Assembly: GCF_030252185.1 (NCBI RefSeq) | Contig: NZ_CP126970.1 | Coordinates: forward strand, 1,984,001 to 2,048,000 | Reading direction: 5' to 3' | Length of the DNA stretch: 64,000 nt | Origin: Corynebacterium suedekumii | Lineage (GTDB): Bacteria > Actinomycetota > Actinomycetes > Mycobacteriales > Mycobacteriaceae | Shown here: positions 1-64,000 of the stretch, in pieces | How the letters are laid out: every line of letters begins with the position of its first letter | Position numbering within the stretch: the stretch's first letter is position 1 | Translations under genes and position numbers: made by a program | The notes under the pieces: model-generated | What the model was told of the DNA's origin: nothing | What the model saw: only the letters and a program-made list of their open reading frames with translations | The model's database searches: none

Positions 1-428
1 CCGAGATCCGCGATGCCCGCCGAGGTGGGGATCCCGCTGGTCTGCTCCAGCAGCATCCGCACCGTGATCGCCTCCGTCTCCTCCCGCGGGCCCTGCACGC
101 GGAAGGCGGGCAGGTGGGTGACCACGGGGTCGTCGATACGCAGCACACCACGGTCCACCAGCCGCAGCGTCATCGCCGCAGTGAAGGTCTTCGACACCGA
201 GCCGACATACGCCGCCTCATTCGGGCGGATGTCGGCCTGCCCCGGATCGATCCGCCCGGCCGTGAACGTCACCACCTGGCCATCGGGCTGACCCTGCGCC
301 CGCAACGCCGCCGTCGCATCCGCCCCCAGGCGTGTCTGCGACACCACCAGCAGCGACCAGGCGACGGCGAACGGCAGGATGACGGCGACAACGACAGGGA
401 GGGCGGACATCAGCCGCCGGGAGGTCAT
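1..428 (-). CDS. Serine hydrolase, beta-lactamase/DD-peptidase family (5' part only)
   Basis: Only the first 142 codons are present; the gene runs off the left edge. The protein starts with a short basic stretch and a hydrophobic segment at residues 8-30, consistent with a signal peptide or membrane anchor. The catalytic SxxK motif of the class C beta-lactamase/D-Ala-D-Ala carboxypeptidase family is visible as SVSK at residues 77-80, followed by the family-typical LLEQTSGIPT stretch around residues 126-134. The third motif (Y-x-N) lies outside the window. By family it should be an extracytoplasmic acyl-serine hydrolase acting on peptidoglycan peptides or related esters; the true substrate cannot be told. 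It is transcribed divergently from the YCII-type gene that follows. Confidence 0.8.
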   Translation of the reverse strand, partial: MTSRRLMSALPVVVAVILPFAVAWSLLVVSQTRLGADATAALRAQGQPDGQVVTFTAGRIDPGQADIRPNEAAYVGSVSKTFTAAMTLRLVDRGVLRIDDPVVTHLPAFRVQGPREETEAITVRMLLEQTSGIPTSAGIADL

Positions 429-456
429 GCGGCCGAAACTACCACCGCACCCGGCG

Positions 457-462
457 TAGCAT
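457..462 (+). promoter_or_regulatory. -10 element (TAGCAT) of the YCII-type gene
   Basis: TAGCAT ends exactly 7 nt before the ATG at 470, the spacing expected of a leaderless corynebacterial transcript. It supports ATG 470, not ATG 533, as the original start of the next gene. Confidence 0.5.
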
Positions 463-469
463 CGGCCCC

Positions 470-847
470 ATGCCCCGATAAGCCCTGATCAAGCACTACC
501 GTGGCGCCCCCGCCTCCGAGAACGACACCCCCATGTCCGAGTGGACCGACGAGGAGATCACCGCCCACGTCGACTACATGGAACGCTTCGCCGACCGCCT
601 CCGCGCCACCGGCGAATACGTCTCCAGCCACGCCCTGTCCGACGACGCCGAGTTCATCAACCACCACGGCGACACCCAGCCCGTCCCCGACACCAACGCA
701 CTCGTCGCCGGCTGGATGCTTATCGACGTCGCCGACCTCGCCCGCGCACACACCCTCGCCGCCGAACTCGCCGCCGCGCCGGGCCGCGGCGGCGCACCCG
801 TCGGGGAGTGGCTCGAACTGCGTCCCCTCCACGGCGAGACCCGATGA
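470..847 (+). pseudogene. YCII/DGPF-domain protein with premature stop at codon 4
   Basis: The reading frame begins at ATG 470 (M-P-R) but codon 4 is TAA (479-481). The same frame then continues open to 847 and encodes a YCII-related (DGPF) domain: ALIKHYRG at the first beta strand, and GWMLIDVADLARAHTLAAEL in the family's C-terminal half. In relatives the fourth codon would be an aromatic residue, so a single TAC/TAT-to-TAA change explains the stop. An ATG at 533 could restart translation and give a 104-residue protein, but it would lack the first beta strand of the ferredoxin-like fold. Members are small proteins of poorly known function. The leaderless promoter placed before ATG 470 argues that this was the real start. 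Confidence 0.6.
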
Positions 848-870
848 CGGCGGCACGGTCTCCGGCGGGC

Positions 871-876
871 TAAAAT
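871..876 (+). promoter_or_regulatory. -10 element (TAAAAT) of gatB
   Basis: TAAAAT is followed by 7 nt and then the gatB ATG at 884, so the transcript is probably leaderless. No Shine-Dalgarno sequence is visible. Confidence 0.6.
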
Positions 877-883
877 CCGGACC

Positions 884-2389
884 ATGACTGCCGCGACGTA
901 TGACCTGATGGATTTCGACGAGGTCCTGGAGAAGTTCGACCCCGTCATGGGCCTGGAGGTCCACGTGGAACTGGGCACCGAGACGAAGATGTTCTCCGCC
1001 AGCTCCGCCCACTTCGGTGCCGCCCCCAACTCCAACGTCGACCCCGTCTCCCTCGGCCTGCCCGGCGCCCTGCCCGTGGTCAACGCCAAGGGCGTCGAAT
1101 GGGCCATCAAAATCGGCCTGGCCCTGAACTGCTCCATCGCCGAATCCTCCCGCTTCGCCCGAAAGAACTACTTCTACCCGGACCAGCCGAAGAACTACCA
1201 GATCTCCCAGTACGACGAGCCCATCGCCTACGACGGCTACCTCGACGTCCTCCTCGAGGACGGCACCGAATGGCGCGTCGAGATCGAACGCGCCCACATG
1301 GAGGAGGACACCGGCAAGCTCACCCACCTCGGCGGCACCTCCGGCCGCATCCACGGCGCGACCGCCTCCCTCGTTGACTGCAACCGCGCGGGCATCCCGC
1401 TCATCGAGATCGTCACCAGGCCCATCGAGGGCGCCGGCGAACGCGCCCCCGAGGTGGCCAAGGCCTACGTCTCCGCCCTCCGCGACCTGGTCAAGGCCCT
1501 CGGTGTCTCCGACGCCCGCATGGATCAGGGCTCCATGCGCGTCGACTCCAACCTCTCCCTGCGCCCCATCGGCCAGCAGGAGTTCGGCACCCGCACCGAG
1601 ACCAAGAACATCAACTCCCTCAAGTCCGTCGAACAGGCCGTCCGCTTCGAGATGATGCGCCAGGCCGCCGCCATCACCAACGGCGAGGACATCGTCCAGG
1701 AGACCCGCCACTACCAGGAGACCGACGGTTCCACCTCCAAGGGACGACCCAAGGAGACCGCCGAGGACTACCGCTACTTCAACGACCCCGACCTCCCGCC
1801 CGTCATCGCCCCCGCCGAGTGGGTCGAGGAGATACGCGCCACCCTCCCCGAACTCCCGTGGGTCCGCCGCGCCCGCATCCAGGAGGAATGGAAACTCCCC
1901 GACGCCGAGATGCGCGACCTGGTCAACGCCGGCGCCCTTGAACTGATCATCGCCACCGTCGAAGAGGGCACCACCCCCGATGAGGCCCGCGCCTGGTGGG
2001 TCAACTACCTCGCCGCCAAGGCCAAGGAATCCGGCGTCGACCTCGACGCCCTCGACATCACCCCCGCCCAGGTCGCCCGCGTCGTCGCCCTGGTCAAGGA
2101 AGGCAAACTCACCACCAAGCTCGGCCGCCAGGCCGTCGACGGCGTCGTCGCCGGCGAAGGAGACGTCGACGAGGTCGTCGCCGCCCGCGGCCTCGAGGTC
2201 GTGCGTGACGACGGCGCCATCGAAGCCGCCGTCGACGAAGCACTGGCCGCCAACCCCGACATCGTGGAGAAGTACCGCGCCGGCAACACCAAGGTCACCG
2301 GTGCCATCGTCGGCGCCGTGATGAAGGCCACCCGCGGCAAGGCCGACCCCGCCCAGGTGAACAAGCTCATCGCGGAGAAGCTGAAGTAG
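884..2389 (+). CDS. gatB: Asp-tRNA(Asn)/Glu-tRNA(Gln) amidotransferase subunit B
   Basis: A 501-residue GatB, full length for the family. With GatA and GatC it converts mischarged Glu-tRNA(Gln) (and Asp-tRNA(Asn)) to the amide form, using ATP and ammonia delivered by GatA. The N-terminal kinase-like cradle is clear, with [17 protein letters not shown] around residues 97-113 and the conserved GxEVHVEL start ([15 protein letters not shown]). The YqeY-like tail domain ends the protein ([19 protein letters not shown]). The start at 884 fits a leaderless promoter. A stop at 2389 is followed directly by the lower-G+C restriction-modification island, with no strong terminator hairpin visible between them. 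Confidence 0.97.
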
Positions 2390-2479
2390 GGGAACATTTG
2401 TTCGAAGGATTGCTGTCTGTGTGTCACCCTTTCCTGTTATGGTCCACGATTGACTGACATGGAAGGTGGTGGCACGGGC

Positions 2480-4132
2480 ATGACGAACATCGTCATTGGG
2501 ACCGGGGTCAAACAACGCGGTGCGTACTTCACCCCACCGGGACTGGCGCGGGTTCTTGCTGAACAGGTGATACCGGCCGGTGGATCGCCCTTGACCGTCC
2601 TCGAACCGAGTTGCGGAGAGGCGTCCCTCCTTCTGGCGTCTGCGGACGTCGCGACGGGTAAAGGCCTTGATGTTTTTCTCCACGGAATCGAGATCCACCC
2701 GGAATCCGCAGATAACGCGCGGCAGATTATCGCGGAACACGGTCTGCAGGCGACGATTGACGTCGCTGACTTTTTCTCTTGTTCGCCCCGGCGATTCGCC
2801 GACGTGGTCGTGGGCAATCCCCCTTACCTCAGGTTTCACCGACACACTGGGGAGGTGCGGGAGTCAGCCCGAGTGGCAGCTAGGAGCGCGGGTGTAGAAA
2901 TTAACGGTCTGGCGTCATCGTGGGCGCCGTTTGTCGTGCATGCCACGTCGATGCTCAAGACAGGGGGAAATCTCGGGCTTGTCCTGCCTGCAGAACTCCT
3001 GCACACTTCATACGCAGCTCCCGTGCGAGACTTCTTGTCGGAAAGCTTCAGACAGGTGAAGCTCATTCTCGTTGATGACCTGCACTTTGTAAATGCTCAG
3101 GAAGAAGTGGTCCTGCTCGTGGCCGAAGGATTCGGCCACGAGACAGCCAGTCATCTTGCTGTGGCACGACTCGGAAACGGATCAGGGGTAGACCTCGAAT
3201 TCTCTGAAGTCCCACTGCCCGAGAATGGGCAGCGGTGGAGTGGGGTACTGAGCCAGTCCATCGCCGGTGAGGTGTTGGCGGGCCTGGAGAGTTCTGGGGG
3301 CCTGGTGCCCCTGTCATCATGGGGCACCGTCCGACTCGGCGCCGTGACTGGAGCCAACGACTTCTTCACCGTTGACCAAACTGAGGTGTCCAAGATGGGT
3401 TTTGATGCGGAGGATCTAGTCCGCATCTCCCCATCCGGCTCGCGCCATTTGCGGGCACTGGACTTTGACGACCGAGATTGGGCAACCCTGGTGGACTCGG
3501 GTGCCCGTGCTTATCTCTTCCGACCGGCTGAGGATCTATCGCCCGCGGCCAAGGATAAGATTCGCGCAGGCGTTCAGCTCGACATCAACGAGCGCTACAA
3601 ATGCCGGGTCCGGCGACCCTGGTGGAGGACTCCGCTGGGTTCGGTCCCGGACTTGTTCATCACGTACATGAACCAGGACCTTCCGCAGCTCGCCGCTAAT
3701 GTCGCAGGCGTGCACATGATCAATTCCGTCCACGGGCTCAAGGTGCGAGATGGTTTGAGTGATCTAGCCATGGAGCTTCTGCCACTGGCGGCATTGAATT
3801 CAGCCACCGCCAGCGACGGAGAACTCCATGGGCGCAGCTACGGAGGAGGCTTGTTAAAACTGGAGCCCAGTGAGGCAAAGAGGTGGCGGGTGCCGTCGCC
3901 CGATGTGATCACCGAAGTGTCTGGTGACCTGCGGAGAATTAAATCCCAAGTGAAAGACCTTCTGAAGCAGGGGCACTTTGCGGAGGCAGTTCAGCGGGTG
4001 GACGACATCGTCCTACCGGCAATAAGACTGGACAAGGACAGTGCGGACCTCCTGGTGGCCGAATGGGATACCTTACGGACTCGACGTCAGCGCCGTCAGA
4101 AGAGACAGAAAGGATTAGTGCCCCATGTCTAA
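2480..4132 (+). CDS. Type II N6-adenine DNA methyltransferase (gamma-type N-12 class)
   Basis: A 550-residue class I SAM-dependent methyltransferase. Near the N-terminus KQRGAYFTPPGLARVLAEQ (residues 11-29) is typical of the TaqI-like/N-12 family, followed by the SAM-binding motif LEPSCGEASLL (41-51) and the catalytic NPPY motif (113-116). The C-terminal half is a plausible target-recognition domain. TTG and ATG codons occur upstream at 2450 and 2459, but ATG 2480 is preceded by an AGGTGG-type ribosome site and begins the conserved part. Its stop overlaps the start of the next gene by 8 nt, so methylase and nuclease are probably translationally coupled. G+C content and codon choice look lower and different from the flanking genes, which suggests acquisition. 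Recognition sequence is unknown. Confidence 0.88.
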   Translation: MTNIVIGTGVKQRGAYFTPPGLARVLAEQVIPAGGSPLTVLEPSCGEASLLLASADVATGKGLDVFLHGIEIHPESADNARQIIAEHGLQATIDVADFFSCSPRRFADVVVGNPPYLRFHRHTGEVRESARVAARSAGVEINGLASSWAPFVVHATSMLKTGGNLGLVLPAELLHTSYAAPVRDFLSESFRQVKLILVDDLHFVNAQEEVVLLVAEGFGHETASHLAVARLGNGSGVDLEFSEVPLPENGQRWSGVLSQSIAGEVLAGLESSGGLVPLSSWGTVRLGAVTGANDFFTVDQTEVSKMGFDAEDLVRISPSGSRHLRALDFDDRDWATLVDSGARAYLFRPAEDLSPAAKDKIRAGVQLDINERYKCRVRRPWWRTPLGSVPDLFITYMNQDLPQLAANVAGVHMINSVHGLKVRDGLSDLAMELLPLAALNSATASDGELHGRSYGGGLLKLEPSEAKRWRVPSPDVITEVSGDLRRIKSQVKDLLKQGHFAEAVQRVDDIVLPAIRLDKDSADLLVAEWDTLRTRRQRRQKRQKGLVPHV

Positions 4133-5000
4133 TCCGTGGACGAGAGTTGCCGCTGGTCGTGTGGTTTACAACCCTGACCTCGACAGATTGGGGGAGCTCA
4201 TCACCGGCCCTGTGCTGGATGGGGCGCGTACACAGAGCGGTCGAGCAGCCAAAGCCGTTGATGCCTGGATCGCCGGAGAATTTCGGCGGGCAGGTTTCGA
4301 GCCTTCCTCCGTATGGCCCCGAGAGTCGGCCCCCTGGGTTCTGCCGGCAGATGTCCGTCGGCTCATAGAGTTGTCGTCGTCGGACGTCGAGAAATACCTC
4401 AGCGGACTCTTGGAGAAGAATCGCTCAATCGCGCCAGCCGATGCCCGATTCCTGGGAAGGGCCTACGTCAAACAGGTGGATGTGGCGATATCGCACTGGT
4501 CAACGGGACCTGAGCTGCTCGTGTCCACCAAGATGATGACGGCATCATTCGGAAAAAACCTGGCCAATCGCTTCGAGGAAGCCTACGGAGATGCAGGAAA
4601 TCTCCGAGCTCGTTATCCACTGGCAGCGGTGGGCTTCTTCTTCGTGTTGCACGCATCCGTTTTGGTCGAGGAACCTGCTGCCTTCACCAGGGCAGTTGAC
4701 ATGCTCCGTAAACTCCGGGATGCGGGCGACGGTAACGGATACACGGCTACTTGTCTTGTGCTGGTCGACTGGGATGAAAGCAGCGTCAAGGGTTCCCGGC
4801 CCGTATTGGTTTTACCCGGAACTCCTCGAAATGAAACTCCCCCTGATTCTCTTTCCGCTGACCGGGTGCCATGGGATCTCGGTCCTGAGCAGTTCTTTGA
4901 GACGATGATCGAGCAGATTCTTGATGCTTCTCCAGTGACGTTCCATCCAGAAGCTCGGCTTCTACGCACCCATGCGCAGGGGAACGAGGCGGACGTCTAG
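4125..5000 (+). CDS. Probable type II restriction endonuclease partner of the upstream methylase
   Basis: A 291-residue soluble protein encoded immediately after, and overlapping, a type II adenine methyltransferase gene. Position and the shared lower-G+C composition make it the likely cognate restriction enzyme. I do not recognise the family with certainty. A possible PD-(D/E)XK-like core is GPELLVSTKMM near residues 128-138 (ELLVSTK as E-x5-K), followed by a helix with SFGKNLANRFEEAYGDAGNL. Relatedness to the XamI/SalI-type enzymes is conceivable but unproven. The reading frame stops at 5000 and overlaps the convergent NUDIX gene by 4 nt, so there is no room for a terminator between them. 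Confidence 0.65.
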   Translation: MSNPWTRVAAGRVVYNPDLDRLGELITGPVLDGARTQSGRAAKAVDAWIAGEFRRAGFEPSSVWPRESAPWVLPADVRRLIELSSSDVEKYLSGLLEKNRSIAPADARFLGRAYVKQVDVAISHWSTGPELLVSTKMMTASFGKNLANRFEEAYGDAGNLRARYPLAAVGFFFVLHASVLVEEPAAFTRAVDMLRKLRDAGDGNGYTATCLVLVDWDESSVKGSRPVLVLPGTPRNETPPDSLSADRVPWDLGPEQFFETMIEQILDASPVTFHPEARLLRTHAQGNEADV

Positions 5001-5497
5001 CGGAAGATCGCCGCCACCAGGCGGAACGGCAGGCTGACCAGCTGCATGATGCTGGCGACAGCCTCCAGTCCGTCCATGAATCCGAACGTGTGGCGGCGGT
5101 CCTTCCCCGCGGGGTTCTTCGCCAGGTCCTTGAGCAGCCGGTCCGCCTGGGACTCCATCAGTCCCTGCAGCTCCGGGGCGAAACCCTGCTCGTCCCGGTA
5201 CTGCTGCAGCCGGAGGCGGGGAACCCACGCCGGTTTCCGGGTGTCGCCGGCTTTCAGGGTCAGATCGGCGTCGTCGGGGGCGGCCACGACCAGCATGGTG
5301 TCGGCGGTTGTCCCGATCTTGCCTACCCGGCGAGGCGTGACAGTAATGCCGAGATCCTCGCGGAGAGTTCTTATGGCGGTGGCCGGCCCCGGGTCCTTGT
5401 TGAGGAGTTCACCTGTGGGGAACTCCCAGCCGCGCGGCCCGCGAAGCAGCAGGACGGCCCCGTCGGGGCGGACGACACAGATCGCTACCGTTGTCAT
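4997..5497 (-). CDS. NUDIX-fold protein with a degenerate Nudix box
   Basis: A 166-residue protein from ATG 5497; an in-frame GTG at 5533 would add 12 residues that look non-conserved. The N-terminal strand MTTVAICVVRPDGAVLLLRG is typical of NUDIX hydrolases. The Nudix box region, GELLNKD then RTLREDLGI, departs from GX5EX7REUXEEXGU: the first Glu is Asp, the Glu after Arg is Thr, and one of the EE pair is Asp. Metal-dependent hydrolysis may therefore be weak or absent. The C-terminus carries a hydrophobic stretch (VASIMQLVSLPFRLVAAIF), perhaps a membrane-associating helix. It converges on the restriction endonuclease gene and diverges from the aldo/keto reductase gene. Confidence 0.65.
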   Translation of the reverse strand: MTTVAICVVRPDGAVLLLRGPRGWEFPTGELLNKDPGPATAIRTLREDLGITVTPRRVGKIGTTADTMLVVAAPDDADLTLKAGDTRKPAWVPRLRLQQYRDEQGFAPELQGLMESQADRLLKDLAKNPAGKDRRHTFGFMDGLEAVASIMQLVSLPFRLVAAIFR

Positions 5498-5558
5498 GCG
5501 AACCAGGGTATCGGGACCGTGGCGGACAGACACTGGGACAGGTGCGCGATCCGCGGCA

Positions 5559-5638
5559 TTTTCGACTTTTTCGAATTAGAACTGTTCTCCCTGGTCAGCC
5601 GACCAGGGGTTTTCCCGGTAATTCGAAATAGTCGAAAG
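5559..5638. repeat. Nested inverted repeat between NUDIX and aldo/keto reductase genes
   Basis: The outer arms (5560-5578 and 5619-5637) pair at 18 of 19 positions and are A+T-rich in this G+C-rich genome; each contains TTCGA motifs. The 40-nt loop holds a second hairpin, 5589-5596 pairing with 5601-5608 around an AGCC loop. It lies in the divergent intergenic region, so it could be an operator, a small mobile palindrome or a regulatory RNA structure. No matching regulator gene is adjacent. Confidence 0.7.
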
Positions 5639-5740
5639 ATGGCCCGGAGGCGATACCTACCGGCACCTTTCCCGGGATGGGCCCCGCCGCTCGGCGACCC
5701 ACGTGACACGAGCAGACGAACGCGGGCACAATTGAGCCCT

Positions 5741-6829
5741 ATGAATACCTTGGACGCTTACGTACCTGCCCCGGACCGCTATGAATCGATGCCGTACCGC
5801 CGGGTCGGCAACTCCGGACTCAAGCTGCCGGCCATCTCGCTCGGCCTGTGGCACAACTTCGGCGACGACAAGCCGCTGGAGACCCAGCGCGCCATTCTGC
5901 GCCGCGCCTTCGACCGGGGTGTCACGCACTTCGACCTGGCCAACAACTACGGCCCGCCCTTCGGTTCGGCGGAGACGAACTTCGGGCGCCTGTTCGCCGA
6001 GGATTTCAAGCGCTACCGCGATGAGCTGATCATCTCCTCCAAGGCTGGTTGGGACATGTGGCCGGGCCCCTACGGTTTCGGCGGTTCCCGCAAGTACCTC
6101 ATGGCCTCGCTGGATCAGTCCCTGGAGCGGATGGGCCTGGACTACGTGGACATCTTCTACCACCATCGTCCGGATCCGGAGACCCCGCTGGAGGAGACGA
6201 TGTACGCGCTGCGTGACATCGTCGCGTCCGGCAAGGCGCTGTATGTCGGCATCTCCTCCTATGGCCCGGAGCTGACGGCCGAGGCGGCGCGGTTCATGGC
6301 GGAGGAGGGTTGTCCGTTGCTCATCCACCAGCCGAGCTACAGCATCGTCAATCGCTGGGTCGAGGAGCCGGGGGAGGACGGTGAGTCGCTGCTCACCTCG
6401 GCTGCGGACAACGGCCTCGGGGTCATTGCGTTCTCGCCGCTGGCGCAGGGTCTGCTGACCAATCGTTATCTGCAGGGTGTGCCGGAGGATTCCCGGGCGG
6501 CGGCGCAGAAGTCGTTGTCGGGTGACATGCTGAGCGCGGAGAACATCGAGATGGTCTCGCGCCTCAACGACATCGCACAGGAGCGTGGCCAGTCGCTGGC
6601 GCAGATGGCGCTGGCGTGGGTGCTTCGTGAGCAGGGCGATTACGGGGCGGAGACGGTCGCCTCCGCTCTCATCGGTGCGTCTTCGGTCGCGCAGCTGGAT
6701 GAGAATCTGGACACGTTGGGCAATCTCGAGTTCACCAAGGCTGAGCTGAAGGCGATCGATGATGTGGCCCGGGACGCCGGGATCAACATCTGGGCCGATG
6801 CCACCGCCTCCCGCGTCCACGGGGAGTAG
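5741..6829 (+). CDS. Aldo/keto reductase, L-glyceraldehyde-3-phosphate-reductase-like
   Basis: A 362-residue NADPH-dependent aldo/keto reductase with the family's (beta/alpha)8 markers: GLWHNFGDDK, HFDLANNYGPPFGSAE (active-site Asp/Tyr region), the Lys in IISSKAGWDMWPGPYG, and the His in DIFYHHRPDPETP. The GSAETNFGRLF and W-PGPYGFGGSRKYL elements resemble the YghZ/Gpr group, which reduces L-glyceraldehyde-3-phosphate and methylglyoxal-like aldehydes. The same frame is open far upstream, but ATG 5741 begins the conserved protein. It is followed after 3 nt by a second reductase gene, forming an operon that probably runs into the acetyltransferase. Confidence 0.9.
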   Translation: MNTLDAYVPAPDRYESMPYRRVGNSGLKLPAISLGLWHNFGDDKPLETQRAILRRAFDRGVTHFDLANNYGPPFGSAETNFGRLFAEDFKRYRDELIISSKAGWDMWPGPYGFGGSRKYLMASLDQSLERMGLDYVDIFYHHRPDPETPLEETMYALRDIVASGKALYVGISSYGPELTAEAARFMAEEGCPLLIHQPSYSIVNRWVEEPGEDGESLLTSAADNGLGVIAFSPLAQGLLTNRYLQGVPEDSRAAAQKSLSGDMLSAENIEMVSRLNDIAQERGQSLAQMALAWVLREQGDYGAETVASALIGASSVAQLDENLDTLGNLEFTKAELKAIDDVARDAGINIWADATASRVHGE

Positions 6830-6832
6830 CCG

Positions 6833-7744
6833 ATGACCGTGTACCCGCTGAATCTGGGCACCAACACCTTCGGGTGGACCGCCGACGAGGACTCGTCCTT
6901 CCGGATCCTCGATGCCTTCGTCGAGGCGGGCGGGGACTTCATCGACACCGCCGACATGTATCCGATGTGGGCCGAGGGCAATCAGGGTGGGGAGTCGGAG
7001 GCGATCATCGGTTCCTGGCTCGCTTCTCGACGCCCCTCCCACCTCACCGTCGCCACAAAGTCCGGCGCCCTCCCGGGCGCCGAAGGCCGCACCCGGGAGG
7101 CGACGTTCCGGGCCGTGGAGGGATCGTTGTCCCGCCTCGGCGTCGAGGCGATCGACCTGTTCTACTACCACCACGACGATGATGCGGTGGACATCGAGGA
7201 ACAGGTCGCCGTCGCCACCGACCTCATCGCGCAAGGCAAGATCAAGGCTCTGGCCCTGTCCAACTACTCCCCGGAGCGGATGCGAGAGTTCTTCGAGGCC
7301 TCCCGTGACACCCTGGCCACCCCGGTGGCGATTCAGCCGCAGTACAACCTCGTCCACCGGGCCGAGTACGAGACCTCCTACGGTCCGCTGGCCGAGGAGT
7401 TCGGTGCGGACGTCTTCCCGTACTTCTCCCTGGCCTCGGGACTGCTCACCGGCAAGTACCGCACGGCGGAGGATCTCGAGGGCAGGGCCCGGGCCGGTTT
7501 CATCGGGGACCAGCTCAACAGGGACACCCTCGCGGTCGTCGACACGCTCGTGGCCGTGGCGGAGGAGCACGACGTAGAGCCGACCACCGTCGCGCTCGCG
7601 TGGCTGCTGGCCAAGGGCGTCACCGCGCCGATCGCGTCGGTCTCCCGCGTGGACCAGTTGCCGGCGCTCATGGCCGCCCCGAAGCTCGACCTGGGCCAGG
7701 ATGCGCTCGCCCGCCTGGACGCAGTGTCGGAACCGTTCGCGTGA
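6833..7744 (+). CDS. Aldo/keto reductase
   Basis: A 303-residue aldo/keto reductase, distinct from its upstream neighbour. Visible markers are FIDTADMYPMWAEG (Asp/Tyr pair), VATKSG (catalytic Lys), DLFYYHHDD (His), and the cofactor-binding C-terminal part VALAWLLAKGVTAPIASVS. The start ATG lies 3 nt after the upstream stop and the stop overlaps the next gene by 4 nt (GTGA), so translation is coupled through three genes. The natural aldehyde or ketone substrate cannot be inferred. Confidence 0.9.
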   Translation: MTVYPLNLGTNTFGWTADEDSSFRILDAFVEAGGDFIDTADMYPMWAEGNQGGESEAIIGSWLASRRPSHLTVATKSGALPGAEGRTREATFRAVEGSLSRLGVEAIDLFYYHHDDDAVDIEEQVAVATDLIAQGKIKALALSNYSPERMREFFEASRDTLATPVAIQPQYNLVHRAEYETSYGPLAEEFGADVFPYFSLASGLLTGKYRTAEDLEGRARAGFIGDQLNRDTLAVVDTLVAVAEEHDVEPTTVALAWLLAKGVTAPIASVSRVDQLPALMAAPKLDLGQDALARLDAVSEPFA

Positions 7745-8214
7745 CCGAGGTGATCCGTCCCGCCGAGCCCGGTGACGCCCCCGAGATCCACGAGCTCATC
7801 CGCGGTCTCGCGGACTACAGCGGTGAGCTGGACGGGTTCACCACCTCGGTGGACGATGTCCGACGCAGCCTGGCCGACGGCCTGGTCAACGGCCTGGTCG
7901 TTGAAGGGGAGGGGCGGCTCGACGGGGTGGCCCTGTGGTTCGAGCGCTGGTCCACGTGGGAGGGCGGGCACACGATGTGGCTCGAGGACCTCATCGTGCG
8001 ACCGGAGGCGCGCGGGAGGAAGCTCGGCGCGAGGTTGCTGGCGGCATTGGCCCGGGTGGGCGTCGATAAGCGGTACCTGCGGATGGAGTGGACGGTGCTC
8101 AAGTGGAATGAGCCGTCCATCGGGTTCTACCGCGGGCTGGGTGCGGAGGTGACGGAGCCGATCCGGCACACGATGCGGCTGGACGCCGCGCGGCTGCGTG
8201 AGCTGGCCGGGTAG
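7741..8214 (+). CDS. GNAT acetyltransferase, spermidine/thialysine-acetyltransferase-like
   Basis: A 157-residue GNAT protein starting at GTG 7741, which overlaps the preceding stop codon in a GTGA. The acetyl-CoA-binding motif A is WLEDLIVRPEARGRKLGARLL, though Arg-x-x-Lys-x-Gly replaces the usual Q/R-x-x-G-x-G/A. The signature WSTWEGGHTMWLEDL and the C-terminal EWTVLKWNEPSIGFYRGLGA are shared with the SSAT/thialysine acetyltransferase group. It is a paralogue of the next gene, suggesting local duplication. Substrate (polyamine or other amine) is inferred only from family. Confidence 0.85.
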   Translation: MTEVIRPAEPGDAPEIHELIRGLADYSGELDGFTTSVDDVRRSLADGLVNGLVVEGEGRLDGVALWFERWSTWEGGHTMWLEDLIVRPEARGRKLGARLLAALARVGVDKRYLRMEWTVLKWNEPSIGFYRGLGAEVTEPIRHTMRLDAARLRELAG

Positions 8215-8217
8215 ATT
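8212..8217 (+). promoter_or_regulatory. -10 element (TAGATT) of the second acetyltransferase
   Basis: TAGATT overlaps the stop codon of the upstream paralogue and ends 7 nt before ATG 8225, which suggests a separate, leaderless promoter. Confidence 0.45.
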
Positions 8218-8224
8218 GTCCGGC

Positions 8225-8707
8225 ATGATCATCCGCCCCGCCACCGTGTCCGACGTGCCCGCCATGCACCAGTTCATCCGTGATCTCGCGGAGTACGAGC
8301 GGGAACCGGAGGCGGTCGTCGCCACGGCCGAGGACCTGGCACGCAGCCTGTTCGGAGCGCAGCCGGCCCTGTTCGCGCACGTGGCGGAGGTGGATGGCCA
8401 GGTCGTCGGGATGGCGGTGTGGTTTCTCACCTACTCCACGTGGGAGGGCCGGCACGGTATCTGGCTGGAGGACCTCTACGTCGACCCGGACGTGCGGGGG
8501 CAGGGGATCGGCGGGACGCTGCTGCGCACGCTCGCGGCGATCGCCGTGGAGCGTGGCTACCGGCGGGTGGAGTGGTCGGTGCTCGACTGGAATGAACCGG
8601 CGATCCGGGCGTACGAGGCGGTCGGGGCGGTGCCCATGGACGGCTGGCACACCCGGCGCCTGACGGGGGAGGCCCTGCGGCGGGCGGCTACATCAGCGCG
8701 AGCTTGA
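8225..8707 (+). CDS. GNAT acetyltransferase, spermidine/thialysine-acetyltransferase-like
   Basis: A 160-residue GNAT protein with a canonical acetyl-CoA motif (DVRGQGIGGTLL) and the SSAT-type YSTWEGRHGIWLEDLYVDP and EWSVLDWNEPAIRAYEAVGA segments. It matches the upstream acetyltransferase almost segment for segment, including STWEG and WNEP, so the two are tandem paralogues that have diverged, this one keeping the more standard CoA-binding loop. Likely acetylates a small amine such as a polyamine or thialysine. Its 3' end overlaps the convergent lysE gene by 20 nt. Confidence 0.88.
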   Translation: MIIRPATVSDVPAMHQFIRDLAEYEREPEAVVATAEDLARSLFGAQPALFAHVAEVDGQVVGMAVWFLTYSTWEGRHGIWLEDLYVDPDVRGQGIGGTLLRTLAAIAVERGYRRVEWSVLDWNEPAIRAYEAVGAVPMDGWHTRRLTGEALRRAATSARA

Positions 8708-9371
8708 GGGCGAGGGCGCCGAGCACGATGCCGATGATGACGTTGAGCACGCGCCACACCTTCGGGCTGGACAATGGTCCGGACAGCAGGCCGGCGCCGT
8801 AGCCGACGACGGGGAACCAGATGGCGCTGGCCAGGAGTGCGCCGCCGGTGAACAGCCACTTGTCCTGGTCGCCGTACTGGATGGCCATGCCGCCGATCAT
8901 GACGAGGGAGTCGAGGTAGGCGGCGGGGTTGAGCCAGGTCAGGGCGATCGCGGCCCACATCGGCTTGACCCAGGCGCGGTGGGGGCGCACCCGGGCGGGG
9001 CGGGTGACGGTACTGACCGCTGTCCCGCCGGTGCCGGTGGTGCGGTCGACGGGCTCGGTGGTGTCGATGACGGCCGCGCCCTCGCGGTGGCCGGCCCGGG
9101 CGGCGTCGCGAAGCGCGGCGAACGCGAACCAGGCGAGGTAGGCCACGCCCGCCCACTTCAGGGCGGTGAGGACCATCGGGGCGCGGTCGACGAGGACGCC
9201 GACGCCGAGTGTGCCCAGGGACAGCAGGACGACGTCGGAGAGCAGGCAGACGACAATGACGGCGGTGATGCCCTCACGGCGTGCGCCCTGGCGGATGAGC
9301 AGGATGTTCTGCGGTCCGACGGCGACGATGAGGGAGAATCCGAGGAGCATTCCGGCGAGCACGATCGACAT
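8688..9371 (-). CDS. lysE: LysE-type basic amino acid exporter
   Basis: A 227-residue membrane protein of the LysE/ArgO family. The N-terminal GFSLIVAVGPQNILLIRQG (residues 11-29) is the family signature. Hydrophobic segments fit the six predicted helices, with a polar insertion near residues 93-132 between helices. Known members export L-lysine and L-arginine and protect cells when dipeptides raise intracellular basic amino acids. It is divergent from lysG, which in C. glutamicum activates lysE with lysine, arginine or histidine as co-inducer; the 70-bp gap holds both promoters. Confidence 0.95.
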   Translation of the reverse strand: MSIVLAGMLLGFSLIVAVGPQNILLIRQGARREGITAVIVVCLLSDVVLLSLGTLGVGVLVDRAPMVLTALKWAGVAYLAWFAFAALRDAARAGHREGAAVIDTTEPVDRTTGTGGTAVSTVTRPARVRPHRAWVKPMWAAIALTWLNPAAYLDSLVMIGGMAIQYGDQDKWLFTGGALLASAIWFPVVGYGAGLLSGPLSSPKVWRVLNVIIGIVLGALALKLALM

Positions 9372-9429
9372 GTCTGCCAGTGTGGCTCATCAGCCCGATT
9401 AAGACCAGTTACATCTGCTCACCCTGGTT

Positions 9430-9435
9430 TAGAAT
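9430..9435 (+). promoter_or_regulatory. -10 element (TAGAAT) of lysG in the lysE-lysG control region
   Basis: TAGAAT ends 6 nt before ATG 9442, consistent with leaderless lysG mRNA. The whole 9372-9441 gap must also contain the LysG operator and the lysE promoter; I could not assign a clear LysR-type T-N11-A box. Confidence 0.5.
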
Positions 9436-9441
9436 TGCTTC

Positions 9442-10350
9442 ATGAACCCGCTTCACCTGGAGACACTGCTGGCCATCGTCGACGAAGGCAGCTTCGAGAT
9501 CGCCGCCGCGGTCCTCGGCGTCTCGCCCTCGGCGGTGAGCCAGCGGATCAAGGCACTGGAGAAGGACGTCGGCCGGGTGCTCGTCCGGCGGACCAGCCCG
9601 GCGACGGCGACGGACGCCGGTGAGGTCCTCGTCCAGGCCGCCCGCCGGATGGCGCTGCTCCAGGCGGAGACCAACGCGCAGCTCTCCGGCCGGCTGGAAC
9701 GGGTGCCGCTGTCGGTGGCGGTCAACGCCGATTCGCTGGCCACGTGGTTCCGGCCCGTGCTGCGCGACGTCGCCGGTTTCGGGCACGCCACGCTGCGCCT
9801 GCGGATCGAGGACGAGGCACATACGCTCACCCTCCTGCGCCGCGGCGACGTCCTCGGCGCCATTACGCGGGAGGCCACGCCGGTGACCGGCTGTGAGACC
9901 CTGCCGCTCGGGGTGATGCGCTACCGGGCGGTGGCCACCCCGGCGCTGCGGGAGGAGTATCTCTCGGGCGGGCGGCTGGACTGGGCGCGGATGCCCGCCC
10001 TGCGCTTCGGCCCCAACGACGCGCTGCAGGACACCGACCTCGAGGGCCGGCTGGACATGGCGGTGAGACGACGACGCGCCGTCTCCCAGATTCCCTCGTC
10101 CGAGGGATTCCTGGAGGCGGCGCGGGTGGGCCTGGGCTGGGCCCTGGTTCCGGAGCTGCAGGCCGGCGAGCTGCTCGAGAGCGGTGAGCTGGTGCTTCTC
10201 GACGACTCCGTGGTCGACGTGGACCTCTACTGGCAGCGCTGGCGGCTGGAGTCGGATCTGCTCGAACGGCTCACGGATGCGGTGGCCGGGGCGGCTAGCG
10301 TGCTGCCGGAATCCCGAACAGTTCCTGCTGGAACGGCTCCGGGTTCTTGA
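9442..10350 (+). CDS. lysG: LysR-family activator of lysE (LysG/ArgP type)
   Basis: A 302-residue LysR-type regulator. The N-terminal winged helix-turn-helix is clear (LETLLAIVDEGSFEIAAAVL, then SPSAVSQRIKALEKDVGRVL, residues 5-50), followed by the periplasmic-binding-like effector domain. Divergent arrangement with lysE is the classic layout of this pair and makes LysG the most likely activator of lysine/arginine export. The C-terminal 19 codons run into the convergent reductase gene, a 56-nt overlap that is long for this genome and could mean the true end was shifted by an indel. Confidence 0.93.
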   Translation: MNPLHLETLLAIVDEGSFEIAAAVLGVSPSAVSQRIKALEKDVGRVLVRRTSPATATDAGEVLVQAARRMALLQAETNAQLSGRLERVPLSVAVNADSLATWFRPVLRDVAGFGHATLRLRIEDEAHTLTLLRRGDVLGAITREATPVTGCETLPLGVMRYRAVATPALREEYLSGGRLDWARMPALRFGPNDALQDTDLEGRLDMAVRRRRAVSQIPSSEGFLEAARVGLGWALVPELQAGELLESGELVLLDDSVVDVDLYWQRWRLESDLLERLTDAVAGAASVLPESRTVPAGTAPGS

Positions 10351-11395
10351 CCTCCTCGCCGGCCGGGACCGGGCCGGGCAGGGTGACGCCGTCGGCGAAG
10401 GGCTGACCGCCCAGTGCCTCGCGGCCGTGCGGGGTGGCCAGGCCGGACAGATCCGGGCCCTGGGGCACGATCTGGGTGGGGTTGACCTCCTTGTGCACGA
10501 TGAAATAATGCTGCTTGACCTCGGTGAAGTCGGTGGTGTCGCCGAAACCGGGCAGCTGGAACAGCTCGCGCAGGTAACCCCACAGGGCGGGCAGCTCGGA
10601 GATCTTGTTCCGGGAGGTCTTGAAGTGGGAGTAGTAGACGGCGTCGTGGCGGATGAGGGTGACGAACAGGAAGATGTCCGCGAAGGTGATGTGCTCGCCG
10701 ACCAGGTAACGGCGGGTGGTCAGGCGCTCCTCGAGCCAGTCCATGGTGGCCCAGAAGCGGTCGTAGGCGTCGTCGTAGGCGTCCTGTGAACCGGCGAAAC
10801 CGCAGCGGTAGACGCCGTTGTTGACCTCGGTGTAGACGCGCTTGGCGATCTCGTCGATCTCCGCCCGGTGCTCGACCGGGTAGAGGTCCGGGGCGCCCTC
10901 GCGGTGGAACTGCGTCCACTCGGTCTGGAAGTCGCGGACGATGGAGGGGTAGTCGTTGGTGACGACCTTCTTCGACGACACCTCGAGCAGTGCCGGGACG
11001 GTGATGCCGCGCGGGTAGTCGGGGAATCGGTTGAAGTAGCCCTCCTGCAGGCGGTGCAGGCCGGTGACCGGGTCGACACCGTCGGGGTCGAGGTCGAAGA
11101 CCCAGGAGCGGACGTCGTGGGTGGGGCCGGCCAGCCCGAGGGAGATGACGTCCTCGAGGCCGAGCAGGCGGCGGGTGATGATCGACCGGTGCGCCCACGG
11201 GCATGCCCGGGCGGCCATGAGCCGGTAACGGTCCGCCTCGACGGGCCAGTGGTAAGTGCCGTCGGCCTGCTCGGTCGGCGTGCCGGCGGGGGCGTCGGCG
11301 GTGATGCGGTCGTTGATGTAGTTGGTGTCGCGGACGAATTCGCCGTCTGTGGACGCGTTCTTCGCGTCGCCTGCCCAGTCGTTGTCTGTTGTCAT
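10295..11395 (-). CDS. Glutathionyl-hydroquinone-reductase-like GST family protein
   Basis: A 366-residue xi-class GST-like enzyme (YqjG/ECM4 family). The catalytic CPWA motif is present (RACPWAHR, Cys65), as are the C-terminal helical domain and the family-typical DDAYDRFWATMDWLEERL and RNKISELPALWGYLRELF regions. Relatives reduce glutathionyl-hydroquinones; actinobacteria use mycothiol instead of glutathione, so the thiol adduct is probably different. Start ATG 11395 is fixed by a strong promoter with correct leaderless spacing. Confidence 0.88.
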   Translation of the reverse strand: MTTDNDWAGDAKNASTDGEFVRDTNYINDRITADAPAGTPTEQADGTYHWPVEADRYRLMAARACPWAHRSIITRRLLGLEDVISLGLAGPTHDVRSWVFDLDPDGVDPVTGLHRLQEGYFNRFPDYPRGITVPALLEVSSKKVVTNDYPSIVRDFQTEWTQFHREGAPDLYPVEHRAEIDEIAKRVYTEVNNGVYRCGFAGSQDAYDDAYDRFWATMDWLEERLTTRRYLVGEHITFADIFLFVTLIRHDAVYYSHFKTSRNKISELPALWGYLRELFQLPGFGDTTDFTEVKQHYFIVHKEVNPTQIVPQGPDLSGLATPHGREALGGQPFADGVTLPGPVPAGEEVKNPEPFQQELFGIPAAR

Positions 11396-11402
11396 ATCAA
11401 CA

Positions 11403-11431
11403 ACTGTAGCGGTGTTCGAACGCCCGGTCAA
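11403..11431 (-). promoter_or_regulatory. Sigma-A-type promoter of the GST-like gene
   Basis: On the minus strand TTGACC (11431-11426) and TACAGT (11408-11403) are separated by 17 nt; the start codon follows 7 nt after the -10, so transcription should begin at the ATG. This is the best-formed -35/-10 pair I saw in the window. Confidence 0.7.
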
Positions 11432-11465
11432 CGTGTCCGCCCGCATTGCTACGGTGAGAGGCGAC

Positions 11466-12161
11466 ATGAAACGACTGGCCGCCGCCCTGGGCATCCTCCT
11501 GGCACTGCTGGTGATCGGCGCCGCCTCCCTGCGTGTCGACGCCCCACTCACCGCCGTCCTCCCCGCCGCACCCTCCGCCCCGGTCACCACCGCACCACCG
11601 GCCACGACCCCGCCCGTCCTCTCCGCCCTCGCGATCAAGGGCCGCGCCCCCATGACCGGCTACGCCCGAGAGAACTTCGGCCAGGCCTGGAGTGACGACG
11701 TCCGGGTCGACGGGGGACGCAACGGCTGCGACACCCGCAACGACATCCTCCGCCGCGACCTCATCGACCCGGTCATCCGCCCCGGAACCCACGGCTGCCT
11801 CGTCGAATCCGGCCTGCTGCCGGACCCGTACTCCGGCGAGAGGATCGAGTTCGTCCGCGGCAACGACCGGGTCCACATCGACCACGTTGTCCCGCTGGCC
11901 GACGCCTGGGCCAAAGGCGCCCAGGCCTGGGACGACGAGACGCGCCGCGACTTCGCCAACGACCCCCGCAACCTCCAGGCCACCGCTGCCGACCTCAACC
12001 GGCAGAAGGGGGCCGGCGACGCCGCCACCTGGCAACCACCCAACAAGGACCACCGCTGCGCCTACGCCCGGCAGCAGATCGAGGTCAAGGCCGCCTACGG
12101 CCTGTGGATCACCCGCGCCGAACACACCGCCCTGGCCCGCGAGCTCAGCCGCTGCCGCTGA
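11466..12161 (+). CDS. Exported HNH endonuclease-family protein (DUF1524-type)
   Basis: A 231-residue protein with an N-terminal signal peptide or anchor (residues 4-22) and a Pro/Ala/Thr-rich linker (31-52). The C-terminal half has the GmrSD/DUF1524-type HNH fold: VHIDHVVPLADAW (DH at 139-140), then DPRNLQATAADLNRQKGAGD with the Asn positions, and a final CAYARQQIEVK. Such secreted actinobacterial HNH proteins are thought to be extracellular or surface nucleases. Cysteines at 88, 111, 198 and 230 could form disulfides. It diverges from the GST-like gene; a TACGGT hexamer sits 10 nt before the ATG. Confidence 0.85.
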   Translation: MKRLAAALGILLALLVIGAASLRVDAPLTAVLPAAPSAPVTTAPPATTPPVLSALAIKGRAPMTGYARENFGQAWSDDVRVDGGRNGCDTRNDILRRDLIDPVIRPGTHGCLVESGLLPDPYSGERIEFVRGNDRVHIDHVVPLADAWAKGAQAWDDETRRDFANDPRNLQATAADLNRQKGAGDAATWQPPNKDHRCAYARQQIEVKAAYGLWITRAEHTALARELSRCR

Positions 12162-12236
12162 GCGCCCATAAGGCCGACGCCACGTTTTCTCCCACGGCGC
12201 GCCGTCGCAGGTCAACCCACAATCCCGCACGTGCCC

Positions 12237-12242
12237 TAACCT
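12237..12242 (+). promoter_or_regulatory. -10 element (TAACCT) of the DoxX gene
   Basis: TAACCT ends 7 nt before ATG 12250, the spacing expected for a leaderless mRNA. Confidence 0.45.
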
Positions 12243-12249
12243 GACAGTC

Positions 12250-13332
12250 ATGAGCGACCGAAACCAGAATCCGGACCGGGCCAACACCCCGGACAACGAC
12301 GGCATCGACGTACCCACCTACCGCAACGACCAGACCACCCCCACCGGTGGATCCACCCCCACCGGGTCGTCCCCGGCGTCACCGGCACGGAACGCCCAGC
12401 AGGACCCCACCCCGACCGCTGGACGGGACGACGCCACCACCCAGTTCCCCCGCGGCACCGCTGGTTCTGCTGGCACCACGGGTGCCGCCGGTGCCACGGG
12501 TGCCGCCGGAGCCGGCGGGGACGTCTACAACCGCGCCGGTCGCGCCGCCCCGCAGGAGATCCCGGCAGAACCCCGCCAGGCCCGGCCCGAGCCGCGCACT
12601 GATGCCCGCACCGAGTACCTGCAGGACAGCCCCCGCGACAACTACCAGGACCAGGATTTCGCTCCCACCGGTAGCCGGGAGACCGTCTCCTTCGACCGCA
12701 ACGCCAACTACAGCGAGCCGGCTTACCAGGACACCACCTACGCCGAGCCCGCCCCGGTCGCGGCCCCGGTGGTCGAGGAGGAGCACGTGGTCACCGAGAC
12801 CACCGTGCCCGACCACCGCCGCGGCACCATCGACTTCGGCCTGCTGATCATCCGACTGCTCCTGGGCATCTGGCTCATCCTCGAGGCCGTGGGCACCTTC
12901 TTCCGCCTCGGCGGGAACGAGGGCATCTCCGGACTGGAGTCCGAGTACGCCAACTACCTGGCACCGGGCGGCCTGGCCATCATCGTGCCGTCGCTGCAGC
13001 TGGCGGCCGGTGTGTTCCTCGTCCTCGGCCTGATCACGCCGCTGTTTGCGATGGTGGCGACCATCGTCACCGCCTTCACCGCGCTGCACGCCCTCACCGG
13101 CAGTGGCGCCGGCCTCAACGTCTTCGCCTGGTCCGAGGGGGTGTGGCTCTCGGTCATCCTGTTCGGCATCTCCCTGGCGCTGCAGTTCACCGGCCCGGGC
13201 CTGTACTCCTTCGACTACGGCCGCAGCTGGGCCCGTCGCCCGCTGGTCAGCTCCTGGATCTTCATCCTCCTGGCCATCGCCGGCGCCGTCGCCCTGTGGT
13301 GGTTCGGCGCAGGCGTCAACCCCCTGAGCTAG
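12250..13332 (+). CDS. DoxX-family membrane protein with long disordered N-terminus
   Basis: A 360-residue protein. Residues 1-190 are low-complexity and hydrophilic (Pro, Thr, Asn, Gly, with GAAGATGAAGAGG-like repeats), presumably cytoplasmic and disordered. Residues 195-355 hold about four to five membrane helices of the DoxX type, including DFGLLIIRLLLGIWLILEAV and LQLAAGVFLVLGLITPLFAM. DoxX proteins are linked to redox and membrane stress functions, without a settled activity. A perfect hairpin follows the stop. Confidence 0.85.
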   Translation: MSDRNQNPDRANTPDNDGIDVPTYRNDQTTPTGGSTPTGSSPASPARNAQQDPTPTAGRDDATTQFPRGTAGSAGTTGAAGATGAAGAGGDVYNRAGRAAPQEIPAEPRQARPEPRTDARTEYLQDSPRDNYQDQDFAPTGSRETVSFDRNANYSEPAYQDTTYAEPAPVAAPVVEEEHVVTETTVPDHRRGTIDFGLLIIRLLLGIWLILEAVGTFFRLGGNEGISGLESEYANYLAPGGLAIIVPSLQLAAGVFLVLGLITPLFAMVATIVTAFTALHALTGSGAGLNVFAWSEGVWLSVILFGISLALQFTGPGLYSFDYGRSWARRPLVSSWIFILLAIAGAVALWWFGAGVNPLS

Positions 13333-13349
13333 TTTCTCTGGTCACCGTC

Positions 13350-13392
13350 ACAACGGCCCGGCTCCGCGCTGCTGCGGGAGCCGGGCCGTTGT
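13350..13392 (+). terminator. Hairpin terminator after the DoxX gene
   Basis: A 16-bp perfect stem (13350-13365 with 13377-13392) with an 11-nt loop starts 17 nt after the stop codon. No T-tract follows, so its efficiency as an intrinsic terminator is uncertain. Confidence 0.6.
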
Positions 13393-13404
13393 CGATCCGG
13401 AGTG

Positions 13405-13464
13405 CCCCTTCATTCGGGGACATCGGCTGCACTGCAGCGCAGGGAAGCTCCCCGAATGCAGGGG
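13405..13464 (-). repeat. 60-bp palindromic repeat, copy 1
   Basis: Read on the minus strand this 60-mer matches 54 of 60 bases of the copy at 14500-14559. It contains long complementary arms (CATTCGGGGA and TCCCCGAATG) around an inner CTGCACTGCAG core, so it can fold as a nested hairpin. It ends 3 nt from the stop codon of the DUF559-type gene. Confidence 0.9.
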
Positions 13465-13467
13465 TAC

Positions 13468-14421
13468 TCAGTCGATGTGGATCCGCGGGAAGTCCGTGCG
13501 GTCCGGCAACCCAAGCCGAGCCAGGGTCGCACGGTAGGTGTGCAGTTTCTCCACCTGGTGGTAGCTGTAGTGCGCGGTGGTCACACCCGCTCGTCGGATG
13601 GCGTCCGCCCGCCGTTTCTCCCGCTCCAACGAGAAATGCTGTTCCCCGTCAGTTGACCCGTACTTACCCCGTCCGTCCAGCTCAATTCCCTCAATCGTTC
13701 CTTCGACGACGAAGTCAACGCGGTAGACGGTCCCGTCTTCGACGGTCACCGCATACTGAGGGATCAGGTCGAAATCGCCGTAGAACACCGACTGCGCCAG
13801 GAACTGGGCTTCCATCGCCGACTCGACTGCCGGGGTGGCGCGGTTGACCAGTGTGCGAAGATCGCCGGAACTTTCCTCGCCTCCCAAAAATCGACCGAAG
13901 TTCTCCCGGGAGGTCAGTCCGAGGCGAAGCGCGTGACACAGGGCCACGAAACCGGCGCCAAATCCGTGGACCCGGACAAGGTCGGCGATGGTGCGATCCA
14001 CACTGGTACACCACAGACCGTCCACCATGACCGTGTCCTCCGGAAGCAGCCGACTGTGCAGCTCCGTCAGGCGAGGACCCGTGGTCAGCCTTCTTCCCTG
14101 GGATCGCCGGTAGATGTGGTGCCGGCCCGGAACCGACTGATACCGCCACAATCCGTGCACGGCAGCCGCGGAGTATCCGGCGAGTATCCGGCCCCGCGTG
14201 GAGCCCACGGACCGGGCGTCCAGGTCGAATCGGCCCCACGGTGGAAGCTCGTCAATGGTCGAGCACCTGGCATACGCGCCCCGGCTGAGCATGCGGATCT
14301 CCCGGTGCTTCACCAGCATTCTGAGAACGTGATTGCAGTCCGGAAGATGGGTCTGGTCACTCCGCAGAATGAGACCGTCCGGTCGTTCGATGATCTTCGC
14401 GGACCAGGTGGCGACGTTCAT
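13468..14421 (-). CDS. AbiEi-like/DUF559 (Vsr-fold) nuclease-domain protein
   Basis: A 317-residue protein. The N-terminal part (residues about 1-150) resembles the winged-helix AbiEi antitoxin domain seen in many actinobacterial proteins (LVKHREIRMLSRGAYAR). The C-terminal part has a DUF559/very-short-patch-repair fold with PD-(D/E)XK-like residues: VYRVDFVVEG, then GIELDGRGKY, then EREKRRADAIRRAG. No AbiEii toxin gene is adjacent, so it is not an obvious toxin-antitoxin pair. The start codon ATG 14421 is preceded by GAGGGGAG. The gene is enclosed by two inverted copies of a 60-bp palindromic repeat, which suggests a mobile or self-regulated cassette. Activity is inferred from fold only. Confidence 0.75.
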   Translation of the reverse strand: MNVATWSAKIIERPDGLILRSDQTHLPDCNHVLRMLVKHREIRMLSRGAYARCSTIDELPPWGRFDLDARSVGSTRGRILAGYSAAAVHGLWRYQSVPGRHHIYRRSQGRRLTTGPRLTELHSRLLPEDTVMVDGLWCTSVDRTIADLVRVHGFGAGFVALCHALRLGLTSRENFGRFLGGEESSGDLRTLVNRATPAVESAMEAQFLAQSVFYGDFDLIPQYAVTVEDGTVYRVDFVVEGTIEGIELDGRGKYGSTDGEQHFSLEREKRRADAIRRAGVTTAHYSYHQVEKLHTYRATLARLGLPDRTDFPRIHID

Positions 14422-14499
14422 GGGCTCCCCTCGAGTCAGTGTGCAGTCACCACTCTTGGACTGTCGCTCGTCCCTGTCGGTTCCCTGATTTCCGGATCA

Positions 14500-14559
14500 C
14501 CCCTGCATTCGGGGAGATTCACTGCGCTGCAGTGCAGGGGATGTCCCCGAATGCAGGGT
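14500..14559 (+). repeat. 60-bp palindromic repeat, copy 2
   Basis: Inverted partner of the copy at 13405-13464. It has perfect 15-nt arms (14501-14515 and 14544-14558) and an inner hairpin CACTGC-GCT-GCAGTG (14520-14534). It lies upstream of the DUF559-type gene and 14 nt from the stop codon of the glycosyltransferase gene. Confidence 0.9.
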
Positions 14560-14576
14560 CAGGCAATGCAGGGTCA
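14550..14576 (+). repeat. 12-bp direct repeat at the edge of palindrome copy 2
   Basis: AATGCAGGGTCA occurs at 14550-14561 and again at 14565-14576, 3 nt apart. The second copy contains the stop codon (TCA on this strand) of the convergent-side glycosyltransferase gene. It may be an insertion scar or slippage product. Confidence 0.75.
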
Positions 14577-15854
14577 CGCCGCGATCGCCGCAGGCGTCGC
14601 CCGAGGGACCCCGCGCAGCGCCACAGCCCAGGCGATGAGCAGCACGATGGCAAGCCACACGAAGTCAGAGACCAGCAGCTTCTCGGTGAAGGTGAGGGCG
14701 TGGACCTCGATGCTGTCGCCGTACCACCACTTCGGGGGCTCGTGGAGGACCAGGGCGGTCCAGAGGATGACCCAGGCGCTGAGGAACACCGGGGCCCCGA
14801 GGGTGGTGGCGCAGCGCCAGGCGACGACCGGCAGCAGGAGGGTGAGCCACACCCAGTGATGGGACCAGGAGACGGGGGAGATCAGGAGCATGATGACGGC
14901 GTTGACCAGGGCGGCGTCGACAAGCATGTCGCGGCGCATGAGCGCGATCATGAACCAGCCGCCGAGGATGATGGTGGCCAGGGACAGGACGAGCCAGATG
15001 ACGTTGGCCTGGGTGCTGTGTGCGTCGAGGGATTCGGGGGTGAGGTACCAGCGCATGATCATGCCCTTGAGGGAGCTGTTGGACTGGTAGGCGCTGTCGA
15101 CGCCGAACTCGGATTCGGTGCCCATGCCGAGCAGGACCGAACTGAAGAACTCGACGGTGGCGTCCCAGCGGATCAGGGCGGCGATGCCGGTGGCCGCGAG
15201 GGCGGACACGACGGCGGTGAGGATCGCCTTGAGGTCCCTGCGCAGCAGGAAGAACAGCAGCATGGCCAGCGGGGAGATCTTGATGGCGGCGGCGATTCCG
15301 ATGAGGGTGCCCTGCGGGAGGAAGCGTTTCCGGGGGACGAGGTCGAGGATGACCAGCCCCATGATGACGATGTTGACCTGCGCGAAACCGGCGTTGAGCC
15401 ACACCGGCTCGATGAGCATCATGCCGGCCCAGGTGACAGTCGTCAGGGCCAGCAGGGAGTCCCGGTCGACGCGGGCGCCCGTCGCGGCCCGGAGGACGAA
15501 CCACAGGCAGGCGAGCACGAGGGCGGAGGACAGCATGATCATGAGGTCGCCGGCCAGGTCGTGGGTGAGCCACTCACCGACCGAGAGCGGCACGAGGGCC
15601 AGGGCCCCGAAGGGTGGGTAGATGAACGGCAGAGCGAGGTCGCCGGCGTACATGGGCACGGCGTACATCTCGCGGCCCTCGAGGAAAGCCAGGACGCCTT
15701 CGCGGTAGATGATCATGTCGACGGGGAAGTCGGTGATGAGCATCTGGCGGCCGGTGACGCCGACGCCCGCGACACATCCCAGCACAGCCACCATCCGGAG
15801 GATGACGGCGTGGGAGAGTGTCGCGGGCGGTTGACGGAGATCCGGGGAATTCAC
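14574..15854 (-). CDS. GT87-type polyprenyl-phosphate-dependent glycosyltransferase
   Basis: A membrane protein of 426 residues with about ten hydrophobic helices and the DUF2029/GT87 pattern: an Asp in the first extracytoplasmic loop (DFPVDMIIYREG), FIYPPFGALALVPL, and SPVSWSHHWVWLTLLLPV near the C-terminus. Corynebacterial GT87 enzymes (MptC, PimE, AftC types) add mannose or arabinose from polyprenyl-phosphate sugars to lipoglycans or arabinogalactan. Which one this is cannot be decided here. GTG 15854 was chosen because AAGGTG stands 6 nt upstream, inside the end of ilvD; GTG 15863 is an alternative. It is probably cotranscribed with ilvD. Confidence 0.85.
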   Translation of the reverse strand: MNSPDLRQPPATLSHAVILRMVAVLGCVAGVGVTGRQMLITDFPVDMIIYREGVLAFLEGREMYAVPMYAGDLALPFIYPPFGALALVPLSVGEWLTHDLAGDLMIMLSSALVLACLWFVLRAATGARVDRDSLLALTTVTWAGMMLIEPVWLNAGFAQVNIVIMGLVILDLVPRKRFLPQGTLIGIAAAIKISPLAMLLFFLLRRDLKAILTAVVSALAATGIAALIRWDATVEFFSSVLLGMGTESEFGVDSAYQSNSSLKGMIMRWYLTPESLDAHSTQANVIWLVLSLATIILGGWFMIALMRRDMLVDAALVNAVIMLLISPVSWSHHWVWLTLLLPVVAWRCATTLGAPVFLSAWVILWTALVLHEPPKWWYGDSIEVHALTFTEKLLVSDFVWLAIVLLIAWAVALRGVPRATPAAIAA

Positions 15855-15864
15855 CCCGATCACC

Positions 15865-17706
15865 TTAGTCGACCTGGCGGACCGCGCCCTTATCCGCCGA
15901 GGTGGCCATCTTGGCGTACGCGCGCAGGGCCGTGGAGACGTGGCGGTCGCGGTGGAGCGGGGTCCACGGCTTGTCCCGGGACTCCATCTCCTGTCGGCGG
16001 CGCTCGATCTCCTCGTCTGAGATGTCCAGACTCAGGCGGCGGGTGTGGACGTCGATGGTGATGGGGTCACCGTTCTCGATGAGTCCGATGAGTCCACCGT
16101 GGGCGGCCTCGGGGGAGATGTGTCCGACCGAGAGCCCGGAGGTGCCGCCGGAGAAACGGCCGTCGGTGATCAGGGCGCACTTCTTGCCCAGGCCGGCGCC
16201 CTTGAGGAAGGAGGTGGGGTGGAGCATCTCCTGCATGCCGGGGCCACCGGCAGGGCCTTCGTAACGGATGACCACGACCTCGCCGGGCTGGACCTCGCGC
16301 TTGAGGATGGTGGAGACGGCCTCCTCCTGGCTGTCGACGACCCGTGCCGGGCCGGTGAAGGTCCACAGCTCCTCCTCGACGCCGGCGGACTTGAGGACCG
16401 CGCCGTCCGGGGCGAGGTTGCCGCGCAGGACCACGAGGCCACCGTCGACGCTGTGGGCGTTCATGACGTCATGGATGCAGCCGTTGGCGGCGTCGGTGTC
16501 CAGGGAGGACCAGCGGTTGGACTGGGAGAACGGCTCGGTGGTGCGCACACCACCCGGGGCGGCGTAGAACAGCTCCTCGGCGGCCTCGATGGCCTTGCCG
16601 CCGCGGATGTCCCAGTCGTTGAGCCAGCCGTCGACGGTGTCGTAGGCGACAGTGTGGACGTCCTCGTTGATCAGGCCGGCGCGGCGCAGCTCACCGAGGA
16701 TGGCGGGGATGCCGCCGGCCCGGTGGACGTCCTCGATGTGGTACGTGCCGTTGGGGGCGACCTTGGACAGGCAGGGGACCTTGTGGGAGATCTCCTCGAT
16801 GTCGTGGAGGGTGAAATCGATCTCGCCTTCCTGCGCGGCGGCGAGGGTGTGCAGGATCGTGTTGGTCGACCCGCCCATGGCCATGTCGAGTGCCATCGCG
16901 TTGTGGAACGCCTGCTTGGTGGCCACGTTGCGCGGCAGGACGGACTCGTCCTCCTCGCCGTAGTAGCGCTGGCACATGTCCACGATCATCTCGCCGGCCT
17001 TGGTGAACAGGTCGCGGCGGGCGGTGTGGGTGGCCAGGGTGGTGCCGTTGCCGGGCAGGGAGAGACCGAGGGCCTCGGTGAGGCAGTTCATCGAGTTGGC
17101 GGTGAACATGCCGGAGCAGGAACCGCAGGTCGGGCAGGCGGATTCCTCGAGGGTGGTCAGGTCGGCGTCGGAGATGGCCTCGTTCGCGGAGGCGGAGATG
17201 GCGGTGATGAGGTCGGTGGGGGCGTTGGCCACCCCGTCGATGACCACGGCCTTACCGGCCTCCATCGGGCCACCGGAGACGAAGATCGCGGGGATGTTGA
17301 GGCGCAGGGCGGCGTTGAGCATGCCGGGGGTGATCTTGTCGCAGTTGGAGATGCACACCATGGCGTCCGCGGTGTGGGCGTTGACCATGTACTCCACGGA
17401 GTCGGCGATGATCTCGCGGCTGGGCAGGGAGTAGAGCATGCCGGAGTGCCCCATGGCGATACCGTCGTCGACGGCGATGGTGTTGAACTCCTTGGGCACG
17501 CCGCCGGCGGCCTGGACGGCGTCGGCGACGATGTCACCGACGTTCTTCAGGTGCACGTGGCCGGGCACGAACTGGGTGTAGGAGTTGACGATGGCGACGA
17601 TCGGTTTGCCGAACTCGTGCTCCTTGGTGCCGGTGGCCCGCCACAGGGCACGAGCTCCGGAGGCGTTGCGGCCGACGGTGGTGACGCGTGAACGAAGCGG
17701 GATCAC
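15865..17706 (-). CDS. ilvD: Dihydroxy-acid dehydratase
   Basis: A 613-residue IlvD, converting 2,3-dihydroxy-isovalerate and -methylvalerate to the 2-keto acids in valine and isoleucine synthesis. The iron-sulfur ligands are visible in [12 protein letters not shown] and [24 protein letters not shown], and the C-terminal [15 protein letters not shown] and [15 protein letters not shown] motifs are complete. It starts with GTG at 17706, overlapping the upstream gene's stop (GTGA). It lies on the opposite strand to ilvBNC, separated from it by mscCG and a small membrane-protein gene. Confidence 0.97.
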
Positions 17707-18254
17707 TGGTTGCTCCTCGGAGAGTAGTTGATGTCGTCGTTGGTCTGACGCTTTCGAGCAGCGTACTCCTCCTTGGTGAGCATGATCTCCTCACCGTCCC
17801 GGTTGATGATGACCACCTTCTCGTCGGCGGCCTTCCGGCCGGCGGTGAGCACGTCCGGGATCCGGCCGCGGGAAGCCTCGGCCAGCTTCGGCAGGGAGTT
17901 GAAGGAGACACCCGGCATGACGTACTGCTTGCCGTCGTTCGTGGTCGCCAGGGCGCGGGCGCCCTTGAACCCCACCCCGGCCAGGTCGTCCCAGGCGATG
18001 GAGCGGCCCGGCCGGAAGGCGTAGATCACCTCGATGCCCTTCTCGCCGACAACGGTGCGGGCCCGGACGATCCAGTAGATGAAGACCAGCGGGATGAGGA
18101 ACACCCAGAACAGGTACAGCGGGGCGGAGCCGACGACCAGGGCGGCGATGGCGATCATGAGCAGCGCCGCGAGAATGTTGGTCCGTTCAGGCCTGAAATG
18201 CACGGATGCGGGTCGCTGAGCAGGGGTGCCGGTGTCAGAACTCATGGCGACCAT
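17703..18254 (-). CDS. PH-domain-like membrane protein (cg1433-type)
   Basis: A 183-residue protein with two hydrophobic helices at about residues 28-62 ([20 protein letters not shown] then [17 protein letters not shown]), followed by a beta-rich domain ([27 protein letters not shown]) typical of bacterial PH-like/DUF proteins and a charged C-terminus. It fills the position I remember for an uncharacterised gene between ilvD and mscCG in C. glutamicum. ATG 18254 starts 2 nt after the mscCG stop; ATG 18245 is an alternative. Coupled to ilvD by a 4-nt overlap. Function unknown. Confidence 0.75.
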
Positions 18255-18255
18255 G

Positions 18256-19851
18256 CTAGTTCAGGGGGTTGGTGATCTCCCCCTCCGGGGTGGCGGGCGC
18301 CGGCGCGGTGTTCGTCGGGGTCCCAGCCGGAGCGGTCGGCGTGGCCGGGGACGGACCGGGCTGCTCGGTCACACCCGGCGCACCCGGAGCCGGGGTTCCC
18401 GGGGTGGCGGGGGTCTGCCCGGTGTCCGGAGTCGGTTGTGGGGAGGGCGTCGGCGTCGGCTCCCAGGTCGGCTCGGGGACGACCTCGGTCTCCGGCGGCG
18501 TGGACGGCTCCGCCGGGGCGGTCTCCTCGGTGGGGCGCGGCGGGGGAGCGAGGACCCCGTCCTGGCCCTCCCAGGCCTCGCTGGTCTCCAGGGTCAGGCC
18601 CTTGAGCAGCAGGAGGAGGAACAGGGCGGCGAAGAGATAGGTCGTCGACGCGCGGACCCGGCCGCCGAGGGAGGCGAAGCGGTGCCAGGCGGAGCCGGAC
18701 TCCTCGGAACGGAACACCGTTGACGGACCGGAAGTGGCGTCGGGATCATCCGGGTCCGGCGGCGCATCCGGATCCTGGGCGTGCCGGGGTGGGCCGCCGA
18801 CACGGTCGGGCTCGTCGCCCTGCAGGCCCCGGTCGACGACCGCCGGGTCGCGGCCCTCGGCGTCGGCGAAGCCCGGGGGCGGGGTGGACGCCTCGTCGGT
18901 GCGGGATTCGTGCGGTGTAGGGGACACGGGGACGTCGATAAGCGGGGCGGTGGTGAACGCCTTCGTGGTGACGGTGTCCTTCACCTCGCCGGAGGTGGTC
19001 GTGGCGGAGCCGTACTCGTCCCAGAACTCGTCGAGGATGGCGGTGCGGATGGCGCGTTCGACCAGCCACTGGGAACCGGCGCGGACCTGGACCATGAAGC
19101 GCATGTCCACGGTCCACGGCATGCCCACGGTGGCGGGCGGACTGACGGACACCGCTGGGTGGACGTCGAGGTCCCCGAGGAGTTCGGCGGCGACGTCGGG
19201 GCGGTCGAGGGCGCGGCGGGTGGCGGCCTCGGAACGGTCGATGGCCTCCTGCGGATTGTCGGAACCGAGCAGGGGGACCGGCATGATGACGACGGCGCGG
19301 GACCAGTAGTTGGAGGAGTTGATGCACACCCGCGCCGTGGAGTTCGGGATGATGACCGTCTCCTGGCGCAGGGTGCGGATGCGGGTGGCGCGCATGGTCA
19401 CCTGGATGACGGTGCCCTCGACCTCGATGCCGTTGCCCTCGAACCGCACCCAGTCGCCGACGCCGAACTGTTTCTCGGTGAGGATGAAGAAGCCGGCGAG
19501 GAAGTCCGCGATGATGGACTGGGCGCCGAAACCGACGGCCGCGGAGGCGACGGTCGCGGGGATCGCCGCGCCCGCCAGGGAGAAACCGAGCACCTGGAGG
19601 AAGAACACCAGCAGGACGAAGAAGACGATGACCTGGGCGATGTAGATGGACACGCCGACCAGGGCCAGCCGGGTCTTCGACTCGTCGGCGTCGCCGGACT
19701 CCTCGATCTCCCGGTTGATCCAGCGTTGCGCGAACCGGCCGATGCGGGGGACCAGCAGGGCGATGACAAGCAGGATCGCCAGGGACAGTCCCTGGTCGGC
19801 GACCCACTGCCAGATTCGGGTGAGCATGTACGACACGGGCATGCCGACCAC
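18256..19851 (-). CDS. mscCG: MscS-type mechanosensitive channel, MscCG/YggB (glutamate exporter type)
   Basis: A 531-residue protein, nearly the length of C. glutamicum MscCG (NCgl1221). Residues 1-110 carry three helices; the pore-lining third helix is AAIPATVASAAVGFGAQSII. The beta domain has the near-invariant FILTEKQFGVGDWVRFEGNG and the ETVIIPNSTARVCIN stretch. The extended C-terminus has a charged linker, a fourth helix (TTYLFAALFLLLLLKGLTL, about 408-426) and a Pro/Thr-rich extracytoplasmic tail, the feature that sets MscCG apart from ordinary MscS. In C. glutamicum it releases glutamate and compatible solutes under membrane tension. GTG 19851 aligns with the known N-terminus. Confidence 0.93.
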   Translation of the reverse strand: MVGMPVSYMLTRIWQWVADQGLSLAILLVIALLVPRIGRFAQRWINREIEESGDADESKTRLALVGVSIYIAQVIVFFVLLVFFLQVLGFSLAGAAIPATVASAAVGFGAQSIIADFLAGFFILTEKQFGVGDWVRFEGNGIEVEGTVIQVTMRATRIRTLRQETVIIPNSTARVCINSSNYWSRAVVIMPVPLLGSDNPQEAIDRSEAATRRALDRPDVAAELLGDLDVHPAVSVSPPATVGMPWTVDMRFMVQVRAGSQWLVERAIRTAILDEFWDEYGSATTTSGEVKDTVTTKAFTTAPLIDVPVSPTPHESRTDEASTPPPGFADAEGRDPAVVDRGLQGDEPDRVGGPPRHAQDPDAPPDPDDPDATSGPSTVFRSEESGSAWHRFASLGGRVRASTTYLFAALFLLLLLKGLTLETSEAWEGQDGVLAPPPRPTEETAPAEPSTPPETEVVPEPTWEPTPTPSPQPTPDTGQTPATPGTPAPGAPGVTEQPGPSPATPTAPAGTPTNTAPAPATPEGEITNPLN

Positions 19852-19888
19852 GATACGACCCTTACCTGTGAGGCGAGTCCGGGGCGTG

Positions 19889-19894
19889 TATGAT
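19889..19894 (+). promoter_or_regulatory. Extended -10 (TGTATGAT) of the ilvBNC operon
   Basis: TATGAT, preceded by TG as an extended -10, ends 7 nt before the ATG of the ilvB leader peptide, so the leader peptide is probably translated from the very 5' end of the mRNA. No convincing -35 is present. Confidence 0.65.
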
Positions 19895-19901
19895 CGTGAT
19901 C

Positions 19902-19934
19902 ATGATCAACATTCGACTTGTGGTAGTACCCTAG
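19902..19934 (+). CDS. ilvB leader peptide (attenuator peptide)
   Basis: A 10-codon frame encodes MINIRLVVVP, with isoleucine, leucine and three consecutive valine codons. It closely resembles the leader peptide I remember for C. glutamicum ilvBNC, which controls transcription by attenuation in response to Val, Leu and Ile. It starts at the predicted transcription start. The 211-nt region between its stop and ilvB should form the alternative hairpins. Confidence 0.8.
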   Translation: MINIRLVVVP

Positions 19935-20145
19935 CGGCGCTCGCCGTCACGGCCCACCCAGTCGTCTCGACAAGCGCCCTCGACACGCACCCACCATCAG
20001 TGCTGTTCGGGGGCTTTGTCATTGTGGTCGCTCTGTAACTCTGTCGTCGACGAACGTCTGTCCGGCGCCTGCCCCTCCACCATCGGGGCCGGGATCCGGT
20101 AAGGCACCAGAACTGAAGAATCCTGTGACTTAGGAGCTTGATAAC
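19935..20145 (+). promoter_or_regulatory. ilvBNC attenuator region
   Basis: This untranslated stretch between leader peptide and ilvB holds a possible terminator-like stem (GCCCC at 20074-20078 with GGGGC, flanked by CCGG on both sides) and a second frame at 20000-20038 rich in branched-chain codons (VLFGGFVIVVAL, stop TAA). No long T-tract is present. An AGGAG ribosome site lies just before the GTG of ilvB. Attenuation is established for the C. glutamicum homologue; the exact fold here is not resolved. Confidence 0.55.
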
Positions 20146-22056
20146 GTGGCAGCTTCGCAACCGCCCTCACCGGCCAGCCTGGCGAACACCGCCAGAAAGA
20201 ACCCGGGTGCCGCGGACACTCCCGCCCCCGAGCGGATGACCGGCGCCCAGGCGATCGTCCGCACCCTCGAGGAGCTCGGGACCGACATCGTCTTCGGCCT
20301 GCCCGGTGGCGCCATCCTCCCCCTGTACGACCCGCTCTACTCGTCGACCAAGCTGCGCCACGTCCTCGTGCGCCATGAGCAGGGCGCCGGCCACGCCGCG
20401 ACCGGCTACGCCCAGGTCACCGGCAAGGTCGGCGTGTGCATCGCCACCTCCGGCCCCGGTGCCACCAACCTGGTCACCCCGCTGGCCGACGCGAACCTGG
20501 ACTCCGTGCCCATGGTGGCCATCACCGGCCAGGTCGGCCGTGGTCTGCTGGGCACCGACGCCTTCCAGGAGGCCGACATCCGCGGCGTGACCATGCCGAT
20601 CACCAAACACAACTTCATGGTCACCGACCCGAACGAGATCCCGAAGGCCATCGCCGAGGCCTTCCACCTGGCCGTCTCCGGCCGCCCGGGCCCGGTCCTC
20701 GTCGACGTGCCCAAGGACATCCAGAACGCGGAGCTCGACTTCGTGTGGCCGCCGAAGATCGACCTGCCCGGGTACAAGCCGGTGACCACCCCGCACTCCC
20801 GCCAGATCTCCCAGGCCGTCCAGCTCATCGCGCAGGCCGAGCGCCCCGTCCTCTACATCGGCGGTGGTGTGATCAAGGCCGACGCGAACAAGGAGCTGCT
20901 GGAGTTCGCCGAGTACACCGGCATCCCCGTGGTCACCACCCTCATGGCCCTCGGCGCGTTCCCGCACTCGCACCCGCTGAACATGGGCATGCCGGGCATG
21001 CACGGCACCGTCCCCGCGGTCGGTGCCATGCAGCGCTCCGACCTGCTCATCGCTATCGGCACGCGTTTCGACGACCGCGTCACCGGCGACGTCGCCTCCT
21101 TCGCCCCCGAGGCGAAGATCATCCACGCCGACATCGACCCCGCCGAGATCGGCAAGATCCGCGAGGTCGAGGTCCCCATCGTCGGCGACGCGCGCGAGGT
21201 CCTCTCCGCCCTGGCCCGGACCTACCGGTCCGCCAAGAACATCGAGCCGCCGGCCATCGGCCCGTGGATCGAGTACCTCGACGACCTCAAGGAGCGCTTC
21301 CCCCGCGGCTACGACGAGCAGACCGACGGGATGATCTCCCCGCAGTTCGTCATCGAGACGCTGTCCCGCATCGCCGGGCCGGAGACCATCTACGTCGCCG
21401 GCGTCGGCCAGCACCAGATGTGGGCAGCCCAGTTCGTCGACTTCGAGAACCCGCGCACCTGGCTCAACTCCGGCGGCCTGGGCACCATGGGCTACTCCGT
21501 GCCCGCCGCCATGGGCGCCAAGGCCGGCCAGCCCGACACCGAGGTGTGGGCCATCGACGGTGACGGTTGCTTCCAGATGACCAACCAGGAACTGACCACC
21601 GCCGCCGTCGAGGGCTTCCCCATCAAGGTGGCCCTGATCAACAACGGCAACCTCGGCATGGTCCGCCAGTGGCAGACCCTGTTCTACGAGGGCCGCTACT
21701 CCAACACCAAGCTGCGCGAGCAGGGCGAGTACGTCCCCGACTTCGTCGGCCTGTCCGAGGCACTCGGCTGCGTGGCCATCCGTGTCACCCGCGCCGAGGA
21801 CGTCGCCCCGGCGATCGAGAAGGCCCGGTCCATCAACGACCGCCCCGTGGTCATCGACTTCATCGTCGGCGAGGACGCCCAGGTGTGGCCGATGATCGCC
21901 GGTGGCGCCTCCAACTCGGAGATCCAGTACGCCCTCGGGCTGCGCCCGTTCTTCGACGGTGACGAGTCCGCCGCCGAGGAGCCCGCCGACATCGACGAAG
22001 CCGTCGACGAGTCCGCCGAGCAGGCCCCCGACCAGGCCGAGCAGAAGGAGAACTAA
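20146..22056 (+). CDS. ilvB: Acetohydroxyacid synthase large subunit
   Basis: A 636-residue ThDP enzyme catalysing the first common step of Val, Leu and Ile synthesis, condensing pyruvate with pyruvate or 2-ketobutyrate. Seen: the N-terminal PYR domain ([36 protein letters not shown] with the catalytic Glu), the FAD/middle domain, and the PP domain with the [15 protein letters not shown] thiamine motif followed by [12 protein letters not shown]. The ~35-residue Ala/Pro-rich N-terminus and the acidic C-terminal tail ([19 protein letters not shown]) are typical of corynebacteria. GTG 20146 has AGGAG 9 nt upstream. Followed after 3 nt by ilvN. Confidence 0.97.
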
Positions 22057-22059
22057 GCC

Positions 22060-22575
22060 ATGGCGTCCACCGACATCACCCGCCACACCCTCAGTGTCCT
22101 GGTGCAGAACACCGACGGCATCATCTCGCGCGTCGTGGCCCTGTTCACCCGCCGCGGCTACAGCCTCGTCTCCATCGTCTCCGCGGACACCGATACCCCC
22201 GGCATCAACCGCATCACCATCGTGGTCGACGCCGACGAGCTGGTCATCGAGCAGATCACCAAGCAGCTCAACAAGATCATCCCCGTGCTCAAGGTCGTCC
22301 GTCTCGAGGACGAGACCACCATCGCCCGCGCGATCATGCTGGTCAAGGTCAACGCCGACAACCTCAACCGCCCGCAGGTCGTCGACGCCGCCAACATCTT
22401 CCGCGCCCGCGTGGTCGACGTCGCCCAGGAGTCCGTGGTCATCGAGGCCACCGGCACCCCGGGCAAGCTCAAGGCGCTGCTGGCCGTCCTCGAACCCTTC
22501 GGCATCCGGGAGCTGATCCAGTCGGGTCAGATCGCCCTCAACCGTGGTCCCAAGACCATGGCGCCGTCCAAGTAG
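22060..22575 (+). CDS. ilvN: Acetohydroxyacid synthase regulatory small subunit
   Basis: A 171-residue IlvN with an N-terminal ACT domain (HTLSVLVQNTDGIISRVVAL, RRGYSLVSIVSADTDTPGINR) and the C-terminal ACT-like domain (ILVKVNADNLNRPQVVDAANIF). It activates IlvB and confers feedback inhibition by branched-chain amino acids. The Gly-Ile around the ligand site (TDGIIS, TPGINR) is intact, so wild-type sensitivity is expected. It starts 3 nt after ilvB. Confidence 0.97.
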   Translation: MASTDITRHTLSVLVQNTDGIISRVVALFTRRGYSLVSIVSADTDTPGINRITIVVDADELVIEQITKQLNKIIPVLKVVRLEDETTIARAIMLVKVNADNLNRPQVVDAANIFRARVVDVAQESVVIEATGTPGKLKALLAVLEPFGIRELIQSGQIALNRGPKTMAPSK

Positions 22576-22610
22576 TGACGCTGCCGACACCTCAGCAGCA
22601 CCCCCACAAT

Positions 22611-22653
22611 CCCATCTGGTGGGAAACCTTCGGGTGATTTCCCGCCAGATGGG
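22611..22653 (+). promoter_or_regulatory. 16-bp inverted repeat upstream of ilvC
   Basis: Arms 22611-22626 (CCCATCTGGTGGGAAA) and 22638-22653 are complementary except for one position that would be a G-U pair in RNA. It may be a terminator or processing site between ilvN and ilvC, or an operator for the separate ilvC promoter. A near-identical half-site occurs before leuB. Confidence 0.6.
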
Positions 22654-22689
22654 CGATATATGTCTCATGTTGTGGTAAAAACAACGTGA

Positions 22690-23739
<1,050 letters not shown>

Positions 23740-23756
23740 CCACGGCGCCAGCTGCT

Positions 23757-23794
23757 AAGGCACCGACCACTGTCACAGTGGTCGGTGCCTTTTC
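23757..23794 (+). terminator. Intrinsic terminator of ilvBNC
   Basis: A perfect 16-bp stem (23757-23772 with 23776-23791), a 3-nt TCA loop, and a terminal run of T. It may act in both directions because the facing ABC-transporter operon ends at 23806. Confidence 0.9.
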
Positions 23795-23805
23795 TGCTGT
23801 CCGGG

Positions 23806-24525
23806 TCAGCTGTGCAGCAGTCCCAGCAGCTCGCGGCGCAGCTCGGCGGGGACCTCCACCTCGTGGCGCGGTCGGGGCAGGTCGACGGTGATGTCGGCGA
23901 TGACCGTGGCGTCGGGGCTCGGTGACATCACGAGGATCCGGTCGGAGAGCAGGATAGCCTCGTCGACGTCGTGGGTGACCATGACGACGGTGCGGCGGTT
24001 GACCTCCCACAGCTGGAGCAGCTGGAGCTGCAGCTCCCGGCGGGTGAGGGCGTCCAATGCTCCGAACGGTTCGTCGAGAAGCAGGATCTCCGGGTCGACG
24101 GCGAAAGCACGCGCGATGCCGACGCGTTGCTGCATGCCGCCGGACAGGCGTGCCGGACGGTGCTCCGCGGCGTGCGAGAGGCCGACCTGGGCGAGATGCC
24201 GGTCGGCGATCTCGCGGCGCTCATCGGCCGACAGGCTGGGCCGGGTGGAGCGGAGGCCGAACTCGATGTTGCCGCGCGCGGACATCCACGGCAGGAGGGC
24301 GTGGTCCTGGAAGACCACCGCGGAACGGCCGGTGACGGTCACCTCTCCGGTGGAGGGGTTGTCCAGGTCGGCGACCATGGACAGGATCGTCGACTTGCCG
24401 CAGCCGGAGGGGCCGAGCAGGGAGACGAACTGCCCCGGAATGATGTCCACGGAGGTGGGGGCGATGATCCGGGTGGAACCGTAGGAACGGGTGATCTCGT
24501 CGAGGGTGATGGCGGGACTAGTCAT
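23806..24525 (-). CDS. ABC transporter ATP-binding subunit (nitrate/sulfonate/taurine type)
   Basis: A 239-residue ATPase with Walker A GPSGCGKST (38-46), Q-loop VFQDHALLPW (71-80), signature LSGGMQQRV (127-135), Walker B ILLLDEPFGALD (147-158) and the H-loop in TVVMVTHDVDEA. The sequence groups with SsuB/TauB/NrtD. ATG 24525 overlaps the stop of the permease gene by 8 nt. Third gene of the three-gene importer operon. Confidence 0.92.
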   Translation of the reverse strand: MTSPAITLDEITRSYGSTRIIAPTSVDIIPGQFVSLLGPSGCGKSTILSMVADLDNPSTGEVTVTGRSAVVFQDHALLPWMSARGNIEFGLRSTRPSLSADERREIADRHLAQVGLSHAAEHRPARLSGGMQQRVGIARAFAVDPEILLLDEPFGALDALTRRELQLQLLQLWEVNRRTVVMVTHDVDEAILLSDRILVMSPSPDATVIADITVDLPRPRHEVEVPAELRRELLGLLHS

Positions 24526-25285
24526 AGCGGACCGTTCTCTGGAGGGCGGCGACGAGGTGGTCGAGGACGAGGCCGGTGAGGCCGATGATGATGATGGCGA
24601 CGACGATGGCGTCGATGTCGAGGCGGTTCCACATGTTCCACACGAAGAAGCCGATGCCCTGACCACCGACGAGCATCTCGGCGGCGATGATGACCAGCCA
24701 GGAGGTGGACAGCGACAGGCGCAGGCCGGTGATGATGCCGGGCAGGGTCGCCGGCAGCCACACCTGGGTGATCTTCAGCCACAGGGGTGTGCCCAGGGTG
24801 CTGGTCAGCCGCAGGTAGGTGGGGTGGATGGTACGGACCGCGTCGATGGTGTTGATGAGGATGGGCCACAGGGCGGACAGGACGATGACGAACACGGCGG
24901 TGCGCTCGGCGTCATGGAGCAGCGCGAGGCCGATGGGCAGCCATGCCAGGGGAGAGACCGGACGCAGGATCTGCACGAGCGGGTCGACCGCCCAACGCAG
25001 GATCTGCAGCCGGCCGAGGAGGAACCCGAGCGGGATGGCGATGAGCGCGGCCAGCAGGAAGCCGGTGAGCACCCGTCGCAGCGAGGTCACCAGGTGCCAG
25101 AAGATGCCCACACTGGCGGGGCCGTCCCGGTAGAAGGGATCCGAGAGGATCTCGACGCCGCGGTTCCACACCCCGACCGGGGTCGGCGCGATCTCCGCGA
25201 GGGAATCCGCCGCCAGGTGCCACACACCGACGCCGATGACGAACAGGAGCAGACCCAGTGCGCCGGCGCGCACCCGGGCACTCAC
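24518..25285 (-). CDS. ABC transporter permease (nitrate/sulfonate/taurine type)
   Basis: A 255-residue inner-membrane permease with about six helices and the EAA-like loop (STLGTPLWLKITQVWLPATLPGI). GTG 25285 overlaps the stop of the binding-protein gene in GTGA, so translation is coupled. The family transports nitrate, bicarbonate, sulfonates or taurine; the operator upstream of the operon favours a sulfur compound. Confidence 0.9.
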   Translation of the reverse strand: MSARVRAGALGLLLFVIGVGVWHLAADSLAEIAPTPVGVWNRGVEILSDPFYRDGPASVGIFWHLVTSLRRVLTGFLLAALIAIPLGFLLGRLQILRWAVDPLVQILRPVSPLAWLPIGLALLHDAERTAVFVIVLSALWPILINTIDAVRTIHPTYLRLTSTLGTPLWLKITQVWLPATLPGIITGLRLSLSTSWLVIIAAEMLVGGQGIGFFVWNMWNRLDIDAIVVAIIIIGLTGLVLDHLVAALQRTVRYD

Positions 25286-26259
25286 GCCAGCCCCCAACGG
25301 GTGACCTGCTCGGCCATCCAGGCGGTGGCCTGCGGGTCGGTGGCGTCGCCGAAGTGGATGCGCTCCGGGTCGACGATCTCCTCGCCGTTCCAGTTCCGGT
25401 AGCGGCCCTCGAAGACCGGCTCGATGAGGGCGGCCGGCTGGTTGAGGTACTTCTCCTGCGACAGCGTCGCCGCCGCCGCAGCGTGGTTGCCGGGGGCGTT
25501 GAGGAACCCGCTGGCCTCGGCGAGTGCCTCGGTGATGAGCGTGGCCTCGGCGGGGTGGGCGTCGAGCCAGTCGGTGCCCATGGACACGGAACAGCAGGGG
25601 TGGCGGTCCCACCACTCCTTGGTCATGTGCAGGACGCGGCCCGCCCCGGAGATCAGGGCGCGCTGGTTGAAGGGCTCCGGGCCGACGAAGCCGTCGATGC
25701 CGCCGACCTCCAGCTGGGCGACCATGTCCGCCGGGCGCAGCAGGCGCAGCTCCAGGTCGGCGACGGGGTCGACGCCGGCGTTGACCAGGGCGTCGCGAAG
25801 CAACAGGGCGTGGATGGAGTACTCGAAGGGGATGCCGATGACGCGGCCCCGGAGATCCGGCAGGCCGCTGATCTCGGAGTGGAGGTCGGAGGCGATGGTC
25901 AGGGCCTGACCGTTGGTGTTGAGGGTGTAGGCCAGCGTGGTCGGGCGCGACGTCGGGGTCACCGCCATCGGGGCGAGCATGTGGGTGACGTGGAGCTGGC
26001 CGGTGAGGAAGGAGGACCACAGCTCGGACCAGCCGGCGTACTTCTTCAGCCGTACATCGAGGCCACGGCGGGCGAAGGCGCCGGAGGCGTCGGCCTGCAG
26101 CAGGGGAGAGGAGCAGGCGATGGGGACGTAACCGATGGTGAGGGCGTCACCGGCGGCACCCGCGGGCATCGGATCGGCCGAGAGGGTACGCCCGGCGACC
26201 AGGCCCAGGGACCCGAGGGCCGCGGCGCCGAGGAAACTCCGGCGGGAGAGCAGGGACAC
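25282..26259 (-). CDS. Tat-exported ABC transporter substrate-binding protein (NMT1/NrtA-like)
   Basis: A 325-residue binding protein. GTG 26259 has GGAGGT 6 nt upstream and gives a twin-arginine signal (SRRSFLGAA at residues 6-14, then a hydrophobic stretch), implying folded export. The mature part begins with GYVPIACSSPLLQAD and contains GLDVRLKKYAGWSELWSSF and VTHMLAPMA, which resemble NrtA/CmpA. The ligand is not deducible from sequence alone: nitrate, sulfonate and taurine are all possible. A McbR-like operator lies 20 nt upstream of the start, which points to sulfur control. Confidence 0.87.
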   Translation of the reverse strand: MSLLSRRSFLGAAALGSLGLVAGRTLSADPMPAGAAGDALTIGYVPIACSSPLLQADASGAFARRGLDVRLKKYAGWSELWSSFLTGQLHVTHMLAPMAVTPTSRPTTLAYTLNTNGQALTIASDLHSEISGLPDLRGRVIGIPFEYSIHALLLRDALVNAGVDPVADLELRLLRPADMVAQLEVGGIDGFVGPEPFNQRALISGAGRVLHMTKEWWDRHPCCSVSMGTDWLDAHPAEATLITEALAEASGFLNAPGNHAAAAATLSQEKYLNQPAALIEPVFEGRYRNWNGEEIVDPERIHFGDATDPQATAWMAEQVTRWGLA

Positions 26260-26279
26260 GACACGACCTCCAGGCCGGC

Positions 26280-26295
26280 TAGACAGATTGGTCTT
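26280..26295 (-). promoter_or_regulatory. McbR-like operator upstream of the ABC importer
   Basis: The sequence TAGAC-AGATTG-GTCTT matches the known corynebacterial McbR operator TAGAC-N6-GTCTA at 9 of 10 defined positions. McbR is the TetR-type repressor of sulfur-assimilation genes. The site is 20 nt before the start codon of the substrate-binding protein. Confidence 0.5.
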
Positions 26296-26442
26296 TAAAT
26301 GATCGGGCCTACTGTACAGAGTGGTACACACCGCGTCGACATTTCATTCATCCGCCGGGTCCGTCCGGACAGTGACGCGGTGGGAAGGGGGCAGGCCAGG
26401 AACCGGGACCGCACCCCGCAGGCGACCGGGCATGCCCCGGTC

Positions 26443-26448
26443 TAGACT
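26443..26448 (+). promoter_or_regulatory. -10 element (TAGACT) of the DUF262 gene
   Basis: TAGACT ends 7 nt before ATG 26456, which fixes that start and predicts a leaderless mRNA. Confidence 0.55.
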
Positions 26449-26455
26449 CGTCGCC

Positions 26456-28246
26456 ATGGGTTTCACCACGCCGAGCTACGACCTCCCCGACCTCATCGCA
26501 CGCATTGACCGGGGCGATCTCCAACTGCCCGACTTCCAGCGCGCCTACGCCTGGGACGTCGACCGCATCCGTGCTCTGCTGGTCACCGTCCTCCGCGGCT
26601 ACCCTGTGGGATCCTTCCTCGCCCTGGACACCCGCGACGCCCCCGTCCGCTTCCGGCCCCGCCCGATCACCGGCGCTCCGGACACCGGGGCCGCCCCCGG
26701 CCTGCTCCTGCTCGACGGTCAGCAGCGACTGACCACCCTGTACCACTGCCTCGTCGGCGACGGCAGCGTGGACACCGTGGACTTCCGCTCCAAGCGCATC
26801 CGCCGCACCTTCTACGTCGACGTCGCCCGCGCGGTCGAGGCCCAGGTCATGCCCGACGAGGCCGTCTTCGCCGTCGATGAGGAGGGGATGGTCAAGTCCC
26901 ACTTCGGCCCCGAGATTCCCGGCGGCATCACCGACCGCGATGCCGCGGTCGCCGCCGGGTGCGTGCCCGTGTCGTCCCTGCTGTGGGAGTCCGGCACCGA
27001 CCTGCTCTTCGACCTGGCGGCCGAACGTGCCGCGATGCGGGAGAACGTCAAACGCTTCTATGACCGGGTGTCCAAGCCGCTGACCGCCTATGACATCCCG
27101 ATGATCCGCCTCAACCGCGAGACCGCCCAGACCGGTGTGGGCTCCATCTTCGCCCAGGCGAACTCGGCGGGCCTGCAGATGGACGTCTTCGAGCTGCTCA
27201 CCGCCGTCTTCGCCACCCAGGACCCCGACTTCCGGCTCTCCGACGACTGGGACGAGACGAAGGCGTACCTGCGCCGCTACCCGGCACTCGACGACATCGA
27301 CCGCACCGACTTCCTCACCGCCGTCTCCCTGCTGGTCACCGCCCGTCGGGGGCACGCCGCCGGCCAACGCGAGGACATCCTCAACCTCACCCTGGAGGAG
27401 TACCTCACCGCCCGGCACCAGCTGCGCGTGACCTTCCGGGAGGCCGCCGAGTTCCTCTCCCAGCGCTGCATGTTCACCCCGGCGCAGGTGCCCTACACCG
27501 CCCAGCTGATCCCCCTGGCGGTCATCTTCGCGGTCCTGGCGGACCATCCCCGCTCCCTGGCGTCCACGGTGGCGTGGGACAAGCTCAACCAGTGGTTCTG
27601 GAGCGGCATCTTCGGCGAACTCTACGGCTCGGCGGCCGTCATCCACCGCTCGGCCCGCGACGTCGACGAGGTCACCGCCTGGATCGCCGGCACCACGGAC
27701 ACCGTGCCCAAGACCGTCCGGGACGCCAGCTTCTCCGAGTCCCGCCTGTTCTCCGTGCGGGAGAACTCCGGGGTGTACAAGGGCATCTACGCCCTGCTCA
27801 TGGGTCGGGGAGCCCGGGACTGGCGTACCGCCCAGCCCTTCGACCGCTGGACCTTCCAGGACCTCAGCCCCGGATTCCACCGGGTGTTCCCCCTGGAATG
27901 GTGCGCCGAGCAGGGCGTGGACACGGTCCTGGCGAACAGCGTCCTCAACCGCACGCCCATGGGCAAGCGCACCGAAGTGGTCATCGACGGCTACTCACCG
28001 GCCCGCTACCTCAGTCGTGTCCAGTCGAAGTCACTCATGGAGGACTCCGAGTTCGACACCGTCCTCAGCTCCCATGAACTCAACCCGGACCTGCTCTTCC
28101 AGGGTGACATGCGGGCGTTCCTCCGCGACCGCCGCGCCCGCTTCCTCGGCATGATCGAGCACGCCATGGGCGCCCCGGTCATCCGGGACGTCGATGACGC
28201 GGACTACTCCGGCGGTGACGAGGGGCCGAACGCCTTCGCCGGGTGA
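26456..28246 (+). CDS. DUF262-domain protein (GmrSD-like, possible defence protein)
   Basis: A 596-residue protein. The N-terminal DUF262 (ParB/Srx-like nucleotide-binding) domain has LQLPDFQRAYAWD (about residues 22-34) and LLLDGQQRLTTLY, the motifs essential in GmrS-type type IV restriction and related anti-phage proteins. The middle is helical. The C-terminal region (SPGFHRVFPLEWC ... LNRTPMGKRTEVVIDG) aligns by eye with the HNH-like tail of long DUF262 proteins, usually HHIFP...NKTP...TNR; here the second His position reads Arg. It stands alone, with no neighbouring restriction gene. A role in DNA restriction is inferred, not shown. Confidence 0.8.
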   Translation: MGFTTPSYDLPDLIARIDRGDLQLPDFQRAYAWDVDRIRALLVTVLRGYPVGSFLALDTRDAPVRFRPRPITGAPDTGAAPGLLLLDGQQRLTTLYHCLVGDGSVDTVDFRSKRIRRTFYVDVARAVEAQVMPDEAVFAVDEEGMVKSHFGPEIPGGITDRDAAVAAGCVPVSSLLWESGTDLLFDLAAERAAMRENVKRFYDRVSKPLTAYDIPMIRLNRETAQTGVGSIFAQANSAGLQMDVFELLTAVFATQDPDFRLSDDWDETKAYLRRYPALDDIDRTDFLTAVSLLVTARRGHAAGQREDILNLTLEEYLTARHQLRVTFREAAEFLSQRCMFTPAQVPYTAQLIPLAVIFAVLADHPRSLASTVAWDKLNQWFWSGIFGELYGSAAVIHRSARDVDEVTAWIAGTTDTVPKTVRDASFSESRLFSVRENSGVYKGIYALLMGRGARDWRTAQPFDRWTFQDLSPGFHRVFPLEWCAEQGVDTVLANSVLNRTPMGKRTEVVIDGYSPARYLSRVQSKSLMEDSEFDTVLSSHELNPDLLFQGDMRAFLRDRRARFLGMIEHAMGAPVIRDVDDADYSGGDEGPNAFAG

Positions 28247-28359
28247 GACGTGCGCCATAAAGGGACAGGCGCGGGGACAGGCGTCAAAGCCACCGGCTAG
28301 AGTGTCATTCGTTCCACACCGCAGGTTCGAAAAGACTTCAGATGCAGGAGATAACACCC

Positions 28360-29946
28360 GTGAGCAAGCCCGTCGTCCTCATTGCCGACAAACTGGCACC
28401 TTCCACCGTAGAAGCGCTCGGAGACGCCGTGGAGGTGCGCTGGGTCGACGGCCCGAACACCCCGGAGCTCCTCGCCGCGGTTCCCGAGGCAGATGCCCTG
28501 CTGGTCCGTTCCGCCACGACCGTGACCCGTGAGGTCCTGGACGCCGCACCGAACCTGAAGATCGTCGGCCGCGCCGGCGTCGGCCTGGACAACGTCGACA
28601 TCGACGCCGCCACCGAGCGTGGTGTCATGGTGGTCAACGCCCCGACCTCCAACATCCACTCCGCCTGCGAGCACGCCATCGCCCTGCTCATGGCCACTGT
28701 CCGGCAGATCCCGGCCGCCGACTCCACCCTCCGGGACGGCGAGTGGAAGCGCTCCGCCTTCAAGGGTGTCGAGCTGTTCGGCAAGACCATCGGTGTCGTC
28801 GGCTTCGGCCACATCGGCCAGCTGTTCGCCCAGCGTCTGGCCGCCTTCGAGACGGAGATCATCGCGTACGACCCCTACGCCAACCCGGCCCGCGCCGCCC
28901 AGCTCGGCGTCGAGCTCGTCGACCTGGAGGAGTTGGTCTCCCGCGCCGACATCATCACCATCCACCTGCCCAAGACGAAGGAGACGGCCGGCATGTTCAA
29001 CGCCGAGCTGCTCGCCAAGTCGAAGAAGGGCCAGATCATCATCAACGCGGCCCGCGGTGGCCTCGTCGACGAGCAGGCCCTGGCCGACGCCATCAGGTCC
29101 GGTCACATCTGGGGTGCTGGTTTCGACGTCTACGCCACCGAGCCCTGCACCGACTCCCCGCTGTTCGGCCTTCCCGAGGTCGTGGTGACCCCGCACCTGG
29201 GTGCGTCCACCGCCGAGGCCCAGGACCGTGCCGGCACCGACGTCGCCGCCTCCGTGCTCAAGGCCCTGGCCGGCGAGTTCGTCCCGGACGCCGTCAACGT
29301 CTCCGGTGGCCGCGTCGGCGAGGAGGTCGCCCTGTGGCTGGAGCTGACCCGCAAGCTCGGCCTGCTGGCCGGTCGCCTGCTCGACTCCGCCCCGGTTGCC
29401 CTCGAGGTCGAGGTCCGCGGCGAGCTATCCACCGAGGATGACCTGTCCGTGCTCGGGCTGTCCGCCGTCCGTGGCCTGTTCTCCGGCATCACCGACGAGC
29501 CGGTCACCTTCGTCAACGCCCCGTCCATCGCCGAGACCCGTGGCCTGGACTACAAGGTGGACACCGCCACCGAGTCCACCGCCCACCGCTCCGCCGTCGA
29601 GGTCAAGGCCATCGCCGCGGACGGCTCCACCGCCAGCGTGGTCGGCGCCCTCACCGGCCTGGACCGCGTGGAGAAGTTCGTGCGTATCGACGACCGCGGC
29701 CTGGACATGCGCGCCGAGGGCCGCAACCTCTTCCTGCAGTACACCGACGCCCCGGGTGCCCTGGGCAAGGTCGGCTCCCTGCTCGGCGACGCCGGCATCA
29801 ACATCGAGTCCGCTGCGCTGACCCAGGCCGCCAAGGGCGACGGCGCCACCCTCATCCTGCGCGTCGACGCTGAGGTGCCGGAGGAGCTCGAGGAGGCCAT
29901 CGCGGAGGCCCTGGGTGCCACCGCGATCCAGCTCAACCTGGACTAG
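28360..29946 (+). CDS. serA: D-3-phosphoglycerate dehydrogenase
   Basis: A 528-residue long-type SerA, the first step of serine synthesis. GTG 28360 is preceded by AGGAG at 28347. Domains: substrate- and NAD-binding regions with VGFGHIGQLFAQRL (Rossmann loop), catalytic Arg in NAARGGLVDEQAL and His in VTPHLGAST; then the intervening domain and a C-terminal ACT domain (FLQYTDAPGALGKVGSLLGDAGINIESAAL) for serine feedback inhibition. Monocistronic, with a clear terminator downstream. Confidence 0.97.
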   Translation: MSKPVVLIADKLAPSTVEALGDAVEVRWVDGPNTPELLAAVPEADALLVRSATTVTREVLDAAPNLKIVGRAGVGLDNVDIDAATERGVMVVNAPTSNIHSACEHAIALLMATVRQIPAADSTLRDGEWKRSAFKGVELFGKTIGVVGFGHIGQLFAQRLAAFETEIIAYDPYANPARAAQLGVELVDLEELVSRADIITIHLPKTKETAGMFNAELLAKSKKGQIIINAARGGLVDEQALADAIRSGHIWGAGFDVYATEPCTDSPLFGLPEVVVTPHLGASTAEAQDRAGTDVAASVLKALAGEFVPDAVNVSGGRVGEEVALWLELTRKLGLLAGRLLDSAPVALEVEVRGELSTEDDLSVLGLSAVRGLFSGITDEPVTFVNAPSIAETRGLDYKVDTATESTAHRSAVEVKAIAADGSTASVVGALTGLDRVEKFVRIDDRGLDMRAEGRNLFLQYTDAPGALGKVGSLLGDAGINIESAALTQAAKGDGATLILRVDAEVPEELEEAIAEALGATAIQLNLD

Positions 29947-29971
29947 TCACCCGGTTTCATCCGCGCGTCAG

Positions 29972-30004
29972 AAGGCGACCACCGTGAGAGGTGGTCGCCT
30001 TTCG
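29972..30004 (+). terminator. Intrinsic terminator of serA
   Basis: Stem of 12 perfect pairs (29972-29983 with 29990-30001), loop GTGAGA, followed by TTC. Confidence 0.85.
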
Positions 30005-30105
30005 TCGTAGCGGGGTAGCGGGTTATCGGAGGATTTTCATTCAGCCACCACGCACCACAAACACGCAGGCAGACCACTCCGTCTAATTCTGCCCGCATAG
30101 AAATA

Positions 30106-30121
30106 GACCGATCAGTATGGG
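30106..30121 (+). promoter_or_regulatory. Weak McbR-like site upstream of the OsmC operon
   Basis: TAGAC-CGATCA-GTATG matches the McbR consensus TAGAC-N6-GTCTA at 8 of 10 positions. The rest of the 30005-30199 gap holds no other feature I can support. Given as a tentative site only. Confidence 0.25.
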
Positions 30122-30199
30122 AAACCCTCCGTGGGGCGTGTTTAATGGGTCGGGTTGCATCAACTGACTGACACCCCGCTACGCCCAAGGAGAACCGCC

Positions 30200-30748
30200 A
30201 TGTCTGACCTCACCCCGAACCACCAGCCCGGCGAGCCGCTGGAGCCCATCGACGGCGAGAAGCTCGCCGCTCTGGCGGAGAAGAACATCAACAACCCGGA
30301 GGGCGGCCGCAAGACCATCCGCACCCACACCGAGGCGGACGGCCTGTTCCGCAATTACACCCAGATCCGGAACCTTGAGCCGGTCCTGGTCTCCGAGCCG
30401 CCGCAGCTGCTCGGCGACGACTCCGCACCGAACCCGACCGAGGTCGCCCAGTCCGCCCTCGCGGCCTGCATCTCCGTGGGTATCCAGGCGATCGCCACTC
30501 ACCGGGGTGTGACCCTGACCAAGATCGCCATCGACATCGAGTCGGACATCGACATCTCCCCGACCTGGGGTGTGGGTGACCTCAACGACGACAAGCGCCC
30601 GGGTGTCTCCGACGTCCGGGTGAAGATCGACCTCGAGGGTGACGCCGACCGCGAGACCCTCGACCAGATCCAGAAGGACGCCATCCAATGGTCCCCGGTG
30701 GTCAACACCTACACCCGTCCGGCCAACCTCACCTCCGAGCTGGTCTAG
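30200..30748 (+). CDS. OsmC-family protein
   Basis: A 182-residue protein with the OsmC core PNPTEVAQSALAACISVGIQAIATHRGV, containing the conserved Cys of the family; the N-terminal partner Cys of classical peroxidatic OsmC/Ohr is not seen, so a thiol-peroxidase role is doubtful. AAGGAG lies 7 nt before ATG 30200. First gene of an operon with an acyl-CoA-dehydrogenase-like flavoprotein and a flavin reductase, an association that suggests sulfur or xenobiotic metabolism more than oxidative stress. Confidence 0.85.
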   Translation: MSDLTPNHQPGEPLEPIDGEKLAALAEKNINNPEGGRKTIRTHTEADGLFRNYTQIRNLEPVLVSEPPQLLGDDSAPNPTEVAQSALAACISVGIQAIATHRGVTLTKIAIDIESDIDISPTWGVGDLNDDKRPGVSDVRVKIDLEGDADRETLDQIQKDAIQWSPVVNTYTRPANLTSELV

Positions 30749-31828
30749 ATGAGTGCCCCGACCACCCCGACCCTGGAATCCCTGACCGGGGGCCGTCTCA
30801 TCCTCGATGAGCCGGTCCTGGCGACCATCGCCGAGCGTGCCAAGGCGGTGGACAAGAACGAGATCCCCGCGCGCTACGGCATCGAGCTGCTCGGCGAGCA
30901 GGATCTGATCACTCGCGACAGCCTCCTGGACACCGCACGCCAGATCCGGGAGATCGCCCGCATCGACCTCTCGGTCGCCTTCGGCCTGTGGGCGCACACC
31001 ATGGTCATCAGCTACCTGGAGACGGCCGGTACCGCGTACGCCGACCAGCTGCTGCCGACCCTGCGCTCGGGTCGGCGCCCCGGCGTCACCGGCATGGCCC
31101 CCGCCTTCAAGGAGGCCGCCGGCGCCGGGTCCATCGACCTTACCGCGCGTGAGGTCGACGGCGGGGTGGTCATCGACGGCAAGCTGGCGTGGGCCTCCAA
31201 CCTGGCTGATGACGCCGTCATCGTCACCGCCGCCCGTACCGGGGCGGGGGAGCGGCTGCTGGTGGTCATCGACGGCGACGCCGAGGGCGTCACCTTGGGC
31301 ACTCCCTTCGCGCTGCTCGGCCTCAACGCCACTTCCTCGGCCTCCATCACCCTTGACGGGGTCACGGTGCCGGACGCGCAGATCCTCTCCCGTGACTTAG
31401 ACGGCTTCATCGCCGCGGTCCGCCCCGGGTTCGTCATCATGCAGACCTCCGAGTGCCTCGGCGTGGCCGAGGCCGCCATCGAGGCCGCCGGCCAGCGCCT
31501 GAAGGGCCTCAACGAGGTCCTCGCCGACGACGTCGCCGCGGTCCGCGAGCGGATCGCCGAGCTGATCGCCACCCAGGAGGATCTCGCCCGGCGTATCGAC
31601 GCCGGCGAGCAGGTGACCAAGGTGTCGCTGCTGGAGCTGCGGCTCGGAGCGGCCGAGGCCGCTGTGGATGCCGCGGGCCTGGAGGTGCGGGTCGCCGGCG
31701 GTGCCGGCTACGCGCAGAGCTCCCCGGCGTCCCGCCGTTTCCGCGAGGCCGCCTTCATTCCCGTGCAGTCACCGTCAGAGACCCAGCTCAAATGGGAGCT
31801 GCAGCAGGCACGCAAGCAGGAGGGCTGA
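30749..31828 (+). CDS. Acyl-CoA-dehydrogenase-fold flavoprotein, probable monooxygenase component
   Basis: A 359-residue protein of the acyl-CoA dehydrogenase fold, with FGLWAHTMVISYLETAG in the N-terminal helical domain and the beta-barrel VTGMAPAFKEAAGAGSIDLTAREVDGGVVIDGKLAWASN. The encoded flavin reductase next door makes it likely to belong to the DszC/SfnB-type group, which use reduced flavin and oxygen instead of dehydrogenating acyl-CoA. It starts directly after the OsmC stop codon. The oxidised substrate is unknown; organosulfur compounds are a reasonable guess. Confidence 0.78.
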   Translation: MSAPTTPTLESLTGGRLILDEPVLATIAERAKAVDKNEIPARYGIELLGEQDLITRDSLLDTARQIREIARIDLSVAFGLWAHTMVISYLETAGTAYADQLLPTLRSGRRPGVTGMAPAFKEAAGAGSIDLTAREVDGGVVIDGKLAWASNLADDAVIVTAARTGAGERLLVVIDGDAEGVTLGTPFALLGLNATSSASITLDGVTVPDAQILSRDLDGFIAAVRPGFVIMQTSECLGVAEAAIEAAGQRLKGLNEVLADDVAAVRERIAELIATQEDLARRIDAGEQVTKVSLLELRLGAAEAAVDAAGLEVRVAGGAGYAQSSPASRRFREAAFIPVQSPSETQLKWELQQARKQEG

Positions 31829-31829
31829 G

Positions 31830-32324
31830 ATGACCCCGGCTGGCGTGACCGTCAGCGGTGACCGACTCCGGGCGGTCGTGGGGACGTTCCCGTCCGGGGT
31901 CACCATCGTCACCACCGTCGCCGAGACGGGGGAGGACGTCGGGTTGACCGTCAGCGCCTTCTCCTCGCTGTCGCTGGATCCGGCGATGGTGGTCCTCAGC
32001 GTGGACAACACCTCGCAGTCCCTGCCGTACCTCACCGTCGGCGGCCCGATCGGGGTGTCCGTCCTCTCCGAGGGACAGGGCGGGGTGGCCTACCAGTTCT
32101 CCCGCCGCGGCATCGACCGTTTCGAGGGAGTGGGGATCCACCGGCGGACCCACGGCGTGGCCACCATTGACGGCGCCGCGGCCTGGTTCGCCGGCACGAT
32201 CGCCGGGGCTTTTCCCGGCGGGGACCACACGATCCTCACCGTCCTCGTCGAGGACTGCGGCACGCTAGAGGAGGCCCGCCCGCTGCTGTATCAGCGCGGA
32301 CAGGTCCACGACTGGGTGATCTGA
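31830..32324 (+). CDS. Flavin reductase (HpaC/RutF-like)
   Basis: A 164-residue flavin reductase-like protein with the FMN-binding-split-barrel pattern: RAVVGTFPSGVTIVTT, GLTVSAFSSLSLDPAMVVLSV and the C-terminal AGAFPGGDHTILTVLVEDC. By family it reduces FMN or FAD with NAD(P)H and supplies reduced flavin to the monooxygenase-like protein encoded immediately upstream (1-nt gap). It ends 7 nt before the convergent oxidoreductase gene. Confidence 0.88.
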   Translation: MTPAGVTVSGDRLRAVVGTFPSGVTIVTTVAETGEDVGLTVSAFSSLSLDPAMVVLSVDNTSQSLPYLTVGGPIGVSVLSEGQGGVAYQFSRRGIDRFEGVGIHRRTHGVATIDGAAAWFAGTIAGAFPGGDHTILTVLVEDCGTLEEARPLLYQRGQVHDWVI

Positions 32325-32331
32325 GGCCCGG

Positions 32332-33468
32332 TCAGCGGTCCTGGGGGACCTGGTCGACCAGGTCGTCGTCCTCCGGCACCTCACCTTCAGGCCGCGGGGG
32401 AATCGCCCGGACCTGGTCGCGGCTCAGTCCCGGACCGAAGACGCGGGGTGGGAGGGTGACCTCCCGGCCCAGCCGGAGGGACTCCTCGATGGCGGCGAAG
32501 ACGCGGACATCGGCCAGACCCTCCTCGCCGTCCGGCTCGGGCGAGGCCCCGTCCCGGATGCAGTCGAGGAAGTAGCGGGTCTCGCCCGCGAACTGGTCCA
32601 CCGACTCCGCTTCGTGGTAGCGGCTTCCCTCATCGGTGGTCAGGGTGTAGTTGCGCGGCGGGGTGGGGGCGAAGCTGTAGCAGGAGTCCGAGGTCACGGT
32701 GCCGGCCGAGCCGACCAGGCCGAACCAGTCCAGGTCCGCGGCGGCGTAGCTGAGGGTGTACTGGGCCACCCGGTCCCCGGGGAAGCGCAGCGTGACGGCG
32801 ACGGAGTCGTGGAAGTTGAAACCGCGGTCATCGCTGACGACGCCGGTCGCGTGCACCGACACCGGCTCCGCGCCGAACAGATGCCGGACCAGGTTGAGCG
32901 GGTACGCGCCGAAGTCGGGGACCGGCCCGCCCCAGAATCCGCTGTGGCCCCGGTGGTTGGCCTCCTCGATGTCGTGGGTGAACACCGAGGTGAAGGTCCG
33001 CGGCTGCCCCACGGCACCGCGCCGGACCAGCTCCACCAGGTCGACCATGTAGGCGTCCTGGTGCATCCGGTAGGCCACCATGAGGGTGGCGCCACTGCGT
33101 TGCGACGCCGCGATCATCGCCGCGCAGTCCTCCTCCGAGGTCGCCATGGGCTTCTCCAGTAGGACGTGGATGCCGGCCTCGAGGGCCGGTTCCGCGAATT
33201 CCCGGTGACGGAAGACCGGGGTGGCGACATAGATCGCGTCGACTTCGCCGCTGGCGAGGAGCTGGTCGAAGTCGTCGTAGTCGTAGATGCGGACGTCGTC
33301 GTCGAAAGCCGCCTCCTTCTCGTCGGAGCCGGTGACCGCAGCCACGAGCCGGGCGTCGGGCAGGCTGCGCAGGGCGGGGAGAAACGCCTGCTGGGTGATC
33401 TGGCCGACGCCGACCACGGCGAAGCGGACGGGGTTGCTGGACGGGGTGTCAGATGCGGGAGAATTCAT
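32332..33468 (-). CDS. Gfo/Idh/MocA-family NAD(P)-dependent oxidoreductase
   Basis: A 378-residue oxidoreductase. The N-terminal Rossmann domain starts FAVVGVGQITQQAFLPAL, followed by YVATPVFRHREFAEPALEAG and the catalytic Lys in LLEKPMAT. The C-terminal alpha/beta domain (SGFWGGPVPDFGAYPLNLVRHLFG) has the GGxxxDxxxY/H-like pattern of the family, here GPVPDFGAYP. Likely acts on a sugar, polyol or inositol-type substrate. ATG 33468 was chosen because upstream in-frame codons lie in the leuB promoter region. Confidence 0.88.
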   Translation of the reverse strand: MNSPASDTPSSNPVRFAVVGVGQITQQAFLPALRSLPDARLVAAVTGSDEKEAAFDDDVRIYDYDDFDQLLASGEVDAIYVATPVFRHREFAEPALEAGIHVLLEKPMATSEEDCAAMIAASQRSGATLMVAYRMHQDAYMVDLVELVRRGAVGQPRTFTSVFTHDIEEANHRGHSGFWGGPVPDFGAYPLNLVRHLFGAEPVSVHATGVVSDDRGFNFHDSVAVTLRFPGDRVAQYTLSYAAADLDWFGLVGSAGTVTSDSCYSFAPTPPRNYTLTTDEGSRYHEAESVDQFAGETRYFLDCIRDGASPEPDGEEGLADVRVFAAIEESLRLGREVTLPPRVFGPGLSRDQVRAIPPRPEGEVPEDDDLVDQVPQDR

Positions 33469-33503
33469 GTGTCCCACGGTACGCCCGGGTCTTCCGGGCC
33501 TGC

Positions 33504-33509
33504 TAGACT
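33504..33509 (+). promoter_or_regulatory. -10 element (TAGACT) of leuB
   Basis: TAGACT is followed by about 39 nt before the leuB ATG, so leuB mRNA should have a leader. That leader contains CCATCTGGTGAGAAA (33521-33535), one mismatch from the arm of the ilvC inverted repeat; it may be a shared regulatory site. Confidence 0.45.
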
Positions 33510-33548
33510 CGGCCAAAAGTCCATCTGGTGAGAAAGGCATCCCACAGA

Positions 33549-34562
33549 ATGAAACTGGCAGTGATTGGCGGAGACGGCATCGGCCCGGAGGTCACCGACG
33601 AGGCCCTCAAGGTCCTGCGCGCCGTGCGCGATGACATCGAGACCACCGACTACGACCTGGGTGCCCGCCGCTACCTCCGCAACGGCGAACTGCTCACCGA
33701 CGACGACCTCGCCTCCCTGCGCGAGCACGACGCCATCCTCCTCGGCGCCATCGGCGCCCCGGGTTCCGTCCCGCCGGGTGTGCTCGAGCGCGGCCTGCTG
33801 CTGACGATGCGTTTCGCCCTCGACCACCATGTCAACCTGCGTCCCTCCAAGCTCTATGACGGTGTGGAGTCCCCGCTGAAGAACCCCGGCGAGATCGACT
33901 TCGTCGTCGTCCGTGAGGGCACCGAGGGTGCCTACACCGGCAACGGCGGCGCCATCCGCGTGGGCACCCCGCAGGAGGTGGCCAACGAGACCTCCGTCAA
34001 CACCCGTTACGGTGCCGAGCGTGTCGTCCGCTATGCTTTCGAGCTGGCCATGACCCGCCGCAAGCACCTCACTCTCGTGCACAAGACCAACGTGCTCGTC
34101 CACGGCGGCGGCATGTGGCAGCGCGCGGTCGACGAGGTCGCCACCGAGTACCCGGAGGTCACCGTCGAGTACTCGCACATCGACGCCGCCACCATCTACC
34201 TCATCACCGACCCCTCGCGTTTTGACGTCATCGTCACCGACAACCTCTTCGGCGACATCCTCACCGACGAGGCCGGTGCCGTGTCCGGCGGTATCGGCCT
34301 GGCCGCCTCCGGCAACATCGACGCCACCGGCACCAACCCGTCCATGTTCGAGCCCGTCCACGGTTCCGCCCCGGACATCGAGGGCCAGGGGATCGCCGAC
34401 CCCACCGCCGCCATCCTCTCCGCCGCCATGCTGCTGCGTCACCTCGGGGACGAGGACAACGCCGCGCGGATCGAGCAGGCGGTCGCCGACGACGTCGCAA
34501 AGCGCAGCGGTGAGATCCGCACCACCGACGTGGGTGACCGGATCGTCGCGGCGCTGCAGTAA
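33549..34562 (+). CDS. leuB: 3-isopropylmalate dehydrogenase
   Basis: A 337-residue enzyme that oxidises and decarboxylates 3-isopropylmalate in leucine synthesis with NAD and a divalent metal. Seen: [18 protein letters not shown] at the N-terminus, the substrate-binding [13 protein letters not shown], the catalytic Lys in LVHKTNVL, and the metal-binding [24 protein letters not shown]. Length is typical of the actinobacterial form. In C. glutamicum leuB and leuCD are repressed by LtbR; a ltbR homologue lies at 52336-53046. Confidence 0.96.
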
Positions 34563-34614
34563 CGTGTGCGTATAACCCGGCACGAATGAAACGCACGAGA
34601 CAGTAAGGACACTG

Positions 34615-36222
34615 ATGATCCCGATGAGGCGACTGGTAGCTGCCCTGGCCGCGACGACGACACTGACCCTGGTGGCCGGGTGTTCGACCTCCCCCGACGG
34701 CGACGGCACCTCCGCCAACGGTTCCCAGGACGACGGCGGCGACCGCCTGGAGCTCGCCTCCTCCGAGGTCATCGCCGACGCCGACGGCACGGGCATCGAG
34801 ACCTCCCAGCGGATCTTCGAGGAGTCCGAGGCCGTCGTCGTCGCCGCCGACACCCCGGCAGATCAGGAACGGGCGGCGAACATCGCCGTCGCCGCCGGCG
34901 CCCCGATGCTCACCGTCACCGGGCCCGACGCCACCGCCATCGACGAGGAGATCGACCGCCTCGGTGCCGACACCGTGGTCACCGTCGGCGACACCGGCAC
35001 CGTCGCCGAGGGCAGCGAGACCATCGACGGCACCGCCCCGGCGGGCGAGGACGCCACAGCTGAGGAGACGACCGGCGAGGCGCCGGCAGAGGAGGCCGCA
35101 CCGGAGGCCCCGGTTGACGGGGCGGCTCCCGCGGTCGACGTCGCCGCCATCGCCGCGCTCGACGCCGAGTCCGCCGAGGGCCTCGACGAGCTCGACCACG
35201 CGGAGCACCCGCTGGCGATGCCGACGATGTTCGTCACCGACCAGACCTCCCCGGCCAGCGTCGCCACCGCCCGTGCCGCGGGTGCGGACGTCCAGCACCT
35301 CGCCGTCGCCGATCCGCGCCTGACCACCGAATCCATGCAGGCCGTCACCGACGGTGAGGTCCTCGCCCTCGGCGAGGCGTTCGGTGACCAGGAACGCTTC
35401 GACAAGGTCATCGACCTGGCCGACAACGGCGAACTGCCCGGCGGCGGCGGACTGCTCTTCCCGGGTCGACGCATGATCGCCTACTACGGCCACCCCTCCG
35501 GCGGTGCCCTCGGTGTCATGGGCGAGCAGCCCCCGGCCGAGGCCGTCGAGCGGGTCAAGGCACACATCGAGAACTACCAGCCGCTCGAGGAGCAGCCGGT
35601 CATCCCGGCCTTCGAGATCATCGTCACCGTCGCCTCGGAGTTCCCGGGTGAGGACGGCAAGTTCACCAACATCGGTGATCCGGCCGAGTTCGTCCCCTAC
35701 ATCGACGCGATCACCGAGGCCGGCGGCTACGCCTTCCTCGACCTGCAGCCGGGCCAGGCGTCCTTCCTCGAGCAGGCCCAGGTCTACGAGGAGCTGCTCA
35801 AGCGCCCCAACGTCGGCCTGGCACTGGACCCGGAGTGGAACCTCCAGCCCGGTGAGCAGCCGCTGCAGCGCGTCGGCCACGCCGAAGCCGCGGAGATCAA
35901 CGAGGTCGCCGACTGGCTCGCCGCCCTCGTCCGCGACAATGACCTGCCGCAGAAGGGCCTGATCGTCCACCAGTTCCAGATGCAGATGCTGCGTGACCGG
36001 GAGCAGATCAACACCTCGCATCCGGAGCTGTCCTTCATCCTCCACGCCGACGGACACGGTGTGCCCGGCCAGAAGCTGGAGACCTGGAACGCCGTGCGTG
36101 AGGGCCTGAGCCCGGACTGGCACATGGCGTGGAAGAACTTCATCGACGAGGACAACCCCACCTTCACCCCCGAGCAGACCTACGACGTCGAACCGCGACC
36201 CTGGTTCGTCTCCTACCAGTAG
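34615..36222 (+). CDS. Surface lipoprotein with cell-wall-binding-repeat-like region
   Basis: A 535-residue exported lipoprotein: basic start, hydrophobic core and lipobox LVAGC (Cys23). Residues 60-290 have repeated VVVAADTPADQERAANIAVA / GAPMLTVTG-type units resembling cell-wall-binding repeat 2, interrupted by an acidic Ala/Glu/Pro-rich linker (about 141-172). The C-terminal half (about 300-535) looks like a TIM-barrel domain, with IVTVASEFPGEDGKF, AFLDLQPGQASF and GLALDPEWNL carrying acidic residues that could be catalytic. TAAGGA precedes ATG 34615. Specific function unknown; perhaps a wall-associated hydrolase. Confidence 0.7.
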   Translation: MIPMRRLVAALAATTTLTLVAGCSTSPDGDGTSANGSQDDGGDRLELASSEVIADADGTGIETSQRIFEESEAVVVAADTPADQERAANIAVAAGAPMLTVTGPDATAIDEEIDRLGADTVVTVGDTGTVAEGSETIDGTAPAGEDATAEETTGEAPAEEAAPEAPVDGAAPAVDVAAIAALDAESAEGLDELDHAEHPLAMPTMFVTDQTSPASVATARAAGADVQHLAVADPRLTTESMQAVTDGEVLALGEAFGDQERFDKVIDLADNGELPGGGGLLFPGRRMIAYYGHPSGGALGVMGEQPPAEAVERVKAHIENYQPLEEQPVIPAFEIIVTVASEFPGEDGKFTNIGDPAEFVPYIDAITEAGGYAFLDLQPGQASFLEQAQVYEELLKRPNVGLALDPEWNLQPGEQPLQRVGHAEAAEINEVADWLAALVRDNDLPQKGLIVHQFQMQMLRDREQINTSHPELSFILHADGHGVPGQKLETWNAVREGLSPDWHMAWKNFIDEDNPTFTPEQTYDVEPRPWFVSYQ

Positions 36223-36272
36223 AGACGTCCCGGTAGCGTCTTCTCCACCGCGCCGTGCCCGTGCCGCCACGC

Positions 36273-36278
36273 TATCGT
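36273..36278 (+). promoter_or_regulatory. -10 element (TATCGT) of the DUF1345 gene
   Basis: TATCGT ends 6 nt before ATG 36285, supporting both the start and a leaderless mRNA. Confidence 0.45.
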
Positions 36279-36284
36279 GGCGAC

Positions 36285-36993
36285 ATGAGCACGGCGTACT
36301 CGTCGAACGACCCCACGCCCGGCACCGGCGGCGGGCACTCCCTGGATCCGGGGCTGACGCGACGTTACTGGTTGACTCTCTTCGGCGCGGCCGTCATCGC
36401 CCTGGCCGTGGGCGGGGTTCTCCTGGCCGCCGGGGTCGTGCCTCCGGAACGCACGGAGATGGTGGTGCACTACTACCTCATCACCTGGGTGTTGTTCTGC
36501 ATCGTCTTCCTCTACGCCAGCCTGCGGCACTGGGAGACGGTGGACATCCCGGCGCTCCCCGGCCGACAGTCCGGGGCGCAACTGGCGGGCCTGGCTCTCC
36601 GGGATCGGCAGCCCGGAGTCCTGGTCGCTGCAGTCCGGTGTGTTCTCGGCGATCATCGTCATCGCCGCGTCCCGTCTCACCGGGTTCCAGGACCATTTGT
36701 GGTTGCCGGTCCTCGGGCTGTTCACCGTCGCCGGGTCCTGGGGGTTGATGGTGGTGGCCTACGCCGAGGAGTACCTGCGCCTGCATCTGCAGGGCGAGGA
36801 TATGGACCTGCCCGGGGACGAGGGGGCGGTGGAGTTCGGCGACCTGCTGAGCATCTCCGTGGCGGTGTCCACGATGGTGGGCACCCGCACCACGTCCCGC
36901 CGGGTGCGCACCGCCGTGCGCTCGCACACGCTCGTGGCCTTCGCCTTCAACACCGTCATCGTCGCCATGACGGTGAGTCTGCTGTTCACCTGA
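36285..36993 (+). pseudogene. DUF1345-family membrane protein gene with a +1 frameshift
   Basis: The first ~97 codons from ATG 36285 encode two hydrophobic helices (LFGAAVIALAVGGVLLAAGV, ITWVLFCIVFLYASL), then the frame becomes non-hydrophobic. The +1-shifted frame continues the family from near 36577 (NWRAWLSGIGSPESW) through further helices to FGDLLSISVAVSTMVG and FAFNTVIVAMTVSLLF, the typical DUF1345 end, stopping at 36993. Removing one G from the GGGG at 36573-36576 would give one 235-residue protein. As written the product is split, so either the gene is broken or the base is an error. Confidence 0.75.
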
Positions 36994-37037
36994 TCCACTG
37001 CGGAGCGGAAAGCACCCCCTGAGCAGGTCAGCCCCAC

Positions 37038-37043
37038 TACGCT
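37038..37043 (+). promoter_or_regulatory. -10 element (TACGCT) of the cNMP/CBS/DUF294 gene
   Basis: TACGCT ends 6 nt before ATG 37050, in keeping with leaderless transcription. Confidence 0.45.
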
Positions 37044-37049
37044 GAAGCC

Positions 37050-38906
37050 ATGACGGTCGAACTAGACGAGGTCCGTGGATTCATCGCCGACCTGGAGCCT
37101 TTCACCCGCCTGCCCGAGTCCGAGCTGGACGTCCTGCCGGCCCAGATGAGCATGCAGTACGTCCGCCGCGGCGAGGACATCATCCTGCTCGGACAACCCA
37201 ACGACTTCCTCTACCTCATCCGCTCCGGCGCCGTGGACGTGCTCGGTGAGGACGGCCTGCTGCTGGACCGACGTGACGCGGGGCGCAGCTTCGGCTACTC
37301 CACGCTGGTGGGGGAGAACTCCTCCCGGTACACCATGACCGCGGTCGAGGACTCGCTGCTGCTCACCCTCCCGCGCGCGGACTTCCTCGCGCTGGTGGAG
37401 CGCAACCCGGACATCGAGCGTTTCTACTTCTCCCAGTCCCGCCGTATCCGCGCCGCCGCGGATGAACTGCGCGAGGACGCCTCCTCGGAGGTGCTGCGCA
37501 CCCAGCTGGCGGACTTCAAGATCAACGATCCGGCCTCGATCGGCCCGGAGGCCACCATCCGGCAGGCGGCCCAGCTGATGGAGGAACGCAAGGTCTCCTC
37601 TCTGCTCATCACCACCGACGGTGAGCTGGCCGGCATCGTCACCGACCGGGACCTGCGTGGCCGGGTCGTGGCGCAGGGGCTGGACATCTCACTGCCGGTC
37701 ACCGACATCATGACCGCCAACCCGCGGACCGTCACGTCTGACACCCTGGCCTTCGAGGCGATGCTGCTCATGGCGGAGATGCGGATCCACCACCTGCCCA
37801 TCGTCGACGGGGGACAGCTCACCGGCATCGTCACCACCGCCGACGTCATGCGCCTGCTCCGGCATGACCCGATCTACCTCACCGCCGATCTCTCGCGGCG
37901 CACGTCCCCGGAGGAGCTGAAGGACGCCTACTCGGAGGCCTCCGAGGTCGCCGCCCGGTTCATCGAGCGCGGTGCGAGTGCGGAGGAGACGGCCGGGATG
38001 ATGACCATCGCCGGTGACTCCCTGGCCCGCCGTCTGCTCACCCTCGGCGAGGAGAAGTTCGGCGCCCCGCCGGTGCCCTACGCCTTCGTCGTCGTCGGCT
38101 CGCAGGGCCGCCGGGAGATGGGCCTGGCCTCCGACCAGGACAACGCCCTGGTCCTGTCGGACGACTACGTCGATGCCGAGCACGGTGAGTACTTCGCGCA
38201 GCTGTCCGAGTTCGTGTGCCGGGGGCTGGACACCGCCGGTCAGGTGCTGTGTCCGGGTGACATGATGGCCATGAATCCGCAGTGGCGGATGACGCAGTCG
38301 CAGTGGGTGGACACCTTCCACACCTGGGTCACCGCGCCCGATCCAGACGCGCTGCTGCACGCCCAGACCTTCTTCGACTTCCGCCCCATCCACGGCGACA
38401 TCGAGCTGGGGGAGTCCGTCCACACGTCCGCCGTCGGCATGGCACGGGGCGCCCGTCGCATGCACGCCCACCTGGCGTCGCTGGCCGCCCGCCGCGAACC
38501 GCCGCTCGGATTCTTCCGTGGTCTGGTGGTCGACCGCTCCGGTGAGTACGCCAACACCCTCAACGTGAAGAAGGGCGGCACCGCCGGCATCGTCCAGATG
38601 GCGCGACTGTTCTCCCTCAACGCCGGCGTCACCGCCGTGGGTACCCGTCGTCGCCTCACCGACGCCGCCGCCGAGGGCGCCGTCTCCGAGAAGGGTGCCC
38701 TCGACCTGCTCGACGCCTTCGAGTACCTGCGCACCATCACCCTGCGGCACCAGGCCCAGCAGGTGCGGGAGAAGATCGTCCCCGACTACAACATCGACCC
38801 CAACCAGCTGTCCAAGATGGACCGCGAGCACCTGCGCGACAGCTTCCAGATCATCAAGAACATGCAGAACGCCCTGGCCACCAAGTACCCGGTGAGGAGC
38901 ATCTGA
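37050..38906 (+). CDS. cNMP-binding/CBS/DUF294 nucleotidyltransferase-like signalling protein
   Basis: A 618-residue cytoplasmic protein with four parts: a cyclic-nucleotide-binding-like domain (about 10-130), a CBS pair (155-275, with TDGELAGIVTDRDLRGRVVA and DGGQLTGIVTTADVMRLL), a DUF294 nucleotidyltransferase domain (GSQGRREMGLASDQDNALV around 352-370, holding the GS and D-x-D type residues), and a C-terminal helical domain. Such proteins are related to the uridylyltransferase/GlnD superfamily and are thought to sense nucleotides; no substrate is known. The stop overlaps the next start codon by one base, so it is coupled to the exonuclease gene. Confidence 0.9.
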   Translation: MTVELDEVRGFIADLEPFTRLPESELDVLPAQMSMQYVRRGEDIILLGQPNDFLYLIRSGAVDVLGEDGLLLDRRDAGRSFGYSTLVGENSSRYTMTAVEDSLLLTLPRADFLALVERNPDIERFYFSQSRRIRAAADELREDASSEVLRTQLADFKINDPASIGPEATIRQAAQLMEERKVSSLLITTDGELAGIVTDRDLRGRVVAQGLDISLPVTDIMTANPRTVTSDTLAFEAMLLMAEMRIHHLPIVDGGQLTGIVTTADVMRLLRHDPIYLTADLSRRTSPEELKDAYSEASEVAARFIERGASAEETAGMMTIAGDSLARRLLTLGEEKFGAPPVPYAFVVVGSQGRREMGLASDQDNALVLSDDYVDAEHGEYFAQLSEFVCRGLDTAGQVLCPGDMMAMNPQWRMTQSQWVDTFHTWVTAPDPDALLHAQTFFDFRPIHGDIELGESVHTSAVGMARGARRMHAHLASLAARREPPLGFFRGLVVDRSGEYANTLNVKKGGTAGIVQMARLFSLNAGVTAVGTRRRLTDAAAEGAVSEKGALDLLDAFEYLRTITLRHQAQQVREKIVPDYNIDPNQLSKMDREHLRDSFQIIKNMQNALATKYPVRSI

Positions 38907-39562
38907 TGTGGCCGTTCCGCCAGGACCCGGCCAGGAAGGCCACCGGCCCGCTCCAGGAGTTCTACCTCGTCGACCCGCCCCACGAGCGGACCCCGATCGA
39001 CGAGCTGTCCCTGCTCGCCGTCGACGTGGAGACCACCGGGCTGAAGCCGGACAAGCATGACCTGGTCTCCATCGGCTGGGTACCGGTCAACGGCCGCTCG
39101 ATCGACCTGTCCGGCGCCGGGTACGTGGTGCTGCGTGGCACCGAGGGTTTCTCGGTCGGGTCGTCGGCCACGATCCATCACCTGACCGACGACGAGATCG
39201 CCGCCGGAGTGCCGGCGGAGGAGGCCCTCGCGCAGTTCCTCCGGGCTCTGGAGGGCCGGGCCCTGCTCGCGCACTTCGCCGCGATGGAGACCGGGTTTCT
39301 CTCCGCGGGAATGCGTCGCCATTTCGGTGCCCCGCTGGAGGTGCCGGTGGTGGACACGTTCGGCATCGAACGCCGTCACATGGAACGCATGGGCACCTAT
39401 CCCCGGGGTGAGGACCTGCGACTGGCCCGGGTCCGGCACCGCTACGGGCTGCCCGCCTACGGCAACCACAACGCCCTGACCGATGCGCTCGCCTGTGCCG
39501 AGATCTACCTCGCCCACCGGGCGCTGCTGCCGGGGACGGTGTTGAAGGATCTCATCGAGTGA
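38906..39562 (+). CDS. DEDDh 3'-5' exonuclease (DNA polymerase III epsilon-like)
   Basis: A 218-residue exonuclease with all three motifs: ExoI LLAVDVETTGLK (DxE), ExoII AHFAAMETGFL, and ExoIII HNALTDALACAE (H-x4-D). It lacks the extra helicase or GIY-YIG domains of other relatives. ATG 38906 shares a base with the upstream stop codon, and the DUF294 partner suggests a joint regulatory or nucleic-acid-processing role, as commonly seen for this pair. Confidence 0.9.
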   Translation: MWPFRQDPARKATGPLQEFYLVDPPHERTPIDELSLLAVDVETTGLKPDKHDLVSIGWVPVNGRSIDLSGAGYVVLRGTEGFSVGSSATIHHLTDDEIAAGVPAEEALAQFLRALEGRALLAHFAAMETGFLSAGMRRHFGAPLEVPVVDTFGIERRHMERMGTYPRGEDLRLARVRHRYGLPAYGNHNALTDALACAEIYLAHRALLPGTVLKDLIE

Positions 39563-39579
39563 CCGGTCCCGCCCGGTAG

Positions 39580-39585
39580 TAGGGT
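39580..39585 (+). promoter_or_regulatory. -10 element (TAGGGT) of odx
   Basis: TAGGGT ends 7 nt before ATG 39593, consistent with leaderless odx mRNA. Confidence 0.5.
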
Positions 39586-39592
39586 GTCAGCC

Positions 39593-40393
39593 ATGCGCTT
39601 TGGAAGAATTGCCCACCCGGATGGAATGTGTTTCGCCGTCATCGACGGAACCGATGAGAATGCCCTTGTTGCCAAGGAGGTGGAGGGGACCCCGTTCACG
39701 GAGCCGAACTACACCGGCCGTGAGTGGCCGCTGGCGGATGTGAAGCTGCTCGCCCCGATGCTGCCGAGCAAGGTCGTGGCCATCGGCCGCAACTACGCCG
39801 ACCACGTCGCCGAGGTGTTCAAGGAGTCCGCTGAGCACCTGCCGCCGACGCTGTTCCTCAAGCCGCCGACAGCCGTCGTCGGCCCGGAGGCACCGATCCG
39901 GATCCCGGAGTTTGCCACCAAGGTCGAGTTCGAGGGTGAGCTGGCCGTCGTCGTGGGCAAGCCCTGCAAGAATGTCAAGGCTGCAGACTGGAAGTCTGTG
40001 GTCCTCGGCTACACCATCGTCAACGACGTCTCCTCCCGTGACCTGCAGTTCGCCGACGGCCAGTGGGCGCGTGCCAAGGGCATCGACACCTTCTGCCCGC
40101 TCGGTCCCTGGATCGAGACGGACATCGAGTCCATCGACATCGACGAGCTGCCCATCCAGGCCCGCCTCACCCACGACGGGGAGACCAGCCTCAAGCAGGA
40201 CTCCAACTCGAACCAGATGATCATGAAGATGGGCGAGATCATCGAATTCATCACCGCCTCCATGACCCTGCTGCCGGGCGATGTCATCTGCACCGGTTCC
40301 CCGGCGGGCACCGAGGCCATGGTGCCGGGCGACTACATCGAGATCGAGATCCCCGGTATTGGCAAGCTCGGCAACCCGATCGCCCGCGCGTAG
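39593..40393 (+). CDS. odx: Fumarylacetoacetate-hydrolase-family oxaloacetate decarboxylase/acylpyruvase
   Basis: A 266-residue FAH-family enzyme with the metal-binding pattern EFEGELAVVVGK (E-x-E), LGYTIVNDVSSRDLQ (Asp ligand), and the conserved ending GDVICTGSPAGTEAMVPGDYIEIEI. Its place between a DnaQ-like exonuclease and gltX is the one I remember for C. glutamicum cg1458, characterised as soluble oxaloacetate decarboxylase Odx. It should therefore convert oxaloacetate to pyruvate and CO2, Mn/Mg-dependent. Followed after 2 nt by a methyltransferase gene. Confidence 0.88.
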   Translation: MRFGRIAHPDGMCFAVIDGTDENALVAKEVEGTPFTEPNYTGREWPLADVKLLAPMLPSKVVAIGRNYADHVAEVFKESAEHLPPTLFLKPPTAVVGPEAPIRIPEFATKVEFEGELAVVVGKPCKNVKAADWKSVVLGYTIVNDVSSRDLQFADGQWARAKGIDTFCPLGPWIETDIESIDIDELPIQARLTHDGETSLKQDSNSNQMIMKMGEIIEFITASMTLLPGDVICTGSPAGTEAMVPGDYIEIEIPGIGKLGNPIARA

Positions 40394-40395
40394 CC

Positions 40396-40989
40396 ATGCA
40401 TGACCACGGCCGGCCCGAACCGGATGATGTCGAGCGCTTCTACGCCGACGGCCCCCGCTGGTCCGGCCTGCCCAATGAGGCTCTGGTCCATGAGGCCGGC
40501 CGCCTGACCCCGGGCCGCGCCCTGGACATCGGGTGCGGCGAGGGCGCGGACGCCGTGTGGCTCGCCGAGCAGGGCTGGGAGGTCACCGCCATTGATCCCG
40601 TCGCCGCGGCCCTGGAGCGTGCCCGCACGCTTGCCGACGCCCACGGGGTCACCCACCGCATCACCTTCCGGCAACAGGACCTCACCGGATTCCTGGACTC
40701 GGCTCTCGGCACCTTCGACCTGGTGGCCGGCAGCTACGTCCCCCTTCCGGAGGACAGGGACCTGGCCACCGGCATCTGCCGACTCGTCGGGCCCGGCGGG
40801 GCACTGGTGTGGATCCACCATCTCTTCGACATCCGCGAGGAACGCATGATCCTCGACCCCGGATACCTCGAGCCCTTCGCCGTGGCGGAGTTCGGCGGGT
40901 CGATGACCTATCCCGCCGAGCGTAACGTCACCTCCGGGGCAGGGGCCCACCACCACATGGATGTCGTCCTGCGGGCCACCCGCTTCTGA
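40396..40989 (+). CDS. Class I SAM-dependent methyltransferase
   Basis: A 197-residue methyltransferase with motif I ALDIGCGEGADAVWLAEQG, the acidic VTAIDPVAAALERA, and GTFDLVAGSYVPLP. TehB-like or thiol methyltransferase-like by general appearance; no substrate can be inferred. The start ATG lies 2 nt after odx, so it is cotranscribed. It ends 4 nt from the convergent isochorismate synthase remnant. Confidence 0.85.
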   Translation: MHDHGRPEPDDVERFYADGPRWSGLPNEALVHEAGRLTPGRALDIGCGEGADAVWLAEQGWEVTAIDPVAAALERARTLADAHGVTHRITFRQQDLTGFLDSALGTFDLVAGSYVPLPEDRDLATGICRLVGPGGALVWIHHLFDIREERMILDPGYLEPFAVAEFGGSMTYPAERNVTSGAGAHHHMDVVLRATRF

Positions 40990-40993
40990 GCGG

Positions 40994-42105
40994 TCACAGC
41001 CCCAGGGAGCGCAGGATGGTCTGCAGCTTGGCGGTGGTCTCCGCGAGTTCCTCCTCGGGGTCGGAGTCGGCGACGATGCCGCCGCCGGCCCAGGCGCGGG
41101 CGGTGCGGCCGTCGCCGGCCACCTCGGCGCAGCGGATGGCGACCATGTACTCGCCGTCGCCGGCGGAGTCGCACCAGCCGACCGCGCCGGCGTAGAAGCT
41201 GCGGTCGGATTCGGCGGTCTCAATGAGCGCCTCGGCCGCGTCGGTGGGGGTGCCGCAGATCGCCGGGGTGGGGTGCACGTGCAGCGCGAGTTCCAGGGCG
41301 GTGAGCCCGGGGTAGCGCAGCGTGCCGACGATCGGGGTGGCCAGATGCCACATCTCGTTCGTCTTCGTCAGCTCCGGGGTCTCCGCGATGTCCAGGCGGG
41401 TGCAGAACGGCGTGAGCACCCGGCGCAGGTGGTCGACCACGTAGGCGTGTTCCGCGTGGTTCTTCGCCGAGGACGCCAACCGCTTGCCGACGCCCGCGTC
41501 GATCACCGGATCTGCCTCCTCGCCGCCGAACCCGCGAGGGGATAGGCCGACACCGTCGACCCCTGCCGTTTGATCAGGACCTCCGGGGAGGAGCCGACGA
41601 GCATGTGCCCCGGCTTACCGGCCGGAGTGAGGTCGGCGATGAAACCGTCCCGGTTGACGGAGTTGTCGATGAGCCGGGCGGCGACGAGCAGCGGGTCCAC
41701 CGGTGGGTCGAAACTGATGTCCACCGCGCGGGCCAGCACGACCTTCTCCAGCTTGGAGGCCCGAATCGTGCCCACGGCGGCCTCCACGCGGCGCAGGTGC
41801 TCCTCCGGTTCGGGGTCCACCCCGGCCAGAGTGGCGTGCAGCACCGAGCCGGGCCCCTGCCGGTAGTAGGAGTGCGGCTCCAGCGGGCCGTCCTCCCGGA
41901 TGATGTTCTCCGGGACGGTGAGCGCCGCAGGCGCGGAACGGTCGAACGGTAAGGCGCCGACGACGATGGGGACGCGGGCGTCGACAAGCGCCGCAATCGC
42001 CTCCTGTGGGTCGGTGAAGGACTCCACACTGCCCTGGGTACGCACCGAACCGTGCGCGCGGGACAGGAGGAAGTCCGGCGCGGTGACAGGTCGGTGGGCA
42101 CACAT
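40994..42105 (-). pseudogene. Isochorismate synthase gene with a frameshift
   Basis: Two adjacent frames together make one isochorismate synthase (EntC/MenF/DhbC family). The first, from ATG 42105, ends HMLVGSSPEVLIKRQGSTVSAYPLAGSA and stops at 41503; the second continues ADPVIDAGVGKRLASSAKNHAEHAYVVDHLRRVL to 40994 with WHLATPIVG, VHPTPAICGTPTDAA and FYAGAVGW, all family motifs. A one-base loss near 41507-41530 would explain this. The second frame has a GTG overlapping the first stop in a GTGA, so coupled translation of two fragments is formally possible. A TAGACT 8 nt before ATG 42105 supports that start. If intact it would feed menaquinone or siderophore synthesis. Confidence 0.75.
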
Positions 42106-42113
42106 GGAGAAAC

Positions 42114-42119
42114 AGTCTA
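42114..42119 (-). promoter_or_regulatory. -10 element (TAGACT) of the isochorismate synthase gene
   Basis: On the minus strand TAGACT ends 8 nt before ATG 42105. It lies in a short divergent region shared with the esterase gene, whose own TACACT (42158-42163) ends 6 nt before GTG 42170. Confidence 0.45.
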
Positions 42120-42169
42120 GACCCGCCGAACCCGGGACGGTCACTGCGGTGCGGGACTACACTCACGAT

Positions 42170-43006
42170 GTGCCCAAGAAACTGGCCGCGCTGATCGCGG
42201 CAACCCTGATCAGCCTCGGCCTGACGGCCCCGGTCACCGCCCACGCCCAGCTGTCCTCCTCCGGTTCCTCCTCGGGCTCGTCCACAGGGTCGGCGCCGTC
42301 GCGGCCCATGCCGCTGCAGGTGGGGGAGCGCGACGCCCTGGTCACCCTGCCCGCCAACTACGACCCGACCCGCGCCTACCCGGTGCTCCTCGCCTTCGGC
42401 GGCTGGAACGTCAGCCCCGAGTCGCTCGCCGCCGACCACGGGCGCGAGCTCGGTCGGGACGCCATCGTCGCCTACGGTCGCGGTGTGGGCGACGCCTGGG
42501 CGGGCGCGCCCTATGCGGCGACCAGCATCACCGAGGACGTCGCCTACGCCCGGATGATCGTCGACGCCCTCGACGCGCAGTACGCCATCGACCGCAGCAG
42601 CGTCCACGCCCTCGGCCACTCCAACGGCGGCGCCTTCACCCTCGTACTGGCCTGCCACGCCCCCGATCTGGTCAACGGCGTGGTGAGCATCGCCGGCATG
42701 TTCTACGACCCCGTCGACGCCGGCTGCCTCGCCGCCGGGGAGCCGGTCCTGTTCCTCCACGGCGCCAACGACGGCATCGCCGCCCCTGCCGGCGGCATCC
42801 GCAACGGCGCCCACTTCCTGCCCCTGGAGACCGTCGTGGGCAACTGGGCCCAGCGCAACAGCTGCGACTCCCAACAGGTCGTCGGCGAACGCCACACCTA
42901 CCTCGGCTGCACCGCCGCCACCGAGTTGATCTACTCGCCTTACTCCGGCTACGGCTGGCCCGGACACACCACCCGCACCGCCTGGGATTTCCTCTCCCGC
43001 CTCTGA
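42170..43006 (+). CDS. Secreted alpha/beta-hydrolase (PHB depolymerase/LpqC-type esterase)
   Basis: A 278-residue exported hydrolase. GTG 42170 gives a signal peptide ([16 protein letters not shown], cleavage probably near AHAQ at 23-26) and a short Ser/Gly-rich linker. The alpha/beta-hydrolase core shows [10 protein letters not shown], the nucleophile elbow ALGHSNGG, and a C-terminal His in [12 protein letters not shown]. The pattern matches the esterase-PHB/feruloyl-esterase-like group. A leaderless promoter supports the GTG start. Substrate unknown. Confidence 0.85.
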
Positions 43007-43031
43007 GTCCGGGGAGTCGGGACCCGACCAG

Positions 43032-43037
43032 TAACAT
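43032..43037 (+). promoter_or_regulatory. -10 element (TAACAT) of gltX
   Basis: TAACAT ends 7 nt before ATG 43045, so the start at 43045 (MTDVRVRF) is preferred to ATG 43036, which would overlap the -10. Confidence 0.5.
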
Positions 43038-43044
43038 GACGGGC

Positions 43045-44526
43045 ATGACTGACGTTCGAGTACGTTTCTGCCCGTCGCCCACCGGAACCCCGCACGTGGG
43101 ACTCGTGCGCACCGCCCTGTTCAACTGGGCGTACGCCCGCCACACCGGCGGCACCATGGTCTTCCGCATTGAGGACACCGACGCCGCCCGCGACTCCGAG
43201 GAGTCCTACCAGGCCATCATCGACGGCCTCACCTGGCTCGGCATCACCTGGGACGAGGGCGTGGAGACCGGCGGCCCGCACGAGCCCTACCGCCAGTCCC
43301 AGCGCATGGACATCTACAAAGATGTCTTGAACAAGCTCATCGACGCCGGCGAGGTCTACCCCGCCTACTCCACCGCCGAGGAGGTGGAGGAGCGCCACAA
43401 GGCCGCCGGCCGCGACCCCAAACTCGGCTACGACAACTTCGACCGCGACCTCACCGACGAGCAGATCGCCGCCTTCGAGGCCGAGGGCCGCAAGCCCGTC
43501 TGGCGCCTGCGCATGCCCGAGCAGGACTGGAAGTGGAACGACCTGGTCCGCGGCGAGGTGGAGTTCAAGGCCGCCACCCAGCCCGACTTCGTCGTCGCCC
43601 GCTCCAACGGCGCCCCCCTGTACACCCTGGTCAATCCGGTGGATGACGCCCTCATGCGCATCACCCACGTCCTGCGCGGAGAGGACCTCCTGCCCTCCAC
43701 CCCGCGCCAGCTCGCCCTCTACGAGGCCCTCCAGCGCATCGGCGTCGCCGAGTTCACCCCCGAGTTCGGCCACCTGCCGTTCGTCATGGGGGAGGGCAAC
43801 AAGAAGCTGTCCAAGCGTGACCCGCAGTCCAACCTGTTCAACCACCGTGAGAACGGCATCATCCCCGAGGGCATGCTCAACTACCTCGCGCTGCTCGGCT
43901 GGTCCCTGTCCGCCGACCGCGACATCTTCACCGTCGACGAGCTGGTGGCCAACTTCGACGTGGCCGACGTCCTGGGCAACCCGGCCCGCTTCGACCAGAA
44001 GAAGCTCGAGGCCATCAACGCCGACCACATCCGCCTGCTGCCGGCCGGTGAGTTCGAGCAGCGCCTGCGCGACTACCTCAGCGAGTACACCGACTTCCCG
44101 GCCGACTACCCGGCGGACAAGTTCCAGGTGGCGGCCGATCTGGTGCAGACCCGCATCAAGGTGCTGTCCGACGCCTACGGCCTGCTGAAGTTCCTGGTGA
44201 CCCCGGACGCCGAGCTCACCCTCGACGACAAGGCGGCACGCAAGAACCTCAAGGAGGACGCCGTGCAGCCGCTCGACGCCGGTATCGCCGCCCTGGAGGA
44301 CGTCACCGAGTGGACGACCCCGGAGATCGAGGCCGCGTTGACCAAGGCCCTCATCGAGGACCTGGAGCTCAAGCCCCGCAAGGCCTACGGCGCCCTGCGC
44401 GTGGCCGTCTCCGGCGAGGCGGTCTCCCCGCCGCTGTTCGAGTCCATGGAGCTGCTGGGCCGGGAGTCCACGCTCGCGCGCCTGCGGGCAGCACGCGCCG
44501 TCACCCCGTATCAGTCGGCGGAGTAG
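43045..44526 (+). CDS. gltX: Glutamyl-tRNA synthetase
   Basis: A 493-residue class I synthetase that charges tRNA-Glu, and by inference tRNA-Gln, whose product is then corrected by GatCAB, of which gatB lies at 884. The HIGH-type motif is [22 protein letters not shown] (HVGL) and the KMSKS-type motif is [10 protein letters not shown]. The C-terminal anticodon-binding domain is complete. Three tRNA genes for Gln and Glu lie just downstream. The 3' end overlaps the convergent regulator gene by 16 nt. Confidence 0.97.
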
Positions 44527-44732
44527 CGCAACAGGTCCCCGGGCTGGCAGTCCAGGGCCTCACACAACGCGGCCAGGGTGGTGAACCGCACCGCCCTGGC
44601 CCGTCCGTTCTTCAGCACCGCCAGGTTGGCTGGCGTGATGCCCACCCGCTCGGCGAGCTCTCCCACGGCCATCTTCCGGCGGGCCAGCATCACGTCGATG
44701 TCCACGACGATCTCCCCGGCTGACCCGGCCAT
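44511..44732 (-). CDS. Small Xre/Cro-type HTH regulator (YozG-like)
   Basis: A 73-residue protein that is almost entirely a helix-turn-helix domain ([46 protein letters not shown]). It is translated from an ATG sharing a base with the stop codon of the DUF2975 gene. This two-gene arrangement is common in Firmicutes and Actinobacteria; the regulator most likely controls its own operon through the palindromic half-sites at 45214-45243. Confidence 0.88.
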
Positions 44733-45196
44733 CAGATGACCCCCTCGAGCTCGGTGGAGAAGCCGGTCGCCTGCATCAGCAGTGCCCGCTGCACGTACAC
44801 GACCAGGGCGACCCCACCGATGAGCAGTGAGACGACCGTGGCGACGAGGATGAGCCCCGGGGCGTCATCCACCTCCGCGACGATGTAACCGGCCACCAGG
44901 ACGGCGACGGCTCCACCGACGATCGCCCCGATGATGCGGTCCACCCAGCCGAGGGCGGCGGGGGAGAAGACCGTGCCCTCCCGGACCAGACCCAGGAGAC
45001 GCCAGATGCAGTAGAGGGAGAACTGGAGGCAGGCCAGGCCCAGGACGATGATCACGGCCAGGATGGACCAGGCCGCCAGGGGCACCGTCCCTTCGCCGAG
45101 GATGAGCCCGCCGGCCACGAGGACCTGGACGGCGAGCCCGGCCAGGCCACCGAGGACGAGGATTCCCCGGAGCAGGGCCACGAGGGTGGGGGACAT
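44732..45196 (-). CDS. DUF2975-family membrane protein
   Basis: A 154-residue protein with four predicted membrane helices (LVALLRGILVLGGLAGLAVQ, SILAVIIVLGLACLQF, IIGAIVGGAVAVLVAGYIV, ILVATVVSLLIGGVALVVYV). A strong AAAGGAG lies 6 nt before ATG 45196. DUF2975 proteins are of unknown function, always seen with a small Xre regulator; a sensor or anti-regulator role is a guess. Confidence 0.85.
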   Translation of the reverse strand: MSPTLVALLRGILVLGGLAGLAVQVLVAGGLILGEGTVPLAAWSILAVIIVLGLACLQFSLYCIWRLLGLVREGTVFSPAALGWVDRIIGAIVGGAVAVLVAGYIVAEVDDAPGLILVATVVSLLIGGVALVVYVQRALLMQATGFSTELEGVI

Positions 45197-45213
45197 GCTT
45201 CTCCTTTATCGGG

Positions 45214-45243
45214 ATACGATGGGAACCTATCGTATAACGATAG
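45214..45243 (-). promoter_or_regulatory. Overlapping palindromic operator for the DUF2975/Xre pair
   Basis: Three TATCGT-type half-sites overlap: ATACGAT (45214-45220), an inverted ATCGTAT (45229-45235), and a second inverted pair CTATCGT/ACGATAG (45227-45233, 45237-45243). The site lies just upstream of the DUF2975 ribosome-binding site and probably overlaps its promoter. Confidence 0.65.
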
Positions 45244-45412
45244 ATTCCCCGGAGGGAAGTCGTGGCACGGACCGTGGTGCTCCGGGGCGATATCCGGCCC
45301 GGGACAAGGCCGTCTGGCCAGCGGATTTGGCCATGTTTCACCGTTGTGGTTATAGTATTCAACGTTGCTCACCGAGGTTCACGCCGAAGAGAGCGACAGA
45401 AAAACTGAACAA

Positions 45413-45484
45413 TGGCCTATGGTGTAATTGGCAACACAGCGGTTTCTGGTACCGTCGTTCTAGGTTCGAGTCCTGGTAGGCCAG
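45413..45484 (+). tRNA. tRNA-Gln (anticodon CTG)
   Basis: A 72-nt cloverleaf: acceptor arms TGGCCTA/TAGGCCA, anticodon stem CGGT/ACCG around loop TTCTGGT (anticodon CTG), and a T-arm with GGTTCGAGTCC. No encoded CCA. It is the first gene of a tRNA cluster immediately downstream of the gltX region. Confidence 0.95.
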
Positions 45485-45520
45485 CTGCAGAGCAATCTGC
45501 CGGCGAAGATCATTCGCTTC

Positions 45521-45593
45521 GCCCCGTTCGTCTAGCGGCCTAGGACGCCGGCCTCTCACGCCGGTAACACGGGTTCAAATCCCGTACGGGGTA
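45521..45593 (+). tRNA. tRNA-Glu (anticodon CTC), copy 1
   Basis: A 73-nt tRNA: acceptor GCCCCGT/ACGGGGT, anticodon stem CCGGC/GCCGG with loop CTCTCAC (anticodon CTC), T-loop GGGTTCAAATCCC. Cotranscribed with tRNA-Gln (36-nt gap). A terminator follows. Confidence 0.96.
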
Positions 45594-45602
45594 CAAATTC
45601 AG

Positions 45603-45650
45603 AAAAGCACTTCCCACCGTTTCTTGACGGAACAACGGGAAGTGCTTTTC
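45603..45650 (+). terminator. Terminator of the tRNA-Gln/tRNA-Glu transcript
   Basis: Perfect 13-bp stem (45603-45615 with 45637-45649) with a 21-nt loop, ending in TTTTC. Confidence 0.85.
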
Positions 45651-45879
45651 GTCGTTTCCTCATCTGATGTCACCCCCGCCCCTAACGGTGATAGCTGGCT
45701 CACAACTGGGCGGATATTGTGTCGGGGGTAATGCAAGGTAACGGTTTTGTGAATGAACCTTTAATCGGGGGTTGCGGGGACATATGCTGCAGGTAGCGGA
45801 GAGGATCACACCTCACAAGCCCAGGTACCAGGCAGAGGATGATCGGTACTCCGACCGTAGAGAACCGGAAGGAGAGCAT

Positions 45880-45933
45880 ATGGCAGCAAGTGACCACCAT
45901 ATCTCCGGACGCGTCGCAGGCGTCCTCCCATAA
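45880..45933 (+). CDS. Possible 17-residue small ORF
   Basis: ATG 45880 has AAGGAG 5 nt upstream and encodes MAASDHHISGRVAGVLP before a TAA. It lies inside the candidate RNA at 45660-46214. The ribosome site is better than chance, but the peptide has no recognisable feature. It could be a regulatory leader peptide or incidental. Confidence 0.3.
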   Translation: MAASDHHISGRVAGVLP

Positions 45934-46004
45934 GCGGCATCGCCATAATCCGGCAACTTCCAGGCGCACAGCTTGCGCGAAGTACAGGAGCTAACGGGAG
46001 CGAT

Positions 46005-46073
46005 ATGCAGCGAATGGCGTCAACCGAACCCCACGGTACGGACAAGCCAACCCCCGGCCCCTCAGTTCTCTAG
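46005..46073 (+). CDS. Possible 22-residue small ORF
   Basis: ATG 46005 has GGGAG 4 nt upstream and a further CAGGAG 14 nt upstream. The peptide starts MQRMASTEPHG and is Pro/Thr-rich; it stops at TAG 46071. It is the second short frame in the same candidate transcript. No similarity is recognised. Confidence 0.25.
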   Translation: MQRMASTEPHGTDKPTPGPSVL

Positions 46074-46174
46074 AACGCAGCGGACGCGATCACGAGGAAC
46101 ATCTACTCGGATCGACGACACTTCCGCACCGGCAGTCGGAAGCGGTGGAAGCCCCATCGTCCACGGTTCGGACC

Positions 46175-46214
46175 AACCCACCACCCACAGGTGGTGGGTT
46201 CTTTACTGCTTTTT
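46175..46214 (+). terminator. Intrinsic terminator of the candidate RNA
   Basis: An 11-bp perfect stem (46175-46185 with 46190-46200), CACA loop, then a T-rich tail ending in TTTTT. Confidence 0.85.
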
Positions 46215-46300
46215 GCCCGATGACCTGCCGATTTGTTTCCTTACACAGGGAACGTTTACTGTTATGGAGTCCTTAACGGACACCGCATCACAGCGAACAC

Positions 46301-46373
46301 GCCCCGTTCGTCTAGCGGCCTAGGACGCCGGCCTCTCACGCCGGTAACACGGGTTCAAATCCCGTACGGGGTA
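46301..46373 (+). tRNA. tRNA-Glu (anticodon CTC), copy 2
   Basis: Base-for-base identical to the tRNA at 45521-45593, in the same orientation 780 bp downstream. It has its own terminator at 46385-46414, so it is a separate transcription unit or the end of a longer one. Confidence 0.96.
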
Positions 46374-46384
46374 CCAGACAGCGA

Positions 46385-46414
46385 GAAAAGCCGGATCTTC
46401 GGATCCGGCTTTTC
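46385..46414 (+). terminator. Terminator after tRNA-Glu copy 2
   Basis: Perfect 13-bp stem (46385-46397 with 46402-46414) closed by a TTCG tetraloop, ending in TTTTC. Confidence 0.9.
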
Positions 46415-46525
46415 GTTTGCCCACCCGTTCTCCGGATAGGTGGGGATTGAGCTGACCGCAGGTGCCCACCCAGTGGAACGTCGGAACAGTCACGCGTGGC
46501 CGGGCCCGGCCCCATACTGGAGGAC

Positions 46526-46993
46526 ATGGACACGACAATCATGGCCCGGGCCATCGAGCTGTCCCGTGAGGGCATGCACGCAGGGGACGGTGGTCCCTTC
46601 GGCGCGGTCGTGGTCCGCGACGGCGTCATCATCGCGGAGGCGACGAACCTGGTGCTGGGCACCAACGATCCCACCGCCCACGCCGAAGTGGTCGCGCTCC
46701 GTCGGGCCGCAGAGAAGCTGGGGAGTTTCACCCTGGCGGGGTGCGAACTCTACGCCAGCTGCGAACCCTGCCCGATGTGCCTGGGTGCAATCTACTGGGC
46801 CCGCGTGAAGCGCGTGTTCTTCGCCAACACCCGGCATGACGCCGCCAGCATCGGGTTCGATGACACGCTCATCGATGAGGAACTGAGTCGACCCGTTGGC
46901 CAACGGTCCATCGATGTCGTCCATGCCCCCGATCAGCGGGCACGGGACGTCTTTGGCGAATGGCTGGCCAAGGGCGACCGGGTGGAGTACTGA
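46526..46993 (+). CDS. guaD: Guanine deaminase (cytidine-deaminase fold)
   Basis: A 155-residue nucleoside/base deaminase. Zinc ligands are in THAEV (His52, catalytic Glu54) and SCEPCPMCLGAI (Cys82, Cys85). The whole sequence, including GGPFGAVVVRDG, TNDPTAHAEV, CLGAIYWARVKRVFF and GFDDTLIDEEL, follows the Bacillus subtilis GuaD pattern more closely than tRNA adenosine deaminase. It should convert guanine to xanthine. GGAGG lies 2-7 nt before ATG 46526. The HD hydrolase gene starts 3 nt later. Confidence 0.88.
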   Translation: MDTTIMARAIELSREGMHAGDGGPFGAVVVRDGVIIAEATNLVLGTNDPTAHAEVVALRRAAEKLGSFTLAGCELYASCEPCPMCLGAIYWARVKRVFFANTRHDAASIGFDDTLIDEELSRPVGQRSIDVVHAPDQRARDVFGEWLAKGDRVEY

Positions 46994-46996
46994 CCG

Positions 46997-47572
46997 GTGG
47001 CCACCTCACCGGCGTTGACCGGCCGACTGATGCGGGCGATCAGCGCCGCCGCCACCGCCCACCGGGATCATGTGCGAAAGGGATCGGGAATCCCGTACGT
47101 GTCTCACACCTACAGTGTCATGTACCTGGTGTCCCGGGAGACCGGTGACGAGGACGTGCTCATCGCCGCTGTCCTCCATGACGTCCTGGAGGACGTACCG
47201 CACAACCTCAGTGAGACCGAGATGCGGGCGGAGTTCGGGGACCGGGTCGCCGACATCGTCGTCGACCTGACGAAGGATTCTTCCCTGACCGACTGGCAGG
47301 AACGGGCGGATGCCTACCTCGACCACCTCGAGCATGCCGCCGCTGCGGAGGCGGTGCTCATCGCCTGCGCGGACAAGTTGCACAACCTGCTCTCGATCCT
47401 CGACGACCACGCGGAACTCGGTGAGAACCTGTGGTCGCCTTTCTCCTCAGGACGGGACCAGCAGCTGTGGTGGTACCGGGCGGTGAGCGAGGTGGTGGAG
47501 AGGAGACTTCCCGGCCTGTCGCTCAACCGGGAGCTGGTTGCGGCGACCGGACGCATGACGGACCTGACGTGA
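46997..47572 (+). CDS. HD-domain hydrolase related to SpoT/small alarmone hydrolases
   Basis: A 191-residue protein starting at GTG 46997. HD-domain metal residues are seen in YVSHTYSVMYLV (His37), AAVLHDVLEDVP (His61, Asp62, Glu65, Asp66) and ACADKLHNLLSI. The pattern matches the ppGpp-hydrolase half of RelA/SpoT and stand-alone small alarmone hydrolases; no synthetase domain is present. It follows guaD closely, so the pair may link guanine turnover and guanosine-alarmone breakdown, which is an inference from position. Confidence 0.8.
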   Translation: MATSPALTGRLMRAISAAATAHRDHVRKGSGIPYVSHTYSVMYLVSRETGDEDVLIAAVLHDVLEDVPHNLSETEMRAEFGDRVADIVVDLTKDSSLTDWQERADAYLDHLEHAAAAEAVLIACADKLHNLLSILDDHAELGENLWSPFSSGRDQQLWWYRAVSEVVERRLPGLSLNRELVAATGRMTDLT

Positions 47573-47576
47573 AGCG

Positions 47577-47582
47577 TAAGAT
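47577..47582 (+). promoter_or_regulatory. -10 element (TAAGAT) of the cysteine-synthase-like gene
   Basis: TAAGAT ends 7 nt before ATG 47590; a leaderless, separate promoter for the PLP/flavin pair is likely. Confidence 0.5.
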
Positions 47583-47589
47583 CTGACGC

Positions 47590-48549
47590 ATGAAAAATAC
47601 CCATGGTCCGACGGTGGCTGACACGATCGGCAATACCCCGCTGGTCCGACTTGACCGGTTGGTGGAGGAGCGGGACGTCTCCGTCTGGGCGAAGCTCGAG
47701 TACTTCAACCCCGGCGGCAGCGCCAAGGACCGCACCGCCACCGCGATGGTGGAGGCGGCGATCGCCGACGGGCGTCTGCGCCCCGGTGACACCGTCGTGG
47801 AATCCAGCTCGGGCAACCTGGGTGTGGCCATGGCCCGCCAGGCCGCGCTCGGGGGCTGGACCTTCCACTGTGTGGTCGACCCGCGGGCGAACAAGGCCAC
47901 GGTTGCGCACATGGAGGCGCTCGGCGCGGTGGTGCACATGCTGGACTGGCCCGACCCGGAGACGGGGGACTGGCTGACGGCCCGCCGTGCGGAGGTGGCC
48001 CGCCTGCTGGAGGAGATCGACGGGGCCATCTGCCTGGACCAGTACTCCAATGAGGCGGCGTTCACCGCCCACGCCGCGGGCACGATGCGGGAGATCCACG
48101 AGCAGCTCGGGACGGCACCCGACTATCTGCTTGTGGCGGTGAGCACCACCGGCACGATCGGCGGCTGCCTGCGCTACATCCGTGAGCACGACCTGCCCAC
48201 CACCGTCATCGCGGTGGATGCGGAAGGATCCGTGCTGTTCCAGGGCACCAGGGGAGAACGCCACCTGCCCGGATTCGGTGCGGGCGTGGTGCCCAAACTC
48301 TCCGAATCGGTGACCCCGGACCGCGTCCTGCGCATCCCGGACCGCGCCTCGGTCGAGGGTGCCCGCAGGTTGGCCCGGACTGAGGCGATCCTGCCGGGAG
48401 CCTCGGGCGGTGCGGTGATCGCGGGCGTCGATAAGCTGCTGGAGGAAGGAGTGGAGGAGGGCGCGACGATCGTCGCCATCCTCCATGACGGTGGTCCGGC
48501 CTACCTGGACACCATCTACAACGACGACTGGGTGGAGCAGAACCTGTGA
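47590..48549 (+). CDS. Cysteine-synthase-family PLP enzyme (SbnA-like)
   Basis: A 319-residue fold-type II PLP enzyme. The Schiff-base lysine is in NPGGSAKDRTAT (Lys46), the substrate loop is ESSSGNLGVAMA, and the phosphate-binding loop is STTGTIGG. These fit O-acetylserine sulfhydrylase relatives, but the neighbour is a decarboxylase fusion, not a serine acetyltransferase, and the pattern recalls SbnA (O-phosphoserine-dependent 2,3-diaminopropionate precursor synthase). It overlaps the next gene by 4 nt (GTGA). Probably makes a non-protein amino acid by beta-replacement; the nucleophile is unknown. Confidence 0.82.
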   Translation: MKNTHGPTVADTIGNTPLVRLDRLVEERDVSVWAKLEYFNPGGSAKDRTATAMVEAAIADGRLRPGDTVVESSSGNLGVAMARQAALGGWTFHCVVDPRANKATVAHMEALGAVVHMLDWPDPETGDWLTARRAEVARLLEEIDGAICLDQYSNEAAFTAHAAGTMREIHEQLGTAPDYLLVAVSTTGTIGGCLRYIREHDLPTTVIAVDAEGSVLFQGTRGERHLPGFGAGVVPKLSESVTPDRVLRIPDRASVEGARRLARTEAILPGASGGAVIAGVDKLLEEGVEEGATIVAILHDGGPAYLDTIYNDDWVEQNL

Positions 48550-51268
48550 CTGAGATCGCGATCATCGGCGGCGGCCCGCGTGGCCTGTGGGCGGCGGAGG
48601 AACTGATCACCCTCGCCCGCGAACGCGGGACGCACGTCCACATTGACGTGTACAACGACGGCGAGCCGGGCGCGGTCGGCGCCTATGAAATCGACCAGCC
48701 GGACGAGTGGCTCATCAACGTCCGGTCCTCAGCCATCCGCACGCACCTGGGCAGCTTCGACGACTGGCGCGACCGCCATGATGATCCCTTCCCGCCCCGC
48801 CGCCTGGTGGGGGAGTTCCTCGCCGAATCCTGGACCCACCTGGGCGAGCACCTGCCCGCCGGCACCACGCTCACGCACCACCCCCGGCGGATCACGGAGC
48901 TGACCCCGGACGGCGACCGGTGGCGCATCGGCGATGCCACCTATGACGAGGTCCTCCTGGCCACCGGCCATGCCGTCGACTTCCCCGCCTCCCTCCGGCA
49001 CACCGATCTGCCCGTGCCGGTGCTCACCCCGTACCCGGCGACCAACCTGGCCGCCATCACCGACCGGGACCGTGTCCTGGTCCGCGGCGCGGCACTGACG
49101 TTCATCGACGTCACCCGGGCCTGCCCCGCGGCGGTGTTCCTGCCTGTCACCCGTACGGGCAGGTTCATGGAGGTCAAGCCCGTCAACGTCGGGATCGACT
49201 GGGCGGACATCATCGCTGCCGGCCAGGCACGTGTCCGCGACGTGGCAGACCTTCCCGGCCTGGTGGACGTGCTCGCCGACGTCGCCGCCGCCCTCCTCGC
49301 CCGCGCCGACGGTGTCGGCGGCGAGCACGAGATCCGTGCGGTCCTCGACGGCACCGACGGTTCCGGCGATCCCGTCGCCGACCTCCGCGCCTCCTACGAG
49401 GTGGCCACCGGCGTCCGCCCGGCATCGGCCGCCTGGGCCGTCGGCCTGGCCTGGCTCGAGCTGTATCCCGCAATCGTGGAACGGGCCTCCTACGCCGGCC
49501 GCGACACCCTCGACGGGTTCGGCGACCTCTGCCGTCGCCTCGAACGCGTCGGCTTCGGCCCGCCACCCGAGTCCGCCGCCGGGCTCCTCGAGCTTATCGA
49601 CGCCGGCTGCATCGACACCGCCGTCCTCTCCCGCGGCGCCGAACCGCTGGCTGAGCTCGTGGCCGAGACCGGCGCCACCGTCGTCGTCGACGCCGTCATC
49701 GCCCCGCCCGGCGTGGTCCCCGGCACCCTCGAGGCGTGGCTCGTGGACCAGGGGCATGCCCGCATCCGCCCCGGCACCCGCGGCCTCGACGTCGACCCGG
49801 ACGGCCGGGTCACCGGCCAGGAGCACCTGTCCGCGGTGGGCCGGATGACCGAGGACGTCGTCCTGGGCAACGACACACTCTCCCGCACCCTCCACGACGT
49901 CATCCCGCGCTGGGCCTCCCGCGTCATCGGCGGCCCGGGCCAGGTCCACGGCATCCCACCGTTGACCGCCCGGACCGAGGAATGGGCCGACAAGCTGCTC
50001 GCCGACACCACCGAGACCCGTCGTCTCGTCGCCGAGTTCGGCAGCCCGGTCAACGTGCTCAACGCCTCACCCATGCTGGACAACATCACCGAGCTCGTCG
50101 ACGCCGGCGCCGCCCACGGTGTCGACGTCCACGTCTTCTTCGCCCGTAAGGCCAACAAGGGTCTGGTGTTCGTCGACACCGTCCGCGATGCCGGGCACGG
50201 CGTCGACGTGGCCAGCGAACGGGAGCTGCGCCAGGTGCTGGGCAGGGGAGTGGCGGGTGAACGGATCATCCTCTCCGCGGCCATCAAACCCGACGCCCTC
50301 CTCGAACACGCCGTGGCCAACGGGGTGACCATCTCCGCCGACGGGCGCGCCGAACTCGACCGCATCGCCGCCATCGCCCGCCGCCTGGGCACCACCGCGC
50401 ATGTCGCCCCGCGCCTGGCACCGGACCCGGAGATGCTGCCGCCCACCCGCTTCGGTGAGCGCAGCGCCCAGTGGGCACAGCACCTCGCCCGCCCCGTCGA
50501 GGGTGTCGAGATCGTCGGCCTGCACGTCCACCTTCACGGCTACGCCGCGGGCGACCGCCAGACCGCCCTCCGGGAGTGCCTCACCCTCGTCGACACGCTC
50601 GTCGCCGCCGGCCACCACCCCCGCTTCATCGACCTCGGCGGCGGCATCCCCATGAGCTACCTCGACGACGCACAGCAGTGGGAGGACTACCGGTCCCTGC
50701 GGCAGGCGATGATCGACGGCCACACCCGCCCGTTCACCTGGAAGTCCGACCCGCTGGACACCACCTACCCGTACCACCAGTCACCCACCCGCGGGGCCTG
50801 GTTGGAGCAGGTGCTCTCCGACGGGGTCGCTGAGGGGCTGACCTCCCGGGGCTGCGCCTGCATCTGGAACCCGGCCGCAGCGTGCTCGACGGTTGCGGGC
50901 TCATCCTCGCGGAGGTGGCGTTCGTCAAGGAGCGTTCGGACGGCCTTCCCCTGGTCGGCCTGGCCATGAACCGCACCCAGTGCCGCACCACCTCCGACGA
51001 CTACCTCGTCGATCCGATCCTGGTCACCGACCGGACCAGGGGAGAAGATGTCGAGGCCTTCCTCGTCGGGGCCTACTGCATCGAGGACGAGCTCATCCTG
51101 CGTCGCCGCATCCGCTTCCCGCGGGGCGTCAAACCGGGCGAGGTGATCGGCATCCCCAACACCGCCGGCTACTTCATGCACATCCTCGAGAGTGCCTCCC
51201 ACCAGATTCCCCTGGCCAGGAATGTCGTGTGGCCCCCAGGCACGCTCGATGACATCGACCGCGGGTGA
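48546..51268 (+). pseudogene. FAD/NAD(P)-binding protein fused to Y4yA-type PLP decarboxylase, frameshifted
   Basis: From GTG 48546 residues 1-470 form a FAD/NAD(P)-binding module (AIIGGGPRGLWAAEEL at 5-20; DQPDEWLINVRSSAIRTH). Residues about 475 onward form a DAP/ornithine-decarboxylase-fold domain with PLP lysine in FFARKANKGL (Lys535), a LHVHLHGYAAGDR strand and IDLGGGIPMSYL. The frame breaks near 50850: the next frame continues LRLHLEPGRSVLDGCGLI to GVKPGEVIGIPNTAGYF and stops at 51268. Adding one G to the GGGG at 50848-50851 would restore a single ~907-residue protein, lacking only that base. The C-terminal half resembles the Y4yA family. As written the decarboxylase domain is cut. Confidence 0.75.
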
Positions 51269-51334
51269 GCGATGGTGACTCAGGGGCATCCCTGATCTTT
51301 GTCCGTTGACCTTCCCGGGGGCCGGTCCCGGCCT

Positions 51335-51340
51335 TAGGAT
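51335..51340 (+). promoter_or_regulatory. -10 element (TAGGAT) of the S41-like gene
   Basis: TAGGAT ends 7 nt before ATG 51348. The alternative ATG 51339 overlaps this hexamer, so 51348 is the better start. Confidence 0.45.
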
Positions 51341-51347
51341 GAGCCTC

Positions 51348-52325
51348 ATGCGCATCCTCCGGAACGTGGTGTTGTCCCTTGTCGCTGTCCTGCTCATCGG
51401 CGGCCTTCTCGCGGCCTGGTTCCTGGGGCCCTCGCTGGGCATCGCCCTGCGCGGCGCCCCGTTCTTCCTCTTCCCGCCCTCGCCGGAGCGCTACGCCACG
51501 GTGGTCCTCGATGAGGCGGAGAGCCGGGGCCTCTACGCCGATGATCCCGCCTTCGCCGACGCCCGGGCCGAGGCCGAGCGGGTGGCGGAGCAGGCCGGGG
51601 ATGTCGCCGAGACCCACGAGACCCTCCACGCCGCCCTGCAGATCGCGGGTGGCACACACTCCCATCTCATCCCGCCCGGGCAGGTCGCGGCAGCCGAGGC
51701 CGCAGTCCCCGCTGAGCCGACCGTGACCCGCGACGGATCGGTCGTCGTGGCCACCGTGCCCGCGCACAACCAGGCCCACGACCCCCAGGCCTACGCCGAC
51801 ACCCTCGCCCTGGGACTGACCGACGGTGATGACGTGTGTGGGGCGGTGGTGGACCTGCGCGGCAACACCGGCGGGGACATGGGCCCGATGGTCGCGGGCC
51901 TGTCCCCGCTGCTGCCGGACGGGGTGGCCCTGCGCTTCGTCGCCGGGGAGAACTCCTCGCCCGTGGTGGTCGAGGGCAACAGTGTCCGGGGTGGCGGCAC
52001 GCCCGTGACCACGTCCGGCGGGAAACTCGGCGTGCCGGTCGCCGTCCTCACCGACGAGCTGACCGCCAGCTCCGGGGAGGCGACCCTGGTGGCGTTCCAC
52101 GGGCTCGACGATGTGCGGACCTTCGGCACACCCACGGCGGGTTACGCCTCGGCGAACATGACCTTCACCATGCCCGACGGGGCTCTGATCCTGCTCACTG
52201 CCATGCAGTTCGAGGACCGGACAGGGCATGTCCACGAGGAGGCGCCGATCGAGCCGGACGGGGCCACCGACGATCCGGAGCAGCAGGCCCGCGACTGGCT
52301 CCGCGAGGAGCACGGCTGCTCCTAG
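51348..52325 (+). CDS. Membrane-anchored S41 (tail-specific) peptidase-like protein
   Basis: A 325-residue protein with an N-terminal hydrophobic anchor (NVVLSLVAVLLIGGLLAAWF) and an S41 core: VVDLRGNTGGDMGPMVAGL (substrate-groove strand) and the nucleophile region LTASSGEATLVAFHG, then TFGTPTAGYASAN. No PDZ domain is visible. The Ser is present; the usual Lys is not clearly identified, so activity is not certain. Preceded by the truncated PLP gene, not in an obvious operon with it. Confidence 0.72.
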   Translation: MRILRNVVLSLVAVLLIGGLLAAWFLGPSLGIALRGAPFFLFPPSPERYATVVLDEAESRGLYADDPAFADARAEAERVAEQAGDVAETHETLHAALQIAGGTHSHLIPPGQVAAAEAAVPAEPTVTRDGSVVVATVPAHNQAHDPQAYADTLALGLTDGDDVCGAVVDLRGNTGGDMGPMVAGLSPLLPDGVALRFVAGENSSPVVVEGNSVRGGGTPVTTSGGKLGVPVAVLTDELTASSGEATLVAFHGLDDVRTFGTPTAGYASANMTFTMPDGALILLTAMQFEDRTGHVHEEAPIEPDGATDDPEQQARDWLREEHGCS

Positions 52326-52335
52326 GCAGATGCGG

Positions 52336-53046
52336 TCACAGCGACGCGGAGAGCCTCCGGGCGGCGGCGACGAGGTCAGCGCCCCACTTCCTGCCCGGGT
52401 GGGGGCGCAGTCGTTCGGACGGGCCGGAGACGGAGAGGACGGCGACGAACGCGCCAGTGGAGGAGAACACCGGGGCCGACAGGGACGCCAGGCCGACCTC
52501 GCGCTCGGCGACGGATTCGGCCCAGCCCTGTTCGGCGACGGTGGTGACCTCGGCGGGGGAGAAGGCGGCGTCGGCAAGCAGTGCCTCGGCGAGCTGCGCG
52601 GGGCCGTGGGCGAGGAACACCTTGGCGGCGGACCCGGAGGTCAGCGGCAGGCGGGAGCCGACGGGGACGGTGTTCTGCAGGCCGCTCGGCGGTTCAAGGG
52701 CGGCGACACACGTGCGCGATGCCCCGTCGAGCTGGTAGAGCTGCACGGATTCGCCGGTGGTGGTGACCAGGTCCGCCATGACCGGGGTGGCGGCGTCGAT
52801 GAGCTGGTCCTTGCCACCGGCGCCGAGGGCGGCGAGCGCCGGGCCGATGGTCCAGCGGCCGTCGGCGTGGCGGGCCAGCAGGCGGTGGGTCTCCAGAGCG
52901 GTGGCCAGGCGGTGGGTGGTGGCCCGGGGCAGGCCGGTGGCCGCGCAGAGGTCGGTCAGTGAGAGGGGGTCGGGGGCGACGGCGAAGAGAATCGCCACTG
53001 CCCGGTCGAGCACCTTGATGCCGGATTCTGCGCTATACTGTCCCAT
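52336..53046 (-). CDS. ltbR: IclR-family regulator LtbR (leucine/tryptophan biosynthesis)
   Basis: A 236-residue IclR-type regulator: an N-terminal winged HTH (KVLDRAVAILFAVAPDPLSLTDLCAATGLPRATTHRLATAL) and a GAF-like effector domain (LPLTSGSAAKVFLAHG). It stands divergent from leuC, the same place I remember for LtbR in C. glutamicum, where it represses leuB, leuCD and the trp operon. TAGTAT ends 6 nt before the ATG at 53046, so it is leaderless. The 70-bp gap with leuC must contain its operator; the ATCTCA/TGAGAT inverted motif there is a candidate. Confidence 0.92.
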   Translation of the reverse strand: MGQYSAESGIKVLDRAVAILFAVAPDPLSLTDLCAATGLPRATTHRLATALETHRLLARHADGRWTIGPALAALGAGGKDQLIDAATPVMADLVTTTGESVQLYQLDGASRTCVAALEPPSGLQNTVPVGSRLPLTSGSAAKVFLAHGPAQLAEALLADAAFSPAEVTTVAEQGWAESVAEREVGLASLSAPVFSSTGAFVAVLSVSGPSERLRPHPGRKWGADLVAAARRLSASL

Positions 53047-53061
53047 ACCACGATACTAGCA

Positions 53062-53079
53062 TCTCACCCTATGAGATAT
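53062..53079 (+). promoter_or_regulatory. Candidate operator in the ltbR-leuC gap
   Basis: ATCTCA (53062-53067) and TGAGAT (53074-53079) form a 6-bp inverted repeat with a 6-nt spacer, in the divergent promoter region. An LtbR site is inferred from position only. Confidence 0.35.
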
Positions 53080-53116
53080 TGGGGGAGAACTGAAGACGGA
53101 AAGATGGTGAACACCC

Positions 53117-54535
53117 ATGGCCGAGAAGCTCACGCTGGCCGAGAAGGTGTGGAACGACCACATCGTCGCCAAGGGCGAGAACGGTGACCCCGACCTCCTC
53201 TACATCGACCTGCAGCTGCTCCACGAGGTCACCTCCCCGCAGGCCTTCGACGGCCTGCGCATGGCGGGCCGCAAGCTCCGCCGCCCGGACCTGCACCTGG
53301 CCACCGAGGACCACAACGTGCCCACCGAGGGCATCGTCTCCGGCAACCTTCTCGAGATCGCCGAGCCCACCTCTCGCGTCCAGGTGGAGACCCTGCGCAA
53401 AAACTGTGAGGAGTTCGGCGTCCGCCTGCACCCCATGGGTGATGTCAAGCAGGGCATCGTCCACACCGTCGGCCCGCAGCTCGGCGCCACCCAGCCGGGC
53501 ATGACCATCGTCTGCGGTGACTCCCACACCTCCACCCACGGCGCGTTCGGTTCCATCGCCATGGGCATCGGCACCTCCGAGGTCGAGCACGTCATGGCCA
53601 CCCAGACGCTGCCGCTCAAGCCGTTCAAGACCATGGCCATCGAGGTCACCGGGCAGCTGCAACCCGGCGTGACCGCCAAGGACCTCATCTTGGCGATCAT
53701 CGCCAAGATCGGTACCGGCGGCGGACAGGGCCACATCATCGAGTACCGCGGGGAGGCCATCCGCGCACTGTCGATGGAGGCCCGCATGACCATCTGCAAC
53801 ATGTCCATCGAGGCCGGCGCCCGCGCCGGCATGGTCGCCCCCGACGAGAAGACCATCGAGTACGTCAAGGGCCGCGAGTTCGCCCCCACCGGCGCCGACT
53901 GGGACGCTGCCGTCGAGTACTGGAAGACCCTGCCCACCGACGAGGGTGCGGAGTTCGACACCGTCGTCGAGATCGACGGCTCCGCCCTGACCCCCTTCAT
54001 CACCTGGGGCACCAACCCCGGCCAGGGCCTGCCGCTGTCCGCGAACGTCCCTGACCCGGAGGACTTCACCAACGAGTCCGACAAGGCCGCCGCCGAGAAG
54101 GCCCTGGCCTACATGGACCTCACCCCGGGCACCCCACTCCGGGACATCGCCATCGACACCGTGTTCCTCGGCTCCTGCACCAACGCCCGCATCGAGGACC
54201 TGCGCGCCGCCGCCGAGGTGGTCCAGGGCCGCACCATCGCCGACAACACCCGCATGCTCGTCGTCCCCTCGTCCACCATGGTCAAGGAACAGGCCGAGGA
54301 CGAGGGCCTGGACACGATCTTCACCGAGTTCGGCGCCGAATGGCGCACCGCCGGCTGCTCCATGTGCCTGGGCATGAACCCCGACCAGCTCGCCCCCGGC
54401 GAGCGCTCCGCCTCCACCTCGAACCGCAACTTCGAGGGCCGGCAGGGCCCGGGTGGTCGCACCCACCTCGTGTCCCCGCCGGTCGCCGCCGCCACCGCCG
54501 TCCTCGGCCACCTGGCCAGCCCTGCCGACCTCTAA
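53117..54535 (+). CDS. leuC: 3-isopropylmalate dehydratase large subunit
   Basis: A 472-residue aconitase-family subunit. The [4Fe-4S] ligands are in [15 protein letters not shown] and [12 protein letters not shown], and the N-terminal [32 protein letters not shown] is intact. With LeuD it isomerises 2- to 3-isopropylmalate in leucine synthesis. GGTGAACACCC precedes the ATG. leuD starts 11 nt downstream. Confidence 0.97.
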
Positions 54536-54546
54536 GGAGAAACCCC

Positions 54547-55146
54547 GTGGACAAGTTCACCACCCACACCGGCGTCGGCGTCCCGCTGACCCGGTCCAAC
54601 GTCGACACCGACCAGATCATCCCCGCCGTCTACCTCAAGCGCGTCACCCGCACCGGCTTCGAGGACGGCCTGTTCGCCGGCTGGCGCAGGGACGACAACT
54701 TCGTCCTCAACCAGGACCCCTACCGCAACGGCTCCATCCTCGTCGCCGGCCCCGACTTCGGCACCGGCTCCTCCCGCGAACACGCCGTCTGGGCACTCAT
54801 GGACTACGGCTTCCGCGTCGTCCTGTCCCCGCGCTTCGCCGACATCTTCCGCGGCAACTCCGGCAAGGCCGGCCTGCTCGCCGCCCAGATGGAGGAGTCC
54901 GACATCGAACTGCTGTGGAAGCAGCTCGAGGCCCAGCCGGGCATGGAGATCACCGTCGACCTCGAGTCCCGCACCGTCACCGCGGGCGAGAACGTCTACC
55001 AGTTCTCCGTCGACGACTACACCCGCTGGCGCCTCATGGAGGGCCTCGACGACATCGGTCTGACCCTGCGCGACGAGCCGGCGATCACCGCCTACGAAGA
55101 CAAGCGACCCGGCTTCAAGCCGGCGATCACCGCCGACGCGCAGTAA
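54547..55146 (+). CDS. leuD: 3-isopropylmalate dehydratase small subunit
   Basis: A 199-residue swivel-domain subunit beginning [22 protein letters not shown], with the family motif [28 protein letters not shown] lies 7 nt before GTG 54547. Ends the leuCD operon directly against the convergent mutT1-like gene (no gap). Confidence 0.97.
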
Positions 55147-56151
55147 CTACTTCGCCGGCAGCGGACTCGTGAGATAGTCCGCACCGGTGAGCTGGCCTTC
55201 GTTGAAGGACAGCACCCACACGGACGCCTTCTTTGCCTGGATCTCCTCCAGCGGGAGGCGTCCGTTCGCGCTCAGCCACGCGATGAGGTCGGGGATGTAG
55301 GTGCCCTGGGAGACGACGACGCTGGTACCGCCGGCGTCAACAAGCTCCTGGAAGCGGCGCTGGCAGGCGACCTGATTCTCGATCCACGCATCGTCGCCGA
55401 ACAACGGATCCACCTCGACATCGAGGGACAGTTCGTCGGCCAGGGGAGCGGCGGTGGACTGGCAGCGGTCCGGCACCGCCGAGTAGATCTCGGTCGGCTT
55501 GTACGGCAGCAGCATGGGCACGAGCATCTCCGCCTGACGACGCCCCTTCTTGTCCAGCGGCCGCAGGTTGTCGTCGCCCTCCCAGTTCCGGCGCTGATGC
55601 GCCCGGGCATGCCGGGTGAGCAGGATGCGGGTGGTCGCCGGGAGACGGAACCGTTTCTCCGCCTTGTCCAGGACGTGCCGGTCAACCTCGTAGCTGAGCA
55701 GCTCGCGGGCCTGCGCGATGGAGGTCCAGCGGATCTCGTCGACCTCGTCGTTGGGCACGAACTCCCCGCCGAGCACCTCCCCGGTCCAGTAGTAGACCAC
55801 CTTCGTCCGGTCGAGGACCGGGTAGGTCACCTTGCCCAGCAACTTGCCCAGGCGGACCTCGAAACCCGTCTCCTCGAGGATCTCCCGGGCCGCGGTGGTC
55901 GGCAGCGACTCACCCGGATCGACCTTGCCCTTGGCCAGCGACCAGTCGTCGTAGTGCGGGCGGTGGATGACGGCGACCTCCACCGAGTCCAGGTCGGAGA
56001 TGTCCCCGCGCCACAGCACGGCACCGGCGGCCAGGGTCGCCCGCTTGAACTCCTTCGCCGGATCCGCCGGGATGACCTGGTGGCGACCGTTGACCAGCAG
56101 TTCCGACCCCTGGTCCTTGTCGGTCTCGTGCGGCACGAAATTCTTCGCCAT
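55147..56151 (-). CDS. mutT1: MutT1-type NUDIX hydrolase with histidine-phosphatase domain
   Basis: A 334-residue two-domain protein. The N-terminal NUDIX domain has a perfect Nudix box, GKVDPGESLPTTAAREILEETGF (about residues 74-96). The C-terminal domain is a histidine phosphatase with the catalytic LLTRHARAHQR (R-H-x-x-A replacing the usual RHG) and later basic residues. This architecture is that of mycobacterial MutT1, which hydrolyses 8-oxo-(d)GTP and diadenosine polyphosphates. Divergent from gpsA, with 178 nt between. Confidence 0.9.
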   Translation of the reverse strand: MAKNFVPHETDKDQGSELLVNGRHQVIPADPAKEFKRATLAAGAVLWRGDISDLDSVEVAVIHRPHYDDWSLAKGKVDPGESLPTTAAREILEETGFEVRLGKLLGKVTYPVLDRTKVVYYWTGEVLGGEFVPNDEVDEIRWTSIAQARELLSYEVDRHVLDKAEKRFRLPATTRILLTRHARAHQRRNWEGDDNLRPLDKKGRRQAEMLVPMLLPYKPTEIYSAVPDRCQSTAAPLADELSLDVEVDPLFGDDAWIENQVACQRRFQELVDAGGTSVVVSQGTYIPDLIAWLSANGRLPLEEIQAKKASVWVLSFNEGQLTGADYLTSPLPAK

Positions 56152-56329
56152 GACTCTCCTCAGGATTCGTCGGACATCGGGTCGATCACGCAGTCTCCTC
56201 CATTTTTACCCACCGTCGGCTGATCCGCAGGAGAGACCCATCCTTTAAGCTGTCATTTACGTGTGCAGGACAACCGAGATGCGGCCGGACACGTCGGCCG
56301 CCTCCCATCGAAGGAAAGGGGCCAGGGAA

Positions 56330-57328
56330 GTGGTCAACGTCGCGATCATGGGTGCCGGTTCCTGGGGCACGACCCTGGCGAAGGTGTTCGCCGACGCGGG
56401 CAACACCGTCGCCCTGTGGGCCCGCCGCCCGGAGCTGGCCGCCGCGATCCAGCAGACCCGCATCAACTCCGACTACCTGCCGGACATCACCCTGCCGCCC
56501 GCGGTGACCGCCACCGATGACGCGGCCGATGCCCTGGCCAACGCCGCCATCGTCGTGTTCGCGGTGCCCAGCCAGACCATGCGCGACAATCTCACCGACT
56601 GGACTCCCATGCTGCCGGCGGACGCCACCCTGGTGAGCATCTCCAAGGGTGTGGAGAAGGACACCTATCTGCGGATGAGCGAGGTCATCGCCGAGGCCAC
56701 CGGGGTGGACCCCGCCCGCATCGCGGTGCTCTCCGGGCCCAACCTGGCCCACGAGATCGCCGAGGAACAGCCCGCCGCCACCGTCATCGCCTGCCCGGAC
56801 GAGAACCGGTCCAAGCTGGTCCAGGCCGCGGTGGCGACGAACTACCTGCGGCCGTACACCAACGCCGATGTCGTCGGCGTCGAACTCGGCGGTGCCTGCA
56901 AGAACGTCATCGCCCTGGCGTGCGGCATCGCCGCCGGCCGTGGGCTGGGGGAGAACACCCTGGCCACCCTCATCACCCGCGGCCTGGCGGAGATCACCCG
57001 CCTCGGCGAGGCCCTGGGGGCAGATCCTCGCACCTTCGCGGGCCTGGCCGGCCTCGGCGACCTCGTGGCCACCTGCACCTCGCCGTTGTCACGTAACCGT
57101 TCCTTCGGCGTCCGCCTCGGTGAGGGCGGCACCCTCGAAGAGGCGAAGAAGGCCACTCACGGCCAGGTCGCCGAGGGTGTCATCTCCTCGAACTCGGTGT
57201 TCCAGCTCGCCCAGACCCACAAGGTGGAGATGCCCATCACCCAGGCCGTCTTCGCCGTGTGTCACCGTGGCCTGGAGGTCTCCGACATGGTCACCGCGTT
57301 GATGGGTCGCTCCAAGAAGGCGGAGTAG
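56330..57328 (+). CDS. gpsA: Glycerol-3-phosphate dehydrogenase [NAD(P)+]
   Basis: A 332-residue enzyme making sn-glycerol 3-phosphate for lipid synthesis. The Rossmann loop is [16 protein letters not shown], the substrate/active-site Lys lies in [12 protein letters not shown] and [19 protein letters not shown], and the C-terminal [20 protein letters not shown] is complete. GTG 56330 begins the conserved part; AAGGAAAGG lies about 10 nt upstream. ddl follows after 22 nt. Confidence 0.95.
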
Positions 57329-57350
57329 GCCCACGGTAGGCTTGCCCGTC

Positions 57351-58430
57351 ATGAACACGGGTCACATAGAACGCATCACGGTCGGAGTCGTCTACGGGGG
57401 ACGCAGCAGCGAACACGAGGTCTCCTGCGTCTCCGCCGGGGCCGTCATGAGTCACCTCGACCCGGAGACCTACGACGTCGTGCCCATCGGCATCACCCGC
57501 GACGGCATGTGGACCATCGGCGAGTCCGACCCGTCCGCCCTGACCATCCGTGACGGTGTCCTACCCACCGTCGTCCCCGGCGAGGAGCTCGCCCTCTCGC
57601 TCGACCCCGCAAAACGGGGGCTGCTGCGCAACGTCGACACCGGTGAGGTCCATGCCCGAATCGACGTCATCTTCCCCGTCCTCCACGGCCGCTTCGGCGA
57701 GGACGGCACCATCCAGGGCCTGCTCGAACTCGCGGGCATCCCCTACGTCGGCGCGGGTGTGCTGTGCTCGGCCGGCGGCATGGACAAGGAGTTCACCAAG
57801 AAGCTCATGGCCGCCGAGGGCCTGCCCATCACCCCGGAGGTCATCCTGCGCGGCCGTGACGAGCTCACCGAGGCGGAGAAGGACCGGCTGGGACTGCCCG
57901 TGTTCGTCAAACCCGCCCGCGGCGGTTCCTCCATCGGCATCTCCAAGGTCACCGACTGGGCCGACCTGCCTGCCGCCATCGCCCTGGCCCGCGAATCCGA
58001 CGCGAAGGTCATCGTCGAGGCGGAGATCGTGGGCACCGAGGTCGAGGTCGGTGTCCTGCAGCACCCGGACGGCACGGTCGTCGCCTCCGTGGCCGCCCAG
58101 CTCAACGGCACCGAGGACTCCGACGAGGGCTTCTACGGCTTCGAGACGAAGTACCTCGACGACGTGGTCACCGCCACCATCCCCGCCCCCTTCGACGAGG
58201 AGCTGTCCCGGCAGCTGCACGACATGGCGGTGGAGACCTTCCACGCCCTCGACGGCGAGGGCCTGGCGCGGGTGGACTTCTTCGTCACCGACTCCGGTCC
58301 GGTGCTCAACGAGATCAACACCATGCCCGGTTTCACACCGATCTCCATGTACCCGAAGGTCTTCGCAGCCTCCGGCGTGCCCTACGAGGACCTGCTGGGC
58401 ATCCTCATCTCCCGCGCCCTGGCGCGGTGA
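57351..58430 (+). CDS. ddl: D-alanine--D-alanine ligase
   Basis: A 359-residue ATP-grasp ligase for peptidoglycan synthesis. Seen: GVVYGGRSSEHEVSCVSA at the N-terminus, FPVLHGRFGEDGTIQGLLELAGIPYVG, the ATP-grasp FVKPARGGSSIGISKV, and the C-terminal NEINTMPGFTPISMYPK. TAGGCT ends 8 nt before ATG 57351, supporting that start over a TTG at 57342. It ends 34 nt before the convergent DUF3515 gene. Confidence 0.96.
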   Translation: MNTGHIERITVGVVYGGRSSEHEVSCVSAGAVMSHLDPETYDVVPIGITRDGMWTIGESDPSALTIRDGVLPTVVPGEELALSLDPAKRGLLRNVDTGEVHARIDVIFPVLHGRFGEDGTIQGLLELAGIPYVGAGVLCSAGGMDKEFTKKLMAAEGLPITPEVILRGRDELTEAEKDRLGLPVFVKPARGGSSIGISKVTDWADLPAAIALARESDAKVIVEAEIVGTEVEVGVLQHPDGTVVASVAAQLNGTEDSDEGFYGFETKYLDDVVTATIPAPFDEELSRQLHDMAVETFHALDGEGLARVDFFVTDSGPVLNEINTMPGFTPISMYPKVFAASGVPYEDLLGILISRALAR

Positions 58431-58464
58431 GTCCGGCCGCGACCCTGCCGGCCGCGACCCTGAC

Positions 58465-59402
58465 CTACTGTTCCGGCGTGTGCTCCGTGATCGCTTCGCC
58501 GAGCTCGACGATCGCGGCGCTGCCCGCATCCTGGGGCACGCTCACGGCGATGTCGGTGGCCCGGCCGAGGGCGAACCACGTGGAGGTGGTCGTACCGTTG
58601 GCCAGGGTGGTGTCCTCGAACCAGGGGATCTCGTCCACCTGGGTCAGCTGCAGGCCGGGCGCATAGTTCTCCGGCGGGGCGACGCCGCAACGCAGGACGA
58701 TCGGTTCGCGCCCGGGGGCGGTCCAGGCGGCGGTGAACGGCTCGGAGACCTCGATGCGCTGGTGGTCGCCGGCGATCGTGTCCGGGAGGTTGGCCATGAG
58801 GTCGTCGCACACGGACGTGTCTCCGGCGGCGAGCTGGGACAACGGTGCCGGGTTGGGCTCATGGTCGGCCACGGCGAGCGTCGATACGCTCTCGCCGAAT
58901 TCGGCGACGGGGTTGTCCGCACCGCCGAGGGAGGGTTCGTCGGCGGTGACGGCGACCACCGGCGTGCGGTCCACCGAGTACCAGGTGGCCAGGGTGGATT
59001 CCGGGGTGACGTCGGTGACGCGCAGCCACTGCACGCCCTCGATCTCCTGCGGTTCCGCGTAGGCGGTGTACTGCAGCGGCAGGTCGACGCCGCAGCGCAG
59101 CGTCACCCGCTCGAGGAACTTGACGCCCAGGCGGCGACACCGGCCGGGGCGGGTTCGGCGATCTCGGATCGGTCGTGCCCGGCCACCTCGTCGGGCAGGG
59201 AGTCCACCAGGTTCGCGCACTCGGCGGAGTCCGCCAACGGGGCCGGCAGGTCGCTCATCGCCACCGGCTGGCGGGCGACGTTCTCGAAGAACAGCTTCGC
59301 CCCGACGAGAACTCCCACCACTAGCGCCACCGCCAGAACGAGGGAGAGATAGATGGCGGTTCTCCCGGAACGGCTAAATTGGGTGCCAGCAGGGGTGCTC
59401 AT
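58465..59402 (-). pseudogene. DUF3515 membrane protein gene with a frameshift
   Basis: From ATG 59402 the frame encodes one helix (AIYLSLVLAVALVVGVLVGA) and the start of a DUF3515 domain (SAECANLVDSLPDEVAGHDR, then APAGVAAW), then stops at 59103. The domain continues in the shifted frame from near 59120 (LERVTLRCGVDLPLQYTAYAEP) to a second, similar unit (CDDLMANLPDTIAGDHQR, AAWTAPGREPIVLRCGVAPPENY) and ends at 58465. The protein thus carries two tandem DUF3515-like units, and a one-base loss between 59110 and 59140 breaks the first. Function of the family is unknown. Confidence 0.72.
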
Positions 59403-59410
59403 GGCGCTTG

Positions 59411-59416
59411 AGTCTA
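59411..59416 (-). promoter_or_regulatory. -10 element (TAGACT) of the DUF3515 gene
   Basis: On the minus strand TAGACT ends 8 nt before ATG 59402. It lies inside the first codons of thiL if thiL started at ATG 59401, which is one reason to prefer GTG 59431 for thiL. Confidence 0.4.
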
Positions 59417-59430
59417 TCGAAAGGTCCGGT

Positions 59431-60408
59431 GTGACCCACTTCCCAGCCCACTATTCCGGCCCGACCCTCGGCGAGGTCGGCGAACATCGGGCGATCGAGG
59501 AGATCGTCACGGTGGCGCCGTCCACCCGCAACGGCGATGACGCCGCGGTGCTGTCCCACGCCTCCCCGAACTCCCGGGCGGTGGCCACCACGGACATGCT
59601 CATCGAGGGCCGGCACTTCCGCGTCGACTGGTCCACCCCGGAGGAGATCGGGCAGAAGGCGATCGTGCAGAATTTCGCCGACGTCGAGGCCATGGGTGCC
59701 CGGCCCATCGCCGCACTGCTGGCCGTCTCCGCGCCGCCGCACACCCCGTTGTCCTTCATCCGGGGCATCGCCGCCGGCATCGCACAGCGGGTGGGGGAGT
59801 ATTCCGCCGAACTCGTCGGCGGCGACCTCACCTCCGGTGATGATCTGGTGCTCTCGGTCACCGCCATCGGCTCGCTCGGCGGCTCCCGCCCGGCACTGAC
59901 GCTTGACCGGGCACGTCCCGGCCAGCAGGTCGTGGCCCACGGCCGGCTCGGCTGGTCGGCCGCCGGCCTGGCGCTGCTCACCCGCTTCGGCCGGGACGGG
60001 GTTCCCGAGGACCTCTCGGCGCTTGTCGACGCCCACTGTGCCCCCCACCTCAACCCCGGTCGCGGCGTCATCGCCCGCGCCACCGGCGCGACGAGCATGA
60101 CCGACAACTCCGACGGGCTCATCGCCGACGTGGGCACCATCGCGCGGCTCTCCGGCGTCGGTGTCGACCTCGACGCCGCCGCCCTGGCCCCCGACGAGCT
60201 GCTCGTCCGCGCCGGCCGGCTCCTCGACGCCGACCCCTGGGAATGGGTCCTGGCCGGGGGTGAGGACCACGCCCTGCTGTGCACCACCGCAGGCGCCCCA
60301 CCCTCCGGTTTCCGCCCCCTCGGCCGGGTGGTCCGCGGCGGCCGCGACCACGACGTCACCGTCGACGGTGCCGCCCCCGCCTACGGCCACGGGTGGGTGA
60401 GCTTCTAG
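59431..60408 (+). CDS. thiL: Thiamine-monophosphate kinase
   Basis: An ATP-dependent kinase making thiamine diphosphate, a cofactor also needed by IlvB. Seen: GEVGEHRAIEEIV, NGDDAAVLSH (Asp), TTDMLIEGRHFRVDWSTPEEIGQKAIVQNFADVEAMGA, LVGGDLTSGDDL, and the C-terminal MTDNSDGLIADV and VLAGGEDHALL. GTG 59431 (325 residues) has AAGG 6 nt upstream. ATG 59401 would add ten residues and overlap the divergent gene's start codon in a shared CATG. ung follows directly. Confidence 0.93.
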   Translation: MTHFPAHYSGPTLGEVGEHRAIEEIVTVAPSTRNGDDAAVLSHASPNSRAVATTDMLIEGRHFRVDWSTPEEIGQKAIVQNFADVEAMGARPIAALLAVSAPPHTPLSFIRGIAAGIAQRVGEYSAELVGGDLTSGDDLVLSVTAIGSLGGSRPALTLDRARPGQQVVAHGRLGWSAAGLALLTRFGRDGVPEDLSALVDAHCAPHLNPGRGVIARATGATSMTDNSDGLIADVGTIARLSGVGVDLDAAALAPDELLVRAGRLLDADPWEWVLAGGEDHALLCTTAGAPPSGFRPLGRVVRGGRDHDVTVDGAAPAYGHGWVSF

Positions 60409-61053
60409 ATGCTGCCCGTCCACCCCACCTGGCAACCGGTGCTCGCACCCGTCGAGGACCACATCCACGCCCTCGGCGACTTCCTGCGGTCCGAACCCGC
60501 CTACCTGCCCGCCGGTGACGACATCCTCCGCGCCTTCCAGGACCCCTTCGACGAGGTCCGGGTCCTCATCGTCGGCCAGGACCCCTATCCCACACCCGGG
60601 CACGCGATGGGCCTGAGCTTCTCCACCGCCCCCGGCGTGCGACCCCTGCCCCGGAGCCTGGCCAACATCTACCGGGAACTCCATGACGACCTGGGTATCC
60701 CCGTCGCCGAGGACGGTGACCTGCGGCCCTGGGCCGCACAGGGGGTGCTCCTGCTCAACCGGGTGCTCACCGTCCGACCCGGGGCCGCGGGATCCCACCG
60801 ACGCAAAGGCTGGGAGGAGGTCACCGAGCACGCGATCCGCGCGCTCGCGGAGCGGGAGAAGCCCCTGGTGGCCATCCTCTGGGGCCGCGACGCCCAGACG
60901 GCCGCCCGTTTCCTCGGTGACACCCCGCGCATCGAGTCCGCCCACCCCTCACCGCTGTCGGCCTCCCGGGGCTTCTTCGGCTCGAAGCCGTTCTCCCGGA
61001 CCAATGAGCTGCTGCGTGCCGTCGGAGAGAAACCTGTGGACTGGCGACTGTAG
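60409..61053 (+). CDS. ung: Uracil-DNA glycosylase
   Basis: A 214-residue family-1 UDG. The water-activating loop is [18 protein letters not shown] (Asp58) and the Leu-intercalation loop is [19 protein letters not shown]. It removes uracil from DNA in base-excision repair. The ATG abuts the thiL stop codon, so the two are cotranscribed. Confidence 0.97.
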
Positions 61054-61056
61054 ACT
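61051..61056 (+). promoter_or_regulatory. -10 element (TAGACT) of the YloV-like gene
   Basis: TAGACT contains the ung stop codon and ends 8 nt before ATG 61065, suggesting an internal, leaderless promoter. Confidence 0.45.
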
Positions 61057-61064
61057 ACCGACCT

Positions 61065-62534
61065 ATGTCCTTCCCGCACGAGCTCGACGGCCACCGACTG
61101 CACGACTGGGCGAGGCGTGCAGTGGGGGAGCTCTCGGCCCGGCGGGCGGAGATCAACTCGCTCAACGTGTTCCCGGTCCCCGACGCGGACACCGGCTCGA
61201 ACATGACCCACACCATGGAGGCCGCCCTGGCCGAGGTGGACAAGCTCACCGACACCGCCGACGTCAGCCGGGTCGCCCAGGCCCTGGCCACCGGCAGCGT
61301 CCGCGGCGCCCGCGGCAACTCGGGCCTGGTGCTCAGCCAGGTGCTGCGCGCCATCGCCGGGCACACCACCGAGGCCGCCATCGACGGGCACGCCATCGCC
61401 GACGCGCTGGCCACCGCCGTGCAGCTCGTCGACCGGGCGATCGCCGACCCGGTCGAGGGCACCATCATCACCGTCCTGCGGGCCTCGGCGGTGGCGGCGG
61501 GCACCGCAGCCCAGGCCGAGGGGGATCTTCACGGAGTGGTCACCGCCGCGGTCGTGGCCGCCCGCACCGCCCTGGCCAAGACCCCCTCCCAGCTGGAGGT
61601 CCTCCGCGAGGCCGGGGTCGTCGACGCCGGCGGCACCGGATTCGTCGTGCTCATGGAGGCCCTCCTCGCCGAGATCCAGGGGGAGACCACCCCCTCACCG
61701 GTCATCGCCGAGAGCCACGGTCGGCCCGCGGAACTGGAGGTGATGTTCTTCTTCGTCGGTGACCTCGACGCCCTGCAGGCCGAGCTCCACCCCCTCGGTG
61801 ACAGCCTGGTCATCGCCCGGGCGGACGAGACGAGCGGCAGCGTGCACATCCACTCCCGTGACGCCGGGACGGTCATTGGGACGGCTTATACCGCCGGCAC
61901 CGTCTCCGACCTGCACCTCGAGGTCCTCCCGGACGCTCCGACGGTGGACGCCCCGCGGCGCATCGTCATCGCCGTGACCCCGGCCGGCACCATCGCCGAC
62001 CTCTACGGGCAGTCCGGTGCCGTGGTGGTCACCCCGGGAGCCGACAGCCGGGACCTCGTCTCCGAGATCCTCTCCCGGGTGCGGTCCAGCAGCGCCCAGG
62101 AACTGATCCTGCTGCCCAACGGACTGCTCGACCACCGGCAGCTCGTCGCCGTCGAACGTGCCACCCACGCCTTCGAGCAGGCCATCACCATCGTGCCCAC
62201 CCGCCGGCTGGTCTCCGGGCTGGCGGCGCTGAGCGTCCACAACCCGGAGGCCCCGCTGAGCGTGGCGGCCTACAACATGTCGGACGCCGCGGCGGCGATG
62301 CGCACCGCCATCGTCCGCGACAGTGACGTCGCCGGCACAGGCACCACCGGTAGCTCGCTGGAGGACGCCACCGAGGCGGCATGCCGCCCCCTCGTCGGGG
62401 ACGGGGCAGAGCAGGTGATCCTGCTCACGGAGGAGGAGATCGACGTCGACACGCTCTCTGCGGCCCTGGACCTGGACGTCATGGTCTTCCCCGCCGGCGG
62501 GATGGGGCACCTGGTCGAGATCGGGGTGGAGTAG
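61065..62534 (+). CDS. DAK2/FakA-like (YloV-family) protein
   Basis: A 489-residue protein with an N-terminal DhaL/DAK2 kinase domain (SLNVFPVPDADTGSNMTHTM, with the Asp ligands of the ATP-Mg site, and VRGARGNSGLVLSQ), a middle domain, and a C-terminal FakA-type domain (VFPAGGMGHLVEIGVE). Relatives phosphorylate fatty acids bound to FakB. No FakB gene lies in the window. The gene stands directly before recG, as YloV homologues often do. Confidence 0.87.
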   Translation: MSFPHELDGHRLHDWARRAVGELSARRAEINSLNVFPVPDADTGSNMTHTMEAALAEVDKLTDTADVSRVAQALATGSVRGARGNSGLVLSQVLRAIAGHTTEAAIDGHAIADALATAVQLVDRAIADPVEGTIITVLRASAVAAGTAAQAEGDLHGVVTAAVVAARTALAKTPSQLEVLREAGVVDAGGTGFVVLMEALLAEIQGETTPSPVIAESHGRPAELEVMFFFVGDLDALQAELHPLGDSLVIARADETSGSVHIHSRDAGTVIGTAYTAGTVSDLHLEVLPDAPTVDAPRRIVIAVTPAGTIADLYGQSGAVVVTPGADSRDLVSEILSRVRSSSAQELILLPNGLLDHRQLVAVERATHAFEQAITIVPTRRLVSGLAALSVHNPEAPLSVAAYNMSDAAAAMRTAIVRDSDVAGTGTTGSSLEDATEAACRPLVGDGAEQVILLTEEEIDVDTLSAALDLDVMVFPAGGMGHLVEIGVE

Positions 62535-62536
62535 CG

Positions 62537-64000
62537 GTGCTCGGCTGGTCCGACGAACGCCTGCTGGCCGACGTCCTCCCCGCCAAGGAGGCGAAGGCGA
62601 TCACCACCGCGTTCGACTACCGGACCTGCGGAGACCTGCTCCAGCACTACCCGCGCGCCTGGTCCCGACACGGCTCCGGCGTCCTCGCCGAGGACGCGCA
62701 GGAAGGCGACATGGTCACCTGCGTCGGCGAGGTCACCGGTGTGTCCCAGTTCCACGGCAAGAACAACACCACCGTCACCCGGGTCACCGTCGACGACGGC
62801 CGCACCGTGTTCACCGCCTCCTTCTTCCGCGCCACCTACGTGGGCAAGGTCCTCCGCGCCGGGGTACGGGCGATGTTCGCCGGCAAGCTCACCTTCTACC
62901 GCGGCCAACCCCAGCTGCAGCACCCCGACTTCCTCCTCCTGCCGGCCCCCGGCCAGAAGGCGGCCGGCAGTGCCTCACTGAAGACCCTGTCCGCCTACGG
63001 CAACCCCGACGAGCTCCTGCGCGACCTCGACCACGTGCCCGTCTACCCGGCCACCGCCAAGGTTGCGTCCTGGCGCATCATGAGCGCCATCCAGCACATC
63101 CTGGCCACCCTGCCCGCCGTCGCCGAACCCCTCGGCGAGGTCCCCGCCGGCCTGGTGTCCTTCGACACCGCCATCCGGGGCGTGCACTTTCCGGGGCAGG
63201 AGGGCCCCGAACCGCACCTGGAACGCCTGAAGTACAACGAGGCGCTCACCCTCGGCCTGGTCATGGCGTTACGCCGCCTGGACACCCTCCGCCGCACCGC
63301 GCCCGCCCTGCCACCCGTGCCCGGCGGACAACGCGCCGGTCTGCTCGCCGCCCTGCCGTACGAGCTCACCCGCGGCCAGGAACACGTCATCGCCGAGATC
63401 GGTGCCGACCTCGAGGCCGACGAACCGATGAGCCGACTCCTCCAGGGCGAGGTCGGCTCCGGCAAGACCATCGTCTCGCTGGTGGCCATGCTCCAGGCCG
63501 TCGACGCCGGCCACCAGTGCGCCCTGCTCGCCCCCACCGAGGTGCTCGCCGTCCAGCACGCCCGCACCCTGACCACACTGCTTGCCGACGCCGCCGTCCC
63601 CGCCACCGTGGTTCCCCTCACCGGTTCCATGCCGGTCGGCGTCAAACGCCAGGCCCTGCTGGACATCGTCTCCGGGCAGGCCGACATCGTCGTGGGCACC
63701 CACGCCCTCATCCAGGACGGGGTGGAGTTCTTCGACCTCGGTCTCGTCGTCGTCGACGAGCAGCACCGCTTCGGCGTGGAACAACGCGCCCGCCTGCGCT
63801 CCATGGGCCGCGACGGGCTCACCCCGCACCTGCTGGTGATGACCGCGACCCCGATCCCGCGCACCATCGCCATGACCGTCTTCGGCGACCTCGCCGTGTC
63901 CACCCTCCGGGAACTGCCCGGCGGGCGTCGCCCCATCCAGTCCTCCGTCGTGCCCGAGGCCCGCCCCGACTGGGTCGTCCGCGCCCTCGTCCGCATCCGA
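62537..64000 (+). CDS. recG: ATP-dependent DNA helicase RecG (5' part)
   Basis: The frame opens at GTG 62537, 2 nt after the upstream stop, and continues to the window edge (488 codons). The N-terminal wedge/OB domain is followed by the SF2 helicase core: Walker A QGEVGSGKTIVS, motif Ia LLAPTEVLAVQHA, the DEQH box VVVDEQHRFGVEQR, and motif III MTATPIPRTIAMT. RecG remodels stalled replication forks and Holliday junctions. The C-terminal helicase domain and tail lie beyond the window. Confidence 0.95.
   Translation, partial: MLGWSDERLLADVLPAKEAKAITTAFDYRTCGDLLQHYPRAWSRHGSGVLAEDAQEGDMVTCVGEVTGVSQFHGKNNTTVTRVTVDDGRTVFTASFFRATYVGKVLRAGVRAMFAGKLTFYRGQPQLQHPDFLLLPAPGQKAAGSASLKTLSAYGNPDELLRDLDHVPVYPATAKVASWRIMSAIQHILATLPAVAEPLGEVPAGLVSFDTAIRGVHFPGQEGPEPHLERLKYNEALTLGLVMALRRLDTLRRTAPALPPVPGGQRAGLLAALPYELTRGQEHVIAEIGADLEADEPMSRLLQGEVGSGKTIVSLVAMLQAVDAGHQCALLAPTEVLAVQHARTLTTLLADAAVPATVVPLTGSMPVGVKRQALLDIVSGQADIVVGTHALIQDGVEFFDLGLVVVDEQHRFGVEQRARLRSMGRDGLTPHLLVMTATPIPRTIAMTVFGDLAVSTLRELPGGRRPIQSSVVPEARPDWVVRALVRIR

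Follow-up and report, generated by a model that had tools for sequence, protein, structure and literature searches.

What is a nuclease-like gene doing between two copies of one palindrome? The question is raised by a locus in the window analysed here, a stretch of 64,000 nucleotides of the Corynebacterium suedekumii genome (a single contig of 2.86 Mb). REP-like palindromes are common in bacteria, and to our knowledge the RAYT transposase is the enzyme with which they have been linked to date. The gene in question (13468-14421, minus strand) encodes a protein of 317 aa and is flanked by a downstream palindrome at 13403-13465 and an upstream palindrome at 14499-14561. A sequence-only reading had described inverted palindromic repeats of 60 bp around the gene, one of them close to its stop codon, and this description is borne out: the two elements are inverted relative to each other, 63 nt long, 90% complementary and separated by 1033 nt, and each is also palindromic in itself. 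In the upstream copy the arms are 29 nt long and 86% paired, with exact pairing of the outer 15 nt (CCCTGCATTCGGGGA / TCCCCGAATGCAGGG); in the downstream copy they are 35 nt long and 77% paired. Only two bases lie between the stop codon and the downstream palindrome, and 77 nt between the start codon and the upstream one. Since the two flanks match each other at 87.8 bits (E 9e-22) and four more copies occur in the genome, the pair is not a product of chance; palindrome, gene and palindrome most likely form a single cassette, of ~1.16 kb in the window. This cassette occupies the gap between two converging genes that lie outside it, a DoxX gene directed towards it (12250-13332, plus strand; Pfam DoxX, E 1e-7) and a GT87 glycosyltransferase gene (14574-15863, minus strand; Pfam GT87, E 1e-44), whose stop codon is 12 nt from the upstream palindrome. 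The DoxX gene is followed by a separate hairpin outside the cassette (13350-13392; perfect 16-nt arms, 11-nt loop), probably its terminator, and the palindrome beside it is therefore an additional element. Slightly upstream of the DoxX gene, at 11322-12158, lies a gene with a GmrSD_C (HNH-type) domain.

The window protein has no Pfam match, and no transposase match in Pfam or NCBIfam. The AbiEi models of PADLOC match it mainly over residues 77-177 (best E 2.7e-8), and the commonest of them matches 17 of 22 homologs, among which the Pfam matches are weak (MTES_1575 in three, AbiEi_4 in three, DUF559 in two, AbiEi_1 in one). Residues A85, A86, E204, D236, E247, G250, K253, Y254 and R271 are invariant in the 22 homologs, and Q222 nearly so; in a set of 55, D236 is found in all and E247 and K253 in 54. 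E204, D236, E247 and K253 are, judging by this conservation, the probable active-site residues. The AlphaFold2 model (pLDDT 91.6, pTM 0.89) has, from residue 202 onwards, a helix, three strands, a helix and a strand, which is the order of the PD-(D/E)XK core. A sequence search against solved structures gave nothing significant, and the named relatives of the protein are from Corynebacterium (C. pollutisoli, MAGs and C. nasicanis). Taken together, the alignments and the predicted fold suggest that the protein is probably an AbiEi-like DNA-binding part joined to a PD-(D/E)XK nuclease.

We propose, with modest confidence, that the locus belongs to a class of ~1.2-kb cassettes found across Actinomycetota, in which an AbiEi-like PD-(D/E)XK nuclease acts on the palindrome that flanks its gene and causes it to spread. 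Each nuclease would have its own palindrome family, two copies of which bracket the gene while others are scattered, in a lineage-specific manner, in many genomes. By analogy with AbiEi (the part of PMC7319586 considered here), the AbiEi-like part may recognise the palindrome, possibly in the form of an extruded cruciform or hairpin; nicking or cutting it would fall to the nuclease part. Repair from another copy could then seed, convert and homogenise palindromes, and now and then such copying might carry the whole cassette, gene included.

The likeness to known proteins also suggests other roles. Vsr-like nucleases, among which homing endonucleases exist, and the DUF559/MTES_1575 nucleases share the order of core strands and helices predicted by the model, and their Pfam families are hit by a few of the homologs; the window protein differs in its fused AbiEi-like part, its flanking palindromes and its own lack of a Pfam match. 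The AbiEi antitoxins of type IV AbiE systems (Rv2827c of M. tuberculosis, AbiEi of S. agalactiae) are linked to it by the AbiEi models, and both bind inverted repeats in their own promoters, as described in that same part of PMC7319586. The palindromes could accordingly be operators, by which the AbiEi-type protein regulates itself and, via the solo copies, other genes, a role that the upstream palindrome would suit by its distance from the start codon. Yet the second copy stands at the stop codon, the four solo copies of the genome lie at gene 3' ends rather than before promoters, and a probable nuclease active site has been kept, judging by the alignment, so that we regard this explanation as improbable. 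Compared with AbiEi, the protein has an extra nuclease part, it has repeat copies beside the stop codon and at other places in the genome as well, and no AbiEii partner was found among the four neighbouring proteins scanned (DoxX, GT87, ILVD_EDD and GmrSD_C).

The solo copies of the window palindrome are at 1006031-1006095, 1293169-1293230, 1398078-1398121 and 2489655-2489714 of the genome, the third with one arm decayed; the count leaves out two weaker matches, with E values of 0.05 and 0.34. In the copy at 2489655 the arm reads CAAACGGGGA where the window copies have CATTCGGGGA, and the opposite arm is altered to match. All four lie in gaps between frames taken as genes, at gene 3' ends, and the copies in this genome lie between converging genes or after genes. 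It could be hypothesised from these positions that the palindromes are bidirectional terminators or RNA stability hairpins, functionally unrelated to the nuclease; they do fold into stable hairpins, and T-free terminators are known in GC-rich bacteria. This is nevertheless quite improbable in our judgement: the DoxX gene probably already has a terminator hairpin of its own, a pattern scan (loops of 3-8 only) found no T-tailed terminator at either palindrome, and sequence families tied to one gene family would not be expected of terminators. A known RNA family was also considered and rejected, the three matches all being far below the gathering score.

The palindrome is specific to its lineage. 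No match at E 1e-3 was found when 200 further Corynebacterium genomes, sampled from a larger group, were searched, and the DoxX/GT87 locus gave no nuclease match in any of the 13 relatives taken in from 19 retrieved. In seven of these the DoxX and GT87 genes are at most about 55 nt apart, and in two the DoxX gene was not found at the locus. The remaining four (L125, L126, L128 and L129; L and G numbers are our labels for loci and genomes) have other sequence of about 270 to 1000 nt between the two genes, with no nuclease match, from which it follows that the gap may take in different insertions. One solo site adjoins what we take to be the map gene, the names of the genes beside the solo copies all being our own assumption; the palindrome is present in none of the ten relatives inspected there (29 retrieved), and four of them have another hairpin (34-53 bits), some resembling ordinary terminators. 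The sequence-only reading had looked for further copies in the genome and for relatives with the neighbouring genes but without the gene and its palindromes, and both are found; neither outcome that it named as a refutation occurred, as the 60-mer recurs beyond this locus and relatives do not conserve it. Neither a target-site duplication nor a strain-level insertion was seen, which counts against the model; identity to the relatives reaches no more than 78% for the window site and lies at 81-93% for the map site, a divergence at which duplications are unreadable.

Bracketing by palindromes is a recurrent feature of the gene family. A homolog is present in 127 of 201 genomes of the genus, in 122 of 150 sampled genomes of the order and in 55 of 198 genomes of a phylum sample, the C. 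suedekumii genome being included each time. For the genus, the best 60 homolog loci were retrieved, two of them from the C. suedekumii genome; one lacked a usable frame and the window was added, giving 60 scored genes. Matching repeats of at least 40 bits within 500 nt on both sides were found for 14 of the 60 (window included) against one of 330 control genes, the controls being other frames of at least 450 nt in the same stretches. Self-palindromes on both sides (34 bits) gave a similar picture (8/60 against 1/220). The locus L058 also has a palindrome pair, which the count of 14 missed because its start was over-extended. The single positive control (L110:1118-2567, genome G177) is a 78-nt direct repeat, 98.7% identical, round a frame with an end like that of a TetR-type regulator. 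In the wider samples a pair was found at 20 of 26 order loci (threshold 38 bits; 29 less three too short) and 18 of 27 phylum loci (29 less two too short), against 0/26 and 0/27 for the outer flanks of the same loci; since outer flanks are richer in coding sequence, the one in 330 of the genus is the fairer control. The 46 genus homologs, six order loci and nine phylum loci below threshold count against the model. Across the 38 positive loci outside the genus set, the unit has a length of 980-1547 nt, with a median of 1208, the matched palindrome segments are 45-149 nt long and 70-100% alike, in direct orientation at 23 loci and inverted at 15, and the point at which the downstream segment begins ranges from 116 nt ahead of the stop codon to 76 nt past it, with a median of 3.5 nt past it. 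The earlier expectation of palindromes beside other such genes was thus right as to the pairs, but the palindromes of other homologs differ from this 60-mer.

This diversity is already visible within one genome. Three homologs of C. suedekumii have three different palindrome pairs: that of the window, that of a homolog at 499860-500660 (L117), and a pair of about 83 nt, 86% alike, around the frame-broken homolog at 141395-142205 (L383, 139500-144500). At a further homolog (L116), flanking-repeat and self-palindrome scoring detected no pair. The L117 family is represented in the genome by its flanking copies only, which counts against a spreading model.

Other families are widely dispersed. When twelve genus palindromes were joined as one query against 13 genomes and each place was counted once, about 24 places were found in G050, 18 in G183, 15 in G056, 10 in G190, seven in G098, six in G141, three each in G184, G187 and G168, and one in G121, and G061 had the flanking pair only, the last two genomes counting against spread. 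Each palindrome matched its own genome, with two exceptions: G130, a sister species of G190, has the G190 family, and G184 has G061-like copies. The latter are two in number (L174 and L175), and no close G061-type nuclease was found among the G184 proteins scored; the second homolog of G184 itself is not close to the G061 nuclease, which counts against the model. In other genera, where eleven palindromes were compared with 12 genomes, G239 has at least 49 distinct places (at least 100 matches over both strands), G218 at least 40 matches, G203 at least 41 (with the G218 palindrome), and the remaining genomes from at least 3 to at least 28; family specificity holds here among the matches listed. 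In G239, twenty copies share a clearly bounded 70-nt unit of the type GTTCCC...GGGAAC; their flanks are unrelated, and the copies themselves, where aligned, have at least 92.9% identity with the query. At one solo site of G239 the palindrome is present in none of nine congeners inspected, relatives too distant for insertion edges to be visible. The genes around solo copies are convergent, tandem and divergent in 3, 10 and 7 cases in G239, and in 14, 14 and 7 cases at 35 loci of G050, G056, G098 and G141, numbers from which no conclusion is drawn because taking the longest frame as the gene is a crude rule in GC-rich DNA.

Such copy numbers bear on a possible role in defence, in which a restriction-like nuclease would have palindromes that mark its own genome or tune its activity. 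It is in line with the AbiEi-type models in PADLOC and with the occurrence of Vsr-like REase domains in conflict proteins, the part of PMC3710099 considered here also placing an MTES_1575 Vsr-like REase in another protein. A self-mark would hardly consist of flanking copies only in some genomes and of dozens in others, however; it does not by itself explain the bracketing or the lineage-specific presence, and the neighbours scanned at the window locus include no AbiEii partner. We consider it very improbable.

A more serious alternative is that other hairpin-directed machinery, belonging to replication, to repair or to some unrecognised mobile element, copies or moves the cassette and the solo palindromes, with the nuclease as cargo or control factor. 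Transposition by the nuclease itself is a hypothesis, and G184 has similar palindromes without a close nuclease. In G190, moreover, the palindromes of one family lie inside a longer repeated stretch that occurs several times in that genome and also in G130 (L182, L183 and L184). At one G190 site the palindrome of G012 can be aligned in its outer arms and differs in its core; at a second site G012 lacks about 330 nt, palindrome included, which is an indel rather than a clean palindrome insertion and counts against our model. G012 seemingly has a dispersed family of its own, of the GGTTTGTTTG... type (G012:C2:395697, 636826 and 2011894), and copies of it lie near two G190 sites (L228 and L231). 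A nuclease that is merely carried along would, on the other hand, leave unexplained why this one gene family is so often bracketed and why palindrome similarity is highest among the closest nucleases, and Y1 transposases, the only transposase class searched for genome-wide, are absent from 12 of 13 genomes. On these grounds we find it unlikely.

The similarity among close nucleases was measured over 35 loci with pairs. For the ten closest nuclease pairs, mean palindrome similarity exceeds that of all 20,000 label shuffles, and of the four nuclease pairs closest to each other, three also have the palindromes that rank first to third in similarity. The rank correlation across every pair of loci is weak (0.07, p 0.08), which counts against the model; in these alignments the co-divergence signal is carried by the closest pairs. 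Two loci from different genera (L254 and L264) share a nuclease at 72% DNA identity and a palindrome stretch at 80%, with nothing else in common within 1.5 kb. At another pair of loci, from two species (L243 and L245), a neighbouring stretch is 91% identical and the nuclease between the palindromes 65% in DNA. In G184 and G187 the cassette is at the same place, with flanks 0.84 and 0.86 alike and proteins 75% identical, and its palindromes are 0.82 and 0.91 alike within each genome as against 0.51 and 0.58 between orthologous places; the two flanking copies have altered in step, an indication of copying from one to the other. G218 and G203 show the effect only slightly (0.80 and 0.76 within, 0.72 and 0.70 between), and it is missing in G190 and G130 (0.78 and 0.74 within, 0.76 and 0.73 between; flanks 84-88%). 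Concerted change is thus clear in only one of three species pairs, and the arms of the twenty G239 copies do not covary beyond shuffles (p 0.36); both results count against the model.

The nearest parallel to the proposed nuclease-driven cassette is the REP/RAYT system, to which the sequence-only reading had compared the locus. Both are compact and chromosomal, with a gene between two palindromes and a dispersed, mostly intergenic family specific to a genome or lineage. The enzymes differ, a RAYT being a Y1 HUH transposase and the present protein an AbiEi-like part with a PD-(D/E)XK nuclease, as do the palindromes, of 45-149 nt at the 38 loci against 20-40 bp for REPs in the part of PMC3733652 considered here, which deals with REPs and RAYTs and in which Corynebacterium does not appear. 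By eye, no GTAG tag is seen at the edges of the window copies or of the twenty G239 copies. Y1_Tnp (PF01797) was found in one of 13 genomes, not that of C. suedekumii, and spread by a RAYT is rejected for this genome, as the domain is absent there and from 12 of the 13. The comparison is therefore apt as an analogy, with the RAYT excluded as the driver in this genome: the system works like REP/RAYT without being REP/RAYT. Insertion sequences and MITEs resemble it in having a unit of ~1.2 kb with matching ends and short copies without the gene; they differ in that each end is here a complete palindrome, direct at 23 and inverted at 15 of the 38 loci, that the window protein matches no known transposase, and that no target-site duplication was seen, among relatives too divergent to read one. 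An origin from a plasmid or phage was rejected, as there was no match for the window protein, for one homolog from another genus or for the palindrome; a scan of viral contigs with two peptide patterns found no relative either.

The proposed sequence of recognition, cutting and repair fits the genome specificity of the palindromes, their joint change, their co-divergence with the nuclease and the bracketed gene, and we infer from it that the nuclease may bind, cut and mobilise its palindromes and so drive their spread. No description of a palindrome-nuclease pairing was found among the open-access papers listed; PMC2267715 treats stem-loop families and has C. diphtheriae in one of its tables, and a nuclease does not appear in the part considered here. 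Within this limited, open-access search no known palindrome system uses the enzyme class, and we rate the pairing as new for that reason. More tentatively, and as a possibility rather than an expectation, these cassettes may be repeat systems, selfish or domesticated, that occur throughout the phylum: a PD-(D/E)XK nuclease in place of a transposase would recognise the palindrome belonging to it and spread it within the genome through cutting and copying by repair, with nuclease specificity and palindrome diverging together and the copies changing in concert. If this is true, a second, unrelated class of enzyme would be associated with such palindromes across Actinomycetota, and such repeat systems would have arisen more than once. 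It would also suggest a function, open to experimental test, for the unnamed genes of AbiEi/DUF559 type, a large family present in those 122 of the 150 genomes of the order, and would provide many natural pairs of nuclease and site in which the evolution of DNA recognition could be studied.
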